Shown: in pieces, positions 1-64,000 of the stretch
Layout: every line of letters starts with the position of its first letter
Numbering within the stretch: the stretch's first letter is position 1
Source: Lineus longissimus
Taxonomy: Eukaryota > Nemertea > Pilidiophora > Heteronemertea > Lineidae
DNA: 64,000 nucleotides
Assembly: GCF_910592395.1 (NCBI RefSeq)
Contig: NC_088324.1
Span: 9,760,953 to 9,824,952 of the forward strand
Direction of reading: 5' to 3'
Notes under the pieces: model-generated
What the model saw: only the letters and a program-made list of their open reading frames with translations
Databases searched by the model: none
What the model was told of the DNA's origin: nothing
Program-made: the position numbers and the translations under genes

Positions 1-282
1 ACAGAACCAATGCGTGTTCATCTGGCTCAGAACGCAATTTAAAATTTGAAGCATCTCCAATCATTCTAGTAATTTGTCCTCATGGAAAAAAAGTCTCAAC
101 AAGCTTCCTGTTACCTGAAAATGTTCTGAGGAAAAAGTTGTTATTTTTGTTACATCTCAATAATGATATTCCCGTAGGCTATTCTGTGAACATGATTTTT
201 CAGTAGCATGTCATGCACATCATGGAAATTTCGTGTTGGCCTTTTGCTTAATGTAGGTTTTCTGTCACAGAAGAATTGATTT

Positions 283-400
283 GGGCTGTCGGAGCGGCAC
301 AGTTTAAACATCAGTGCCTGTCACATCTGAGGCACCGGGTTTGATTCCCAGTCACTCCTGGTGTACTCAGGTGACAGAAAGGGGGACTCGATATTTATTG
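283..400 (+). mobile_element. tRNA-derived SINE, copy 1
   Basis: A tRNA-like head has an A-box-like GTCGGAGCGGCACAG and a B-box-like GGGTTTGATTCCC, followed by a conserved body (TCCTGGTGTACTC). Equivalent copies sit at the same place in the other receptor blocks, so the insertion predates the duplications. Confidence 0.55.
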
Positions 401-454
401 TTCATTGATTGCACCGTGATAGAATCTATGACGATTATCACAAACCTTGTTGTA

Positions 455-560
455 CATTAGATCCCATCATAGACTTCATGATAGCCCATCGTAGATTCTA
501 TGATAGTCCATCGTAGATTCTATGATGGTCCATCGTAGATTCTATGATGGGAGTTCCCTC
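455..560. repeat. short ATAGATTCTATGA-type repeat
   Basis: Three to four copies of a unit of about 27 bp built on the near-palindrome TAGATTCTATGATGG. Shorter arrays of the same unit occur at about 3200-3290, 3540-3700 and 5500-5575 in the other receptor blocks. Copy number differs between blocks, so it is an unstable minisatellite. Confidence 0.7.
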
Positions 561-1498
561 ATAGATCTGATGAAGATTGATTTCATCGAAATGCATGTGA
601 GCATCAAAGTATAAACCCTCTGGGAAACCCTTCTGGGAAATAAGAGTAATTCACTAGCAATTTCAATATAAATTCTTCAAAAATTCTATAACAGATTCCA
701 TCAAAGAAGCAAAACTGGACTTGTGGTAGATGTAGATACGTCCATTTGTTTCCTTCAATGACTTAATGATGGGGATTCTCCATCATAGATTCATCGATGA
801 AGATTCTCTATCATAGATGGCTCATGGTAGAATCTATTCCTTTGGGATTCTCTGAGACAGCATAGGTTTCCTCCAAGTTTTCCTCCGAAATTGTATCTCG
901 AATCGCCTTGTTTACTGAGCTGATAATGTCCTCCCTGTAGTTGACCTCTCCCAATTCATATCTATAATCAATAAAAAACTAACTCAAAAGAAATCGGACC
1001 AGTAGTTCGCCCTCCAGAGCCCCAAATGATGATGGGATATACACCCAGGACAGGTTTGAAGGGGTTGGCTCACTGTAGAAGTTAAAAGCATTTGAATTGC
1101 TCCTGGTATTTCTAGTAGCCAGAGAGGCATGTTTTACAAAGACATCTGTTCTTGTACACGAGGTGATTCCACTGAATGAAGGTTTGATGTGAAATGGAAG
1201 ACCTCTTCTTTGTGGGATGTTATAGAAAAAGTATCAGGGATGTCAAATTTATGATTTGTGGCAGATTTCAGCCTTTTCCCTCTTACCCAATAGTAAATTT
1301 GATAGTGTGAATGGAAAGATCTGATTCAACTTTCTGTTGATCTTCAATTTTTCGAAAAAATTGGACCAAAAGTAAGCACTTTAGAAGCTTTTTATGCAAA
1401 TGAATGTTAATCAAAGGACATGATTTTTCCAAGAAAATGATTTCAAACTTTTTGCCTCAGCTCATTGGCATTCTGCAGTATGCACCAGCATTCCTAAA

Positions 1499-2599
1499 TT
1501 AGATGCGTTTTCTTCCACAGTGGAAAAATTTCTTCAATTCCTCCTGGTAAAATTTGAGCGATATTGTATAAATAACGAAATTAACTCCGTAATTGACTGT
1601 AGTGAGTGCTGTAGCAAAACCTCCCAACTCATTCAAAAAATCAATATAGGCTAAACTACGTCCTTGAAAACCTGTGACCGACTCATAAAAGTAATAGGAC
1701 CATGTTCCCACAAACGGCGACAGAAGTATGACATATGTTATCGATACTGCGAGAAGATTAATCAAACACCGCATCTCCTTCTTTGACATGGTTTGGCCCT
1801 TTGATCCAGATCTTAGTGTTTTGTCCTTTGAGTGTATTCCGATTATGATGATGGTGTTCAAAACACAAATGATGATTGAAGGCCCTACTTGTATCAAAGT
1901 GAAAACTTGTACCGCAGCTGTGACTAGGAACCAACTTGGCTGTTCAGATGGCTCAAAATGACACCGGGGTCTGTAGGGCCTACCAGGGGGCAACTTATCA
2001 AGAATTCTGTTAACATACGCCATGTCGATCCAAAGAATTAGGGAACTTATGAGAAGAAAAACGAGGACAAGCTTTCTTCGTTTAGGAGTGGCGATACTGG
2101 CTGTTTTCAGCGGAAACAAGACCGCAATGGTTCTTTCCATGGAAAATGCAATGATTATCCAAGCGGACATGAACTGGCAATTAAACCAGACATAGGTCGC
2201 GATTTTACATTTGATATCAGTCAGGTTTAAAGATAGGACTATTCGACGGTTAGACATATAATAGATGCTTAGCTGCTGATTGATATCATAGTTGCAGGTG
2301 AGGTTGCCCAGGTCGGATACTGCCAGACATCCAAGATAGACGGCGCTGGCGTTGTCCCTCTTTCTCTGGCGAATGAAGATAACTATACTCATGATGTTCC
2401 CTAAAATACCAAGATTCATGAAAATTATTACGAGATATCCGCCAAATACTGTGACGAATTCATAGAAGGAATCGAAGATTGTCAGAACTTCAACGATGTC
2501 GGATGTCGATAAGGCAATCGAGGTGTTGTCACTTTCTTGTGTCATTCCACCAAGTGTGTTTCCGATATTTGTTCCATTTGGGTTGGATTCCGTTTGCAT
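1499..2599 (-). CDS. class A GPCR, tandem copy A
   Basis: Predicted intronless rhodopsin-class G-protein-coupled receptor of 366 aa. Residue numbers here count from a GTG eight codons upstream of the start. The frame is closed by a TAA three codons before that GTG, so the first ATG, at 2599, is the likely start. TM1 is about residues 60-83 (GILGNIMS), TM2 94-113 (LAVSDLGNL), and TM3 starts at Cys139 and ends at Glu163-Arg164, which replaces DRY. TM4 is 184-205, TM5 231-263, TM6 285-310 and TM7 330-355, with NFVIY in place of NPxxY. Cys139 and Cys221 are placed to form the usual TM3-ECL2 disulfide. The N-terminus has sequons at Asn16 and Asn33 and no signal peptide. The overall look is that of an invertebrate peptide receptor, but ligand and orthology cannot be assigned by eye. 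Two near-identical copies lie to the right. Confidence 0.88.
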   Translation of the reverse strand: MQTESNPNGTNIGNTLGGMTQESDNTSIALSTSDIVEVLTIFDSFYEFVTVFGGYLVIIFMNLGILGNIMSIVIFIRQRKRDNASAVYLGCLAVSDLGNLTCNYDINQQLSIYYMSNRRIVLSLNLTDIKCKIATYVWFNCQFMSAWIIIAFSMERTIAVLFPLKTASIATPKRRKLVLVFLLISSLILWIDMAYVNRILDKLPPGRPYRPRCHFEPSEQPSWFLVTAAVQVFTLIQVGPSIIICVLNTIIIIGIHSKDKTLRSGSKGQTMSKKEMRCLINLLAVSITYVILLSPFVGTWSYYFYESVTGFQGRSLAYIDFLNELGGFATALTTVNYGVNFVIYTISLKFYQEELKKFFHCGRKRI

Positions 2600-3024
2600 G
2601 TTTTCAGATGGGTTGATTCCCACAAAGTTTTAAGCCGTATGCATATATGTTACCTGCCATAAACCACCTGAATTCATCCTACTGCATTCACTCATACGAA
2701 CGATGGTTGCTTGAAGTCAATTGAGTGTTGTCGGTTGATACTCTGACCAACAGAACCAATGCGTTTTCATCTGACTCAGAAAGCAATTTAAAACTTGAAG
2801 CATCTCCAATCATTCTAGTAATTTGTCCACATGGAAAAAAAATCTCAACAAGCTTCATGTTACCTAATGTTCTGAGGAAAAAGTTGTTATTTTTGTTACA
2901 TCTCCATAATGATATTCCCGTAGGCTATTCTGTGAACATGAGTTTTCGGTAGCATATTATGCACATCATGGAAATTCGTGTTGGCCTTTTGCTTAATGTA
3001 GGTTTTCTGTCACAGAAGAATTGA

Positions 3025-3145
3025 TTTGGGCTGTCGGAGTGGCACAGTTCAAACATCAGTGTCTGTCACATCTGAGGCACCGGGTTTGATTCCCAATCAG
3101 TCCTGGTGTACTCGGGTAACAGAAGGGGCGACTCGATATTTATTG
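3025..3145 (+). mobile_element. tRNA-derived SINE, copy 2
   Basis: Orthologous insertion within receptor block B. The B-box-like GGGTTTGATTCCC is intact; the A-box region differs by a few bases from copy 1. Confidence 0.55.
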
Positions 3146-3818
3146 TTCATTGATGGCACCGTGGTAGAAACTATGACGATTATCACAAACCTTGTTGTAC
3201 ATCAGATCCCATCATAGACCTTATGATGGGCCATCATTGGTTCTATTATGGTCCATGGTAGATTCTATGATGGTAGTTCCATCAAAGATCTGATGAAGAT
3301 TGGTTCCAGCAAAATGCACCTAAGCATGAAAGTACCCATTTGACAGCTTTCAGAATTCTGGGAAATAAGAATTGTCCCACTGGCAAATCCAATATAAATT
3401 CTTTGATAGCCCAACTACTAGGTAAACTACAGGGAGGACATTATCGGCTCTGTAAACAAGGCAATTTGAGATGCAATTTCTGAGGAAAAAACGCGGAGGA
3501 AACTTATGCTGGCTCAGAGACTGCCCAAGGAAGGCACTTCTAGATTCTACCATGAGCCATCTATGACTCGATCTACAATAGATATTATCCGTCTATGATT
3601 CTGTGATGAAGAATCTCCATCATTGAGTCATAGATGGAAACATATGAGCGTATGGGTCCATCATTGATTCTATGACTGATTCATTATAGAATTTTGAAGG
3701 GCCATCAAAGAATTTATATTGGATTCCACTAACAAAGGTTCAGGGTGAATTGGAAGACCTCTTGTTTAAGAGGTCTGTGTGATGTTACAGAAAAAGAGTA
3801 TACACCAGCATATCGCAA

Positions 3819-4919
3819 TTAGGTGCATTTTCTTCCACAGTTGAAAACTTTCTTCAATTCCTCCTGGTAAAATTCTAGCGATATCGTATAAATCACGAAA
3901 TTAACTCCGTAATTGACTGTAGTGAGTGCTGTAGCAAAACCTCCCAATTCTGTCAAAAAATCAATGTAGGCTAAACTACGTCCTTGAAAACCTGTGACGG
4001 ACTCATAAAAGTAATAGGACCATGTTCCCACAAACGGTGACAGAAGTACGACATATGTTATCGATACTGCGAGAAGATTAATCAAACACCGCATCTCCTT
4101 CTTTGACATGGTTTGGCCCTTTGAAGCGGATCTTAGTGTTTTGTCCTTTGAGCATATTCCGATGACGATGATGGTGTTCAAAACACAGATGATGATTGAA
4201 GGCCCTACTTGTATCAAAGTGAAAACTTGTACCGCAGCTGTGACTAGGAACCAACTTGGCTTTTCAGAAGGCTCAAAATGACACTGGGGTCTGTAGGGCC
4301 TACCAGGGGGCAACTTATCAAGAATTCTGTTAACATACGCCATGTCGATCCAAAGAATTAGGGAACTTATGAGAAGAAAAACGAGGACAAGCTTTCTTCG
4401 TTTCGGAGTGGCGATACTGGCTGTTCTCAGTGGAAACAAGACCGCAATGGTTCTTTCCATTGAAAAAGCAATGATTATCCAAGCAGACATGAACTGGCAA
4501 TTAAACCAGACATAGGTCAAGATTTTACATTCGATATCAGTCCTGTTTAAAGATAGGACTATTCGACGGTTAGACATATAATAGATGCTTAGCTGCTGAT
4601 TTACGTGGTAGAGACAGGTGAGGTTTCCCAAGTCGGATACCGCCAGACATCCAAGATAGACAGCGCTAGCGTTGTCCCTCTTTCTCTGGCGAATGAAGAT
4701 AACTATACTCATGATGTTTCCTAAAATACCAAGATTCATGAAAATTATTACGAGATATCCGCCAAATACTGTGACGAATTCATAGAAAGAAGCGAAGTTA
4801 GTCAGATCTTCAACGATGTCAGCTGTTGATAAGGCAATCGAGGTGTTGTCACTTTCTTGTGTCATTCCACCAAGTGTGTTTCCGATATTTGTTCCGTTTG
4901 GGTTGGATTCCGTTTGCAT
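3819..4919 (-). CDS. class A GPCR, tandem copy B
   Basis: Second copy of the receptor, same length and topology, with about 24 amino-acid differences from copy A. Distinctive residues are in the first extracellular loop and start of TM3 (LYHVN, NRTDIECKILT), an Arg replacing Lys after the TM3 FPL motif, and a changed C-terminus ending CGRKCT. The TM3 Glu-Arg pair, TM7 NFVIY and the ECL2 Cys are kept, so nothing looks disabled. The ATG at 4919 follows the same upstream in-frame TAA as in copy A. The 3' flank (about 3300-3818) is shorter and very different from the 3' flanks of copies A and C, which match each other closely. This copy therefore has a separate duplication or deletion history. 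Confidence 0.88.
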   Translation of the reverse strand: MQTESNPNGTNIGNTLGGMTQESDNTSIALSTADIVEDLTNFASFYEFVTVFGGYLVIIFMNLGILGNIMSIVIFIRQRKRDNASAVYLGCLAVSDLGNLTCLYHVNQQLSIYYMSNRRIVLSLNRTDIECKILTYVWFNCQFMSAWIIIAFSMERTIAVLFPLRTASIATPKRRKLVLVFLLISSLILWIDMAYVNRILDKLPPGRPYRPQCHFEPSEKPSWFLVTAAVQVFTLIQVGPSIIICVLNTIIVIGICSKDKTLRSASKGQTMSKKEMRCLINLLAVSITYVVLLSPFVGTWSYYFYESVTGFQGRSLAYIDFLTELGGFATALTTVNYGVNFVIYTISLEFYQEELKKVFNCGRKCT

Positions 4920-5315
4920 GTTTTCAGATGGGTTGGTTCCCACAAAGTTTTAAGCCTTATGCAAATGTGTTACCTGCCATAAACCACCTAAATTCATTGC
5001 TTGAAGTCAATTGAGTGTTGTTGGTTGATACTCTGATCAACAGAACCAATGCGTGTTCATCTGGCTCAGAACGCAATTTAAAATTTGAAGCATCTCCAAT
5101 CATTCTAGTAATTTGTCCACATGGAAAAAAAGTCTCAACAAGCTTCCTGTTACCTGAAAATGTTCTGAGGAAAAAGTTGTTATTTTTGTTACATCTCAAT
5201 AATGATATTCCCGTAGGCTATTCTGTGAACATGATTTTTCAGTAGCATGTCATGCACATCATGGAAATTTCGTGTTGGCCTTTTGCTTAATGTAGGTTTT
5301 CTGTCACAGAAGAAT

Positions 5316-5440
5316 TGATTTGGGCTGTCGGAGCGGCACAGTTTAAACATCAGTGCCTGTCACATCTGAGGCACCGGGTTTGATTCCCAGTCAGTCCTGG
5401 TGTACTCAGGTGACAGAAAGGGGGACTCGATATTTATTGT
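5316..5440 (+). mobile_element. tRNA-derived SINE, copy 3
   Basis: Nearly identical to the copy at 283-400, in line with the larger block duplication of 1-2640 and 5040-7670. Confidence 0.55.
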
Positions 5441-6529
5441 TCATTGATTGCACCGTGATAGAATCTATGACGATTATCACAAACCTTGTTGTACATTAGA
5501 TCCCATCATAGACTTCATGATAGCCCATCGTAGATTCTATGATAGTCCATCGTAGATTCTATGATGGGAGTTCCCTCATAGATCTGATGAAGATTGATTT
5601 CATCGAAATGCATGTGAGCATCAAAGTATAAACCCTCTGGGAAACCCTTCTGGGAAATAAGAGTAATTCACTAGCAATTTCAATATAAATTCTTCAAAAA
5701 TTCTATAACAGATTCCATCAAAGAAGCAAAACTGGACTTGTGGTAGATGTAGATACGTCCATTTGTTTTCTTCAATGACTTAATGATGGGGATTCTCCAT
5801 CATAGATTCATCGATGAAGATTCTCTATCATAGATGGCTCATGGAAGAATCTATTCCTTTGGGATTCTCTGAGGCAGCATAGGTTTTCTCCACGTTTTCC
5901 TCCGAAATTGTATCTCGAATCGCCTTGTTTACGGAGCTGATAATGTCCTCCCTGTAGTTGACCTCTCCCAATTCATATTTATGATCAATAAAAAACTAAC
6001 TCAAAAGAAATCGGACCAGTAGTTCGCCCTCCAGAGCCCCAAATGATGCAGAAAAACATTTATGATGGGATATACACCCAGGACAGGTTTGAAGGGGTTG
6101 GCTCACTGTAGAAGTTAAAAGCATTTGAATTGCTCCTGGTATTTTTAGTAGCCAGAGAGGCATGTTTTACAAAGACATCTGTTCTTGTACACGAGGTGAT
6201 TCCACTGAATGAAGGTTTAATGTGAATTGGAAGACCTCTTCTTTGTGGGATGTTATGGAAAAAGTATCAGGGATGTCAAATTTATAATTTGTGGCAGATT
6301 TCAGCCTTTTCCCTCTTACGCAATAGTAAATTTGATAATGTGAATGGAAAGATCTGATTCAACTTCCTGCTGATCTTCAAATTTTCGAAAAATTGGACCA
6401 AAAGTAAGCACTTTAGAAGCTCTTATGCAAGTGAATGTTAATCAAAGGACATGATTTTTCCAAGAAAATGATTTGAAACTTTTTGCCTCAGCTCATTGGC
6501 ATCCTGCAGTATGCACCAGCATGCCTAAA

Positions 6530-7630
6530 TCAGATGCATTTTCTTCCACAGTGGAAAAATTTCTTCAATTCCTCCTGGTAAAATTCTAGCGATATTGTAT
6601 AAATAACGAAATTAACTCCGTAATTGACTGTAGTGAGTGCTGTAGTAAAACTTGCCAACTCTGTCAAAAAATCAATGTAGGCTAAACTACGTCCTTGAAA
6701 ACCTGTGACCGACTCATAAAAGTAATAAGACCATGTTCCCACAAACGGTGACAGAAGTACGACATATGTTATCGATACTGCGAGAAGATTAATCAAACAC
6801 CGCATCTCCTTCTTTGACATGGTTTGGCCCTTTGAAGCGGATCTTAGTGTTTTGTCCTTTGAGCGTATTCCGATTATGATGATGGTGTTCAAAACACAAA
6901 TGATGATTGAAGGCCCTACTTGTATCAAAGTGAAAACTTGTACAGCAGCTGTGACTAGGAACCAACTTGGCTGTTCAGATGGCTCAAAATGACACCGGGG
7001 TCTGTAGGGCCTACCAGGGGGCAACTTATCAAGAATTCTGTTAACATACGCCATGTCGATCCAAAGAATTAGGGAACTTATGAGAAGAAAAACAAGGACA
7101 AGCTTTCTTCGTTTAGGAGTGGCGACACTGGCTGTTTTCAGCGGAAACAAAACCGCAATGGTTCTTTCCATGGAAAATGCAATGATTATCCAAGCGGACA
7201 TGAACTGGCAATTAAAACAGACATAGGTTAAGAGCTTACACCCCAGATCAGTCGGGTTTAAAGATAGGACTATTTGACGGTCAGACATATAATAGATGCT
7301 TAGCTGCTGATTTACATCGTAGAGACAGGTGAGGTTTCCCAAGTCGGATACTGCCAGACATCCAAGATAGACAGCGCTAGCGTTGTCCCTCTTTCTCTGG
7401 CGAATGAAGATAACTAGACTCATGATGTTCCCTAAAATACCAAGATTCATGAAAATTATTACGAGATATCCGCCAAATACTGCGACGAATTCATAGAAAG
7501 AACCGAAGATTGTCAGATCTTCAACGATGTCAGCTGTTGATAAGGCAATCGAGGTGTTGTCACTTTCTTGTGTCATTCCACCAAGTGTGTTTCCGATGTT
7601 TGTTCCGTTTGGGTTGGATTCCATTTGCAT
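6530..7630 (-). CDS. class A GPCR, tandem copy C
   Basis: Third receptor copy, intact, 366 aa from the ATG at 7630. Compared with copy A it has about 27 substitutions, of which about ten lie between residues 111 and 146 (ECL1 and the extracellular half of TM3: LYDVN, SDRQ, NPTDLGCKLLT). The intracellular ends of TM3, TM6 and TM7 are almost invariant. TM7 begins ELASFTTAL where A and B have ELGGFATAL. Flanking DNA on both sides closely matches copy A, which suggests A and C came from one large duplicated block or were homogenised by gene conversion. It is the rightmost copy; its 5' flank near 7660-7960 is followed by unrelated SINE DNA. Confidence 0.88.
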   Translation of the reverse strand: MQMESNPNGTNIGNTLGGMTQESDNTSIALSTADIVEDLTIFGSFYEFVAVFGGYLVIIFMNLGILGNIMSLVIFIRQRKRDNASAVYLGCLAVSDLGNLTCLYDVNQQLSIYYMSDRQIVLSLNPTDLGCKLLTYVCFNCQFMSAWIIIAFSMERTIAVLFPLKTASVATPKRRKLVLVFLLISSLILWIDMAYVNRILDKLPPGRPYRPRCHFEPSEQPSWFLVTAAVQVFTLIQVGPSIIICVLNTIIIIGIRSKDKTLRSASKGQTMSKKEMRCLINLLAVSITYVVLLSPFVGTWSYYFYESVTGFQGRSLAYIDFLTELASFTTALTTVNYGVNFVIYTISLEFYQEELKKFFHCGRKCI

Positions 7631-8069
7631 GTTTTCAGATGGGTTGGTTCCCACAAAGTTTTAAGCCGTATGCATATATGTTACCTGCCATAAACCACCT
7701 GAATTCATCCTACTGCATTCACTCATACGAACGATGATTGCTTGAAGTCAATTGAGTGCTGTCGGTTGATACTCTGACCAACAGAACCAATGCGTGTTCA
7801 TCTGGCTCAGAACGCGATTTGAAACTTGAAGCATCTCCAATCATTCGAGTAATTTGTCCCGTGAAAAAAAGGCTCAACAAGCTTCATGTTACCTTATGTT
7901 CTGAGGAAAAAAGTTGTACTTTTTGTTACACCTCCATAATGATATTCCCGTAGGCTATTCTTTGAACATGAGTTTTCAGTAGCATATTATGCACATCATG
8001 GAAACTTCGTGTTGGCATTTTGCTTCATGCCAAACCAGCTGACAAATACCCTAAAATGTCATCCTTTTG

Positions 8070-8240
8070 AGTGAGGAGTTGCCTGGTGGTTAACACTGGT
8101 GACTACCTTGTAACAGGGCCCGGGTTCAATCCCTTGGAGAACCAAGGATTGTATTTCTGGATGAACTGGTGTGGTTTTCAAGGAACATTCCTGGCTCTTC
8201 ACCGGAATTCAAATGAGATATAAAACTGAGGCTCCTTGTA
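8070..8240 (+). mobile_element. tRNA-derived SINE, second family
   Basis: A tRNA-like head with an A-box-like TGCCTGGTGGTTAACA and a B-box CGGGTTCAATCCC, followed by an unrelated body (GGATTGTATTTCTGG). It differs from the SINE family in the receptor blocks. No flanking direct repeat was identified by eye. Confidence 0.5.
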
Positions 8241-8969
8241 CTGGTAAAGCATGCTCCACCTGATCTCCATTTGCTCCAGCTCCTCTTATTGTGAAGAGAT
8301 CATATTATTGTTGTCTGTTCAAACCATCCCTGGTGGGCCTCCCCATTGATATTCATGCATCAATTTCAAGTTAACTTACTTCCATCGGCCGAGTTTTTAA
8401 AAAGTCATCTACCTGCTCCAGAGTGCAACAGAATTATGACAGTATCATACCATCCACCTTGTACACAGTTTACCTAATTACCTTTAGGCCACAACAACTT
8501 AAGGTTGTTTCTTTGTCTGCCTGCACCCTTCCCGAGCGAGCATGCACTGTTGGCCAAGTGGTGACAAAACGTCCAGGGAAGCAAGACTGAAAATTGGCAT
8601 TTGCTTCATTTTGAAATAGTTCTAATTGCTTTAGGATTTCAAGTTCTAGCCAAAATGGTTGTGCCTCGATTCACGTTGCAATCTAAGCAAAAAAGTTCCA
8701 GTTCTGTCGAATCAATTAGTAGTTGGACATGTTAAGGCAAAGTGCAAATAAGCCTATGCTACTCTAAGAGTACTCTTTCAATGTTTGCTTTATTGAAATT
8801 GGTCTCGGGAGAATTTGGTGGCCGACTTTAGAATGTGGTTTTGCTCGATTGATAATTCTAAATGGGACGTTTTCTGTTTGAATAAGATGGGTTGTCCGCT
8901 GACAGATTTGTTGAGTAGATGATCCCAATGCCCCCCAGGAGGTATTGCATTATGAAATATGGGTCAAAG

Positions 8970-9158
8970 TACAGTAGAACCTCTCTATTAAGGACACCCT
9001 CGGGACTGACAAGTGTTGTTTATAATAGTGAGGTGTCTTGATAAGAGAGGTGAAATTGAATGGAAAGAACCAATTTGGGACCAAAACTAGTGTCCTTGAG
9101 AGAGAGGATGTCCTTAATAGAGAGGTGTCCACTAAGGGAGGTTTCATTGTGTTAGAAG
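8970..9158. mobile_element. palindromic MITE-like element
   Basis: The left part, AACCTCTCTATTAAGGACAC, is repeated in inverted form as GTCCTTAATAGAGAGGT near 9107, with more ACCTC/GAGGT pieces between. The whole can fold into a hairpin of about 190 nt. Small elements with this type of end are common in invertebrate genomes. No protein is encoded. Confidence 0.6.
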
Positions 9159-9226
9159 GCCTGCATTTTGATAAATTTCATGGTGTTGGAACCGTTGCAA
9201 TCTTTTGCCTGGACTTGCTTTTAGAT

Positions 9227-9567
9227 TAAAGGGAACTGAAACCGCCAAGCCAGTTCGTATGACCTCGTTTTCATTTCCCGCGTATCGGGTGATCAGAACG
9301 AGGCATGAATGAAACATGGCACCTAGCTGTCAATCATTGAGTGACGTCACTACTATGGAATTTACTACGAAAACTCATGAATGAAAGATCGCATGAGTCA
9401 CGTGATTCTCACATGATTCTCAATAATAACAAATTGAACTGCGCATGCTCGGGCACTGGGGGTGGAGCTACAAATCTGAACTCGAATAGGAAGTTGGAAG
9501 TTTGACTTTCTCGGGCGGTGAAAGTCGAAAAGTTGAATAAATCGCTCGGCGGTTCCAGTTCCCTTTA
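9227..9567. mobile_element. 341-bp MITE with terminal inverted repeats
   Basis: The ends are TAAAGGGAACTGAAACCGCC and GGCGGTTCCAGTTCCCTTTA, near-perfect inverted repeats. The flanking TTA/TAA could be a 3-bp target duplication of the Harbinger type, but it merges with the palindromic end and is not conclusive. It has no coding capacity. It lies in the predicted large EVI5 intron. Confidence 0.65.
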
Positions 9568-10302
9568 ATGCAGCAAGAGCAAAGTTTGTTGTAAATCTCC
9601 CTGACAGTCAGACACATCAGCTACAGATTTATGAGATATGTCTCAAAGTGACGGAATTTGACAAAGTCTGCAAATCATTTCTCACTTTCCATGATAATCT
9701 ATGTGTGATATATGTGTTCCCTGTTTTGTAAACTACAGGATAACTAACTTGTTAGGCCAGACATTTTTTGTAAATATTTACCACACACTGCCAAGTAAAT
9801 CACTGGCCTGAACACCTAGAGTTTTGTACTAATTAACATCGGGCATACCAGGCTTGGTGCAAATGTTAACAACTAGTGTTGGGTCCCCTAGGATCCAGTC
9901 CAGGGTGAGTTCCATACTTTGATTTCGTTTGTAATTGGCAGAGAATTCCGATTATGTTCTACAAAGGATTCTACCTGTGAATTCTGAGAGTGCATTTCAT
10001 GGTTTGTGTGGGCTTGTATCATGAGATTTGGGCACAAAGTTTTGACCTTGGTTCGCACCAGAGGAGACTCGGATTGTGGTTTTGGCCTTAATTTTATTCT
10101 AAGTTGCGTGGCAGTTTCTTCAAACCAACTAATGACTCGCTGCTTCAGGTTTCAGGTTTCAAGCAAGACATTCTAAAAACCACATGAATACAGGTTGAGG
10201 GCCTGTAAACTGTTAAAAGCTTGGCCCACGCTTGGGTTCACTTCTTTCTGATATCACAAATGTAGCGTGTCTATAAAGTACCTTTCTATTGTGTACTTGC
10301 AG

Positions 10303-13300
10303 GTTAGAGAAAGAATACACAGTCATCAAGAGCAAGGAACAAGAGGAACAGGTCGAACTCAGGGTAAATATTTTCCTTGCTTCCATTCTTCCAAGGTGTG
10401 CGTACAGACAACTTGGAGAAAGAGATTGATATTCTTGGGTTGATCACTTGGTTGACAAAGTTTCATAATGCTCTAGTGGTTATGTGGTAGCCATTTTGTA
10501 TGACGAAAGCTACACTTTGATGCCAAGATTGATATCAAGTGTTTCACACCGTCATCTTGGCAATTGTCTCTTTTCAGAGATTAAGAACAGAAAATCGCTT
10601 ACTTCGGCAACGGGTTGACAACCTTGAGAAGGAGACAGGTACACTCGCCGATCGCCTGGTACAGGACCAGGTTACGCGTGCTCAGGAGGCGGAGGAGATG
10701 TTCGCCGTGCGGCGGGACTTGGCGGGCCTGAAGACGCAGAACGAGTGTTTCTCACAAGGCCTCGAGGAGGCAAACCATGTGATACGCCAACTCAAACAAC
10801 AGGTGAGTTAAAGTTAACGATAAATACAGCATTATTACCAAGCTGTCCGCTTTGCCTTTTAAGCAAGGGTTCATTGGCTGAAGACAGCCCTAATCAGCCC
10901 AAATCTGTAATTTCTTTCTCTTTGTCTTTATAGAGTAGTCAAGAATCGGACAATCACGGGGACCAGGCGCACATGATACACCGCCTACAGACGGAGCTAG
11001 TTACTGCCAAACAGAAGGAGAATGATGCTCATAGCGCTGTCAGAGACTTGAAAGATCAAATACAGTCATTAGAAAATGTAAGTAGCCTACAGTGGAACCT
11101 CTCCATTATGATACTGGTGTTAGTCCAGAAATTGTCTAGTAGTTCCAAATCCTGAGATCTTGCCTCGTGTATGAATGAATGCAATATATGTCTTCAGTTC
11201 AAGACGTGACATCACATCAGACAACGTTGCCACTCTGCATGCTTGAATCTCATCTTTCTCTTCTCAGGAAAACGATAAACTTCAACGGGAGCCCGAGATG
11301 ACGATCGTAGGGTTACAAGAGGAGTTAATTGCGGTGAAGTTACGTGAGGCGGAGTCTAACCTCTCCATGAAGGAGATGAGGAAGCTCATCAATGACTTAC
11401 AGCAGGCCTATGATGTAAGTCATCCTTACCAAACATTTACATTATGTGCAGGTGACACTGTCGACTATAAATACAACTTCCCAGTATCGTGGTAAAGGTT
11501 ATAGTTAAGGTCTTATAATCGACAGGTTGAGGGGTCATTTCCTGTCTCTGCCACACTCTTTGCACCTCTGAGCCCGTTGTTCTTTCCGAGGGCACTTTGT
11601 CCTTTGAGTAGGACGTAAAAACCAAGATTCCTTGTACCTGGTGTCTGTCCTAGGACAAGCAAAGAATTGGATCAAAGTGGACAGCTTGCAGTATACTCTC
11701 CTCTGGCTGGAGTTGAAATCTTGAGGTACTACTTGGCCCATAAACCCAATGGGTATCCCTGGGAGCTGCTCAGTCTGCGAACGCCTGGGTGCCAGCTCCG
11801 CTCCTGAAACAATCCATGGGTCCTCTCTATTCGTCTCACCAAGACTGTGACCTCTGGGGAGCTTAGACTTCCTTGCTGCCAGGCTGTGGAACTCTCTCCC
11901 ATAAAGCATGCCTGATCTCGCCAGCACAAACACCTTGAAAAAATATGTTGCCTATATGTTTCAGATTTATATGGAGACAATCGCAGATAAGAAATCAAGT
12001 CGAACAAACACGCAACACTTACACGATGAGCTGATGGCTGTCAAGCTGAGGGAGGCTGAGACGTCTGCTGACCTCAAGACCATGAAACAGAAGGTGATGG
12101 AACTGGAGACGCAGGTAATGATAACTTAAAAGTTCAATTAAAACTTTTGTTGTCATTCGACCTTGGAATGAGAGATTTCTTCTGCTTGAGTGTCGATGCC
12201 TGACAAACTTAAACCTGTTCATTGATAGTTTGAGATGATCAGATCATTTCAAATAATTTTGGTAAACGATTTAATTCTAACATGAAGCCGCATAATAATG
12301 TTGTTGACACTCATTATTTGTCCAATAGCCTAATGGTATTAGGCATCAGTGATATTAGATGAGAGTGTTTGCATGCCATGAGGTTATGCCGTGGACCTAA
12401 TTCTGAATGATGTTATTTTTGTCAACCACGACAGGATTCTCTCATGATACGATCTTCACCTTGCCACAGCAATTTAAATCATGTTTCCTTCTTTCTACCA
12501 GAACCAGATCTGCAGCCACCAGATCCAGCGCCTCGATGACGAGAATACTCACCTAAAGGAGAAGATGGAGGAGGCTGCTGACCGCGAGAAGAAACTCCGC
12601 AGTGAAATCAAAGATAACGAGAGGAAACTTGGCGATAACGAGTCCCGGGTAAGAAGACAGTCGATGATACAAATCTCTGCTCATTTCAAATTGTTAGTTT
12701 GTCTGTTGATAGGTACATTGGCATACATTTAAGCGTCACTCTCGTAGATTATGGTGAGACAGCTAATATCTCAATTCAGTATCAGTTCCTTCAACTCATC
12801 TTTACCTTCATTCATTGTAGTGGCGAGAAGAGCATATGATGTCACGTATAAAAGACGCAGAACATTTGCAAACCGTGGCCGAGATGCGTCAAAGGATAGC
12901 TGAGCTGGAGATTGAGAACCAGGAGCTTCTGACGGCCAGTCAGCTACGAACGTTGCGGACGAAGGGGGATGGGGTTAATGAACTTGAAGACACCATTGCT
13001 GATCTTCAAGAAGAGGTGAGAAGATTTGTGTCATTATATTGCATTGGCATTTCTGTGACTAAAATTGGGTCCACCCATAAACAGAAGGGAACAAGACAGA
13101 GTGATTGCAATTATTGCTCAAATCTTTGACATTTTGTTTTTCTAGGTGCTACAACTGAGGATGAGCTCGAGCCTCAGCCGTATGAGTTTCTCCATGAATC
13201 AACTCGATATGGACAGCGACACAGATGAGGATGACGATATCAGCAGGGCCATAAAGGACAGCCGAATAATCCCTGAAAGCGTCGGCCTGACGGACTCTTA

Positions 13301-13805
13301 CTTTACCCCGAATCGCCAGAGCACGCTCACTAGGAATAAAAAATCGTTGAATAACAATGAGAAAGAATCGCTAAAAATGTCAAGTTCGAATTCATCGCTG
13401 GCAAAGACTTTGGACGATTCAGTAGAAACTGTGAAAGATGATGTCTTACCTAACGGTGAGAGTCATCCAGTGCCATTATCCAGTGAGATGGATCTGGGTT
13501 CGCTGTCAGGATCAAAAATAGATTCATTGCCCAGTGTTGACGTTGTCTCGGATTCAGAGTCTGGCGTCGGTACTATTGAGAATTCAGACGTGTTAGATTC
13601 GACGTCGGAACTCGACACGTATGTTAACCCTCTGCATGATTCTGACGATTCGCTAACGGATGACTCGTTAGTGAACGGAACTGCCAATAAGGATATAAAG
13701 GACATTCTGAAAACATGTACCGCAAATAGTGATATCATCGCGGACTTGATGCGTTTTGATGCAAAAGAAATGCCGCCAGATTCTGACAAGGTCGATGTGT
13801 TGTAG
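10303..13805 (+). CDS. EVI5: EVI5-like Rab GTPase-activating protein, C-terminal exons
   Basis: Eight exons: 10303-10363, 10578-10802, 10934-11077, 11268-11414, 11965-12114, 12502-12648, 12821-13015 and 13146-13805. All join in frame with GT-AG sites and give about 575 residues. The first exon needs one base from an exon left of the window. The protein is a long coiled coil with EVI5 hallmarks: LEKEYTVIKSKE, RLRTENRLLRQRV, ADRLVQDQVTRAQEAEE, and two diagnostic LREAE repeats (EELIAVKLREAE, DELMAVKLREAE). In EVI5 this region follows the TBC domain, which accelerates GTP hydrolysis on Rab proteins and acts in endosomal recycling and cytokinesis. The TBC exons are not in the window. The tail encoded by 13146-13805 is rich in Ser, Asp and Leu and ends at TAG 13805. 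The isoform and exact N-terminus cannot be judged. Confidence 0.87.
11540..11950 (+). mobile_element. decayed 3' end of a non-LTR retrotransposon
   Basis: Inside an EVI5 intron the plus strand reads AARLWNSLP, then a stop, then SMPDLASTNTLKK. This resembles the C-terminal end typical of CR1/I-type reverse transcriptases (WNSLP followed by a FK-L-K motif). Stops and frame changes show it is dead. The upstream limit is uncertain. Confidence 0.4.
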
Positions 13806-14048
13806 TAGATCGATTCCATGTGGACGTATAAGTATGAATCGGCCCGGTATTCTTGAAATTCGAGCTTGTAAATTTCGAGTTTGGAAAGTATAATTGTGTA
13901 TTTATTTCCTACATGTCCTGGTTTTTAGGAGAAAGCAAATTAACACAGTTATGTTCAAAGTTATCATGTTGAAAGGATCTCATCCCAGACTGTTGGTTGT
14001 GACTTTGTCCTCCTATAAGACTATATTGCCATCTTTTGGGAAGAACAA

Positions 14049-14054
14049 AATAAA
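14049..14054 (+). terminator. polyadenylation signal for EVI5
   Basis: Canonical AATAAA about 245 bp after the stop codon. It is not the only possible site. Confidence 0.5.
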
Positions 14055-14466
14055 GCGATCGAGCACGCCAAAACATCTCTTCATGCAACTCTGTCATTAT
14101 GATGAAGGTTTGTTGTATGTTTCTGTCAGAAGGGGGGGTGGGGTGAGTCATGTTGGACACACCTAGGCCCTTGCTTGAATGAAAAAGTAGTAAGGGCTGT
14201 CCTTCCAATGGCCCACAAAGTTGCATGGTAAAAAAGGATGGTATAGTTATGCAGGTCAAGTTGCATTGACCTAAAACATATTAGATGTGTCATATTGCAC
14301 AGTAGGCAAGTGAATTTCTATGTTGTAATAATGAGAGGGTAACCTTGTAAAGTACATTGGATGAAAAAAGTTATGCCAGATATCTCCATGACTTTTAAAT
14401 TTCATTTACATGTATGTGATAACTGTATTATGTGTTATGCCAGTATCAAATTTTTCATTCAGTTTT

Positions 14467-14539
14467 CTGAAAATGCTGATTCAGGGCCAATGGCATGAAC
14501 ACATTGGCCCATATGTAGGACATTAATCAGCATTTTCAG
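14467..14539. repeat. two-stem perfect hairpin
   Basis: CTGAAAATGCTGATT (14467-14481) pairs perfectly with AATCAGCATTTTCAG (14525-14539). Inside it GGGCCAATG (14484-14492) pairs with CATTGGCCC (14502-14510). The left arm and its flank recur at 49774-49812 in a channel-gene intron, so it is a dispersed element. Confidence 0.75.
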
Positions 14540-15150
14540 CAATTGGATGACAAATTTGGTCATGTGAGGTGGGATTAGACTCCTTGTGAATATTGATGAA
14601 GGTTCTTTTTAACTGGTTGTAACCCAAGTTTATGTTTGAGGTTTTGGTGTTTTAGTATGTTCATTCGCCAGGCATAATAGTTTCACCTTGACATTGCAAT
14701 ACATGGGTTCAAGAGTGAGAAAAGATTGACCTTTTTTATTCTTGATCGTGTACATATGTGTATATTTTAATTTCTGTGATTCTCATCAATGTACTATAAT
14801 GTTGTACCTCAAAATACTTGTGTGTCTTGTTTATTATCATGCACTGGGCATCCATTCTTTTTAAATCCTCTTCTCTTTTCTTGTTTCTGCTGCATGCGCT
14901 CTGTCATACCCCAATAACTCCAATTACCACCTCAACAGGAGACAGTGCACATGAAGGGGACTTGTATCAAAAGTGTTATTTTCCTGACCCACCATTAATT
15001 ACGAATGGCACACCCCTTTAAATAGGGCACACACTTATTTTTTAGTTTTTCTTCTCCCAAACAGTTCATCTTCACTGTGCATTTATATGAAATGTTATCA
15101 TGAAATAACCCACCAACTATTTGAAGTAGCGACTAGATTTGGACTTGGAC

Positions 15151-15590
15151 TGGTGACCAAACAAGTTTGGACAATTGGGGCCTGGTCTCTAATATGCTAA
15201 TTTTGGACTTGGACTGGTCTGCCAGAACAGGGGCCGGCTGTTCAAGACAAGTTCTCTCACTAACCCTGGCATTAGCTTTACTTGGCTTTAAATCTAACGG
15301 GTTTATCTGAAGGAAATAATGCAAAGATAAAGTCAGCGTTAGTGACCAAACTTGTTTGGACAATTGGGGCCAGGTTTCTAATATGCTAATTTTGGACTTG
15401 GACTGGTCTGCCAGAACAGGGGCCGGCTGTTCAAGACAAGTTCTCTCACTAACCCTGGCATTAGCTTAACTTGACTTTAAATCTAATGGGCTTATCTGAA
15501 GGAGATAATGCAAAGTTAAAGTCAGCGTTAGTGACCAAACTTGTTTGGACAATTGGGGCCTGGGGTCTCTAATTATGCTAATTTTGCAAC
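15151..15590. repeat. 190-bp tandem repeat, about 2.3 copies
   Basis: Copies start at about 15152, 15342 and 15531, each opening with GTGACCAAAC. The third is cut after about 60 bp. Internal landmarks are GGACTTGGACTGGTCTGCC and CTCTCACTAACCCTGGC. Copies differ by only a few substitutions, so the duplication is recent. No coding function is apparent. Confidence 0.85.
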
Positions 15591-16554
15591 AGTTATTGAG
15601 TGTGCAAATGATTTTTAGCGCCTTGTTGTGATTGGTGTAATTTAATTACATGAGATAATTGATGATATTTATATGTTTTATAGCATTTTATTTACCCACA
15701 GATATTTTTAGAATGGTTCGTGTACTTATATTAGTGGGCACTGCTTTTCTCCTTGCATCTTCAGTGATGTAATTATACAGGGTATCCCAAAATAAAAAGT
15801 AGTTAATTTGATTTGAATTTGTCTCCTTCTGATTGATAATGGCACGTTCCTCTTGTGGTGAAGTGGTTGTACTTTACCAAATTACGGGGCCAGATTCTGT
15901 TGATTTTGACGTCACAGCTGTACAGGAAAAAGACGCATTGATTAACAGTTATTTTGAGTGCCCTGTAGAATTATTTCTTCACAGAGAGTTGATAAATGTT
16001 GATTCTGAATGGCTTGTAGACATTTTTCATGAATGTGGGTTTCTAGAATTCTGCTGAAAATATCAGGAATGAATTGGCATTGTTCGTAACTCACAGTAAA
16101 AAAATCTCACTCGGATAATTTCAACAGTTATGCAACAGTCATTTACATAAATCAAACTGTTGTTGATTGCATCTATTTCTGTACTTATGCATAGGGACCT
16201 GATTTTAATTCCACAGTGAATTGGCTGGTCCCTTTTCACATGGACGGCTGGGTTCGATTTGGGAGTCTCCTTCTCCCAGATGTCTTGCCATCCATGGCCA
16301 GTGAGCAATATTGGACTGTACCCCCGGTTAAGCGGGTTAAGCTGTGCCATATAACTGGGGTCACAGTATAAAAATATTCCTAGGTTTGTTGCACCTTTAT
16401 TTTTCAGTGCAAAATCAGTTAACTCTATAACTCATGTATATTAGTTCAAATCTGGTTGTTCAAGGCCATGCCTCTATATTTGGTACTTGAATACATTTTC
16501 ACAAGCTAGTACAGTCAAAATCAGGGCTTGTACTTCCAAGGATACCAGTCATTG

Positions 16555-16662
16555 ATGTACGGTAAAGTGGTACAACCATTGCCCCATAGTGCCCCTACAG
16601 TGTAGAAAACAGCTGGCAGAACACAGTGATGCATGCACAGGCTAGAGTTGTACCCCCTTACA
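16555..16662. mobile_element. small inverted-repeat element, copy 1
   Basis: The core (AGTGTAGAAAACAGCTGGCA, then GAACACA) is bounded by GGTACAAC and GTTGTACC ends. A related copy at 53498-53596 shares the core and has clearer ends, so these are two members of one short MITE family. Confidence 0.5.
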
Positions 16663-16975
16663 TTATATCTCTCTATCCTTAAATATCATCCTAATTTGAT
16701 TAATTGTCACAAAAGTTCCTTTTGGTTCTCAATGCCTTTCAAATATTTTGAGCCATTGTTCTGGAGCTGTTGTCCTCACTGATATATGCGTGTAATCTCT
16801 CTTCTTTTGCGTCAAAACTCTTCAAATAGACATTGATCTGTGCACAGTTGCTCCTGTGTCTGTTTATGCTTTCAGTCATCTGTTGATGTGTTGCAGTGAT
16901 GCAACGAAATCTGCAAATTAATGTATGAAAATAAATGATCAAAAGGATAAAGAAAGATTGTGTCTCTTTGTTTCT

Positions 16976-18380
16976 TTTACACATCTTTGGAGCACAGAAG
17001 CAAGTGGAGGAAGATTGTCCTGGTTCTATCGAGGAGGATGCTGCGTCACTCAATACAGCACTTCTTGATGGACAGTATAGTAGAGACCACCAGCCCAGAT
17101 GGGGTTAATATCGCCATAAAAATTGAATACTCTCCCAAACGATGAAAATTCCAAAAAAAAAAATATTCCCACGGTCTAAGCCAAACGGGTTGCAAGGGTT
17201 AATAAATAACCAACCTTGTACCCAAGATCAAAAAATGAAAATTGCAGGTGTAATGTATCAAGAAGTTTTCAACTTTTTCCTAGGAACAAGGTTTCCATTA
17301 ACCCTATCATCCCGTTTGGCTCTGACCGTGGGAATATTTTGTTTTTGCAAAATTTCTGCCTTATGAATAGGATGCACCTTTTTTTCTCAAAATTAACCCC
17401 CTCTGTGTGGAATCGTTGCCTATCAGTTGTACGTTCCTTTTTCACATCTCTGGAGCACAGAAGCAAATGGAGGAAGAATGTTATGGGTTCCAAGGAGGAG
17501 GATACTGCGTCACTCAATACAGCACTTCTTGACGGACAGTATAGTAGAGACCACCAGCCCAGATGGGGTTAATATCGCCATAAAAATTGAATAATCTCCC
17601 AAACGATGAAAATTCCAAAAAAAAGAATATTCCCACGGTCTGAGCCAAACGGGTTGCAAGGGTTATTAACCAACCTTGTACCCAAGATCAAAAAATGAAA
17701 ATTGCAGGTGTAATGTATCAAGAAGTTTTCAACTTTTTCCTAGGAACAAGGTTTCCATTAACCCTATCATCCCGTTTGGCTCTGACCGTGGGAATATTTT
17801 GTTTTTGCAAAATTTCTGCCTTATGTAAAGGATATACCTTTTTTTCTCAAAATTAACCCCCTCTGTGTGGAATCGTTGCCTATCAGTTGTACTTTCCTTT
17901 TTCACATCTCTGGAGCACAGAAGCAAATGGAGGAAGAATGTTATGGGTTCCAAGGAGGAGGATACTGCGTCACTCAATACAGCACTTCTTGACGGACAGT
18001 ATAGTAGAGACCACCAGCCCAGATGGGGTTAATATCGCCATAAAAATTGAATAATCTCCCAAACGATGAAAATTCCAAAAAAAGAATATTCCCACGGTCT
18101 GAGCCAAACGGGTTGCAAGGGTTATTAACCAACCTTGTACCCAAGATCAAAAAATGAAAATTGCAGGTGTAATGTATCAAGAAGTTTTCAACTTTTTCCT
18201 AGGAACAAGGTTTCCATTAACCCTATCATCCCGTTTGGCTCCGACCGTGGGAATATTTTATTTTTGCAAAATTTCTGCCTTATGTAAAGGATATACCTTT
18301 TTTTCTCAAAATTAACCCCCTCTGTGTGGAATCGTTGCCTATCAATTGTACTCTCATGGGATGAGGATGCTGCGTCACTC
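16976..18380. repeat. 460-bp tandem array containing a hairpin
   Basis: Three copies with starts about 460 bp apart (near 16981, 17443, 17903) and a short fourth fragment near 18363. In each unit a 28-bp arm starting AATATTCCCACGGTC (for example 17626-17653) is inverted at about 17771-17798, with one mismatch, enclosing about 117 bp. A MITE therefore seems to have been amplified within the satellite. Open minus-strand frames of about 82 aa recur only because the DNA is repeated. Confidence 0.85.
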
Positions 18381-18440
18381 AACCCCTCAGACCCGTACAT
18401 CTCCATTAATATTGGTTGACTGAAGCACGCTCTTTCGCTT

Positions 18441-18690
18441 AATAGACACGTTTCGCAAACCCGTAATGAACGACGAAGTCGAAAGTCCGTGATGTCGTCT
18501 CGTCCTTTCACGGATACCTTTGCAGATTCATTTACGTGACACACGTAAATCATCTTTTGTACACATTTGTAGGTCGAATAGGGGTATTTTCTTCTTAAAA
18601 AACGTCAGTAAACTACTCCTACATCTTATGATTACTTCGATCCTCGCTCGTAGTCATCTCTTTCCCATAAGGCTTTCGAAACCTGTCTAA
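18441..18690. mobile_element. MITE of the GTTTCGCAA family
   Basis: The left end GTTTCGCAAACC and right end TTTCGAAACCTG are inverted. Internal CGACGAAGTCG and CTCGCTCGTAG segments are shared with a copy at about 51193-51380. Looser relatives are visible near 23090-23330. Confidence 0.5.
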
Positions 18691-18912
18691 TGCCAGAAAT
18701 GAGGCACACCCGCATAACATGGCTGCCGAACGAAATCCATTCGATACCCGCATTGCGACATGTTATCTAACAAGAAGCAGGGTTAAAGGATGTGACGTTA
18801 CGAAATAAAATGGCAACCAAAACATGAGGAAATTTTGAAAGGAAGTTTTCAAAATAGTTCAACAGAGTGTGCATTTCATTTGGTAAGTTATCGAATTGCC
18901 ACGTGTTAATAG

Positions 18913-20219
18913 AGCCGGTGTAGAAGTTTAAAATGTCCTAGGATAAAATGTCCGGGAACAAAGGATTCTATTATGCGCTTCAATCTCTGAGCTATTGACT
19001 GTCAGGGTCTCTATAGAACCATATTGCAGAATACAATAGGGCCGGACACTTTTTCCAGGGGGGACACTTTTTACTTTTACACCGGCGCAGACTGCACTTC
19101 ACGTCAGTGTGCCGCGCGATCAAAGTATTCTAAGATGGTCTTCTGACATGCTTTTTCCTCCCCTTTTTCTAGAATCTAAAGGGTGTTCCATTCGTAGAAA
19201 GACGCATCAGTGTCGTTTTGTTAGTCGTTTAGCAATAAGGCTAAAAGAAGAGTTTTCGTTTGCACTGATAACTGTACAGTACAGTTGTGAGGACACCGGG
19301 ATATGTTTCTCTGCAACAACCAACATGGTGAAAACAGGTGACGCTGTCACAACCACACTGAAACATGGACGGTGTGACTGTCACAACCAGCCAAGCTGTT
19401 GTCCCTGTGCGACAGAACATGTTGTGACTATAATAACCAGTAAGCGCATAGCGTGACTGTCACAACCACATGATTTAACATGGGATCACAGTCACAATCA
19501 GTGAATACAATCTAATCTGACCAGCAGGCTGTCTTCATTTGAGAGAAGACTCAAAGTACAATACTGTCTTGCTACAGAACGCAACAGCTGTGAACTGACC
19601 AGCCTGTCCTCGCCAGGGAGGTGACGCTTTGCTCAGTAGCTTCACCAGAGGTGACAGTGGAATCTGACCAGACTGTCTCCATCAGAGAGGCGACTCTTGG
19701 TACACGAGTGTCTTCACATGATATAATTTTTGACCGACCAGTCTGTCTTCGTTCGGGTGGTGATGCTTTTGTCAGTAGCTTCACCAAATATCTGTAGTTG
19801 AGCTGGGTATAACTGCAACGGTTTTGAGGTGTATGGGAGATCTGGAAGACTGTGGTTGTGACATGCAGAATAAGGAATGGTCCTTGATTAGTCTGCATCG
19901 GACTTGGTGACATTCGTTTTGAAGATGTGGTAACCGGAAGATACTCAAAGTACGCATGTCGGTAAAGAAGGAGAGAATGTGCCCCTGGAAGTGTCCTGCA
20001 CCATCGTGCTCGGATTATGGTATTCATTGTTCCATTTGTTCCCCGGACATTCTATCCCAGGACAATTCTAACTTCTACACTGACCGACACTGTTATTGTA
20101 TTCTGACGGATTATGGTGTTTGGTTCATGAGCCAATAGCGCAGAGATTTAAGCGCATAATAGATTCCTTTGTTCTCCGGACATTCTATCCGAGGACACTT
20201 TAAACGTCTACACCGGTCG
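18913..20219. mobile_element. 1.3-kb foldback element
   Basis: About 90 bp at 18913-19003 (CCGGTGTAGAAG, TGTCCGGGAACAAAGGA, ATTATGCGCTT) reappear inverted at about 20127-20219 (AAGCGCATAAT, TCCTTTGTTC, GTCTACACCGG). Part of the left side, 18915-19086, is itself bounded by CCGGTGTA and TACACCGG ends. Shorter members occur at about 35920-35998 and 37358-37457. No transposase is visible in the interior; ORFs of 115 and 151 aa there resemble nothing known. Confidence 0.65.
19320..19800. repeat. degenerate short repeats inside the foldback
   Basis: From 19330 to 19500 the motif TGACTGTCACAACCA and variants such as GTGACTATAATAACC recur several times. From 19515 to 19800 a degenerate unit (CTGACCAGNCTGTCTTC, then GAGAGGNGAC) repeats about four times. 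Both look like old minisatellites. Confidence 0.5.
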
Positions 20220-20508
20220 TTGCACATCTTGAGTAAGGTAGACCATGCGTGATTCTTTTAAACATAACGGGGGTCTGGTGGCCTCCGCCGAATCCCCTCC
20301 TTCCGCGCCCGGGCATCCTTGTCTTCTTCAAAGGTCTTTGTGTTGCACTCCCGAGGTCGTGCTATTTCGTCATTCTAGATGTATTCATACTGACTGTGTG
20401 GGGAGGGGAGGGGGCCGAAGTAGGTACCATTGCGTCCGAAGTTTAGACCTTCATCAGTGTACATAGGAAACGCATGAAAGGCAGTTTTAACACGCTGTCT
20501 CTGTCAGC

Positions 20509-22990
20509 GCTAATAACCCATTTATTCTTCTAAATATCACGAAATGGCAACTTGATCATGTTATCAAAATATCAACGTTTTTTGATAATTTTCTTGATGA
20601 CATGGAAGACAATGTCAGTCTGAGAACTGAACCAAGAATTGTGGTGAAAACATCAAAGTCTAGTTGATTGAGAGGGAATATCGTTTTCGTGATATTTTGA
20701 AGAATTACTGCCAAACCAGCGTTCGTATAAAAATTTTGCTTTAACATCTATCAGATTATGTATCTATCATCAATATCCCGCATTTTTAGCGTTACATCAC
20801 GCACAGTTTGCAGATGCAGACCACTTTAAAAATACCTTGTACCCAGGTCTTACAAGCTTTTCAGTCCTATACATTCATGCTCATGGATGGTCACGTAGGC
20901 CCTGGATCCAAGGCCCGTTTTTGAGTTTGATGGCAGAATTTTGCAAAAATTTACCAAATATTTGAAAAACCATGAAGCGGTTGGAATTTTGAGCTGAATT
21001 TTTGCATGCAGCATCTTAGGACATCAACAACTACATTGGTCATACGGGCCCTGGATCCAAGGCCCCTTTTTGAGTGCTAATTAACCATTTATTCTGCTAA
21101 ATATCACGAAATGACAACTTGATCATGTTCTCAAAATATCAAAATTTTTTGAAAATTTTCTTGATGACATAGAAGACAATGTCAGTCTGAGTACTGAACC
21201 AAGATTTGGGGTGAAAACATCAAAGTCTAGTTGATTGAGGGGGAATATCGTTTTCGTGATATTTTGAAGTATAACTGCAAAACCAACATTGATATAAAAA
21301 TGTCGCTTTAGCATCTATCAGATTATGTATCTATCATCAATATCCCGCATTTTCAGCGTTATATCACGCACAGTTTGCAGATGCAGACCACTTTAAAAAT
21401 ACCTTGTACCCAGGTCTTACAAGCTTTTTAGTCCTATACATTCATGCTCATGGATGGTCACGTAGGCCCTGGATCCAAGGCCCGTTTTTGAGTTTGATGG
21501 CAGAATTTTGCCAAAATTTACCAAATATTTGAAAAACCATGAAGCGGTTGGAATTTCGAGCTGAATTTTTGCATGCAGCATCTTAGTACATCAACAACTA
21601 CATTGGTCATACGGGCCCTGGATTCAAGGCCCCTTTTTGAGTGCTAATTAACCATTTATTCTGCTAAATATCACGAAATGACAACTTGATCATGTTATCA
21701 AAATATCAACATTTTTTGAAAATTTTCTTGATGACATAGAAGACAATGTCAGTCTGAGTACTGAACCAAGATTTGGGGTGAAAACATCAAAGTCTAGTTG
21801 ATTGAGGGGGAATATCGTTTTCGTGATATTTTGAAGTATTACTGCAAAACCAACATTGATATAAAAATTTCGCTTTAACATCTATCAGATTATGTATCTA
21901 TCATCAATATCCCGCATTTTCAGCGTTATATGACGCACAGTTTGCAGATGCAGACCACTTTAAAAATACCTTGTACCCAGGTCTTACAAGCTTTTCAGTC
22001 CTATACATTCATGCTCATGGATGGTCATGTAGGCCCTGGATCCAAGGCCCGTTTTTGAGTTTGATAGCAGAATTTTGCAAAAATTTACCAAATATTTGAA
22101 AAACCATGAAGCGGTTGGAATTTCGAGCTGAATTTTTGCATGCAGCATCTTAGGACATCAACAACTACATTGGTCATACGGGCCCTGGATCCAAGGCCCC
22201 TTTTTGAGTGCTAATTAACCATTTATTCTGCTAAATATCACGAAATGACAACTTGATCATGTTATCAAAATATCAAAATTTTTTGAAAATTTTCTTGATG
22301 ACATAGAAGACAATGTCAGTCTGGGTACTGAACCAAGATTAGGGGTGAAAACATCAAAGTCTAGTTGATTGAGAGGGAATATCGTTATCGTGATATTTTG
22401 AAGAATTACTGCAAAACCAACATTGATATGAAAATTTCGCTTTAACATCTATCAGATTATGTATCCATCATCAATATACCGCATTTTCACCGTTATATCA
22501 CGCACAGTTTTCGGATGCAGACCACTTTAAAAATACCTTGTGCCCAGGTCTTACAGGCTTTTCAGTCTTATACTTTAATGCTCATGGATGGTCATATAGG
22601 CCCTGGATCCAAGGCCCGTTTTTGAGTTTGATGGCAGAATTTTGCCAAAATTTACCAAAAGTTTGAAAAACCATGAAGCGGTTGGAATTTTGAAGTGATT
22701 TTTGCATGCAGCATCTGTACAACATCATCAACTTTATTGGCGGTGTTTTATTGATTCTGACATGTGTAGATATCAATTATAACAATATATCATTTTGTGT
22801 CATTTTTGGATGGATTTTCAGGGCAAACACGAGCGACGCTATGATGTTGAAAGTTTTGAACGTTATGATAGATACATAATCTGATTGATGCTAAAGCGAA
22901 ATATCGATATCAGTGCTAATTAACCATTTATTCTTCTAAATATCACGAAATGACATCTTGATCATGTTCTCAAAAAATCAACATTTTTTG
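20509..22990. repeat. 567-bp satellite, four copies plus fragments
   Basis: Copies begin at about 20509, 21076, 21643 and 22210, with an exact 567-bp period. The fourth decays near 22735. Each unit carries two sub-repeats about 150 bp apart centred on the near-palindrome GGCCCTGGATCCAAGGCCC. A partial direct copy lies at 22912-22990, preceded by an inverted fragment at about 22846-22911 (TAATCTGATTGATGC). The 63-aa minus-strand frame in each copy has no recognisable motif. Confidence 0.9.
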
Positions 22991-24660
22991 TCAGTCTAAG
23001 TACTTTTTTCCTCAAGTCACGCGCTATGGACGTTCATCGCATGAGAACACCGATGTATAGGAACATGAAAGTCATTACACCGACTTGTGTCAGTTTCGCA
23101 AACCACTTTTAAGTTCGTCTGAGTACCGTGAAAAGAGAAACAGACCAAGGATGGAGTGAATAGGGATAAATAGTTTCATAAAGCGGGTCCACAGAAGGTC
23201 TCGCGAACTATTTGTTACTGCAGGCCTAAGTTTCACGTAACCTTTTCATTCGCTTTAGAGGTACCGCCTATATTACATAACATGATTACGACTTCGTCAA
23301 AGAATGACGAGTCTCGCAAACCCGCCGAAGAGGCAAGATCCACGTGGCCGTCTCGGCCATCTTGAAAACGTGTCTGTGAAATCGTTCACCAAAATCTCAA
23401 TTTACTTCACGAAAATTCCTAGTTCAACAGAAACAACATCATAGAATTGATGGTAAGTTTTCAGGCCATATCAGTGTGCAGGTTGTTCGTTTAAACTGGT
23501 TGTAATTGCCGAGATATTTGCGATTTTTGTTGGTGCTGTACAGTTGGCGGCTTGACCAGAAATGGAAGTCCCTATGAGTCTCATTATTTGAACTGCGATG
23601 CGGACACAGCACCATGGAGGTTGCTATCATTTGGCCGGCGCAGGCCCTACATTTGCAAGACCACCAACTACACTATATTGTGATATTTCTTTTGACAGAA
23701 TGTGTCTTTTACGCCCCCTCCCCCCCCCCCCCCCCCCTCCCCCCTCCCCTCCACGAGATGCTGTCTGGTGTAGTTTGCAAGAAGTACATGAATTATCATC
23801 CTTTTCTTTATTTGCAGAGCTCCTGCGTCCTGATGCCCTATACATGTACAGGGACTGCCGCTTCTCAGTTCAACTAAGAAAATAATTGTAAGTACACTAG
23901 TTGTTCTGAAACCTTTAGTCCAGCCAAGGAAAACAAAACTGTGAAATTCTGTTCAAACTACAGTAAACTCGTCTGTCTAAAACAGGATTTTGGGACTTCC
24001 TGTCATGATCAGATATTGACCAATCAGAAGACCCCTTTTATGCTCGTTCGATTCAAACAGCATGGACCTTGGAGTTACAGGGCTTCTGATTGGCCAACAT
24101 ATACCTGAGCGGACTTATACCTATCCCACAATTCTTGCTTGAGGAAAATGGCGACTGTTGAACTTCCTCAACCAATCTCGATATTATATTGAACGTAGAA
24201 ATACAAATTGTACTCCACGTGCACATTTTATCGGCTTCGTTTAGGCAAAAACGATTGGAAAGATTAGATCACTAAAAGCTATGGTTGAGGCATGTTCGAG
24301 TCGAGTTTTCAGTATATATGGCTTGTGAAAACAAATATCGGTCATTTTGAAAATGCCCTTTTCACAGAAAATTGGAGTTTACCATGACAGGCACACATAT
24401 TCAAGCAATTTACTTGTTGTCTTGTCTTCTAATGTTCATGATATATTGAATAATTTTGGTGATAGTTATGAGTCCTAAGAATTAAAATCGAAGACAATTC
24501 TCCCTTCGTCCCTTGTCGCTTCGATTTTGTTGGTAGTGTGTTTGGCGTAAGCGTATAAATTTGCCACATCTCGTCTAATCTGTACTGAATATTACTTGTG
24601 ATATTTTTCATAATCAAACATTGTCTTTCATAATCAAATATTGTCTCTCTTTGTATCTTT
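22990..24660. other. gene-poor DNA with a C-rich tract
   Basis: No supported gene. Relatives of the GTTTCGCAA MITE family occur near 23090-23330. A C-rich, almost pure homopolymer run sits at about 23712-23753 and could cause assembly or length errors. Short open frames overlapping it are composition artefacts. Confidence 0.6.
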
Positions 24661-25052
24661 CTAGGACGTCAAAGAACTTGTTCACGTGCTCTATCCAGCC
24701 CATCCGCAGATCTTCTCCATACGATGGCGACTCGATTTCAGTTCTTCAGTTAATCTGTAACTTCATTTAATCTGTATGATCTTTTGAACTAATTAATAAA
24801 ATAAGTAATTCTTATACAAGCTTCTTTTTATTGTCCACCAAGTTACGATGGGAGCGCACAATCAGTCCTCAGCTTTCTGAAATGTTTTTCTTGGTCTTTT
24901 TAATTGAATTGAAAAGATTTTCCTCCTCCAGTGAAACTTCTTCCGTGGCATCCTCAATTGTTTTGAAAACAGAAACCTGACATTACTTGGAAAGTTTTCT
25001 AAGTCCAAAATCAATTTGTTTCCTTGGCATAGTTTCCATTCTGTCTGCGAAA

Positions 25053-25209
25053 TCCTCAAAAATACTCTAAGTACAAAATCGCTGTGTCATCCTTTTTTTT
25101 CTCAAAAATACGCTAAGTACAAAATCGCTGTGTCATCCTTTTTTTTCTCAAAAATACGCTAAGTACAAAATCGCTGAGTCATTCTTTTTTCCTTTAAAAA
25201 ATACGCTAA
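25053..25209. repeat. 46-bp tandem repeat, about 3.5 copies
   Basis: The unit contains CTCAAAAATACGCTAAGTAC, then AAAATCGCTGTGTCATCC and a T-run. Copies start at about 25055, 25101 and 25147, then a degenerate fourth. Confidence 0.8.
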
Positions 25210-25236
25210 GTCCACAAAACTCGAAAAATAAATTGT

Positions 25237-25292
25237 GCGTGACCTCCCCTCGTAACTTTTTTCCTCTGCAAAGTTACGGAGCGAGGTCACGC
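25237..25292. repeat. short hairpin
   Basis: GCGTGACCTCCCCTCGTAAC (from 25237) is inverted as GTTACGGAGCGAGGTCACGC (to 25292). The 23-bp arms differ at three positions and the loop is about 10 nt. Confidence 0.7.
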
Positions 25293-25410
25293 TCGAGTTT
25301 TTTTTTGACGTTTTTGGAGATAGCCTATATTCTGAGGGTCCCCCTTTTTTGGAAAAAATCCGTTGATCCGAGGTTGTCCTTGTCCTTTAGAAGGCTGAAG
25401 AAGTCATTAT

Positions 25411-25963
25411 GACTTGTTATTCATTGCAAAGTTCGATAGTTATTGCATTCAATGTTTATTTCATGTTCAATTGATACATTTGAATTCAAAGTTTCTATTA
25501 TGTGCGATTCAATTGAAGATTACGAGTGATGTTTCCACATACTTTGGAAGACTTTGTGTGCAATTCATGTTATTATGCCAAAGTACAGTGCAGAGAATAT
25601 TTTATATGTTGCACAGAAGTGTTTATGTGTGATGCTACAACCGTTGAATCGTTGAAGGGATAAAAAAGGAACTTTGAAACAACCTATCAAAGCAGTTTCA
25701 AAGACCTTTTTCACCTTTTGCCAACAATTCAACGGAGGTAACGTCAACATAGATAATTCTGCATCGCATATAAATATCTCACACTATACACATGGCAAAA
25801 TATCATGAGTTGTACAGCAAGTCTACCAAAGATATGTGATAACATTACCACAATCTTTGTATCGCACATAATAAAAACCTTGAAAACAAAAGTATTAAGT
25901 ATTGAACATGAAAATAAACACTGAATTGTAATAACTATTGAATTTTGCAACAAATAACAAGCC
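25411..25963. repeat. 553-bp imperfect palindrome (foldback)
   Basis: The left arm 25411-25680 and right arm 25695-25963 are reverse complements at roughly three-quarters identity, around a loop of about 14 bp. Landmarks: GACTTGTTATTCA against CAAATAACAAGCC at the ends, TTATGTGCGAT against ATCGCACATAA in the middle, and GGAACTTTGAAAC against GTTTCAAAGACC at the centre. The transcript would be a very long hairpin. It has no coding potential. Confidence 0.8.
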
Positions 25964-27211
25964 ATATATCGAGGGTCTTGAGGTGTGCCAGAAGTACAAC
26001 AAAACTTGAGATACTGAAATCTTGTAGGATCTTAGATATGTCGTCCAAATCACTCTTGTTATTGATAAATTCGATATGATACCATTTCTATGGTTTCACT
26101 CGACGTCAAACTTTTTGCAGCATTTTGTGTATTTTGACAAGTGGTAGATTTCAGTTTTGTAGTACTTGTGACAAACCTGTAAGGTCTAGCACCACAAAAG
26201 CGCTTCACGTGGCATATATCATACACAGTCTTTGTCATTTCACGTTGAGCGTTGCCAACGGAGAATTAAAGACTCTGTGGAATATTTACCGCGTGAAATG
26301 CTTATGTGGAGGTAAGCCTTTTAGCCGATGACAGACTAGAGCGTAAAACGACGTGCTCCTGCACTCTTGACGCGCACGTGTGTCACCAACTTTCATGCAG
26401 AAAGATACAAGTGCACTTTTACCGAAAACATTCTTATGGCGGGTTGGGGACAGGGATAGTTCATCTGGTGGCAAATTGGGCAATATCGAGTTTTTACAGT
26501 AATGTTCAACTGTAAACCTCAATTTCTCAAAACTCGGTAAAGTGCACTTTCTGCATAAGACCCTCGATTTGACTACTTCAGCTTTATTGATTGCCTTTGC
26601 TATCTTCATAGATCGAAGTGAAGGCAACACGTCAAAGTGAAGGAACCAAATAGAAGACGAAATTACAAACATAACATTTTATTACTACTCTTTCTGGGCA
26701 ATTGTATAACATATACATAAATGTTTACGTTTCACAGATACATATTGAGGCGAAACGCTGTAAAATCACATACATAAGACCATATATTTCACCACAATCA
26801 AAATGGTAGAAAGCCATTTTTAAGTTTTAGTTTTTCTAATGTGGTCTACAGTAGACCCCGCCCCGCCCCCTCCCCATGAATCAGTAATACCGAACACCCG
26901 GTATTCGGTGCTGAAAATTGATAATAACTTTCGATAAGATGGTCTTATAGAAGTGAGATTAAAGTATTTCTTACATAGTTTGAATCAGTTCAATCCATCT
27001 AAATCTAATGCTGTACAATGTATTGCTGAGAATAGACCTACGTCTCATTCAATTAAATCTACAAATTGTGTGTTGTTGCAAAAGAAATGGATACACCTTA
27101 TTTGACAAAGGATCTCGTAACCTGCCTATTCAACCAATTCACCATAAATCTTCAATGAGCCGTCTGGCCTAAACTTCATTGACTCGCTCTTTTGCAGCCA
27201 TACTGTGAGTG

Positions 27212-27297
27212 TGGCTTGGTGGAGTAGTGGTTAGAGCGTGTGACTTACCATTCAGAGGTCTTGGGTTCGAATCCCGTCAGCCTCTAACACTTTTTTT
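27212..27297 (+). tRNA. tRNA pseudogene or SINE head with Pol III signals
   Basis: An A-box-like TGGAGTAGTGGTTAGAGC, a perfect B-box GGTTCGAATCC (27264-27274) and a T7 run at 27291-27297 form a minimal Pol III unit. Folding by eye gives a 5/7 acceptor stem, a 4/5 anticodon stem with an eight-base loop, and a poor D-stem. It is therefore unlikely to be a working tRNA. The anticodon cannot be stated. Confidence 0.35.
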
Positions 27298-27548
27298 ATA
27301 AGAAAAGCTTTAAAACTTTTAACAGCAAAACAGGTATTATTGCGAAAGATACCAGAGGCCAAGAAATTATGCCTTTTTAAAGGATTTTTTCTTACAGCAA
27401 TGGAGGAAAAAAGCTTCATGAAAAACTATCATTAAAAGTATGACGAATTAAACATTTTTCAAATAATTTCATCCCCCCCCCCAATAAACCTCAATATAAG
27501 TTTAACCCTCTCCAGGTTCTTGTCAGGTGTCATGTATTGGAAAATAGG

Positions 27549-27743
27549 GAGGTTTCGCAATCACGTTTACGTTTCCAAAACGCCTGTGTGACGCACATAC
27601 ATGTTGGGCAGTTTTCTGCACTGAGGGTTAGGCCCGCCCTTCGCAACATTGTGAAATCGGTTCCTTTTAATCAGAAGAGCTCAAATTTGTTACGAAATTT
27701 CAAAACGTAAACGTAGATTTATATCTTAGGGTTGCGAAACCTC
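27549..27743. mobile_element. 195-bp MITE with GAGGTTTCGCAA ends
   Basis: Terminal GAGGTTTCGCAA and TTGCGAAACCTC are perfect 12-bp inverted repeats. Inner ACGTTTACGTTT and AAACGTAAACGT extend the pairing. Confidence 0.65.
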
Positions 27744-28329
27744 ACTAGTATCTAGTTGCACTTGTCATGTTTCTGCTCTGCCATGTATTTTTATGCTTAA
27801 CAACTTTTTCTGTTCGAATAAAATCTTGTCTTGTGTAAAAGCAACGCTTAAAAGCCTGTCGCGTCGTATCAACTTGAAAAACGATTTGATATCATTTGTG
27901 GCAGAACCGTTGACAAGTGTAACTAGTGTTTGGCTTGCAGTTTTACAAAGAGTAGGTCTTGCCTGAAGCACTGATCAACTGTGAGCGAAGATTCCATCAC
28001 GGTTTTCCTCCTCCTTCGAGATGGCGGTTGTCTTCGTTGACGCATGGTGTGTATGCGGTTACATCTGAAAATATAAGATAAAAGAATTTTTGAAAATTTT
28101 GCTAATGGACCTCACAAAATCAATCGAAATCGTGCCAGTATTGTAGTTATGGACCAAGAACAACAAGGAGATGATCCACAGGCACAAACAGGAACCAGGA
28201 ATTGAGTAAAACGACCTGGAAAGAGTGAAAAGGAATTTTGGCTGACCAATGCCTCTGTGGGAGTGGAAGGGGACACATAAAATGTTGCAGACAAAATCAC
28301 GATGACGCTGGTAGGATCATGGGGGAAGT

Positions 28330-30836
28330 TACCCTCTAGGTTGAATTCTTCATAAACTCTCCTCAGGTGTCAACTGAGTAACAAGAAGGGGACTCTTATG
28401 GAGGAGGAGGAGGTTAAGTTACCCTCCCCTCTAGGTTGGATTCTTCATTAGCTCTCCACATGTGTCAACTGAGTAACAAGAAGTGGACTCTTATGGAGGA
28501 GGAGGAGGTTAAGTTACCCTCCCCTCTAGGTTGGATTCTTCATTAACTCTCCACATGTGTCAACTGAGTAACAAGAAGGGGACTCTTATGGAGGTGGGAG
28601 AGGCTTAGTTACCCTCCCCTCGAAGAGGAATTCTTCCAAAACTCTCCACTGGTGTCAACTGACTAAAAGGAAGGGAACCAATATGGAGGGGGAAGAGGCT
28701 AAGTTACCCTCTAAGTAGGAATCTTCATAACCTCTCTCCATTGTGTCAATAGAATAACAAGAAGTGGACTCTTATGGCGAAGGAAGAGGTTAAGTTACCC
28801 TCCCCTCTAGGTAGGATTCTTCATAAACTCTCCACATGTGTCTACTGAGTTACAAGAAAAGGACTCTTATGGAGGAGGAAGAGGCCAAGTTACCCCCCCC
28901 CCCCCTCTAGGTAGGATTCTTCATAAACTCTCCACAGGTGTCTACTGAGTTACAAGAAAAGGACTCTTATGGAGGAGGAAGAGGCTAAGTTACCCTCCCC
29001 TCTAAGTAGGATTCTTCATAAACTCTCCACATGTGTCAACTAAGTAACAATAAAGGGATTTTTATGGAGGGGGAAGAGGCTAGTTACCCTCACCTCTAGG
29101 TAGGATTCTTCATAAGCTCTCCACATGTGTCAACTGAGTAACAATAAAGGGATTTTTATGGAGGGGGAAGAGGCTAGTTACCCTCCTCTCTAGGTAGGAT
29201 TCTTCATAAACTCTCCACATTGTGTCAACTAAGTAACAATAAAGGGATTTTTATGGAGGGGGAGGAGGTTAAGTTTCCCTCACCTCTAGGTAGGATTCTT
29301 CATAAACTCTCCACGTGTGTCAACTGAGTAACAAGAAAGGGACTCTTATGGAGGGGGAGGAGGTTAAGTTTCCCTCACCTCTAGGTAGGATTCTTCATAA
29401 ACTCTCCACATGTGCCAACTGAGTAACAAGAAGGGGATCCTATGGAGGGGGAGGAGGTTAAGTTACCCTCCCCTCTAGGTAGGATTCTTCAAAAACTCTC
29501 CACATGTGTCAACTGAGTAACAAGAAGGGGATTCTGATGGAGGTGGAAGAGGCTTAGTTACCCTCCCCTCGAAGAGGAATTCTTCCAAAACTCTCCACAG
29601 GTGTCAACTGACTAAAAAGAAGGGAACCAACATGGAGGGGAAGTTACCCTCTAAGTAGGATTTTTCATAAACTCTCCACAGATGTCTACTGAGTAACAAG
29701 AAAAGGACTCTTATGGAGGAGGAAGAGGCCAAGTTACCCTCACCTCTAAGTAGGATTCTTCATAAACTCTCCACATGTGTCAACTAAGTAACAATAAGGG
29801 GATTTTTATGGAGGGGGAAGAGATTAAGTTACCCTCACCTCTAAGTAGGATTCTTCATTAACTCTCCACATGTGTCAACTAAGTAACAAGAAAGGGACTC
29901 TTATGGAGGGGAGGAGGTTAATTTACCTTCACCTCGAGGTAGGATTCTTCATAAACTCTCCACAGGTGTCTACTGAGTAACAAGAAGGGGATTCATATGG
30001 AGGGGGAGGAGGTTAAGTTACCCTCCTCTCTAGGTAGGATTCTTCATAAACTCTCCACATGTGTCAACTGAGTAACAAGAAAGGGACTCTTATGGAGGGG
30101 AGGAGGTTAATTTACCTTCACCTCGAGGTAGGACTCTTCATAAACTCTCCACATGTGTCAACTGAGTAACAAGAAAGGGACTCTTATGGAGGGGAGGAGG
30201 TTAATTTACCTTCACCTCGAGGTAGGATTCTTCCAAAACTCTCCACATGTGTCAACTGAGTAACAAGAAGGGGACCCTTATGGAGGAGGAAGAGGCTAAG
30301 TTACCCTCCCCTCTAGGTAGGTAGGATTCTTCAGAACCTCTCTCCATGTGTCAACTGAGTAACAAGAAGGGGACTCTTATGGAGGAGGAAGAGGCCGAGT
30401 TACCCTCACCTCTAAGTAGGATTCTTCCTAAACTCTCCACAGGTGTCAACTGACTAACCAGTGACTAACCAACTGACTAACCAACTGACTCTCCATGTGT
30501 CAATTGAATAACAAGAAGGGGACTCTTATGGAGGAGGAAGAGGCTAAGTAACCCTCCCCTCTAGGTAGGATTCTTCATAAACTCTCCACACGTGTCTACT
30601 GAGTTACAAGAAAAGGACTCTTCTGAAGGAGGAAGAGGCTAAGTTACCCTCCCCTCTAGGTAGGATTCTTCATAAACTCTCCACATGTGTCTACTGAGTT
30701 ACAAGAAAAGGACTCTTCTGGAGGGGAGGAGGTTAAGGTACCCCACCTCTAGGTAGGATTCTTCATAAACTCTCCATATGTGTCAACTGAGTAACAAGAA
30801 GGGGATTCTTATGGAGGGGGAGGAGGTTAAGTCTTG
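28330..30836. repeat. about 95-bp minisatellite, about 26 copies
   Basis: The unit runs TTACCCTCCCCTCTAGGTAG, GATTCTTCATAAACTCTCC, ACATGTGTCAACTGAGTAAC, AAGAAGGGGACTCTTATGG, then a GGAGGAGG-rich piece. Copies differ by point changes and 1-3 bp indels, and groups of neighbours share variants (for example the ACAATAAAGGGATTTTTATG subtype near 29040-29250). That pattern indicates local block duplication. The unit is not a multiple of three and contains stops. Confidence 0.93.
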
Positions 30837-33800
30837 GAGATAAAGATTCTCACAAGGAGCTGACCCAATATAATATAGCCTTCGAAATAGAGATTCTCAC
30901 ATGGGACTGATTTATTGTAACCTTGGAGATGTAGTTGCTCACAAGGGCCTGATATACTGTGAGCCTTGGAGATAAGGATTCTTCACAGGGGGTTGATAGA
31001 CTAGAAGGCTTGGAGGTGAAGATTCTCACAGGGGACTAATATACTGTAACCCATTGAGATGAAGATTCTCACAAGGGACTAATATAATGCAGGCCTTGTG
31101 GATAAAGATTCCCACAAGGGACTGCTATGATTCTTGTAGATGAAGGTTCTCACAGGTGATTGACATACTGTAACCCATTGAGATGAAGATACATGTACTT
31201 ACAAAGGGACTAATATCTTGTGAACCTTTGAGATTAAGATTCTCACAAGGGAATGATATACTGTAGGTCTTGGAGATAAAGATTCTCACAATGGAATTAT
31301 ATACTTTAAGCCTTGGAGATGAAGATTCTGCAGACAAGGGACTGATATACATACTGTAAGCCTTTGAGATTAAGATCGTCAAAAGGGAATAATATAATGC
31401 ATGCCTTGTAGAGAATGATTCTCACGAGGGGCTGATATACTGTAACCTTGGAGATGAAGATTCTCACCAGAGACTGATATACTGTAACCTTGGAGATAAA
31501 GATTTAACAAGGGGATGATATACTTGTAAGTCTTGGAGATAAAGATTCTCACAAGGGACTGATATACTGTAAGCCTTGGAGATGAAGATTCTCACAGGGG
31601 ACTTATATAATGCATGCCTTGTAGATAAAGATTCTCACAAGGGGCTGACATACTGTAGCCTTTGAGATGAAGATTCTCACAAGGGACTGACATACTGTAA
31701 CCTTTGCGATGCAGTTTCTTACAAGGGATTGACATATGGTAGGCCTTGGAGATAAAGATTTTCACAAGGGGGTAATATACTGTAGGGCTTTGAGATGAAG
31801 ATTCTCACAAGGGACTGATTACTGTAAGCCTTTGAAATGATGATTCTCACAAGGGGGGCGATATACTGTAGGACTTGTAGATAACGATTCTCACGAGGAA
31901 ATTTTATACTGTAAGCTTTGAAGATGAAGATTCTCACAAGGGACTTTTTACTGTAGGCCTTTGAAATGAAGATTCTCACAGGGCCTGATATACTGTAAGC
32001 CTTGGAGATAAAGATTCTTCACAGGGGGGTGATAGACTAGAAGGCTTGGAGGTGAAGATTCTCACAGGGGACTAATATACTGTAACCCATTGAGATGAAG
32101 ATTCTCACAAGGGACTAATATAATGCAGGCCTTGTAGATGAAGATTCCCACAAGGGACTGCTTTGATTCTTGTAGATGAAGGTTCTCACAGGTGATTGAC
32201 ATACTGTAACCCATTGAGATGAAGATACATGTACTTACAAAGGGACTAATATCTTCTGAACCATTGAGAATAAGATTCTCACAAGGGAATGATATACTGT
32301 AGGTCTTGGAGATAAAGATTCTCACAATGGAATTATATACTGCAAGCCTTGGAGATGAAGATTCTGCAGACAAGGGACTGATATACATACTGTAAGCCTT
32401 TGAGATTAAGATTCTCAAAAGGGACTAATATAATGCATGCCTTGTGGAGAAAGATTCTCACAAGGGGCTGATATACTGTAACCTTGGAGATGAAGATTCT
32501 CACCAGAGACTGATATACTGTAACCTTGGAGATAAAGATTTAACAAGGGGATGATATACTTGTAAGTCTTGGAGATAAAGATTCTCACAAGGGACTGATA
32601 TACTGTAAGCCTTGGAGATGAAGATTCTCACAGGGGACTAATATAATGCATGCCTTGTAGATAAAGATTCTCACAAGGGGCTGATATACTGTAACCTTTG
32701 CGATGCAGTTTCTTACAAGGGATTGACATATGGTAGGCCTTGGAGATAAAGTTTTTCACAAGGGGTGATATACTGTAGGGCTTGGAGATGAAGATTCTCA
32801 CAAGGGACTGATTACTGTAAGCCTTTGAAATGATGATTATCACAAGGGGTGATATACTGTAGGACTTGTAGATAACGATTCTCACGAGGAAATTATATAC
32901 TGTAAGCCTTGAAGATGAAGATACCTCACAAGGGACTTTTTACTGTAGGCCTTTGAAATGAAGATTCTCACAAGTGGGTGATATACTGTAGGCCTTGGAG
33001 ATGAAGACTCTGCAGACAAGGGACTGATTCTTCATAACCTCTCTCCATATGTCAACTGAGTAACAAGAAGGGGGTTCTCATGGAGGAGGAAGAGGCTAAG
33101 TTACCCTCACCTCTAGGTGGGATTCTTCATAAAATCTCCACATGTGTCAACGGAGTAACAAGAAGGGGACTCTTATGGAGGGGGAGGAGGTTAAGTCTTG
33201 GAGATAAAGATTCTCACAAGGGGCTGACTCGATATAATGTAGCCTTTGAGATAGAGATTCTCACATGGGACTGATATATTGTAACCTTGGAGATGTAGTT
33301 TCTCACAAGGGCCTGATATACTGTAAGCCTTGGAGATAAAGATTCTTCACAGGGGGGTGATAGACTAGAAGGCTTGGAGGTGAAGAATCTCACAGGGGAC
33401 TAATATACTGTAACCCATTGAGATGAAGATTCTCACAAGGGACTAATATAATGCAGGCCTTGTAGATAAAGATTCCCACAACAAGGGACTGCTATGATTC
33501 TTGTAGATGAAGGTTCTCACAGGTGATTGACATACTGTAACCCATTGAGATGAAGATACTTACAAAGGGACTAATATCTTGTGAACCATTGAGGTTAAGA
33601 TTCTCACAAGGGAATGATATACTGTAGGTCTTGGAGATAAAGATTCTCACAATGGAATTATATACTGTAAGCCTTGAAGATGAAGATTCTGCAGACAAGG
33701 GACTGATATACATACTGTAAGCCTTTCAGATTAAGATTATCAAAAGGGACTAATATAATGCATGCCTTGTAGAGAAAGATGCTCACAAGGGGCTGACTCG

Positions 33801-35440
33801 ATACTGTAGCCTTTGAGATGGAGATTCTAACATGGGACTGATATACTGTAACCTTGGAGATGAAGATTCTCACAAGGGACTGATATACTGTAAGCCTTGG
33901 AGATGAAGATTCTCACAAGGGACTAATATAATGCATGCCTTGTAGATAAAGATTCTCACAAGGGGCTGATATACTGTAACCTTTGAGATGAAGATTCTCA
34001 CCAGAGACTGATATACTGTAACATTTGCAATGTAGTTCCTTACAAGGGATTGACATACCGTAGGCCTTGGAGATAAAGATTTTCACAAGGGGGTGATATA
34101 CTGTAGAGCTTGGAGATGAAGATTCTCACAAGGGACTAATTACTGTAAGCCTTTGAAATTATGATTCTCACAAGGGGGTGATATACTGTAAGCCTTGAAG
34201 ATGAAGATTCTCACAAGGGACTTTTTACTGTAAGCCTTTGAAATGAAGATTCTCACAAGTGGGTGATATACTGTAGGCCTTGGAGATGAAGATTCGGCAG
34301 ACAAGGGACTGATTCTTCATAACCTCTCTCCATATGTCAACCGAGTAACAAGAAGGGGCTCTGATGGAGGAGGAAGAGGCTAAGTTACCCTCATCTCTAG
34401 GTAGGATTCTTCATAAACTCTCCACATGTGTCAACTGAGTAACAAGAAAGGGACTCTTATGGAGGGGAGGAGGTTAAGTCTTGGAGATAAAGATTCTCAC
34501 AAGGGGCTGACTCGATATAATGTAGCTTTTGAGATAGAGATTCTCACATGGGACTGATATATTGTAACCTTGGAGATGTAGTTTCTCACAAGGGCCTGAT
34601 ATACTGTAAGCCTTGGAGATAAAGATTCTTCACAGGGGGTGATAGATGAAGATTCGGCAGACAAGGAACTGATATACTCTAAGCCTTTGAGATGGAGATT
34701 CTCACAAGGGACTGATATACTGTAGGCCTTGTAGATAACGATTCTCACAAGGGAATTATATACTGTAAACCTTGGAGATGGAGATTCTTATAAGGGACTA
34801 ATATCCTGTGAACCTCGGTGATGAAGTTTCTCACAATGGACTGATATACTGTAGGCCTTGGAGATAAAGATTTTTCACAAGGGGTTGATATATTATAAGG
34901 CTTGGAGATGAAGTTTCTCACGGGGGACTAATATACTGTAACCCATTGAGATGAAGAGACTCACAAAGGATTGATATCTTGTGAACCTTTGAGATGAAGA
35001 TTCTCACAAGGGACTAATATACTGTAGGTCTTGTAGATAAAGATTCCCATAAGGGAATTACATTTTGTATATACTGTAAGCCTTGGAGATAAAGATTCTC
35101 ACAAGAGACTGATATAATGCAGATTCTCACAAGGGGCTGATATACTGTAGGCCTTTGAGATAAAGATTTTCACAAGGAGGTGATATACTATGGAAGGCAT
35201 GGAGATGAAGATTCTCACAGGGGACTAATATACGGTGAACCTTGGGGATTAAAGATTCTGACAAGGGACTAATGCACTGTATGCCCTCGAGATGCAGAGT
35301 CTCACAAGGGACTGCTTCACATTGAGGCTGGGATATAAAGATTCTGACAAAATATGTTCAGATTTTTGACATGTACAGTATGAAAATGACAACTCTGACA
35401 AAGGACTGATACTGTATCCCCTCATTCCTAATGGTACATA
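30836..35440. repeat. about 44-bp minisatellite with higher-order structure
   Basis: About 100 copies of a unit like ACTGATATACTGTAAGCC, TTGGAGATGAAG, ATTCTCACAAGGG. Larger blocks recur: a stretch including GATTGACATACTGTAACCC appears near 31155, 32190 and 33525. The array is interrupted at about 33022-33190 and 34310-34475 by two short runs of the neighbouring 95-bp minisatellite. Each switch uses the same junction bases. No protein is encoded. Confidence 0.93.
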
Positions 35441-38400
35441 CACCGAGTTCTACCTCAAAAGACAACTTACAAGTGAGGTTTGCGAAAATACCCACGGCTG
35501 CTTTGAAATCATCAAAACATTTACATATTCAACATAGGCAACAGGAGATACAGTGACACAAAGATCAGTTTTATATATCAAAATCTTTCAAAATGTCTTG
35601 GAAATTGGGAGATACAAACAACGTCAAGTAGATTGTTTGAATAGGTCTAAGTATTGTTACTTCTATTTCATGGTAAACTTCAATTGCCTGTGGAAATAGT
35701 GATAATAGGGACTTTTGCAAAAAGTCTATAAACATCTTAACACCGAAGATTCTCGTGACCAATATAATTGTCATTTACAACATGTTTAAAGATACAGTGA
35801 GACGTACATTAGTGAAGGTCATGGCCGATCACTGGAGGACCATATCTTTATATTCGTCACCATACAAAAGGGACATACATTTTACCAGGGGGACAGTTAG
35901 AAAAGCAACGTCAGTGCAAAGCTTTGAAATGTCCCAGGATTCAATAGGGCCGGACTCTTTTCCAGGGGGACATTTCCTACTGCTACACCGGCATTTCATT
36001 TTCCAAATCGAGGTTCAGTTGAGGGGAGATCAATAGGTTACTCACCATTTAGTATTGAATCGTTTCCCAGGTTTTGGAGGAATCAATCAACAGGAGGGAC
36101 GCCCATCCCCGATCATCATTGGCGTTCGATAGATTCCATTGAGGAGTACAGGCATCGCATTCGTTATCGGACCAATCGTCAAAAGGGCAAGCGTGCGAAA
36201 ACTGAAAGTAATAATGACACACTCGTAGGATATGAAGGATGTTGATTCGGAGGGGGCTGCGATGACGTCAGCAAGTCTTCCCCATGAATGCGATATAATA
36301 ACAATATGGAAGGAATCACGTGACATGAGGTCACCACGCTACCTCCTCTTGCATTGATCACCGTACTACGACACAATTATTGGGAGTGTTTAAGACATGG
36401 TAAGTTATTTGAAAAAGTGGTATCGCCGACCATGAGGTAAAGTGGTCACAGTATACCAAAATATCACTCTCCCTGTCTTCGGTCCTTCATCTTTTGAGAC
36501 ATCGCCGTTTAAATTCGCCCCGTCAGTAAATCGAGGTTGTCTTCCTTTACAACACACGATGCTTGGAGAATGCTAAAATATAGTTGGCAGCATAGGTTTG
36601 CGAGATCGTCTAATGAGCCGTCACAGTGTGAACCCCTTATTTCTATATATACATTGGCAGTATTTTGCTTACCATAAACACAGTCGTTGCCTTGGACTTT
36701 CTCCGCTATCATCTGGACGAAATCAACATCATCAAGGATGCCATCAGTGTTTTAAAAGCGTGTGTGCGGACATTCCGTACACCATGGGCCAAGGCAGGAC
36801 GGTTGCTAAAATCTCGTACATCAGGAACCGAGGTAACTTTTGGTCATGACTGAAATAATAAAAATCAAAAAAGGTCAGTTGATTGATGAGTTGCATAGGC
36901 GGATCTAGTACATTTTTTGTAATATTGGGAAGGGGTGGGGGTGGCGGGTGTTAGGGTGGGAGGGGGACGCAGCTTCACCCATCAGAGAGCAATGGAGGGT
37001 CGTTTTGTGAAATTTATGTGCCAATAGTCGTTTTCCTGGCATCTGAGGGATAAAATTCTTTGCTTCTTGTGGAGAGGCACCCTGAAAAAGAATGGCTGAC
37101 GGCCCCGAAAAGGGTGCGAGAGTATCTTTATCAGAATGTTTATTGAAATCCATCCGATGACCTCATCTATTGTTCAGTGCCCGTATTGTGTGGTGAGGGG
37201 TTATCCAACACTCGAGACAAAGTCCTCAATACAATTTGTTTTGTGTTATTAATAATAGGCCCGATTCTACACGTACTAAAATAGTTGATATCGCCAGGCA
37301 CCGGTCGGAGGAAGCCATAACAAACCCGCAGCAATTAAAGCCCACGTGGTCGCATTCGGGTGTAGAAATTTGAAATGTCCTACATGTTGGATAGAATATC
37401 TTGGGAACAAATGATTCTTTTTCCAGGGGGACATTTTCTACTTCTACGTCATGCCTATATTTACGTTGGTTTTGGCTCTGAGCGACCACCTCCTACTGGT
37501 GCGATGCCAACCTTTCTTTGGGGTCTTTTACCCGGGCAAGAGCTGCAGCCCTCGGCCATTTTTTGTCGTTCTAAAACATTTTCAGAATAACAATTCAAAT
37601 ACTGATATTTGATTGGTATTTGGAAATGCGCTAATTAGCATTCTGCTTCTAATTAAATTCAGACGATATGGAAAGAAGGTGATTCTGCAGAAAAGCAATT
37701 CCATTTTGCTTTCTTCGGCTGGGCATGAGTATAATGCTACGGGATGGATTCTCAGATATACAATTTTAGCGAATATTTCTTTGTCAAAAGAAACTAGGAG
37801 GGACTTTTCAGATTACTCCATAAAACGGGATATTTAGTTTAAAAGAACATACCTGAGTAAAGTGCTTTTTTTCGGTCGAGTCAATAACAAATCGAAAAAT
37901 TCGCTCCACGTGTGTAAAATCATGGCCGCTTTCCTTGCTGGAATATTCCTTGGTGCCACGCTGGCAGGTCATGTGACCCTGGCCATGACCGGCCATTGGT
38001 TGGTTGATTGATGGGATGACAAGGCCTTTTGGGTAATAATACTTCATGAATATAGACCCAGTCATTGAATTCGAATTCATATTTCACTTCACGGTATTGT
38101 GTCCGGAGCCACCTAACACTATAACATGTGGTCAGTTTCAGGTTATAAAATCGAATTGAAATGAGTCAATAGACAGGTTGGGCAACCCTCACGAACGTTT
38201 GAAATATTGGGTGGCCCAGAAAAAAAGTCCCGCTATTAAAAGTTGAATATCACAAAGATTATATCAGATATATCATATGGGTCATGTATCACTAACTCTG
38301 GTTATCATTGACAATAAACAAACTTGTTACTCTGCAACGACGGACCGATTAATTGCCAAATTGATATTAAACGGTACAGAAACCGCCACATTGTTCGAAG

Positions 38401-39083
38401 CGAAAAATTTTACGAGCAGTAAATTTTAGCCGGTTAGGAATATTAGGGAACCGATTACTAATAAATGACTCAACAGGGGTCTCAGTCTAGCTGAAAATAG
38501 AGAGTTATATTTTCCAGATGGAAAAAAACACCATGATATGTATATAAGTATATATCGCATTTTGAACAACGACCGAATCGCTTTGGTATTCATGGCAGAG
38601 AACACACGGGCTGGTCTTGACTCTCAACGAAGTGATCTTTAAAGCGGCCGCGCGGCGGATTTCTAGACCCATCTTTCAATTCGAGAGGCGGATTTCTCAG
38701 TTAATTTTCGACTTGGGAAGTGGTATTTCGAGCTTTGCATCATTATTGAGTATCTTTTTACACTTTATCTTGTTGAACAGGCGAACAGCAATGTCACCTT
38801 GAGATGGAATCAGCATAGGAGAAAACGAATTGGAGACTAAAGCGGCGTATAAAGTGCAAATTGATTTATAATCTTTATTCCGAAAATTATTCTTATACCC
38901 ATTGTGATTTAGCAAGGATGACTAGTACGAAAAGTTATTTTGTTATCATTGAGATGGCCGCGAGAATGAGTATTCAACGTTAAGGCGGCACGGCCTCACC
39001 CATGCAACCGGATTGACGGGAGACCATTAGATTAAAGAAGCCAGACTTATAGAGAAGTTGTGCCCTTAACTATAGCTGCCAAG
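35441..39083. other. region without a supported complete gene
   Basis: It contains two short members of the CCGGTGTAGAA element family (about 35920-35998 and 37358-37457) and scattered AT-rich DNA. One possible exon at 36684-36832 is open, with an acceptor CACAG and donor GTAACT, but it has no recognised product. The 5' UTR of the first channel gene ends at 39083. Confidence 0.5.
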
Positions 39084-42000
39084 ATGATGATGAACGCCAA
39101 CCGTAAGAAGGCTCATGACAAAGAGAAGCCATACCCCCCGAAAAAAAGAGCAGGCGAAAAAGGTACGTTCTTTGGCGTGAGCTGGTGTGATAAAATTAAA
39201 TTCTTAATATATGATCTCAGAAATAATGTAGGTTTTCGACCTTTTCAGAGACCTCAAAGGTTTTTCAGTCAAAAACAAATTTGCACCCGTCGGCCTCGGA
39301 GGCGGGTTCCTAGGTAAAATGAACAAAACGGGGATAAATTGTTTTGAGATTCTGAAAAGCTTAGCGTTTTTCATTTCGCTGCAAAACCTCCATTGGTTGC
39401 ATATATATTTTGGCCACAAACCCCTTCTTAAAGCCCGCAGCACACTAGCCGCCAACTTCGGCGTTCACTGGCGTTTTTTGCCGCAAGAGCCCTGAACGCC
39501 TGAAAAATCCCTAATCTGCTACAAACGGCGCCGGCGAACGCGACTTGCCGCCACTTGCCGCAACTAAACGCCAAATATCTAACATGTTTGATTTTTGACG
39601 CGCGTCGCCGCGTTTGAACGCAAGAAGAAGCCAGGTGTGCTACGGATTGCCGCCTGAATTGGCTATGGCCAATCAGTATGCGTCTTGATGTCACATGATT
39701 TCAAAATGGCAGCCTTAAGTTGTGGAAAAGACGCTACTGGACGCCGATTCTGGGCAGGTGTGCTCTGACCGGGATCCACTGGCCGCCAACTTCGGCGTCA
39801 GCTGAACGCTTCTTGTCGCCAAAGTTGGCGGCTAGTGTGCTGCGGGCTTTAGGTTTTCAAAAAGCTCAAAAACCTTGGCTGGTCGAGTGTCCTGGGAACA
39901 AACAGTTCAACTGTGCACTTTCAACTTCTGTTGTATCGCAGGTCTTAAGTCCAGAAGCTTTCCTTAATCCGTGATAATAAATGGGGGACGTTGAAGACTG
40001 CCTCACCGACAATGCGATTTGAGGCAAATACATGTATCGCATGCGCTGTGATCGCGTCAAGTTTCGTTCAGTGAAAGCCAAGCGGCAAATCCAAGGGAAA
40101 CCATCATTGGAAAATGGCAGAGATAACGGATTATTCATTCCTTTTTTATGAAGAAGCAAATCTGCTTGTCGTTCTATCTGACACTTTGATTTCCGAAGTG
40201 GATGCACATGATAAATATTAAATGAGGGATTTTCCTTTTTACATAGGACCACATTTAGTACAAAATCTGGGTAAATCGGAGACAAGATTCTTTTTTTTCA
40301 ATGTGTATTTCACCTCGGAGTATAAACATGTGCAAAAGAAAATGAGAGAGAAAAAAGTTGTGGGTTTCGGGGAGTCGAAGTGCGGGTGACAGGTCACTTG
40401 AACCACCCTTGATCTTTATTCCCCAGGAGGAGCGTGGACAGCTTGTCGCCTCTGCTCTTCCGGCCGCCAAACGCCGCCAGTTCATTTCAATATTGCCATC
40501 AAATGACAATCAAATCGAATTATCGTGAATATGACCTGACACAGGAGACATTTTTAAAACTGCACAACCTCTCGCTGGTATTTTCTGTTAATGGCATGCC
40601 TCTAATGTTGGACGATCGTTTATACATCACAAATTTGTTTTTATGTTTCGGTAGTGGTGGATTTAAAGCAACTCATGCTGGATAATCTAATCATTTTGAT
40701 GAAAATCTGACTGATAATTACATAAATGTGGATGTTTATGAAGATATCACTCCGATAGTTCATGCACCCAGTTCACGTGCTTTTTCCACTCGATCGTGGA
40801 ATGTAAAAATGGATTACTGATTTTTTGGAATTTGTCCTACTTCTTTGGCGCAGTTGAAGTTTCGCAACTACATTATAATGGTAAAAGTACTGTATATATG
40901 AATAACAAACTGCGAAGTGCAAAGAAAGTGAAATCTTTTCATGCGGGCAAAACTGAAAAAATCATGGTTATAATGCCAGTCTCTTTTCCAAATTTTTTTT
41001 GAAAATTCTAAAACACATTTGTTATAATGTAGCGTCAGCTGCTTTTCTATGTAAAATACACGGCGCCTCGCTTTGGCCGCAGTGGTTTTGATGTCCGAAA
41101 GCAGACGATATCACATTTCAGTGTTTAGTTTGAGTTGTTTTAGAATGCTATAAGCATTACATTTAGATGCTGAACTGTCGGTGATGAACCGCACCGGCCC
41201 TCTCGCTTTTGACCGTACATTTTAGCTCGACCCTCGCGGTGTTCAATGAGACAACCAATACCTCCAGTTCTGTATCAATTTCTTGAATATTACAAAGCCC
41301 AAATTATAAAGAACATGAATATAAATGCCGGCGTTGTTGCTGTTGGCATATATTTGTAGGAAACTGGCATCAAATGGCGTATTATAGTGATTCATAGTGC
41401 ACTATCACTGCGCACAAAATGGCGCTTCCCAAGAGATGGATCTTCATTTAATTAATAAATAATGGTTCGTGGAAACAGTAGCTGATAATGGCCGGGAAAG
41501 GTTTCCCCGTCGTCTTTTCATTCTGTACACCGCAAGATATCCGCGCCGTATTTTAGTGACACTTTCGGATGAACATAATGCTAACAGATTAGAAAATTTC
41601 TTTTCGTTATTTGAATGAAAGGTTTCCTATCATTGCCACGGTTGCAATTTTTAAGATTTTGTTTTTCCATCAAAACAACAGAAATAAGAGTATTATTTTC
41701 ACCGTCAAAAGTGTTCATTGGCGCCAACGAAGTCGGTTCCCGCCTTGAAATGCCCTTTTCACTGGTGTGAACGCACGGAACAACACGGGCGTGTATGACA
41801 CTACGACGCGCCATGGACGAGAAAGCAGCGGAGATAACTCTTCAATAACTGTGTTGAGAATGATGTTGTAAAGTCGTCAGTTTAAAAAACACACACCGCA
41901 GTGCTGTAGAATCTATCGCCAAGTGTCAATCCGGGAAATTTGCTACAAATTGATTCGCTTCCCCATTTTATTGATGAAAGCCCCTTGATACATTTTAAAG

Positions 42001-45000
42001 GATCATTTTACTACGCATATCATAGCAATGATATTGCGCACATCTAAAGAGGTCATCCCTTAAAAATATCTCTTGGGACATAGGCCATTTAAACGTACTT
42101 AGTCAAACGGTCTCCCTGCGGTAGTGATCCGCGTGACCTATTAGATTTCCCGCAAATCAGATATTTGAATAATATGCTCCACAAGGAGTACTTGTAATAT
42201 GCTAGATGCCGCAAGAGGCATGTTCATTTCTGGGTACTTGAAAAAACAGTAGAATAGACTCATCTTTTTATTTGCATATACATGTACTCAAAACGAGTTC
42301 ATTCCAACGTAGAATATAGCGTAGGAATTGCTCTAGACTGGCTAAATAGAAGTGTTTATACCAACAAAAAACGCATGAAGGTTAGACAAGATTTATCCTT
42401 AGCTCACAAGGATAGCTAATTGTTTCTTGACAGAAATAAACACCCCCTCCCCCCCCCACACACACACAGCCCCCGGTTGATTCTGAGAGTGAGTTGACGA
42501 GCGCTTTGAACGACGGCCTATCCCGTCCATGGAAAAGCGCCATAAGAAACTGTACTTAGTTTATAACTTAAGATCAATGTCAAAACATATTTCAAATTAG
42601 ATTTAAATTGTCTTATCTAAATTGTTAATGCTTTTGGTTCGAGAGAAAGTGTTCATTTATCAAAAATAAAGCACTCCAGTGTGCGCAAACTTTATCAATT
42701 TTTAAATGATTATTTTGTTTCAAATTGGCAATGGTTTTATGTTGTAAAGAAAGAAGCCTCCGGCACTGATGAAACACCATACGATTTCTTTCTACTTTGT
42801 AAGCATGTATATTATCCGGCCTCTTTCTCCTCGCGAAAATCGTTTCTAAAAAATAAAATATTTACGATTCTATGTCAGGTTAAGAAACTTCGTTGTTGTT
42901 TTTGTCCAATAAGCAATATTCTCGCGATTTTAACCTACACTGTGCGTAACGAATAAAACGTTCTTGGTGGCTTTTAAAGGTCCCAAAGGATTGATCATAT
43001 TGATAGGTCCCTAGTGTCATTATCAAACTGCGGCAGTACTGCTTATCATTTTAGACCAATCGCCACAGGACGGCACAGAGGTCATCTCTAGGAACCACGC
43101 GGCTGAGCCGCTCAAGCCGCAGAATGCTGGGATAAACCACGCGACCATGGCGAAAAAGGAGGACCAGGACAAATCTTGGCTTGACCTTGTCTACGACTTC
43201 ACGCAAAATACAACTGTTCATGGGATTAGGTTCATTACGGATAAGGATTCCTACTGCATCAGAAGGTAGGTCAGGTGTTACAAACGAGGGGTTGCGAGAC
43301 ACTGACACGTAATACGCATCCACACTCCGCGATTTTTTGACGACGCCTGTGGAACATGACCACACTTTTAAAACAAAACCGATCGGCGAGGGCCAAATGT
43401 GGGCAAAACGTCAAATAATGTTTATAATGATGGTAATGATGATGATGTGAAACCCATTTTTTTTAGATATGGATTGTAAGAATCTTATCATGACCGCTGT
43501 TGTGGATTCCAACCTCTCTGTTTACTGTGCTTGAAGTACTGATTCAATGAGATAGTTTCCCGCATTGATTCAGTGCCGCCGCGGCAAAACTACACATGGT
43601 TATTAAAAACAATTGAAGATGATAAAAAATTACCCGCCGGCACGGCTGGCGACTTTTCACGATGCTTCCACATTCTGTATACTCCCCACACCAAAGCGCT
43701 AGTGGGTGATATGAACTACTGTACTTCGGATGGGTGGGAAAGGACATTCACTACATGATTATTTTTTTAACATGAATTGTTTTTCCTGAATAATATCGAT
43801 GGACGGACTTATTATTTCAATCGATTGATATATTATCTCGGTCGATCGAGATAATTATCCCGATCGCACCACAACCTATGACATGCACCGTCATTATGAC
43901 CTGCGTGAACCACCGTCGCCGGCAGGCTTGTCGTTCAACATCTGGCTGTCTTTTTATTTCTGATGTTGCTTGGCCCATAACATCTGCCTATCGTTGCATT
44001 TCAGATGTATCTGCATGTAACATCCCGTCAGCGCGTCATTTAAGATGTATCTGGGCTTGAAATATCCGGCTAGAGTTTCATTTTAGATGTATCTGGGCTT
44101 GTAATATCCGGCTAAAGTTTCATTTTAGATGTATCTGGGCTTGAAATATCCGGCTAAAGTTTCATTTTAGATGTATCAGGGCTTGTAATATCCGGCTAAA
44201 GTTTCATTTTAGATGTATCTGGGCTTGAAATATCCGGCTAAAGTTTCATTTTAGATGTACATGTATCTGGGCTTGAAATATCCGGCTAATGTTTCATTTT
44301 AGATGTTTCTGGGCTTGTAATATCCGGCTAAAGTTTCATTTTAGATGTATCTGGGCTTGAAATATCCGGCTAAGGTTCCATTTAAGATGTATCTGGGCTT
44401 GAAATATCCGGCTAAAGTTTCATTTTAGATGTATCTGGGCTTGAAATATCCGACTAAAGTTTCATTTTAGATGTATCTGGGCTTGTAATATCTGGCTAAA
44501 GTTTCATTTTAGATGTATCTGGGCTTGTAATATCCGGCTAAAGTTTCATTTTAGATGTATCTGGGCTTGAAATATCCGACTAAAGTTTCATTTTAGATGT
44601 ATCTGGGCTTGTAATATCCGGCTAAAGTTTCATTTTAGATGTAGCTGGGCTTGAAATATCCGGCTAAAGTTTCATTTTAGATGTATCTGGGCTTGAAATA
44701 TCCGACTAAAGTTTCATTTTAGATGTATCTGGGCTTGTAATATCTGGCTAAAGTTTCATTTTAGATGTATCTGGGCGTGTATCTGGCTCCTATCATTCGG
44801 CTTTGTGACCAATCAGATTGTAGACCGCGTGATCTACTTTCTCAGCGACCCAATCATGGTGAAAGTCGAGGTCAACTTCAATACAACGCTGAACTTTCCC
44901 GCCGTAGCCATTTGCAACCAAAATTCGTTCAGGTAGGCTTACCATTCTCCAGAGCAGACATGATTCAAGCATTATTCTCTCTTCAAGTATCAGCTTCCAT

Positions 45001-48000
45001 ATGACGTCACTGTACTTTACATCCATTATACATTGTAATTGCGTGATTGCACTTTGGCCGCAATTTGGAGATAAAATTACAAAATTCTATATCGTTTGCA
45101 ATCAATTTATGTCAACTAAAATCGTTTAGTGTATCGTTCCAACCATGGCGCAAACTTTTGGGTGACTGGAGGGTCTTAAAGTTGTTTCAAAAAGACATGG
45201 CTTCGCCGAGGCCATTAGAGGGTGATGGCTGCCAATTGCAATGCCAGCAGTAGAAGTTTGCCTTTGTTACAGTTAGTAACATACGATATCTCAAGCTTTG
45301 CCGTTTTGATTACCTCCAGAGTCACCGAAGCAGTAAAGCATGGACAAAGAGACCTTCTCAACGCCATTTACAGCCACAACCCGACCCCGCTGGCACAGAT
45401 ACTCAGCGATCCATCGGCCAGACAGAATGCGGGGAAAATATTCAGTGATCTTGCTCACCGGAAAGAGGACATGATTGTCAGGTAGGCAAACGGTTCAGAA
45501 AGAGAGGCAAAACTGGATACAATTGTAGGCTCCCGTAACTTTTGATCAAATCATCAAAGTTTGGGCAGACCGGGGTCACTTCTCTTTTTTTGGTAGACGG
45601 CAGAGCTCACTCTTATAAGAAATAAAGTTTTCTCAGATTTCAAAAACCCTTTTAAGGTTTTTTAGCCAACGCTAGTATGCCGGATGAAACTCCGTTATTC
45701 ATGAACAATAACATTTCATCTTGTTATTGGCCACAATGCTTTTGATTCAACAAAAGTATTGAAAACAGACCTCCACAAACCTGGACTTCGAAAAAAGAAC
45801 AGTATACAGCAAGGACTTATTTTGGGTCACCCTGTATGTTTGATGACGTAATTTTAATAATTTCCTTTTTGCAGATGTTCCTACAACCAGCAGAAATGTT
45901 CACCCGACAACTTTACCATGGCCCACACTGACCACGGAGTCTGTTATTTCTTCAACTACGGCCATAACCATGCGCTGAGTTCGAATAAAACTGGTACATA
46001 TAAAATTGGAGATTTGTATTTGAAAATTCGAGCTTCTGAAATCTTTGATATTTTTTGTGTCATTGATACTTTTCAATGGCAAAAGGCATAAGGAAAAAGC
46101 TTTTCCATAGCTAACTTAACGCGTGCCGACAGAACACCTGTCACAATCGTAGGTACGATGTGCTGCAAATGCATTACGTGTATTTGCCCTTATCGGTAAC
46201 GTAAACCTCGCAGTTTTCAAAATGTTTTTTTTTTCATTTTAATCATTTTCAGGGAGTGAAGCAGGTCTGCAGGTGACCATCAACGTAGAGCAGTACGAGT
46301 ACATGGAGGGGCCCCACGACTCCGCCGGTATCAAGCTGCTCCTCTACGACCGGAATAACATCCCCGTGGTCAAGGAGCTGGGCCACGGGGTGGCGACTGG
46401 GACGCACACTTTTGTAGGGGCAGAAGTATTGGTGGTAAGTTTGACCCAATGACTTTTGATAGTGATGGGCAAACACTTTCTAAAAAAATTTTGGCGGTTT
46501 TATAGAATTTCTCTCGGTTCTTCCAAATCCAAAAAAATTTCGCGATGTTTTATTTTTGCGCGAATTCAATTATTCACGAAATCCCCGAAATGGGTAAATT
46601 TGTGAGCTTTCAATGTCTTGAATCAATCGATTCTTCAATTTCATTTAGATGAGTCGAATAGGTCCACCGAAAGGGAACTGCATTACAAGCAACACAAGGT
46701 TACGTTCCTACCCATTCTATACAGACGTTGCCTGTAAGATGGAGTGCTTGACGACATACGTGTACTCGCAGTGTCATTGTAGGGCACACCACATGCCCAA
46801 CATAGGCGGTACGTATACACATCTGATTACGGCACGTCAATTCAGGGCGAAATCTCAGCATTTTCACTCAATTTCGCAATGTCATAACAGGAAATAGCTA
46901 TGAATTGGTGTTTGACGCTTAGAAGATCATCAGACGAGCTTACGACAAAGCTAGGCATATATCTTGTATTGTACATGTCGGAAGATACTTTAGAACCAAG
47001 TCACTAATTGCCCGTAAATGATACAACTGGTGTTTACAAAACCTGTTGGATTAGGTTTTGTAAATGATTCTCATTCTTTATGTGTTTCAGGGATGAGAGT
47101 TTGTTCATTAAGGGCTTATCTCCTCTGTGCCATACCAGCTCGAGGTAAGCACTCATTTATTGTTTTGATATTAATTTCAACTACATGTATAGGCGTATCA
47201 AGCCAAAAAATGCCAGTCGAGCTTGTTCTACCATATGTATAACCAGATTGTCAACATGATATGACCTACATCCAAATAGCATATCGCGAAGATGACGTCA
47301 CTGCAGCTGCTTCCCTCTATTTCCCCATCGCTGAATTACAGGCAATGTCGGACAAATATGCAGTTTCGTAATGGATCCAGGCTTTCTAACTAGGGCAGTT
47401 AGATTCAATCTGGCACATGTCCGAGTGTTGGAAATACTACATAATTGTTCTGAATATTTCTCTCTCTGACTCTATGGTATCATTCATGCTAAAAACAATT
47501 CAGGGTCAAAGATAATTGACTTTTAAATAAGCTCAAATGCGTAGAAATAAGTGTCGATGTCCGCCTGTCACGTGACTAAAACGTCATCAATATCTTATGC
47601 AAATGACCTTGTGAGCTATAAATAGTAACTTCGCGGGATGCTATTAATAGCATAGCGTTTATGACTATTTTTCAGAGGAGTTTTCCAAGATCGAGTTGGA
47701 GACGTGCAAGGGATGTGCTCCTGAATGTCAGTCCACAATCTATTCCCCACGTTTTTCCTACCTGACCACTGCCTCGCATGACGTCGACAGTGTGCTGAAG
47801 ATACTAAACGGTAATCAACAAAGATTAAAGCAATCTCCCAATGAGAGGATACCTAGCGTTCCATCCGTAGGGCAAAAGTACGCTAGTAGGCTATTGGAGC
47901 TGGTCTGGCACTAAGCAACCGTATACCAATGGCGAGGCTTGAGGATTGAGATTAGAGCTGATGGGTCAGCACTACTTGCGCACCGGTATAGATTTGTAGA

Positions 48001-50490
48001 TTTTGTGATAACTCACTAGTTTATTCGCCACTTTCTTTTAGCACCGGTCAATATCAGAAGAAGACATCTTCCTTTTTTTGCGCAGAAATCATTGCCTTGG
48101 TTCCAGATAGGCCAATATCAAAAAGCTAAACAGACTCCTTCATATCACCACAGGTATACGCTTTGAAACGCGAGACTACACATTTAAAACACTCTCACTG
48201 CTGACAATTTCTTCAAATTCCAGAAACCAAATTGCTGCAGAGATACATCAAGGCTCGGGACACTAGTTACTTCGTGGACCATGCGCACTTCAAGGAGGAC
48301 AAAAAGTTCATCGACGATATCGCCCACCGCGCTGAGGATGTGGACAATGTCCTCGGTAAGAACCTCTCCACCATCATCACGGAACAGTTGGAGCAGATCG
48401 AGAACACTTTCGACTACGCACATGACATTCACAGTAACATGAGCCACATCTACAACTTCCAGGACTTTGTGGTCCGGATGAATTTCGTCCGTGGTGCCCT
48501 GGCGAAGGATGAGCGAACATTGGTGTCGGTTGGGAAAGGTTTCGTGGAATATATCAGGAATTTTGAGCGGAATCTCAGGTTGCTTCAGTCGTTTACTCCT
48601 GAACCGCAGAATGCCTCCAGCAGGCTGTTGCTGTATCAGACTATGAAGGATAAGCTTCTGACCAAGGCGTGGCTGGCGGAATGGGCCCAGAGAAACGTGG
48701 ACGATATTAAGAATAGCTATATGAAGGCCAAGCCGATATTCAAGTACCGCTTCGATGGCAAGACCTCAGAAGAGCACGCGCTGATCGCGCCAAGGAGTAT
48801 CCTTTACGAGTCTGTGACGAATGATCACGCTGCCGGGAGACTGGAAGATATCAGTCGTGCACTTGTCGGCGCGAAGATAGCGTACGACAACTTGACTACC
48901 ATTCTTGATGATGTCTACACAAATAACGTCTTCAATCCGTCAATCTTCGGGATGATTCGCACGGAGTACATGAAAATCATCATAGTAGTCAACGGTCTGC
49001 GGAGCGCAGTTATTGAGGACGTAGTCAGAAAACCTATTGATGTTATGAACGAAAAGATTGAAAGATTTAACCAGCTGTACAACCGCATTGACGTCCTTTT
49101 GGGCGAGATGAAACAAGATTTGAAGGTTCTGAACGAAACAGTTTCCGAACGTGACGTCATCTGGACGGCCATGTTGGATATTGTGAACAAATCGGTGGAA
49201 TATTTACAAGATATCAACATCGGGAAGACGGCTCTCTGTGGACAAATCATGTCACTTCAACTCGAGCAAAACATCGAGAAATTCGAAAGTTTCTTTGAGG
49301 TTTTGAGGTCAAGGTCACGCACTCTCAAGGACGCTTGGAACACGACGTACCAGGGCATCATCGAGTTCGTCACTAACTTTTTGGTTGACAACGACACCTA
49401 CAACTATATCACGAGTAATTGGACCTCGAGTGAGTTCTTTATGAGTATTGAGGATCTCTACAACGAAGAAGGGTTTAATAATTACTCACAGAGACTGAGA
49501 GAGGAGATTGGCCTAAAGCAACACGAGGGAGACTTAAATGCACTGTTTGGGACCAAGGACCGGACCTTTGTGGTGGCCTTGAGGAAGTATCAGGACAGTT
49601 GCCGGGAGTATCTATCTGGGAATCGTATTGATAAAAATTTCTACAGGTAATGCCCGCTGGAACTCGATCAAACTTGTTCACAAATATTCGGGGTTATATG
49701 TACATGTATAGTTGCTTGAAACCTATGATCATGATCCTCTTGTATTTTAAAATCTCATGTACACGTCACAATATTTCATTCAGTTTTCTGAAAATGCTGG
49801 TTCAGGGCCAATCCACAGAGACCATACCAGTAGGTCGCCAGTAACTTTTTTCCACCTCAGTAAATGTCATTGATAGGCATCTTGATATGTAGTACTTTTG
49901 TTGTCTTTCAGAAATAATTTCTTAAGTATGGATGTATACTTCAGTGAGCTAAATTATGAGCTCATCCAACAGCAAGCGGCCTATGATATCATTGCGTTAC
50001 TCAGTAAGTCTGCTACATTGGTCCATTTGTAAAATCTGTAAGAGATTTTGCCCCCGACTTTACTACTTTTAAGGACTACGAATATACGGAAAACTTCGAC
50101 CGAAAATCTGGACCAACTCCATTTCAATACTTACTCTCGCACTATTTTCAGTGAACGTGTTTCCAGTAAGTAATTGAGAACACTGCGAAGTTAAAACGCA
50201 TGCATGTTCTCGAAACCCGACAAATGACATGCTGCGTTTTTTATGTTTTCAAATTTTGCCTTGAAATTTCAGGTGACATCGGTGGATCACTTGGTTTATT
50301 CTTAGGCGCCAGCGCCATCAGCCTGTTCGAATTGGTAGACCTCTTCCTTTTCAACTATGCCAAAAAGAAGAAGAAAGAAAATGAGATACGACGGCGACAG
50401 AGTTTGAGCCATGAACCCCACGTGAAACCAGAACCAAATGACACGTACATAAAACCTATCATGAAACCGGCAATCAAAACCTACATGTAA
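39084..50490 (+). CDS. DEG/ENaC (ASC family) sodium channel, gene 1, complete
   Basis: Twelve exons join in frame to 992 aa: 39084-39162, 43079-43265, 44765-44932, 45320-45481, 45875-45993, 46253-46434, 46649-46808, 47091-47144, 47676-47810, 48224-49646, 49912-50003, 50273-50490. Evidence for the family: the cytosolic HG gating motif (His74-Gly75 in NTTVHGIRFITDK), TM1 at about 90-108, the post-TM1 motif FPAVAICNQNSFR, finger cysteines (200-225), the ball/finger motif GATGTHTFVGAE-like at about 290, thumb cysteines (315-350, 371-395: CKGCAPECQSTIY), then TM2 with SDIGGSLGLFLGASAIS. Gly932-Ala-Ser is the G-x-S selectivity filter. Subunits of this family form trimeric, usually amiloride-sensitive cation channels. 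Residues 416-890 are an extra, mostly helical extracellular insert. The C-tail holds RRRQSLS, a possible basophilic kinase site. Exon 1 is the least certain. Ligand or gating stimulus is unknown. Confidence 0.87.
39429..39851. mobile_element. 423-bp MITE in intron 1 of channel gene 1
   Basis: Ends are TAAAGCCCGCAGCACACTAG and CTAGTGTGCTGCGGGCTTTA, perfect inverted repeats, extended by GCCGCCAACTTCGGCG and CGCCAAAGTTGGCGGC. Internal CGCCAACTTCGGCGT and CTTGCCGCCACTTGCCGC pieces repeat. The flanking TTA/TAA suggests a Harbinger-type insertion, but no transposase is present. Confidence 0.75.
43935..44764. repeat. 42-bp minisatellite of 3' splice-site units
   Basis: From 44046 to 44764 there are 17 copies of a 42-bp unit: ATGTATCTGGGCTTG, AAATATCCGGCTAAAG, TTTCATTTTAG. 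At least one degenerate copy (44003-44045) and looser traces reach back to about 43935. The array stops exactly at 44764, where the last TTTCATTTTAG is the acceptor of the TM1 exon of channel gene 1. Each unit therefore contains a branch-point-like CTAAA, a pyrimidine-rich tract, AG, and the first 12 bases of the exon (ATGTATCTGGGC). Copy 7 has a 6-bp insertion, and copy 9 reads TTCCATTTAAG instead. Unit position 16 alternates between A and T. Confidence 0.92.
48224..49646 (+). other. 1423-nt exon encoding the channel insert domain
   Basis: This single exon of gene 1 encodes residues 416-890, from ETKLLQRYIKARD to IDKNFYR. It lies between the thumb CxxCxxxC motif and the palm strand that leads to TM2 (MDVYFSELNYELIQQ). 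ASIC-type channels have only a few tens of residues here and total about 500 aa. The segment is rich in Leu, Glu, Lys and Asn in heptad-like patterns (for example EQLEQIENTFDYAHDI, EKIERFNQLYNRIDVL), lacks hydrophobic stretches long enough to be membrane segments, and has several N-glycosylation sequons. Cysteines in ALCGQIM and DSCREYL are conserved in gene 2. No known fold was recognised. Confidence 0.85.
50273..50490 (+). other. pore/TM2 exon of channel gene 1
   Basis: It encodes residues 921-992: the DIGG turn, the GAS filter, TM2 (AISLFELVDLFLF) and a Lys/Arg-rich cytosolic tail ending at TAA 50490. The intron before it is phase 1, splitting the Ser of LLS-DIGG, as it also does after 63940 in gene 2. 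Confidence 0.88.
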
Positions 50491-50499
50491 GAGGACAGT

Positions 50500-50960
50500 T
50501 TCCTTTCCAAGTGGTTGACTTCTTACTGGTCAACTATGCAAGAAAAGGATTAAAAGAAAGGGCAGCTGATACATCAGTGCACGGCGCTGACCTAGAGTTT
50601 GAGCCACTAACACTACGGGAAAACCGAGTTCAGTTACACGAACAAACCTATAATCAAATCCGTAATTAAAGACTTCCAAGTGGTCGACTTTTTACTGTTC
50701 AAGTCTGCAAAGAAGAAAGTTTGCAGAAGGAGCCGCTATACCACAGTGTACGGCGGTGACAGAGTTTGGGCCGCGAACCCTACGGAAAACCCGACTTGAA
50801 TGACTCGTCATTGAGTTTGTCACTGACACACTAATTGACACTGATACTTATATCTATATCATGAGTAATAAGACATCAAGTGAGTAGCTGAAGAGAAATG
50901 AGGACCTTTACATTGAGGAGAGACTTCTATAATCACTCGCACAGCTCGAGAAAGACATTC
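50500..50960 (+). pseudogene. decayed duplicates of channel exons
   Basis: Just after the gene 1 stop, 50503-50665 and 50672-50815 are two diverged copies of the last exon's tail region (GTTGACTTCTTACTG, CAACTATGCAAGAAAAGG, GAGTTTGAGCC). Then 50816-50960 resembles the end of the 1423-nt exon (ACTTATATCTATATCATGAG, then AGTAATAAGACATCAAGTGA). All frames are broken by stops and indels. This is the remnant of at least one more channel copy or of partial local duplications. Confidence 0.6.
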
Positions 50961-51192
50961 CAAATTGTAGGTGTTTATAAGAACATATCATATACATGTA
51001 TATGTAAACTTTTGTGTAGCATGTGAATGTACACTCCTTACGTGGTTTCCGCCGCCGCAAGTCTGTACCAGGAGGAAACGAAAGTGCATCACTTCCGGTT
51101 TCTTCGTGTAGATTATATACACCCGTTGACCACAAAATGGAATCCCCAACAGTCTCGATACTACGCCCCTACGTATAAAAACATGATATATA

Positions 51193-51380
51193 GCAGGTTT
51201 CGCAACCGACCCGACGAAGTGCGAAGATCAGCTTATATACAACGTCAATCATCTTTCCTACCTATTTATTCGAGGATTCGTTGACGTTTTCAAAAAAGTC
51301 GTCTATAAAGTAGACACATACTTCGTACTTTTCGTCGCTCGTAGCTCTTCGTAAGGGTTACGAAGCCTGCCTAGTATCTG
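51193..51380. mobile_element. MITE of the GTTTCGCAA family, second copy
   Basis: CAGGTTTCGCAACC at the left and TTACGAAGCCTGCC at the right are diverged inverted ends. The interior shares CGTCGCTCGTAG with the 18441-18690 copy. Confidence 0.5.
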
Positions 51381-53312
51381 TATTGCTCAAGAACGAATTG
51401 ACGAATTAGTTATCATACTTGGCTCTGCACACCAGAGGCGTCACCTACACCTTTTTCCGGCTGCTGTGCGAAACTATAGTGGGCGAAAACACTGCGATCG
51501 ATTGGAGTCTGGACTCAATCATATAGTCGTCTATTTCGCTAGACTAATGTGTCATTGTAAATATAGATAACAGCAGCAAAATAATACTGCTGGTTTAACA
51601 CTGTACATACTCCAAATATACGTCAAGACATTCCGTAAAGTAGGCCCCATCGCAAATGTCGATAGTTATTGGCGTAGATGTTCGATATCACCTACCGTCT
51701 CCTAGAGCCACAGCTAAATTTGGAGCATCTACAACGTGAATGCTTTCAGATAATATGTGTTTGTTTAAACTTGCAGTTAAAAGATGCAGACCGAATTTTT
51801 CGAATGTTATAACAATATTTCCTACAGACTTTGTCGAAATCTCATGATATTGCCGCTATGAGGTGAAAGTTGTGTTACTGACATTATTTAAGCTGTAAGC
51901 TTAGCAACTTTGTTGTCGTATATCGTAAATCGGAAACATGTATGTACGGGTATAAAATAAACAGTAGGGAGTTTTTGCGATCCCTGAAACGCTTACGCGA
52001 ACATCTATTCAATTGTTTGACTTCATAATCCTTAGTTCGTATGGCGTTCACTTTGACGTATCGGAGGCTTTGCGAAAACTCCCTAATATTGTCTCTCAAT
52101 ATTCGTTTTTCTTGTATTTTTGTAGTGCAAAGAGCGTATATCTGAAGACGTGTGGTGTGTGTGTGTGTGGGGGGGGGGGGGGGGTATCCCGTATTGTCCC
52201 ACATGCATGACATATTAAAACCAGAGGATGAAATACACTTGTTGCGAACCATAAACATTGTCAGTGTTGGCTACTCCGTGATTAATGAAATTGCAAAGTT
52301 ACAGTGACACTATCAACGTCCCATAACTCTAAAGACTCGAAAGCGAACATATTGTCAATGTCCAAGCAAGTCAGATGATCATTGTTCATTTATTATTCAA
52401 AATATCTGTGGCCAACTCATCACGCATCCGAAAGCTCTGTAAAAAGACATATCAGGTTCACACTGTAGCTCGTGTGAAAGCGATGGAAGTCCTCATTTTA
52501 GTAGTCCTATCCTTACACCGTTCGCTGATTGTTTGGGGATGGTCAGCTTCAGAGACCCCAAACTTTAGACTAAGATTGTACAATAGAATGCTTTGTTGAT
52601 TTCGGACCAACACACCATGGCCAGGTTGTCCACAACACGATTGTCGCTAACTTGGCGTTAACTCAAACTTGGTGTTTGCTGGAACCCATTTCCATAGTTT
52701 TCAGAGAAAGAATATGGCGATGGCCTGGTCACGTACGACGTTTGTCAGCAGACTCTTCATTAAGAATGGCAATGATAAGGTTGCCACTGTAACATATTAT
52801 CTGCTATCATGATGCATAAGATCAGCAATTAGCAATTAGTTGCTATTCTGACAATGCTATATATAATATACAGTACCTAATTCCAATATAAATATATATA
52901 GCTGTTTATTTCGTACTACAAAAAGTACATGAAGTGTAGTAATTGCTCTCGATAATTTATAAAAAAGGCGCAGCTCTCTCGGACAAATACCGGTATTGCA
53001 TTAAGAACGTTATTGCACCGAGATGGGCTTTTAGAGATGTGACATGATACAAGGACACTAAGAGATAAAGCTGCGCCGTTCCATAAAAAGTTTAGGAACG
53101 CGGAACACTATGTTTATGTTGTGTCGCTCATCGTTAGAATAAATTCGTAAGTGGATATCTTTTATGAGCAATAATGCAGTAGGCTATTCCATGTAGCAAT
53201 ATCATTCCGAACTGTACTAGACATGCTGGGAGGACTGTATGGACTATCATTCACGAGGATAAGCTGTATTTAGAATACGTTTCCAACATCGCACATCTTT
53301 CGTCAACGAAAA
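51381..53312. other. intergenic DNA between the two channel genes
   Basis: No supported gene. A (GT)n run followed by a G-tract lies at about 52151-52184, and AT-rich microsatellite-like DNA at about 52855-52912. The promoter and 5' UTR of channel gene 2 should lie in the last few hundred bases; no TATA box is convincing. Confidence 0.5.
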
Positions 53313-56300
53313 ATGTGGGGAAGGCGAAAAGCTGAACCGGAGAAGCCCAAGGGTGGTCCCCCACTTCTTGCTCTCGCCGTGGATAAAGTTAAGGGGGAGG
53401 AAATCAATGCTAACGAGGAGACTTTGAACAAAGGTACCGTAAGCATAAAACTTTTCTGGGCAGAACTATGTAAGGTTAAGTGGTATACTATTAAAGTTCC
53501 GGTACAATTTTAGCCCCTTCAGTGTAGAAATCAGCTGGCAGAACACATTCATGCACACAGAGGCTATAATTGTACCGGGGCTATAACTGTACCTTAAATT
53601 ACCTTATCATTATTATTATGTATCTTTATTCATGTAATAATCGATTAAATTGTGGTGTGCGTATAACAAAAGAACGGAAGGTGACAAAAAGATTAACAAA
53701 TACCGTACATAACATAATTTGAATGTTTACAATAGTGCATGCTCAATGATGTACACGTACGCGCATGGTCCTCTATTGAAATTCGTTCCTTCAAAACGAA
53801 TAAATACTGTTGATTAAAGTTTCACTTCAGAGATTAAGGGCTCTGTCATAAACTTCAAATATCGGTCTTACCACTCGCTGAGGCATTCTGACTGCTCAGT
53901 TATCCAAACACCTACCATGCACCGGCACGTTTTCGCCCATTAAAATACAGTTTCTTTCCAAAACACAGAATCACCCGAAGGAAGCGATATAGGACCAACT
54001 GGAAACCGAAATGTGGAGAAAAACGAAGTCGACGATATTGATGGTGAGCTTTCGGATAATGAATTAGAAAAGGGCCCCAAATCATTGGAATATTCTGAGG
54101 TTGATGAGACAACTGATACGGAAGAACTTGATAAAATTGAAAATAATAATTTAGATTCAGAGGATGCCAGTGAGGCACCTCCAGGTGACGCAGAGGGCGT
54201 GAACAATACAGGGAACAGTATCCTGAAGGATGATCTGTCTAAAGCCCATAGGTTGCGATACACACCCAGCCCGGCATCGTCACCGGAAAAGTCTCGAACG
54301 ACGCCGCCTAGTGGGCGCGCAAGCAAACAGAGGTCAAGGCCACCCGAGGGTAAGACTCCCCCGATGAAGTACTCGGATCTTAATAAAGAGACGCCCGAAT
54401 GGCCCAGCAGGCAGACTGTTATGCAGAAACTGATTCAACCTGGGAAGAAACGGCTTCAGAAGCCTGATGAGAAGATGGTGAAGCCCGAGGATGAGAACGA
54501 GGCTGACGAGGTCAAGGTCAAAGATGAGAAAGCGAAAGAGACCACGTGGTGGGAGCTGTTTTATGACTACACGCAGAACGCGACGGTTCATGGCATCAAG
54601 TACATTACAGATAAAGACACGTATTGCTTTAGAAAGTGAGTACATGCTAATACAAAATCCATTATAAAAATGAAACATTGAAACCTAGGTGTTTGAGAAT
54701 ATCTCAGTATCTCAGTGTTGGGCTCTGTGGAATTCGAAGAAAAAAAGGTTCTTGAAAAAGCTCCTACCCTTACTAGACCTATGTGTCGAAGAGCATACTT
54801 GAACATGTTTGGAATTGTTTGTTAAATAAAGAAAACCCGGATGATTTTGCGCGATATTACGGACTCTATCAGCCAAAATGTTAGGCTTTATCAATGTAAA
54901 TGCTACTGACAGTGATTACACACCTGGGGCTGCTTCTAACGTTTTTTTACTCTTACGCAGTATGCAAGCAGGGCATTAACAGTTGATTACCAAGATTCAG
55001 GCACTCTATGTTAAAACATTTTGCGGTAAAAGAGGCTCTGGGGTGCCCAGATGCATAAAATTGTCGTGGTGAAGGGAGAGGAACAGCTTAAAATCAGATT
55101 TGAGCAATAGTCATCATATTTTATGCTGCCAAATTTCTATTTGATTATTTCGAATGGTTTGGTGCTTAATGTCTTTCTGTTGTTAAATTCGATTGCTGCG
55201 TCCATTACATAACTGAAATTGCTTACTGATTATGCAGATTGACGCTACCATCACCAGATAAGCTGTATAGATATGATGGAATTCCCAGGCCAAATATAGA
55301 CACATTTTGGGAGACCCATTGACAATGCTAAAATCTTATTCAATTTTCCAGGTTGATTTGGATGGTTATATTCCTTGTCTGCTGCGCGTACGTCACCTAC
55401 CAGATTCAAGAGAGGATCAGATATTTCCTCTCTGAACCAGTTATGGTCAAGGTCGAGGTCAACTTTAACCAATCGTTACGCTTTCCGGCTGTCGCGATCT
55501 GCAACCAGAACGCTTTCAGGTAATGGCGTCAAATATGTGGCATTTAAACTTTCGGTTTCAAAAGAAGCAGAAGGGATTTTTCGAATGTTGCAGCGTTTGA
55601 GAAGTATTCTAGTAGAACACTTCAAAATCTGTTATTACCAGCAAACGGAATCGCTGCGCACATTTCCGGCAGTTGCGATGTTCACCGAGAACGCTTGGGG
55701 TATCATCATTTGATATTAATTGATACAGAAGAATAAGGAGAGCATTCAAATACTTTATATTAATTTCATTTTGAAATGTCTTCTTTTATCTATTGCGTCG
55801 AAATCTTATAAAGTTTACGGCCACGACGAATGGACCACTCATATCACCTACTATGGTAGAGGTGGTCATCCGACCTCATACTTTAACGCGGATCTTATTC
55901 AAAAACATTTCAGTAGAACCGAGATGAGCTACTCGATTCAGAGAAGTTAATTGAGATTTGGACTGTAAATATAAAAAAACATCCATTCAGAATTTTTTTA
56001 TCTCATGTCCAGGGTGACAGAAGCAGTTCGTCTGGGATACACAGATCTACTTGATGAAATCTACAACAGAAACTACAGTCATCCATATACAGACGCAGAC
56101 CTAGTCAGGTATCCTCGAGCAGAGAATAGCATTGCTGAAATGTACAAGGACCTTGCCCATAGGAAGGAAGATGCGATAATAAGGTATATAACTGAAAAAA
56201 ATAGCCGAATCGGTGTTATAAGCTTTTTTGCACAGAAAGTCCTCGAATTGCTAAGTGTTTGAAACCATTTGGAAGAGAACATTTAAAGATTTAAAAATTA

Positions 56301-59300
56301 AGTTTGTTCTTGCTATTTAATTATTGTGATATTTTCATGATATTTCACTCAAAAGTATTATTTCTACATGGGACCATCGAAACAACATATTCGACCAATG
56401 CATGCCAAGTGTATGAGCCAGAAATATACAAGATGAATATCTTCCAAGAGAATCAAGTAAAACTGGTGTTATTTTAATGTAACCGGTTTTCCCAAAAAAT
56501 TAAAATATTTAATTAAAATATTTTTTGGAATACAATAAACTCATTTATCATGGGCAAAAGTATGCTTTCATACTTGAACATTGAAAATGTCAATGAAAAA
56601 CAGACTTCATATATCAATTTTAAGAGCATTATATGTGTCCTCCCAAGTAGGGCAATAGCCTGAACTACATCACAACTTTGGTGAACCCGCCGCCTGGCTC
56701 TAACAAGCCAGTTGCTAGCCTGATTAGGTGATCTAGTTGTCAAACACCTGAAAGGCTATATCTTCAAAATGGATAGAGCAAATTGCATGGGGTTTTCTGT
56801 ATTATATAAATTGTTAGGTGCACTTTTGAAATCGTCTTACAGCAGGAAATGGCAAAATACCTTGAGTTATGGCTACTACATTGTACTGATTCGAAAGAAG
56901 AAGTGCACCACAGTTTTTAGTACAATAAAAGTACATGTAAATACATCACGATTGTTTATCATGCATATTTGGTATTTACAACTAGCGGTTGTCCCCATAT
57001 CATGTGTTGACTCATTATCGTCTGTAATTATAATTATTGAAGAGGGATGGTGTGACTCTGGCCAAAATATCACTAATAATTGCTTGCTTAATTTTATTCA
57101 TGGCACGTTGAATGTACCAGGAGTACTTTAAAAGCTAACTGATAGATACGAACTAGGGTTTTTCTGCTCTTGTTAAACGCGGCTGTAATAAGATTCCCAT
57201 ATTTTTACGTAAATTTTTGTGGCGCGTGCGCATCGTGGATCTTTCTGACAAAAAATTTTAATTTAAATTCAAAATTTTAAATTCAAAATTTAAATTGAGT
57301 GACATTTCTTATTTTCTAAAATTAAGAATTTAGTATGAGATGACTCGTATAAAGCGTTTCTCAAATTTATATTTCTATAGATGCGAATGGCGAAACATAC
57401 CGTGTGGTCCTGAAAACTTCACCATGGAATTCACCGATCAGGGTCAATGTTTGATGCTTAATATCGACACTGACAAATCTCCGCTCATGGCGAACAAAAC
57501 GGGTAAGCAGATGGTTCTATGATAGTAATGTTGTCAGATAAGTCCTTCGTTGCAGCCTATACACTAATCGAACAAGACCAGTCACATAGAAGGAATAGAC
57601 TTAATTCTTTAATTTAAGGCAGCTCAAGCACTCATCCACTTTACCATTATATTCGTGAGGACTTCGCAAATCCTACGAAATACGAATTACAAATCAACCC
57701 ACACACGTACCATTTCGTAGTAAGTTGCACCCTGCAGTGTTATATTTTAGTTGAAGGTGATGAAAGTGCATGATTACGCCCAGTTCTGCGCTTGTTGAAA
57801 AACGTAACCATCTATTTCGACAGGTCAGGATTCTGGCCTCCACCTTGTCATCAACATTGAGCAATACGAGTACATGGTCGGGCCTCACTCGTCCGCGGGA
57901 ATAAGGCTCATGCTCTATGATCGAAATGACTTCCCCATGGTTGACGAACTGGGCTACGCCGTAGCACCTGGTTCGCGCTCATTCGTAGGCATGAAAGTTC
58001 TTGTGGTATGTAGACGTATGTACTTTGTATGTGTGCATATATCTTGCTTGAAGTGAATATGCAGAACCGGCCTGAGATTGGTGAAAACAGGTTTTTTTAA
58101 ACACGAACTGAGACTACCTTGTACTCTAAATCGTCCGCTTTATAGAGTTACTTTAAGAGATGATGATATAGACTAAATCCGAACCATTTCCATACACTTT
58201 GTAATGATTTTGTCGCAGTACTCACGGTTCTACTGGAAAACCACTTTTGTATAATAAAACCAACATGCATGTATCTCATGCCCAAGTTGTACGTTTAACC
58301 ACTCAGATGGAAAGGCTGGATATTCCTAAAGGATCTTGCTTACCGCGATCGAGACCACTGGAGACGTTCCCCTTCTACACCGACAAGGCGTGCAGAATGG
58401 AGTGCTTGAGCAGGTACCTTAAAAAGATGTGCGGCTGTATTGCCCAGTATCTGCCAAAGGTAGAGGGTAAGTCTTTTATTAATCAATCAATTTGCCAACT
58501 CAACGACCAAGCCCAGTAAACATCGTATTTTTATAAATAAAAAGCAGGACGTACATGTTTTTGGCTATATGACGAGTTTGGTACGTGACATCTTAAACAC
58601 GCCTTTTTAGCTCCACAGCTTTTCAAAATGTACCACAACTTCTCCTTTTATGTTCGACGTTTTGAACTTCACAGCATTCTTCGTCAGGAGTGATGCAAGA
58701 TTTCGAATTTGCTTAGTATGAGTCCGAATGCGAACGAAACCTCGTTTTCAAACCGACCACACTCACGAGAACGAAAAAAAGTCATTTCTTATTATATATA
58801 TCACAAAGCATTGGTTCACTGTATTTTGTTCTCATTTTCATCATCACCAATCATCGTAATATTTATTGCAATAGCTGACCTTAAGCCTGTTAAAACAATA
58901 TACTTGTGCGACTTTGTTTCGTGGGTGCCGGCAAAAAAATGGTAGAAATCTTCAGAAGGGCTACGAGAAAACGAATTCTCAGTATTATCTAATTCTATCC
59001 AAGAGTTTGACAGATTCCCTTCTATTTTCAGGTGCCCGCGTGTGCTCTATCCGTAAATATCTTATGTGTGCAGAAAAGGAAGAAGGTTCGTTGCAGGTCT
59101 TTCATTTTCGAACAATTTCTGAATCATATGCTTTCAAATAAACTTCTCTCATGACGCGAAATTCCCTTCAAGATCCATTTTTGTGTGATGAAAAAATGCT
59201 GCACATTGTAGATGATCCACATCCGTGGTGTAACCTTTAATATTTGTTGTTATCATCAAACAATTTTCATTTTTAAAGATCATTTTGAGCGCAATGTTGA

Positions 59301-62300
59301 AGAGTTGTGCCGCGAGTGCCTGCCAGCATGCAGCAATGTCATCTACAACCCGACCTTCTCCTACCTCACCTCGGCCGCCCACGACATTGACCGAATCCTG
59401 GACAATATCAATCAGACGCAGTTACTGGAGCGATACGTCAGGTAGAGAAAATGCTTGAGAAAATTCGCCTGTCACCTAATGCGACTTTTTTAATGTCAAC
59501 AGAGTCATATTAATAAGTATATACATATCATTGATTCATTGTTTCGTCAGTAGAATTCACCATCAGCGGTGCAGCATAGCTAGATGGAAAGAAATCATTC
59601 TGGCCTTCACGTTTGGTCTTATAAGTGCGTCTGATAGGTACGTCACATCATCAGCTGCCCCGAAAGTAAGACGCCCCAGCCAGTGCAGTCCCGTCGATGA
59701 GGCGCCGTCGAGCCACCTGTGACCCTTCGATGTCAGTTCAACACACGATAATTGAGGAAGTTCAATTATTTCAACGGCGCCTTTGGGATGGTCGTCCCAT
59801 GTTACAGTGCAAGTTATTAAGGTCAACGCTATAAACCTTGTACTAGAGGCGAGGTTGATGGAGTCCAGGCAGTGCAATACAATGATTTTAGACTTCCTAT
59901 TAAATAAGCCAATCAAAGCCATCGATCGTCTGGTTCATGCTTGCCCGATGAAGGAAGCAATATAGACTGTTTCGAATAGAAAAGTAAGTTAATTTCGAAA
60001 AATATTCCTCAAATTGGTGAATATTAAGCGTAAGTTATCTCTATGCTTATCAGGGCACGAGATGCAACACACGCAGTAGACAAGCGCAAATTCCTCGAAG
60101 ACAAGGATTACCTGCTGCAAGTGTTGAAGCAAACAGATGTGGTGGGCGACTTACTCAACCAGAACCTCTCGGACATCGCCACGAGTAACCTGGGACGCGT
60201 CAACACCATGCTTGACTTTGCCGAGGCCATCTACAACAACATTAGCGAAGTCTATCGTTTTCAAGACTTTGTTTTGAAGTACAATTTCTTCATCGGTGCG
60301 GTGGAGTTTGACAAAAACATCCTGAACCCGCTGACGTCAGATTTCTCGCACTATATGGGGAAGTTTGAGCGGAATTTGAACTATTTACAGTATCTGGTGA
60401 TTAAGAGAGTTAATCCAAAGTCAAAGGCGCATGACACCACCAACCAGGGTGTTCCAGAGCTACTTTACAATATGATGAAGAATGAACTTGACACCAAAAA
60501 GAATATGACGGATACTGCTTTGGAGTACTTCCAGAAACTCCGACTGGCGTATGAGAAAGCCGAACCGGTTTTGAATGACAGGTACGTGTATATAAAATTG
60601 AAATATCTTGTATGATGGTGTTAGGTGGTTTGCGCCTTATCGGAAATAGTGGACTCAAATATGTGTATATAAACGTAGATATATTAGTAATGTGATCGTT
60701 GATGCTGATTAAAAAAAAGAGAATGACATTTTCTGAGAAAACCTTTTCTTTTATTCACCTTGTGTAAACGGTAGTTGATAAAGCTTGGAATCAGTGAAAC
60801 CTTGGAACCAGTGATAAACCTTGGAATCAGTCCTAAAAATGCATAAAAACATGAAATAATGCCATACGAACCTAACGTGGTTGCGAATCAACATTTGGAG
60901 CTTATTCTTACATGATCAGATCGGAATTTTATGGTAATTTAGAAATCTGTCGCATATCCGATTCAATAGTCTATATTTTAAAACAACCCAGTTGTACCTC
61001 GCCTCCAGTGTACAGTACTGATCTCCCAAATATGGGAAGACACGCCCACCACACACCCATAATATGGACCAATAGCGCTCCGCTTATAAATACGCCACCA
61101 CCACACGGGGCCTTTTCGATCAGACGAGTTGCTTGGGAAGTTGGGGGCCTGTCATGCATTATGCATGGATAAGGTTGACGACTATGTCTAGGCCTAATTG
61201 TCTATGATTGACTGATATTTTATAACAAACGATGAATAAAAGAAGCCTAGTCATGTATGTTTATCACCGAAGTTTGCGGATGAAAATTTCCTTCGCCGTG
61301 AGCGATTTCTTACATCTTCCAGTACGCATCGAGGGATGCAGAGATCTTTGTGACGTCACCAGTTCTAAGCGGGTTTTTTTATTCACGTGTGTGTTTCTCC
61401 TATGATCTCGTGCATCTGGTACCGAGCATAATACTTTATCGTCTATGGAATACAAAACAATCATAAAAACTAATTTTTGCTTCCATTGAAGAGAAATAAA
61501 ATATTTTAACGACCACAGCGCATTGCCAATTGATGACGTCATCCTCCACATTAAAAATGTTGGCTTCTGAACGAACTGGCAAATTGCTATCAATAAAGTC
61601 AGCTGGGACGAGACTGTCAGTTGGGAGGGTATAAATCGTGGAAGGAACGCACCCGATTTCCCGCGCTATTTGCACAGTGATTCCATGGTTTACATTGAAT
61701 ATTCCAAGGTTTATCAGTGTTTCCAAGGTTTCACTAATTCCATACTTTATCAACTACCTGTGTAAACGGTGCGATCAATTTTGTCCGAATTTTGTACACC
61801 TCATGCTAGTAAAGATGCTGTAGATTGTTTCCACAATCTTTGTTTGTCATTGGTGACAGGTACGTAGGCAGGACTGAAGCAGAGCATCTAGAAATCGCCC
61901 CCAAACAGGACCTGTACTACAGCGTGAAAGACATCGAGGCGGAGACCACGCTAGATAACCTCAGGGATGAACTGAGATATATCAGACGACTCTACTCGAG
62001 GTGCGTATTTTAGAGCATGCAGCTAATGCACTGGGAGGTAGGCAGAAATACGTCTCTTTGTAGTTCTAAGTTAACAGCCACGAGGACACAATGACCCTTC
62101 TTGTCCTAGATGTCACCATTCAAAACTAATTAGGGGAAGAAATGTACCAAACTTTCGTTAGAAGGTTGTTCGCTCGTGCGTTGCCCACGGAAAATAGGTT
62201 TTGATATAATTACGACTATACTCTTCCGTGGCCTATTTCTTATAAACGATGTTTTTTTGCGAGATTGGCAATAAGATAAGTTGAAGAGTAGTTCTTGGAT

Positions 62301-63940
62301 AAAACCCGTGTTTGGCTTTTTCCAGGTTTGACGCCATTTTGCACGAGGCGTTTAACAAGTCGGCCTTCAGCGTGCAAGCCCTACGAAACACTGGAAGACA
62401 GCATAAAGAAGCCGTGGAGAGGGTCAACCAGATGAGAGGAATTGTCAAGGACCAAATTTTCAATAAGCCCATTCTGGAACTAGGTATGGTGCGGTTTTAC
62501 TTAAGTTTCCAATATTCGAGGGCTGCAATCTGTAGGGATGCTACTGGCGAAATATGTTACGTATCAGTGACGGACAGGTAATATATAAACCTCGCGTGGT
62601 TGCAACCGCATACACTTTAAACGAACGATATATGGTGTGAATCGCCTCACATCAGTATACATGTACATGTAAACACAAATCGCAATTAAATTTTATGGTG
62701 GATTCCCGTCTGCTTCACACTGCAGATCTTGCTGATATTTGAAATAACTCGCCTTGGATATTCTGTCATTTGTCTCTTTGTAGAAGAGAAGGTCGAGGAG
62801 TTTGACAACTGTTACGACAAACTCAAATCGCAGCTCAAAAAGATGATCGAGGATGTGCGATTTTTAAATTCGACCATCTCCACCAAAGACGCGGTGTTCC
62901 ATACAATGGAAGAGACCATTAATATGTCAGATACGTATATTTCCCATGAGGGATGGAAGCAGTTTGGTAAGTATAAGTATTTTTTCTTGGCTCAGGTTAA
63001 AAGAAACAAACATTGCCGCTGAAACTTGGCAGTTGTAGTATTGATATACATGTACAGTTGTATCACACTACACAACGCATAGCGGCGTTGTTAAAATTTA
63101 TATTTAGTACTATTTTCACAATTCACAAAATTTTGACTTCAAGTTTTATTTTTGTCAAGTCGTGTCTCCACGTTATTCTGTTTTCTCAAGGAAAATCGGA
63201 ACTCTGTAATCACCTGATAAGAGGTGACGTGCAGCATCACGTCAAAGGACTAAAAGACTTCGTGGATGCCTTGATGACAAGGTCACGAGAGGTCAGCAAA
63301 GGATGGAACGCCACGTCAAAGCACTTCGTCAGTTTCATCAAAACAGTCGTCGAAGACGGAGATACCTTCTCAACAGACAAGAATTACGTTAAGATGCTGC
63401 TGCACTTCACAAATTCAAACTCCTCAAATGGCTTTCTCCATCTTGCACTTCCGGTTCTTAACCAAGGCGCAGATTTTGACAACTTCACGCACGAATTTGA
63501 GCAGGATATCTCGCGAGTGCATGCAAGAGGCGACATCAGTAAGTTATTCGGAACGAAAGTCTTTGACTTGCTGAAAGCCGCCGGGCGCTTCAAGCAGCGA
63601 TGTGAGAGATATCTGGAGGAGAATAAACTGGATGGACGTTTCTATAGGTAATTATCGTTTTATTTGAGCCCCAGCTCCTGCCTATAGTCCCCTTATTGAA
63701 GTGAGGTATAGTCAGCGAAGTTTCGGCAAACTGTTAATATTCGTACCCCGATTTTACAACCTCACACATCAGACTCTCTTTTCCCCCGGAATGTCAGATC
63801 TCTGACCAATACTTTCCGCAGCCAAGGCAACAACTCTTCTCTTTCCAGAGATAACTTTCTTCGCATCGACCTCTACTTTAGTGAGCTCAGTTACGAACTG
63901 ATACAGCAGATGCCAGCATACACCATCTTTGATTTACTAA
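53313..63940 (+). CDS. DEG/ENaC (ASC family) sodium channel, gene 2, 3' end missing
   Basis: Fifteen exons in frame, 1122 aa visible: 53313-53433, 53969-54635, 55352-55519, 56013-56183, 57381-57502, 57824-58005, 58307-58466, 59032-59085, 59279-59441, 60054-60581, 61860-62000, 62326-62483, 62784-62966, 63191-63647, 63849-63940. The last ends phase 1 at LL-S, exactly where gene 1 joins its pore exon, so the TM2 and filter exon should lie just past the window. Features: HG motif at His248-Gly249 (NATVHGIKYITDK), TM1 LIWMVIFLVCCAYVTYQI, FPAVAICNQNAFR, finger and thumb cysteines (CRECLPACSNVIY), and an insert of about 500 residues from about 594 to 1092. The N-terminus is about 175 residues longer than in gene 1, very acidic and then Ser/Pro-rich (YTPSPASSPEKSR). 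The donor after 59085 (GTTCGT) is weak, but the exon length, 54 nt, matches gene 1 exactly. Function beyond a cation channel subunit is unknown. Confidence 0.85.
53498..53596. mobile_element. small inverted-repeat element, copy 2
   Basis: GGTACAATTTTAGCCCC and GGGGCTATAACTGTACC are near-perfect inverted ends around AGTGTAGAAATCAGCTGGCA. The element lies in intron 1 of channel gene 2 and is related to 16555-16662. Confidence 0.6.
60772..60840. repeat. short tandem repeat in channel gene 2 intron
   Basis: Three imperfect copies of a motif around CTTGGAATCAGTGATAAAC within the intron between exons 10 and 11. Confidence 0.5.
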
Positions 63941-64000
63941 GTAAGTATTGACGGAGGATGCAGAGAGAACATTTGAAACAACTAGGCATCAATATCAACA

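Follow-up and report, generated by a model that had tools for sequence, protein, structure and literature searches.

A tandem array of 42-bp 3' splice-junction copies at a DEG/ENaC channel exon of Lineus longissimus resembles the mirage minisatellites of amphioxus

The primary paper on the mirage minisatellite of amphioxus Adh is reportedly that of Canestro et al. 2002. Excerpts of later reports describe mirages in the amphioxus genes Adh3, BflGb6, and BflGb9, the latter two encoding globins (PMC3087553), to which PGBD5 and troponin C have been added (PMC3902484). Their units are 10-72 bp long in Adh3 and 150-160 bp long in BflGb6 (PMC3087553, PMC3902484). In the same excerpts, mirages are described as unstable in length, with somatic instability at Adh3, and a model for intron gain is mentioned; the Rogers model, in which an AG/GT proto-splice site is duplicated in tandem to give an intron, is taken up as well (PMC3087553). 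In the open-licence literature of PubMed Central, searched mostly with amphioxus-worded queries, no mirages were found outside the cephalochordates. A first-pass annotation of the nemertean locus treated here had noted an amplified intron/exon boundary and stated that no case of this kind was known to have been described; as far as the excerpts go, the mirages of amphioxus are a precedent (PMC3087553, PMC3902484).

The locus lies in a window of 64,000 nucleotides, which is the whole stretch of DNA that was analysed (C17:9760953-9824952), in a genome of L. longissimus that was searched as 391,118,348 bases in 30 contigs. The window has a GC content of 40.8%, and Rfam and tRNA scans of its 64 kb gave no matches. 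Three closely similar tandem 7tm_1 receptor genes of 376 residues, each in a single frame, are encoded at 1502-2629, 3822-4949, and 6533-7660 on the reverse strand. The forward strand carries two paralogous DEG/ENaC genes, A and B, that match the Pfam family ASC with E-values of 3.5e-38 for a part of gene A joined by hand and of 2.1e-39 for gene B. The frame of gene A was begun at the in-frame ATG at 43147, its putative start, and the end of exon 1 lies between there and 43265, followed by the donor AG/GTAGGT at 43266 (slashes in motifs mark the splice junction). Exon 2, the TM1 exon, comprises 168 nt (44765-44932) and is followed by the donor CAG/GTAGGC at 44933. The homologous TM1 exon of gene B (55352-55519; acceptor TTATTCAATTTTCCAG/G) has the same length of 168 nt and the same intron phase, and no tandem array was found by TRF in the intron that precedes it (54636-55351).

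When exons 1 and 2 are joined via 44765, the product aligns without gaps through TM1 to ASIC2 and to two ASIC1 chains (three alignments), with 100.1 bits for the top chain. The product of the nearest upstream copy of the acceptor at 44723, which is longer by 14 residues, reaches 85.0 bits at best and its alignment breaks in TM1. Differences between genes A and B at the three codon positions number 34, 24, and 79 among 139 codons drawn from portions of three exons, and this third-position excess points to a constrained coding gene. Together with the ungapped ASIC homology and the equal exon length in the paralog, it indicates that gene A keeps a functional frame through the authentic junction. 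On grounds of homology, namely intron phase, fit to ASIC channels, and exon length in the paralog, the acceptor at 44765 is well supported; this agrees with the first-pass annotation, which had chosen it by frame, phase, and paralog homology and had seen no array in the paralog intron ending at 55351.

Both genes show further peculiarities. In gene A, an open frame of 481 residues (48205-49647) separates the regions that match ASC; it has no Pfam match at E 0.01 and may be a large insertion into the extracellular portion of the channel; a similar-looking frame of gene B (60034-60612) is likewise without a Pfam match. The tail-coding region after TM2 of gene A is present in three tandem copies (50326-50352, 50505-50531, and 50674-50700), which have diverged and follow each other at intervals of about 175 bp, the open frame of each beginning with F-x-V/L-V-D-x-x-L. 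In gene B, the end of the TM1 exon (55471-55515) recurs in diverged form at 55649-55696, within the intron that follows (score 24, maximum of 16 in 1000 shuffles). Since 4 bases separate the exon-end copy from the donor at 55520, this is no duplicated splice site in its present form.

Directly upstream of the acceptor of gene A, TRF reported a tandem array at 44036-44776 with a period of 42, 17.5 copies, 93% matches, and a score of 1281. By TRF, unit anchoring, and alignment, its main part was resolved into 17 units on the forward strand (44045-44764), 16 of them of 42 bp and one of 48 bp (44255-44302) with a 6-bp insert that keeps the frame. Each unit begins like exon 2 and ends with TTTCATTTTAG or a near form of it, so that the main array presents 17 decoy acceptors. 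Further left (43937-44044) lie three diverged copies, 43937-43962 (partial, without the AG), 43963-44004, and 44005-44044, which align locally to the consensus array with a score of 36 (shuffle maximum 15), the part left of 44005 scoring 22 (shuffle maximum 11). The motif AG/ATGT anchors 18 upstream sites, at 44005 and at 17 positions from 44045 to 44723, as well as the real site at 44765, and the spacing is 42 with two exceptions, the first interval being 40 and a later one 48. In the window, the 21-mer TTTCATTTTAGATGTATCTGG has 19 matches with at most 3 mismatches, compared with an average of 0.01 in 100 shuffles. The array overlaps the first 12 bases of exon 2, and the real junction forms its last, partial copy; as a whole (43937-44776), it crosses the homology-supported acceptor into the exon, as is characteristic of mirage minisatellites.

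The main units are homogeneous, each with 0 to 3 differences from the consensus and with about 2 bases on average between one unit and another. All 17 retain the AG, 16 end exactly in TTTCATTTTAG, and one column alternates between T and A, giving TTGTAA in 7 and TTGAAA in 10 units. An arrangement of units into a three-unit higher-order repeat fell short of significance (permutation 0.128). The unit did not fold into an RNA hairpin better than shuffled sequences (z 1.00 to 1.64), its best donor-like site reached 1.1 bits and was equalled by 0.79 of random segments, and the array had no match in phage sequences. The description in the first-pass annotation of a minisatellite of seventeen 42-bp units, each with a CTAAA element and the first 12 bases of the exon, and ending exactly at the acceptor, needs small corrections only. 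The minisatellite lies where it had been placed and does contain 17 full units, but one of these has 48 bp and three diverged copies precede them. CTAAA and the 12 exon bases are found in most units, but each is exact in only 14 of 17, the exon bases 13 times at the unit start and once after the 6-bp insert. Finally, 44765 fits phase and homology, but the array does not end there and enters the exon by 12 bases.

The proposed ladder of decoy acceptors was borne out. Of the 18 upstream AG/ATGT sites, 13 do not differ from the real acceptor between positions -14 and +3, 10 between -19 and +3, and 7 between -18 and +12. With a generic acceptor matrix that is not specific to L. longissimus, the real acceptor comes last among 22 placed TM1 acceptors with 4.0 bits (others 5.6-14.5, median 9.9). 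Among nine scored decoys, six likewise reach 4.0 bits, two are lower (-0.3 and 0.8), and the site at 44005 reaches 6.6; in 43300-44764, 7 of 52 AG sites outscore the real acceptor. As the decoys nearly equal the real site in local context and score, local strength cannot pick the last copy. All 17 main decoys are in frame with 44765, and the site at 44005 is out of frame. Use of a main decoy would extend the exon from 168 nt to 210-888 nt and, for 16 of the 17, would bring in 1 to 10 stops, the first of them at codon 45, 47, 59, or 73 of the frame from 43147; the TTGAAA form of the unit makes a TGA in the TM1 frame. Only the final unit (44723-44764) would add 14 residues to TM1 without a stop. 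A role of CTAAA as a branch point is a guess from the motif, and the stretch containing it may itself be exon-derived if the similarity between unit and exon passes base 12, for which the evidence is suggestive only.

Tandem arrays are frequent in this genome. On a coarse grid of 20 x 10 kb, 15 non-overlapping minisatellites with a period of 15-200 and at least 3 copies were found in 200 kb, and at such a density chance alone should place some founding duplications on splice junctions. That splice-junction minisatellites are common in the genome was considered, prompted by donor-like motifs in this sample, and rejected. In 26 arrays, 16 from the 200-kb sample and 10 from the window, there was no general enrichment of splice motifs over random segments, with p <0.05 for donor-like motifs in 4 of 26 (mean p 0.47) and for acceptor-like motifs in none of the 26 (mean p 0.48). 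The TM1 array itself has an acceptor p of 0.59 and does not stand out because its acceptor is weak, and the test has little power for arrays of this sort. Among seven candidates inspected with their flanking frames, six from the sample and one from the window, there was no second clear array spanning a boundary. One of them, a minisatellite of four 33-bp units (L033:9812-9944), encodes an in-frame protein repeat of 11 residues. A second, an array of 12.8 units of 79 bp (L040:7069-8076), lies within an intron of a pseudouridine synthase gene and touches no exon; many of its units carry an acceptor-like ctttccctcag and a donor-like cag/gtactg. The other five had no clear exon edge, but some may yet touch an exon, as L025 has open frames of 33-40 residues and the arrays L032 and L039 are truncated at the edge of the sampled stretch. 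The window further contains a 460-bp unit in three tandem copies at 16974-18352 (96% matches, TRF) and two adjoining minisatellite blocks at 28333-30832 and 30877-35313 with units of 95/189 bp and of about 43 bp. The largest 43-bp row has about 79 copies, and the 43-bp rows have about 71% matches (TRF).

The array at the TM1 exon is likely to be a mirage minisatellite that grew from a duplicated splice junction and is probably tolerated rather than functional. A short tandem duplication that took in the 3' splice junction and the opening codons of the TM1 exon would have been the founding step, followed by growth to about twenty copies by minisatellite turnover, either slippage or unequal exchange. 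The transcript is predicted to join exon 1 to the last junction at 44765; the upstream copies would thereby be intronic and hence free to mutate, and expansion would be possible because they stay so. The last copy would presumably win by exon definition, as it gives the shortest exon and lies beside the donor at 44933. Turnover is consistent with the diverged copies at the edge of a homogeneous core, a pattern that excerpts of PMC3087553 report for the globin mirages. The sequence shows the structure of the array, the likely direction of copying, the effects on the frame, and the lack of such an array at 23 related acceptors; splicing to 44765, the mechanism of expansion, and the neutrality of the array are what we infer. 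Two points run counter to this reading: the frame and the AG are kept in all 17 decoys, which could also reflect function, although recent homogenisation explains this too; and 44765 has a local score below those of 21 other TM1 acceptors and equal to those of most decoys scored, so that nothing local explains its choice.

In the favoured reading, the exon was copied into the array. It is very improbable that the reverse took place, that is, that an unrelated minisatellite or a satellite of a mobile element entered the intron and its edge took over the start of the exon, even in a genome so rich in minisatellites and in a window with other large arrays at 28333-35313. The 12 bases common to array and exon encode R-C-I-W-A, the R-x-x-W start of TM1, and of 23 other TM1 exons examined, 21 have a start of the form AG/N NNN NNN TGG with an open frame, so that the repeated bases probably belonged to the exon first. 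This bears out the earlier suggestion that the intron/exon boundary itself was amplified. The DEG/ENaC family of L. longissimus is large; a search of the genome with PF00858 gave at least 104 matches, nine of which cover almost the full profile within a single open frame, besides many that are split. The 23 exons comprise 20 hand-picked matches with TM1 exons apparently starting after an intron (among them L060, a longer match), two loci from a DNA search, and gene B. In none of the 23 does a tandem array cross the acceptor at a TRF score of at least 40; at L041 and L054, where the acceptor could not be placed, TRF gave no array. A paralogous channel gene on C11 has an array of seven 70-bp units in the corresponding intron (L003:811-1294), which ends about 120 bp before the acceptor without spanning it. 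Against an intruding satellite also stands a DNA search of the genome, which reported no further copy of the unit and in which the query matched, besides its own locus, just two homologous TM1 exons; as the search skips simple repeats and very common words, it is not full proof against dispersal. Furthermore, the similarity between unit and exon may continue past base 12. In an anchored test, the fraction of shuffles as good was 0.008 for unit 18, 0.026 for unit 13, 0.069 for unit 0, and 0.107 for unit 17; without anchoring, unit 18 gave 0.034 and the consensus 0.175. Judged from these sequence comparisons, the exon is likely the source and the array the copy.

The array might also have been expanded or collapsed by error in the assembly, and tandem arrays are generally error-prone; in the amphioxus draft genome, the assembly of the BflGb6 mirage seemed to be aberrant, according to an excerpt of PMC3087553. 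Such an artefact is extremely unlikely here. The L. longissimus assembly is described in the available part of its report as made with Hifiasm from PacBio HiFi reads of 12-20 kb fragments (PMC8593623), which are far longer than the array, so that single reads should span its 840 bp, and the units, being about 2 bases apart on average, can be told from one another. An explanation that accepts the array but assigns it a function is unlikely, though less so: the array might be a working splicing control in which some transcripts use decoys and copy number tunes the output of the channel. Sixteen of the 17 decoys would then lead to nonsense-mediated decay and the nearest one to a 14-residue insertion in TM1. 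This would suit the observation that all main decoys are in frame, 16 with 1-10 stops and one without, that 10 of 17 units carry TTGAAA with its TGA in the TM1 frame, and that the generic matrix ranks the real acceptor last of 22, which makes competition plausible. In human IFI6 (6-16), repeat units of a minisatellite are said to be alternative splice donors, as far as a partial text of PMC4526556 goes. Frame-keeping, however, follows from a 42-bp unit without any selection, the product with 14 additional residues fits DEG/ENaC channels worse, and Adh3 data of amphioxus as well as RT-PCR of its globins suggest undisturbed splicing in the excerpts of PMC3087553. We consider it improbable as well that the array acts as a splicing rheostat, with near-identical in-frame acceptors that compete with the real one and a channel dose that follows array length among individuals and perhaps among cells; in this case, decoys upstream of the nearest are predicted to lead to decay and the nearest to a TM1 longer by 14 residues.

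A tolerated mirage at this exon would extend mirage minisatellites, which in the literature searched are confined to cephalochordates, to a lophotrochozoan; this suggests that genomes rich in minisatellites generally produce them as a by-product and that they are no oddity of lancelets. It would also be a natural experiment on splice-site choice. Most acceptors of the ladder do not differ in the last 14 or more bases of the intron and in the bases that open the exon, and the ladder could show how far position and exon definition decide which acceptor is chosen. Finally, such an array is a possible starting state for the gain of an intron or for a sliding exon start.

The array of L. longissimus shares with the amphioxus mirages a tandem repeat that spans the boundary and contains copies of the splice signal together with part of the exon. 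As in the globin mirages, copies at the edge of the cluster are excluded from homogenisation. It differs in its occurrence in a nemertean, at the TM1 exon of a DEG/ENaC gene, and in its unit of 42 bp, which corresponds to 14 codons and places every main decoy in frame. Data on splicing and instability are cited for Adh3 and the globins, whereas the L. longissimus array is known from the sequence of one haplotype; common descent of the two is not claimed. A human IFI6 minisatellite with several splice donor sites is reportedly the subject of Turri et al. 1995, and there, too, the units could supply multiple splice sites to one transcript; these are donors with reported alternative use, in contrast to the acceptors of the present array, whose use is putative. 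In tandem acceptors of the NAGNAG type and similar ones, in-frame AGs 3 bases apart compete upstream of an exon. The decoys described here resemble them as competing in-frame AG sites, but are 42 bases apart and about seventeen-fold. With the Rogers model, the array shares the joint duplication of exon and splice signal, from which a new intron or a displaced exon start could arise. In contrast to that model, no new intron is recognised, and only the 3' junction has been duplicated, many times. By its structure, the array thus belongs to a kind already described, and its phylum, the channel exon at which it lies, and its fully in-frame ladder are new to the literature searched.
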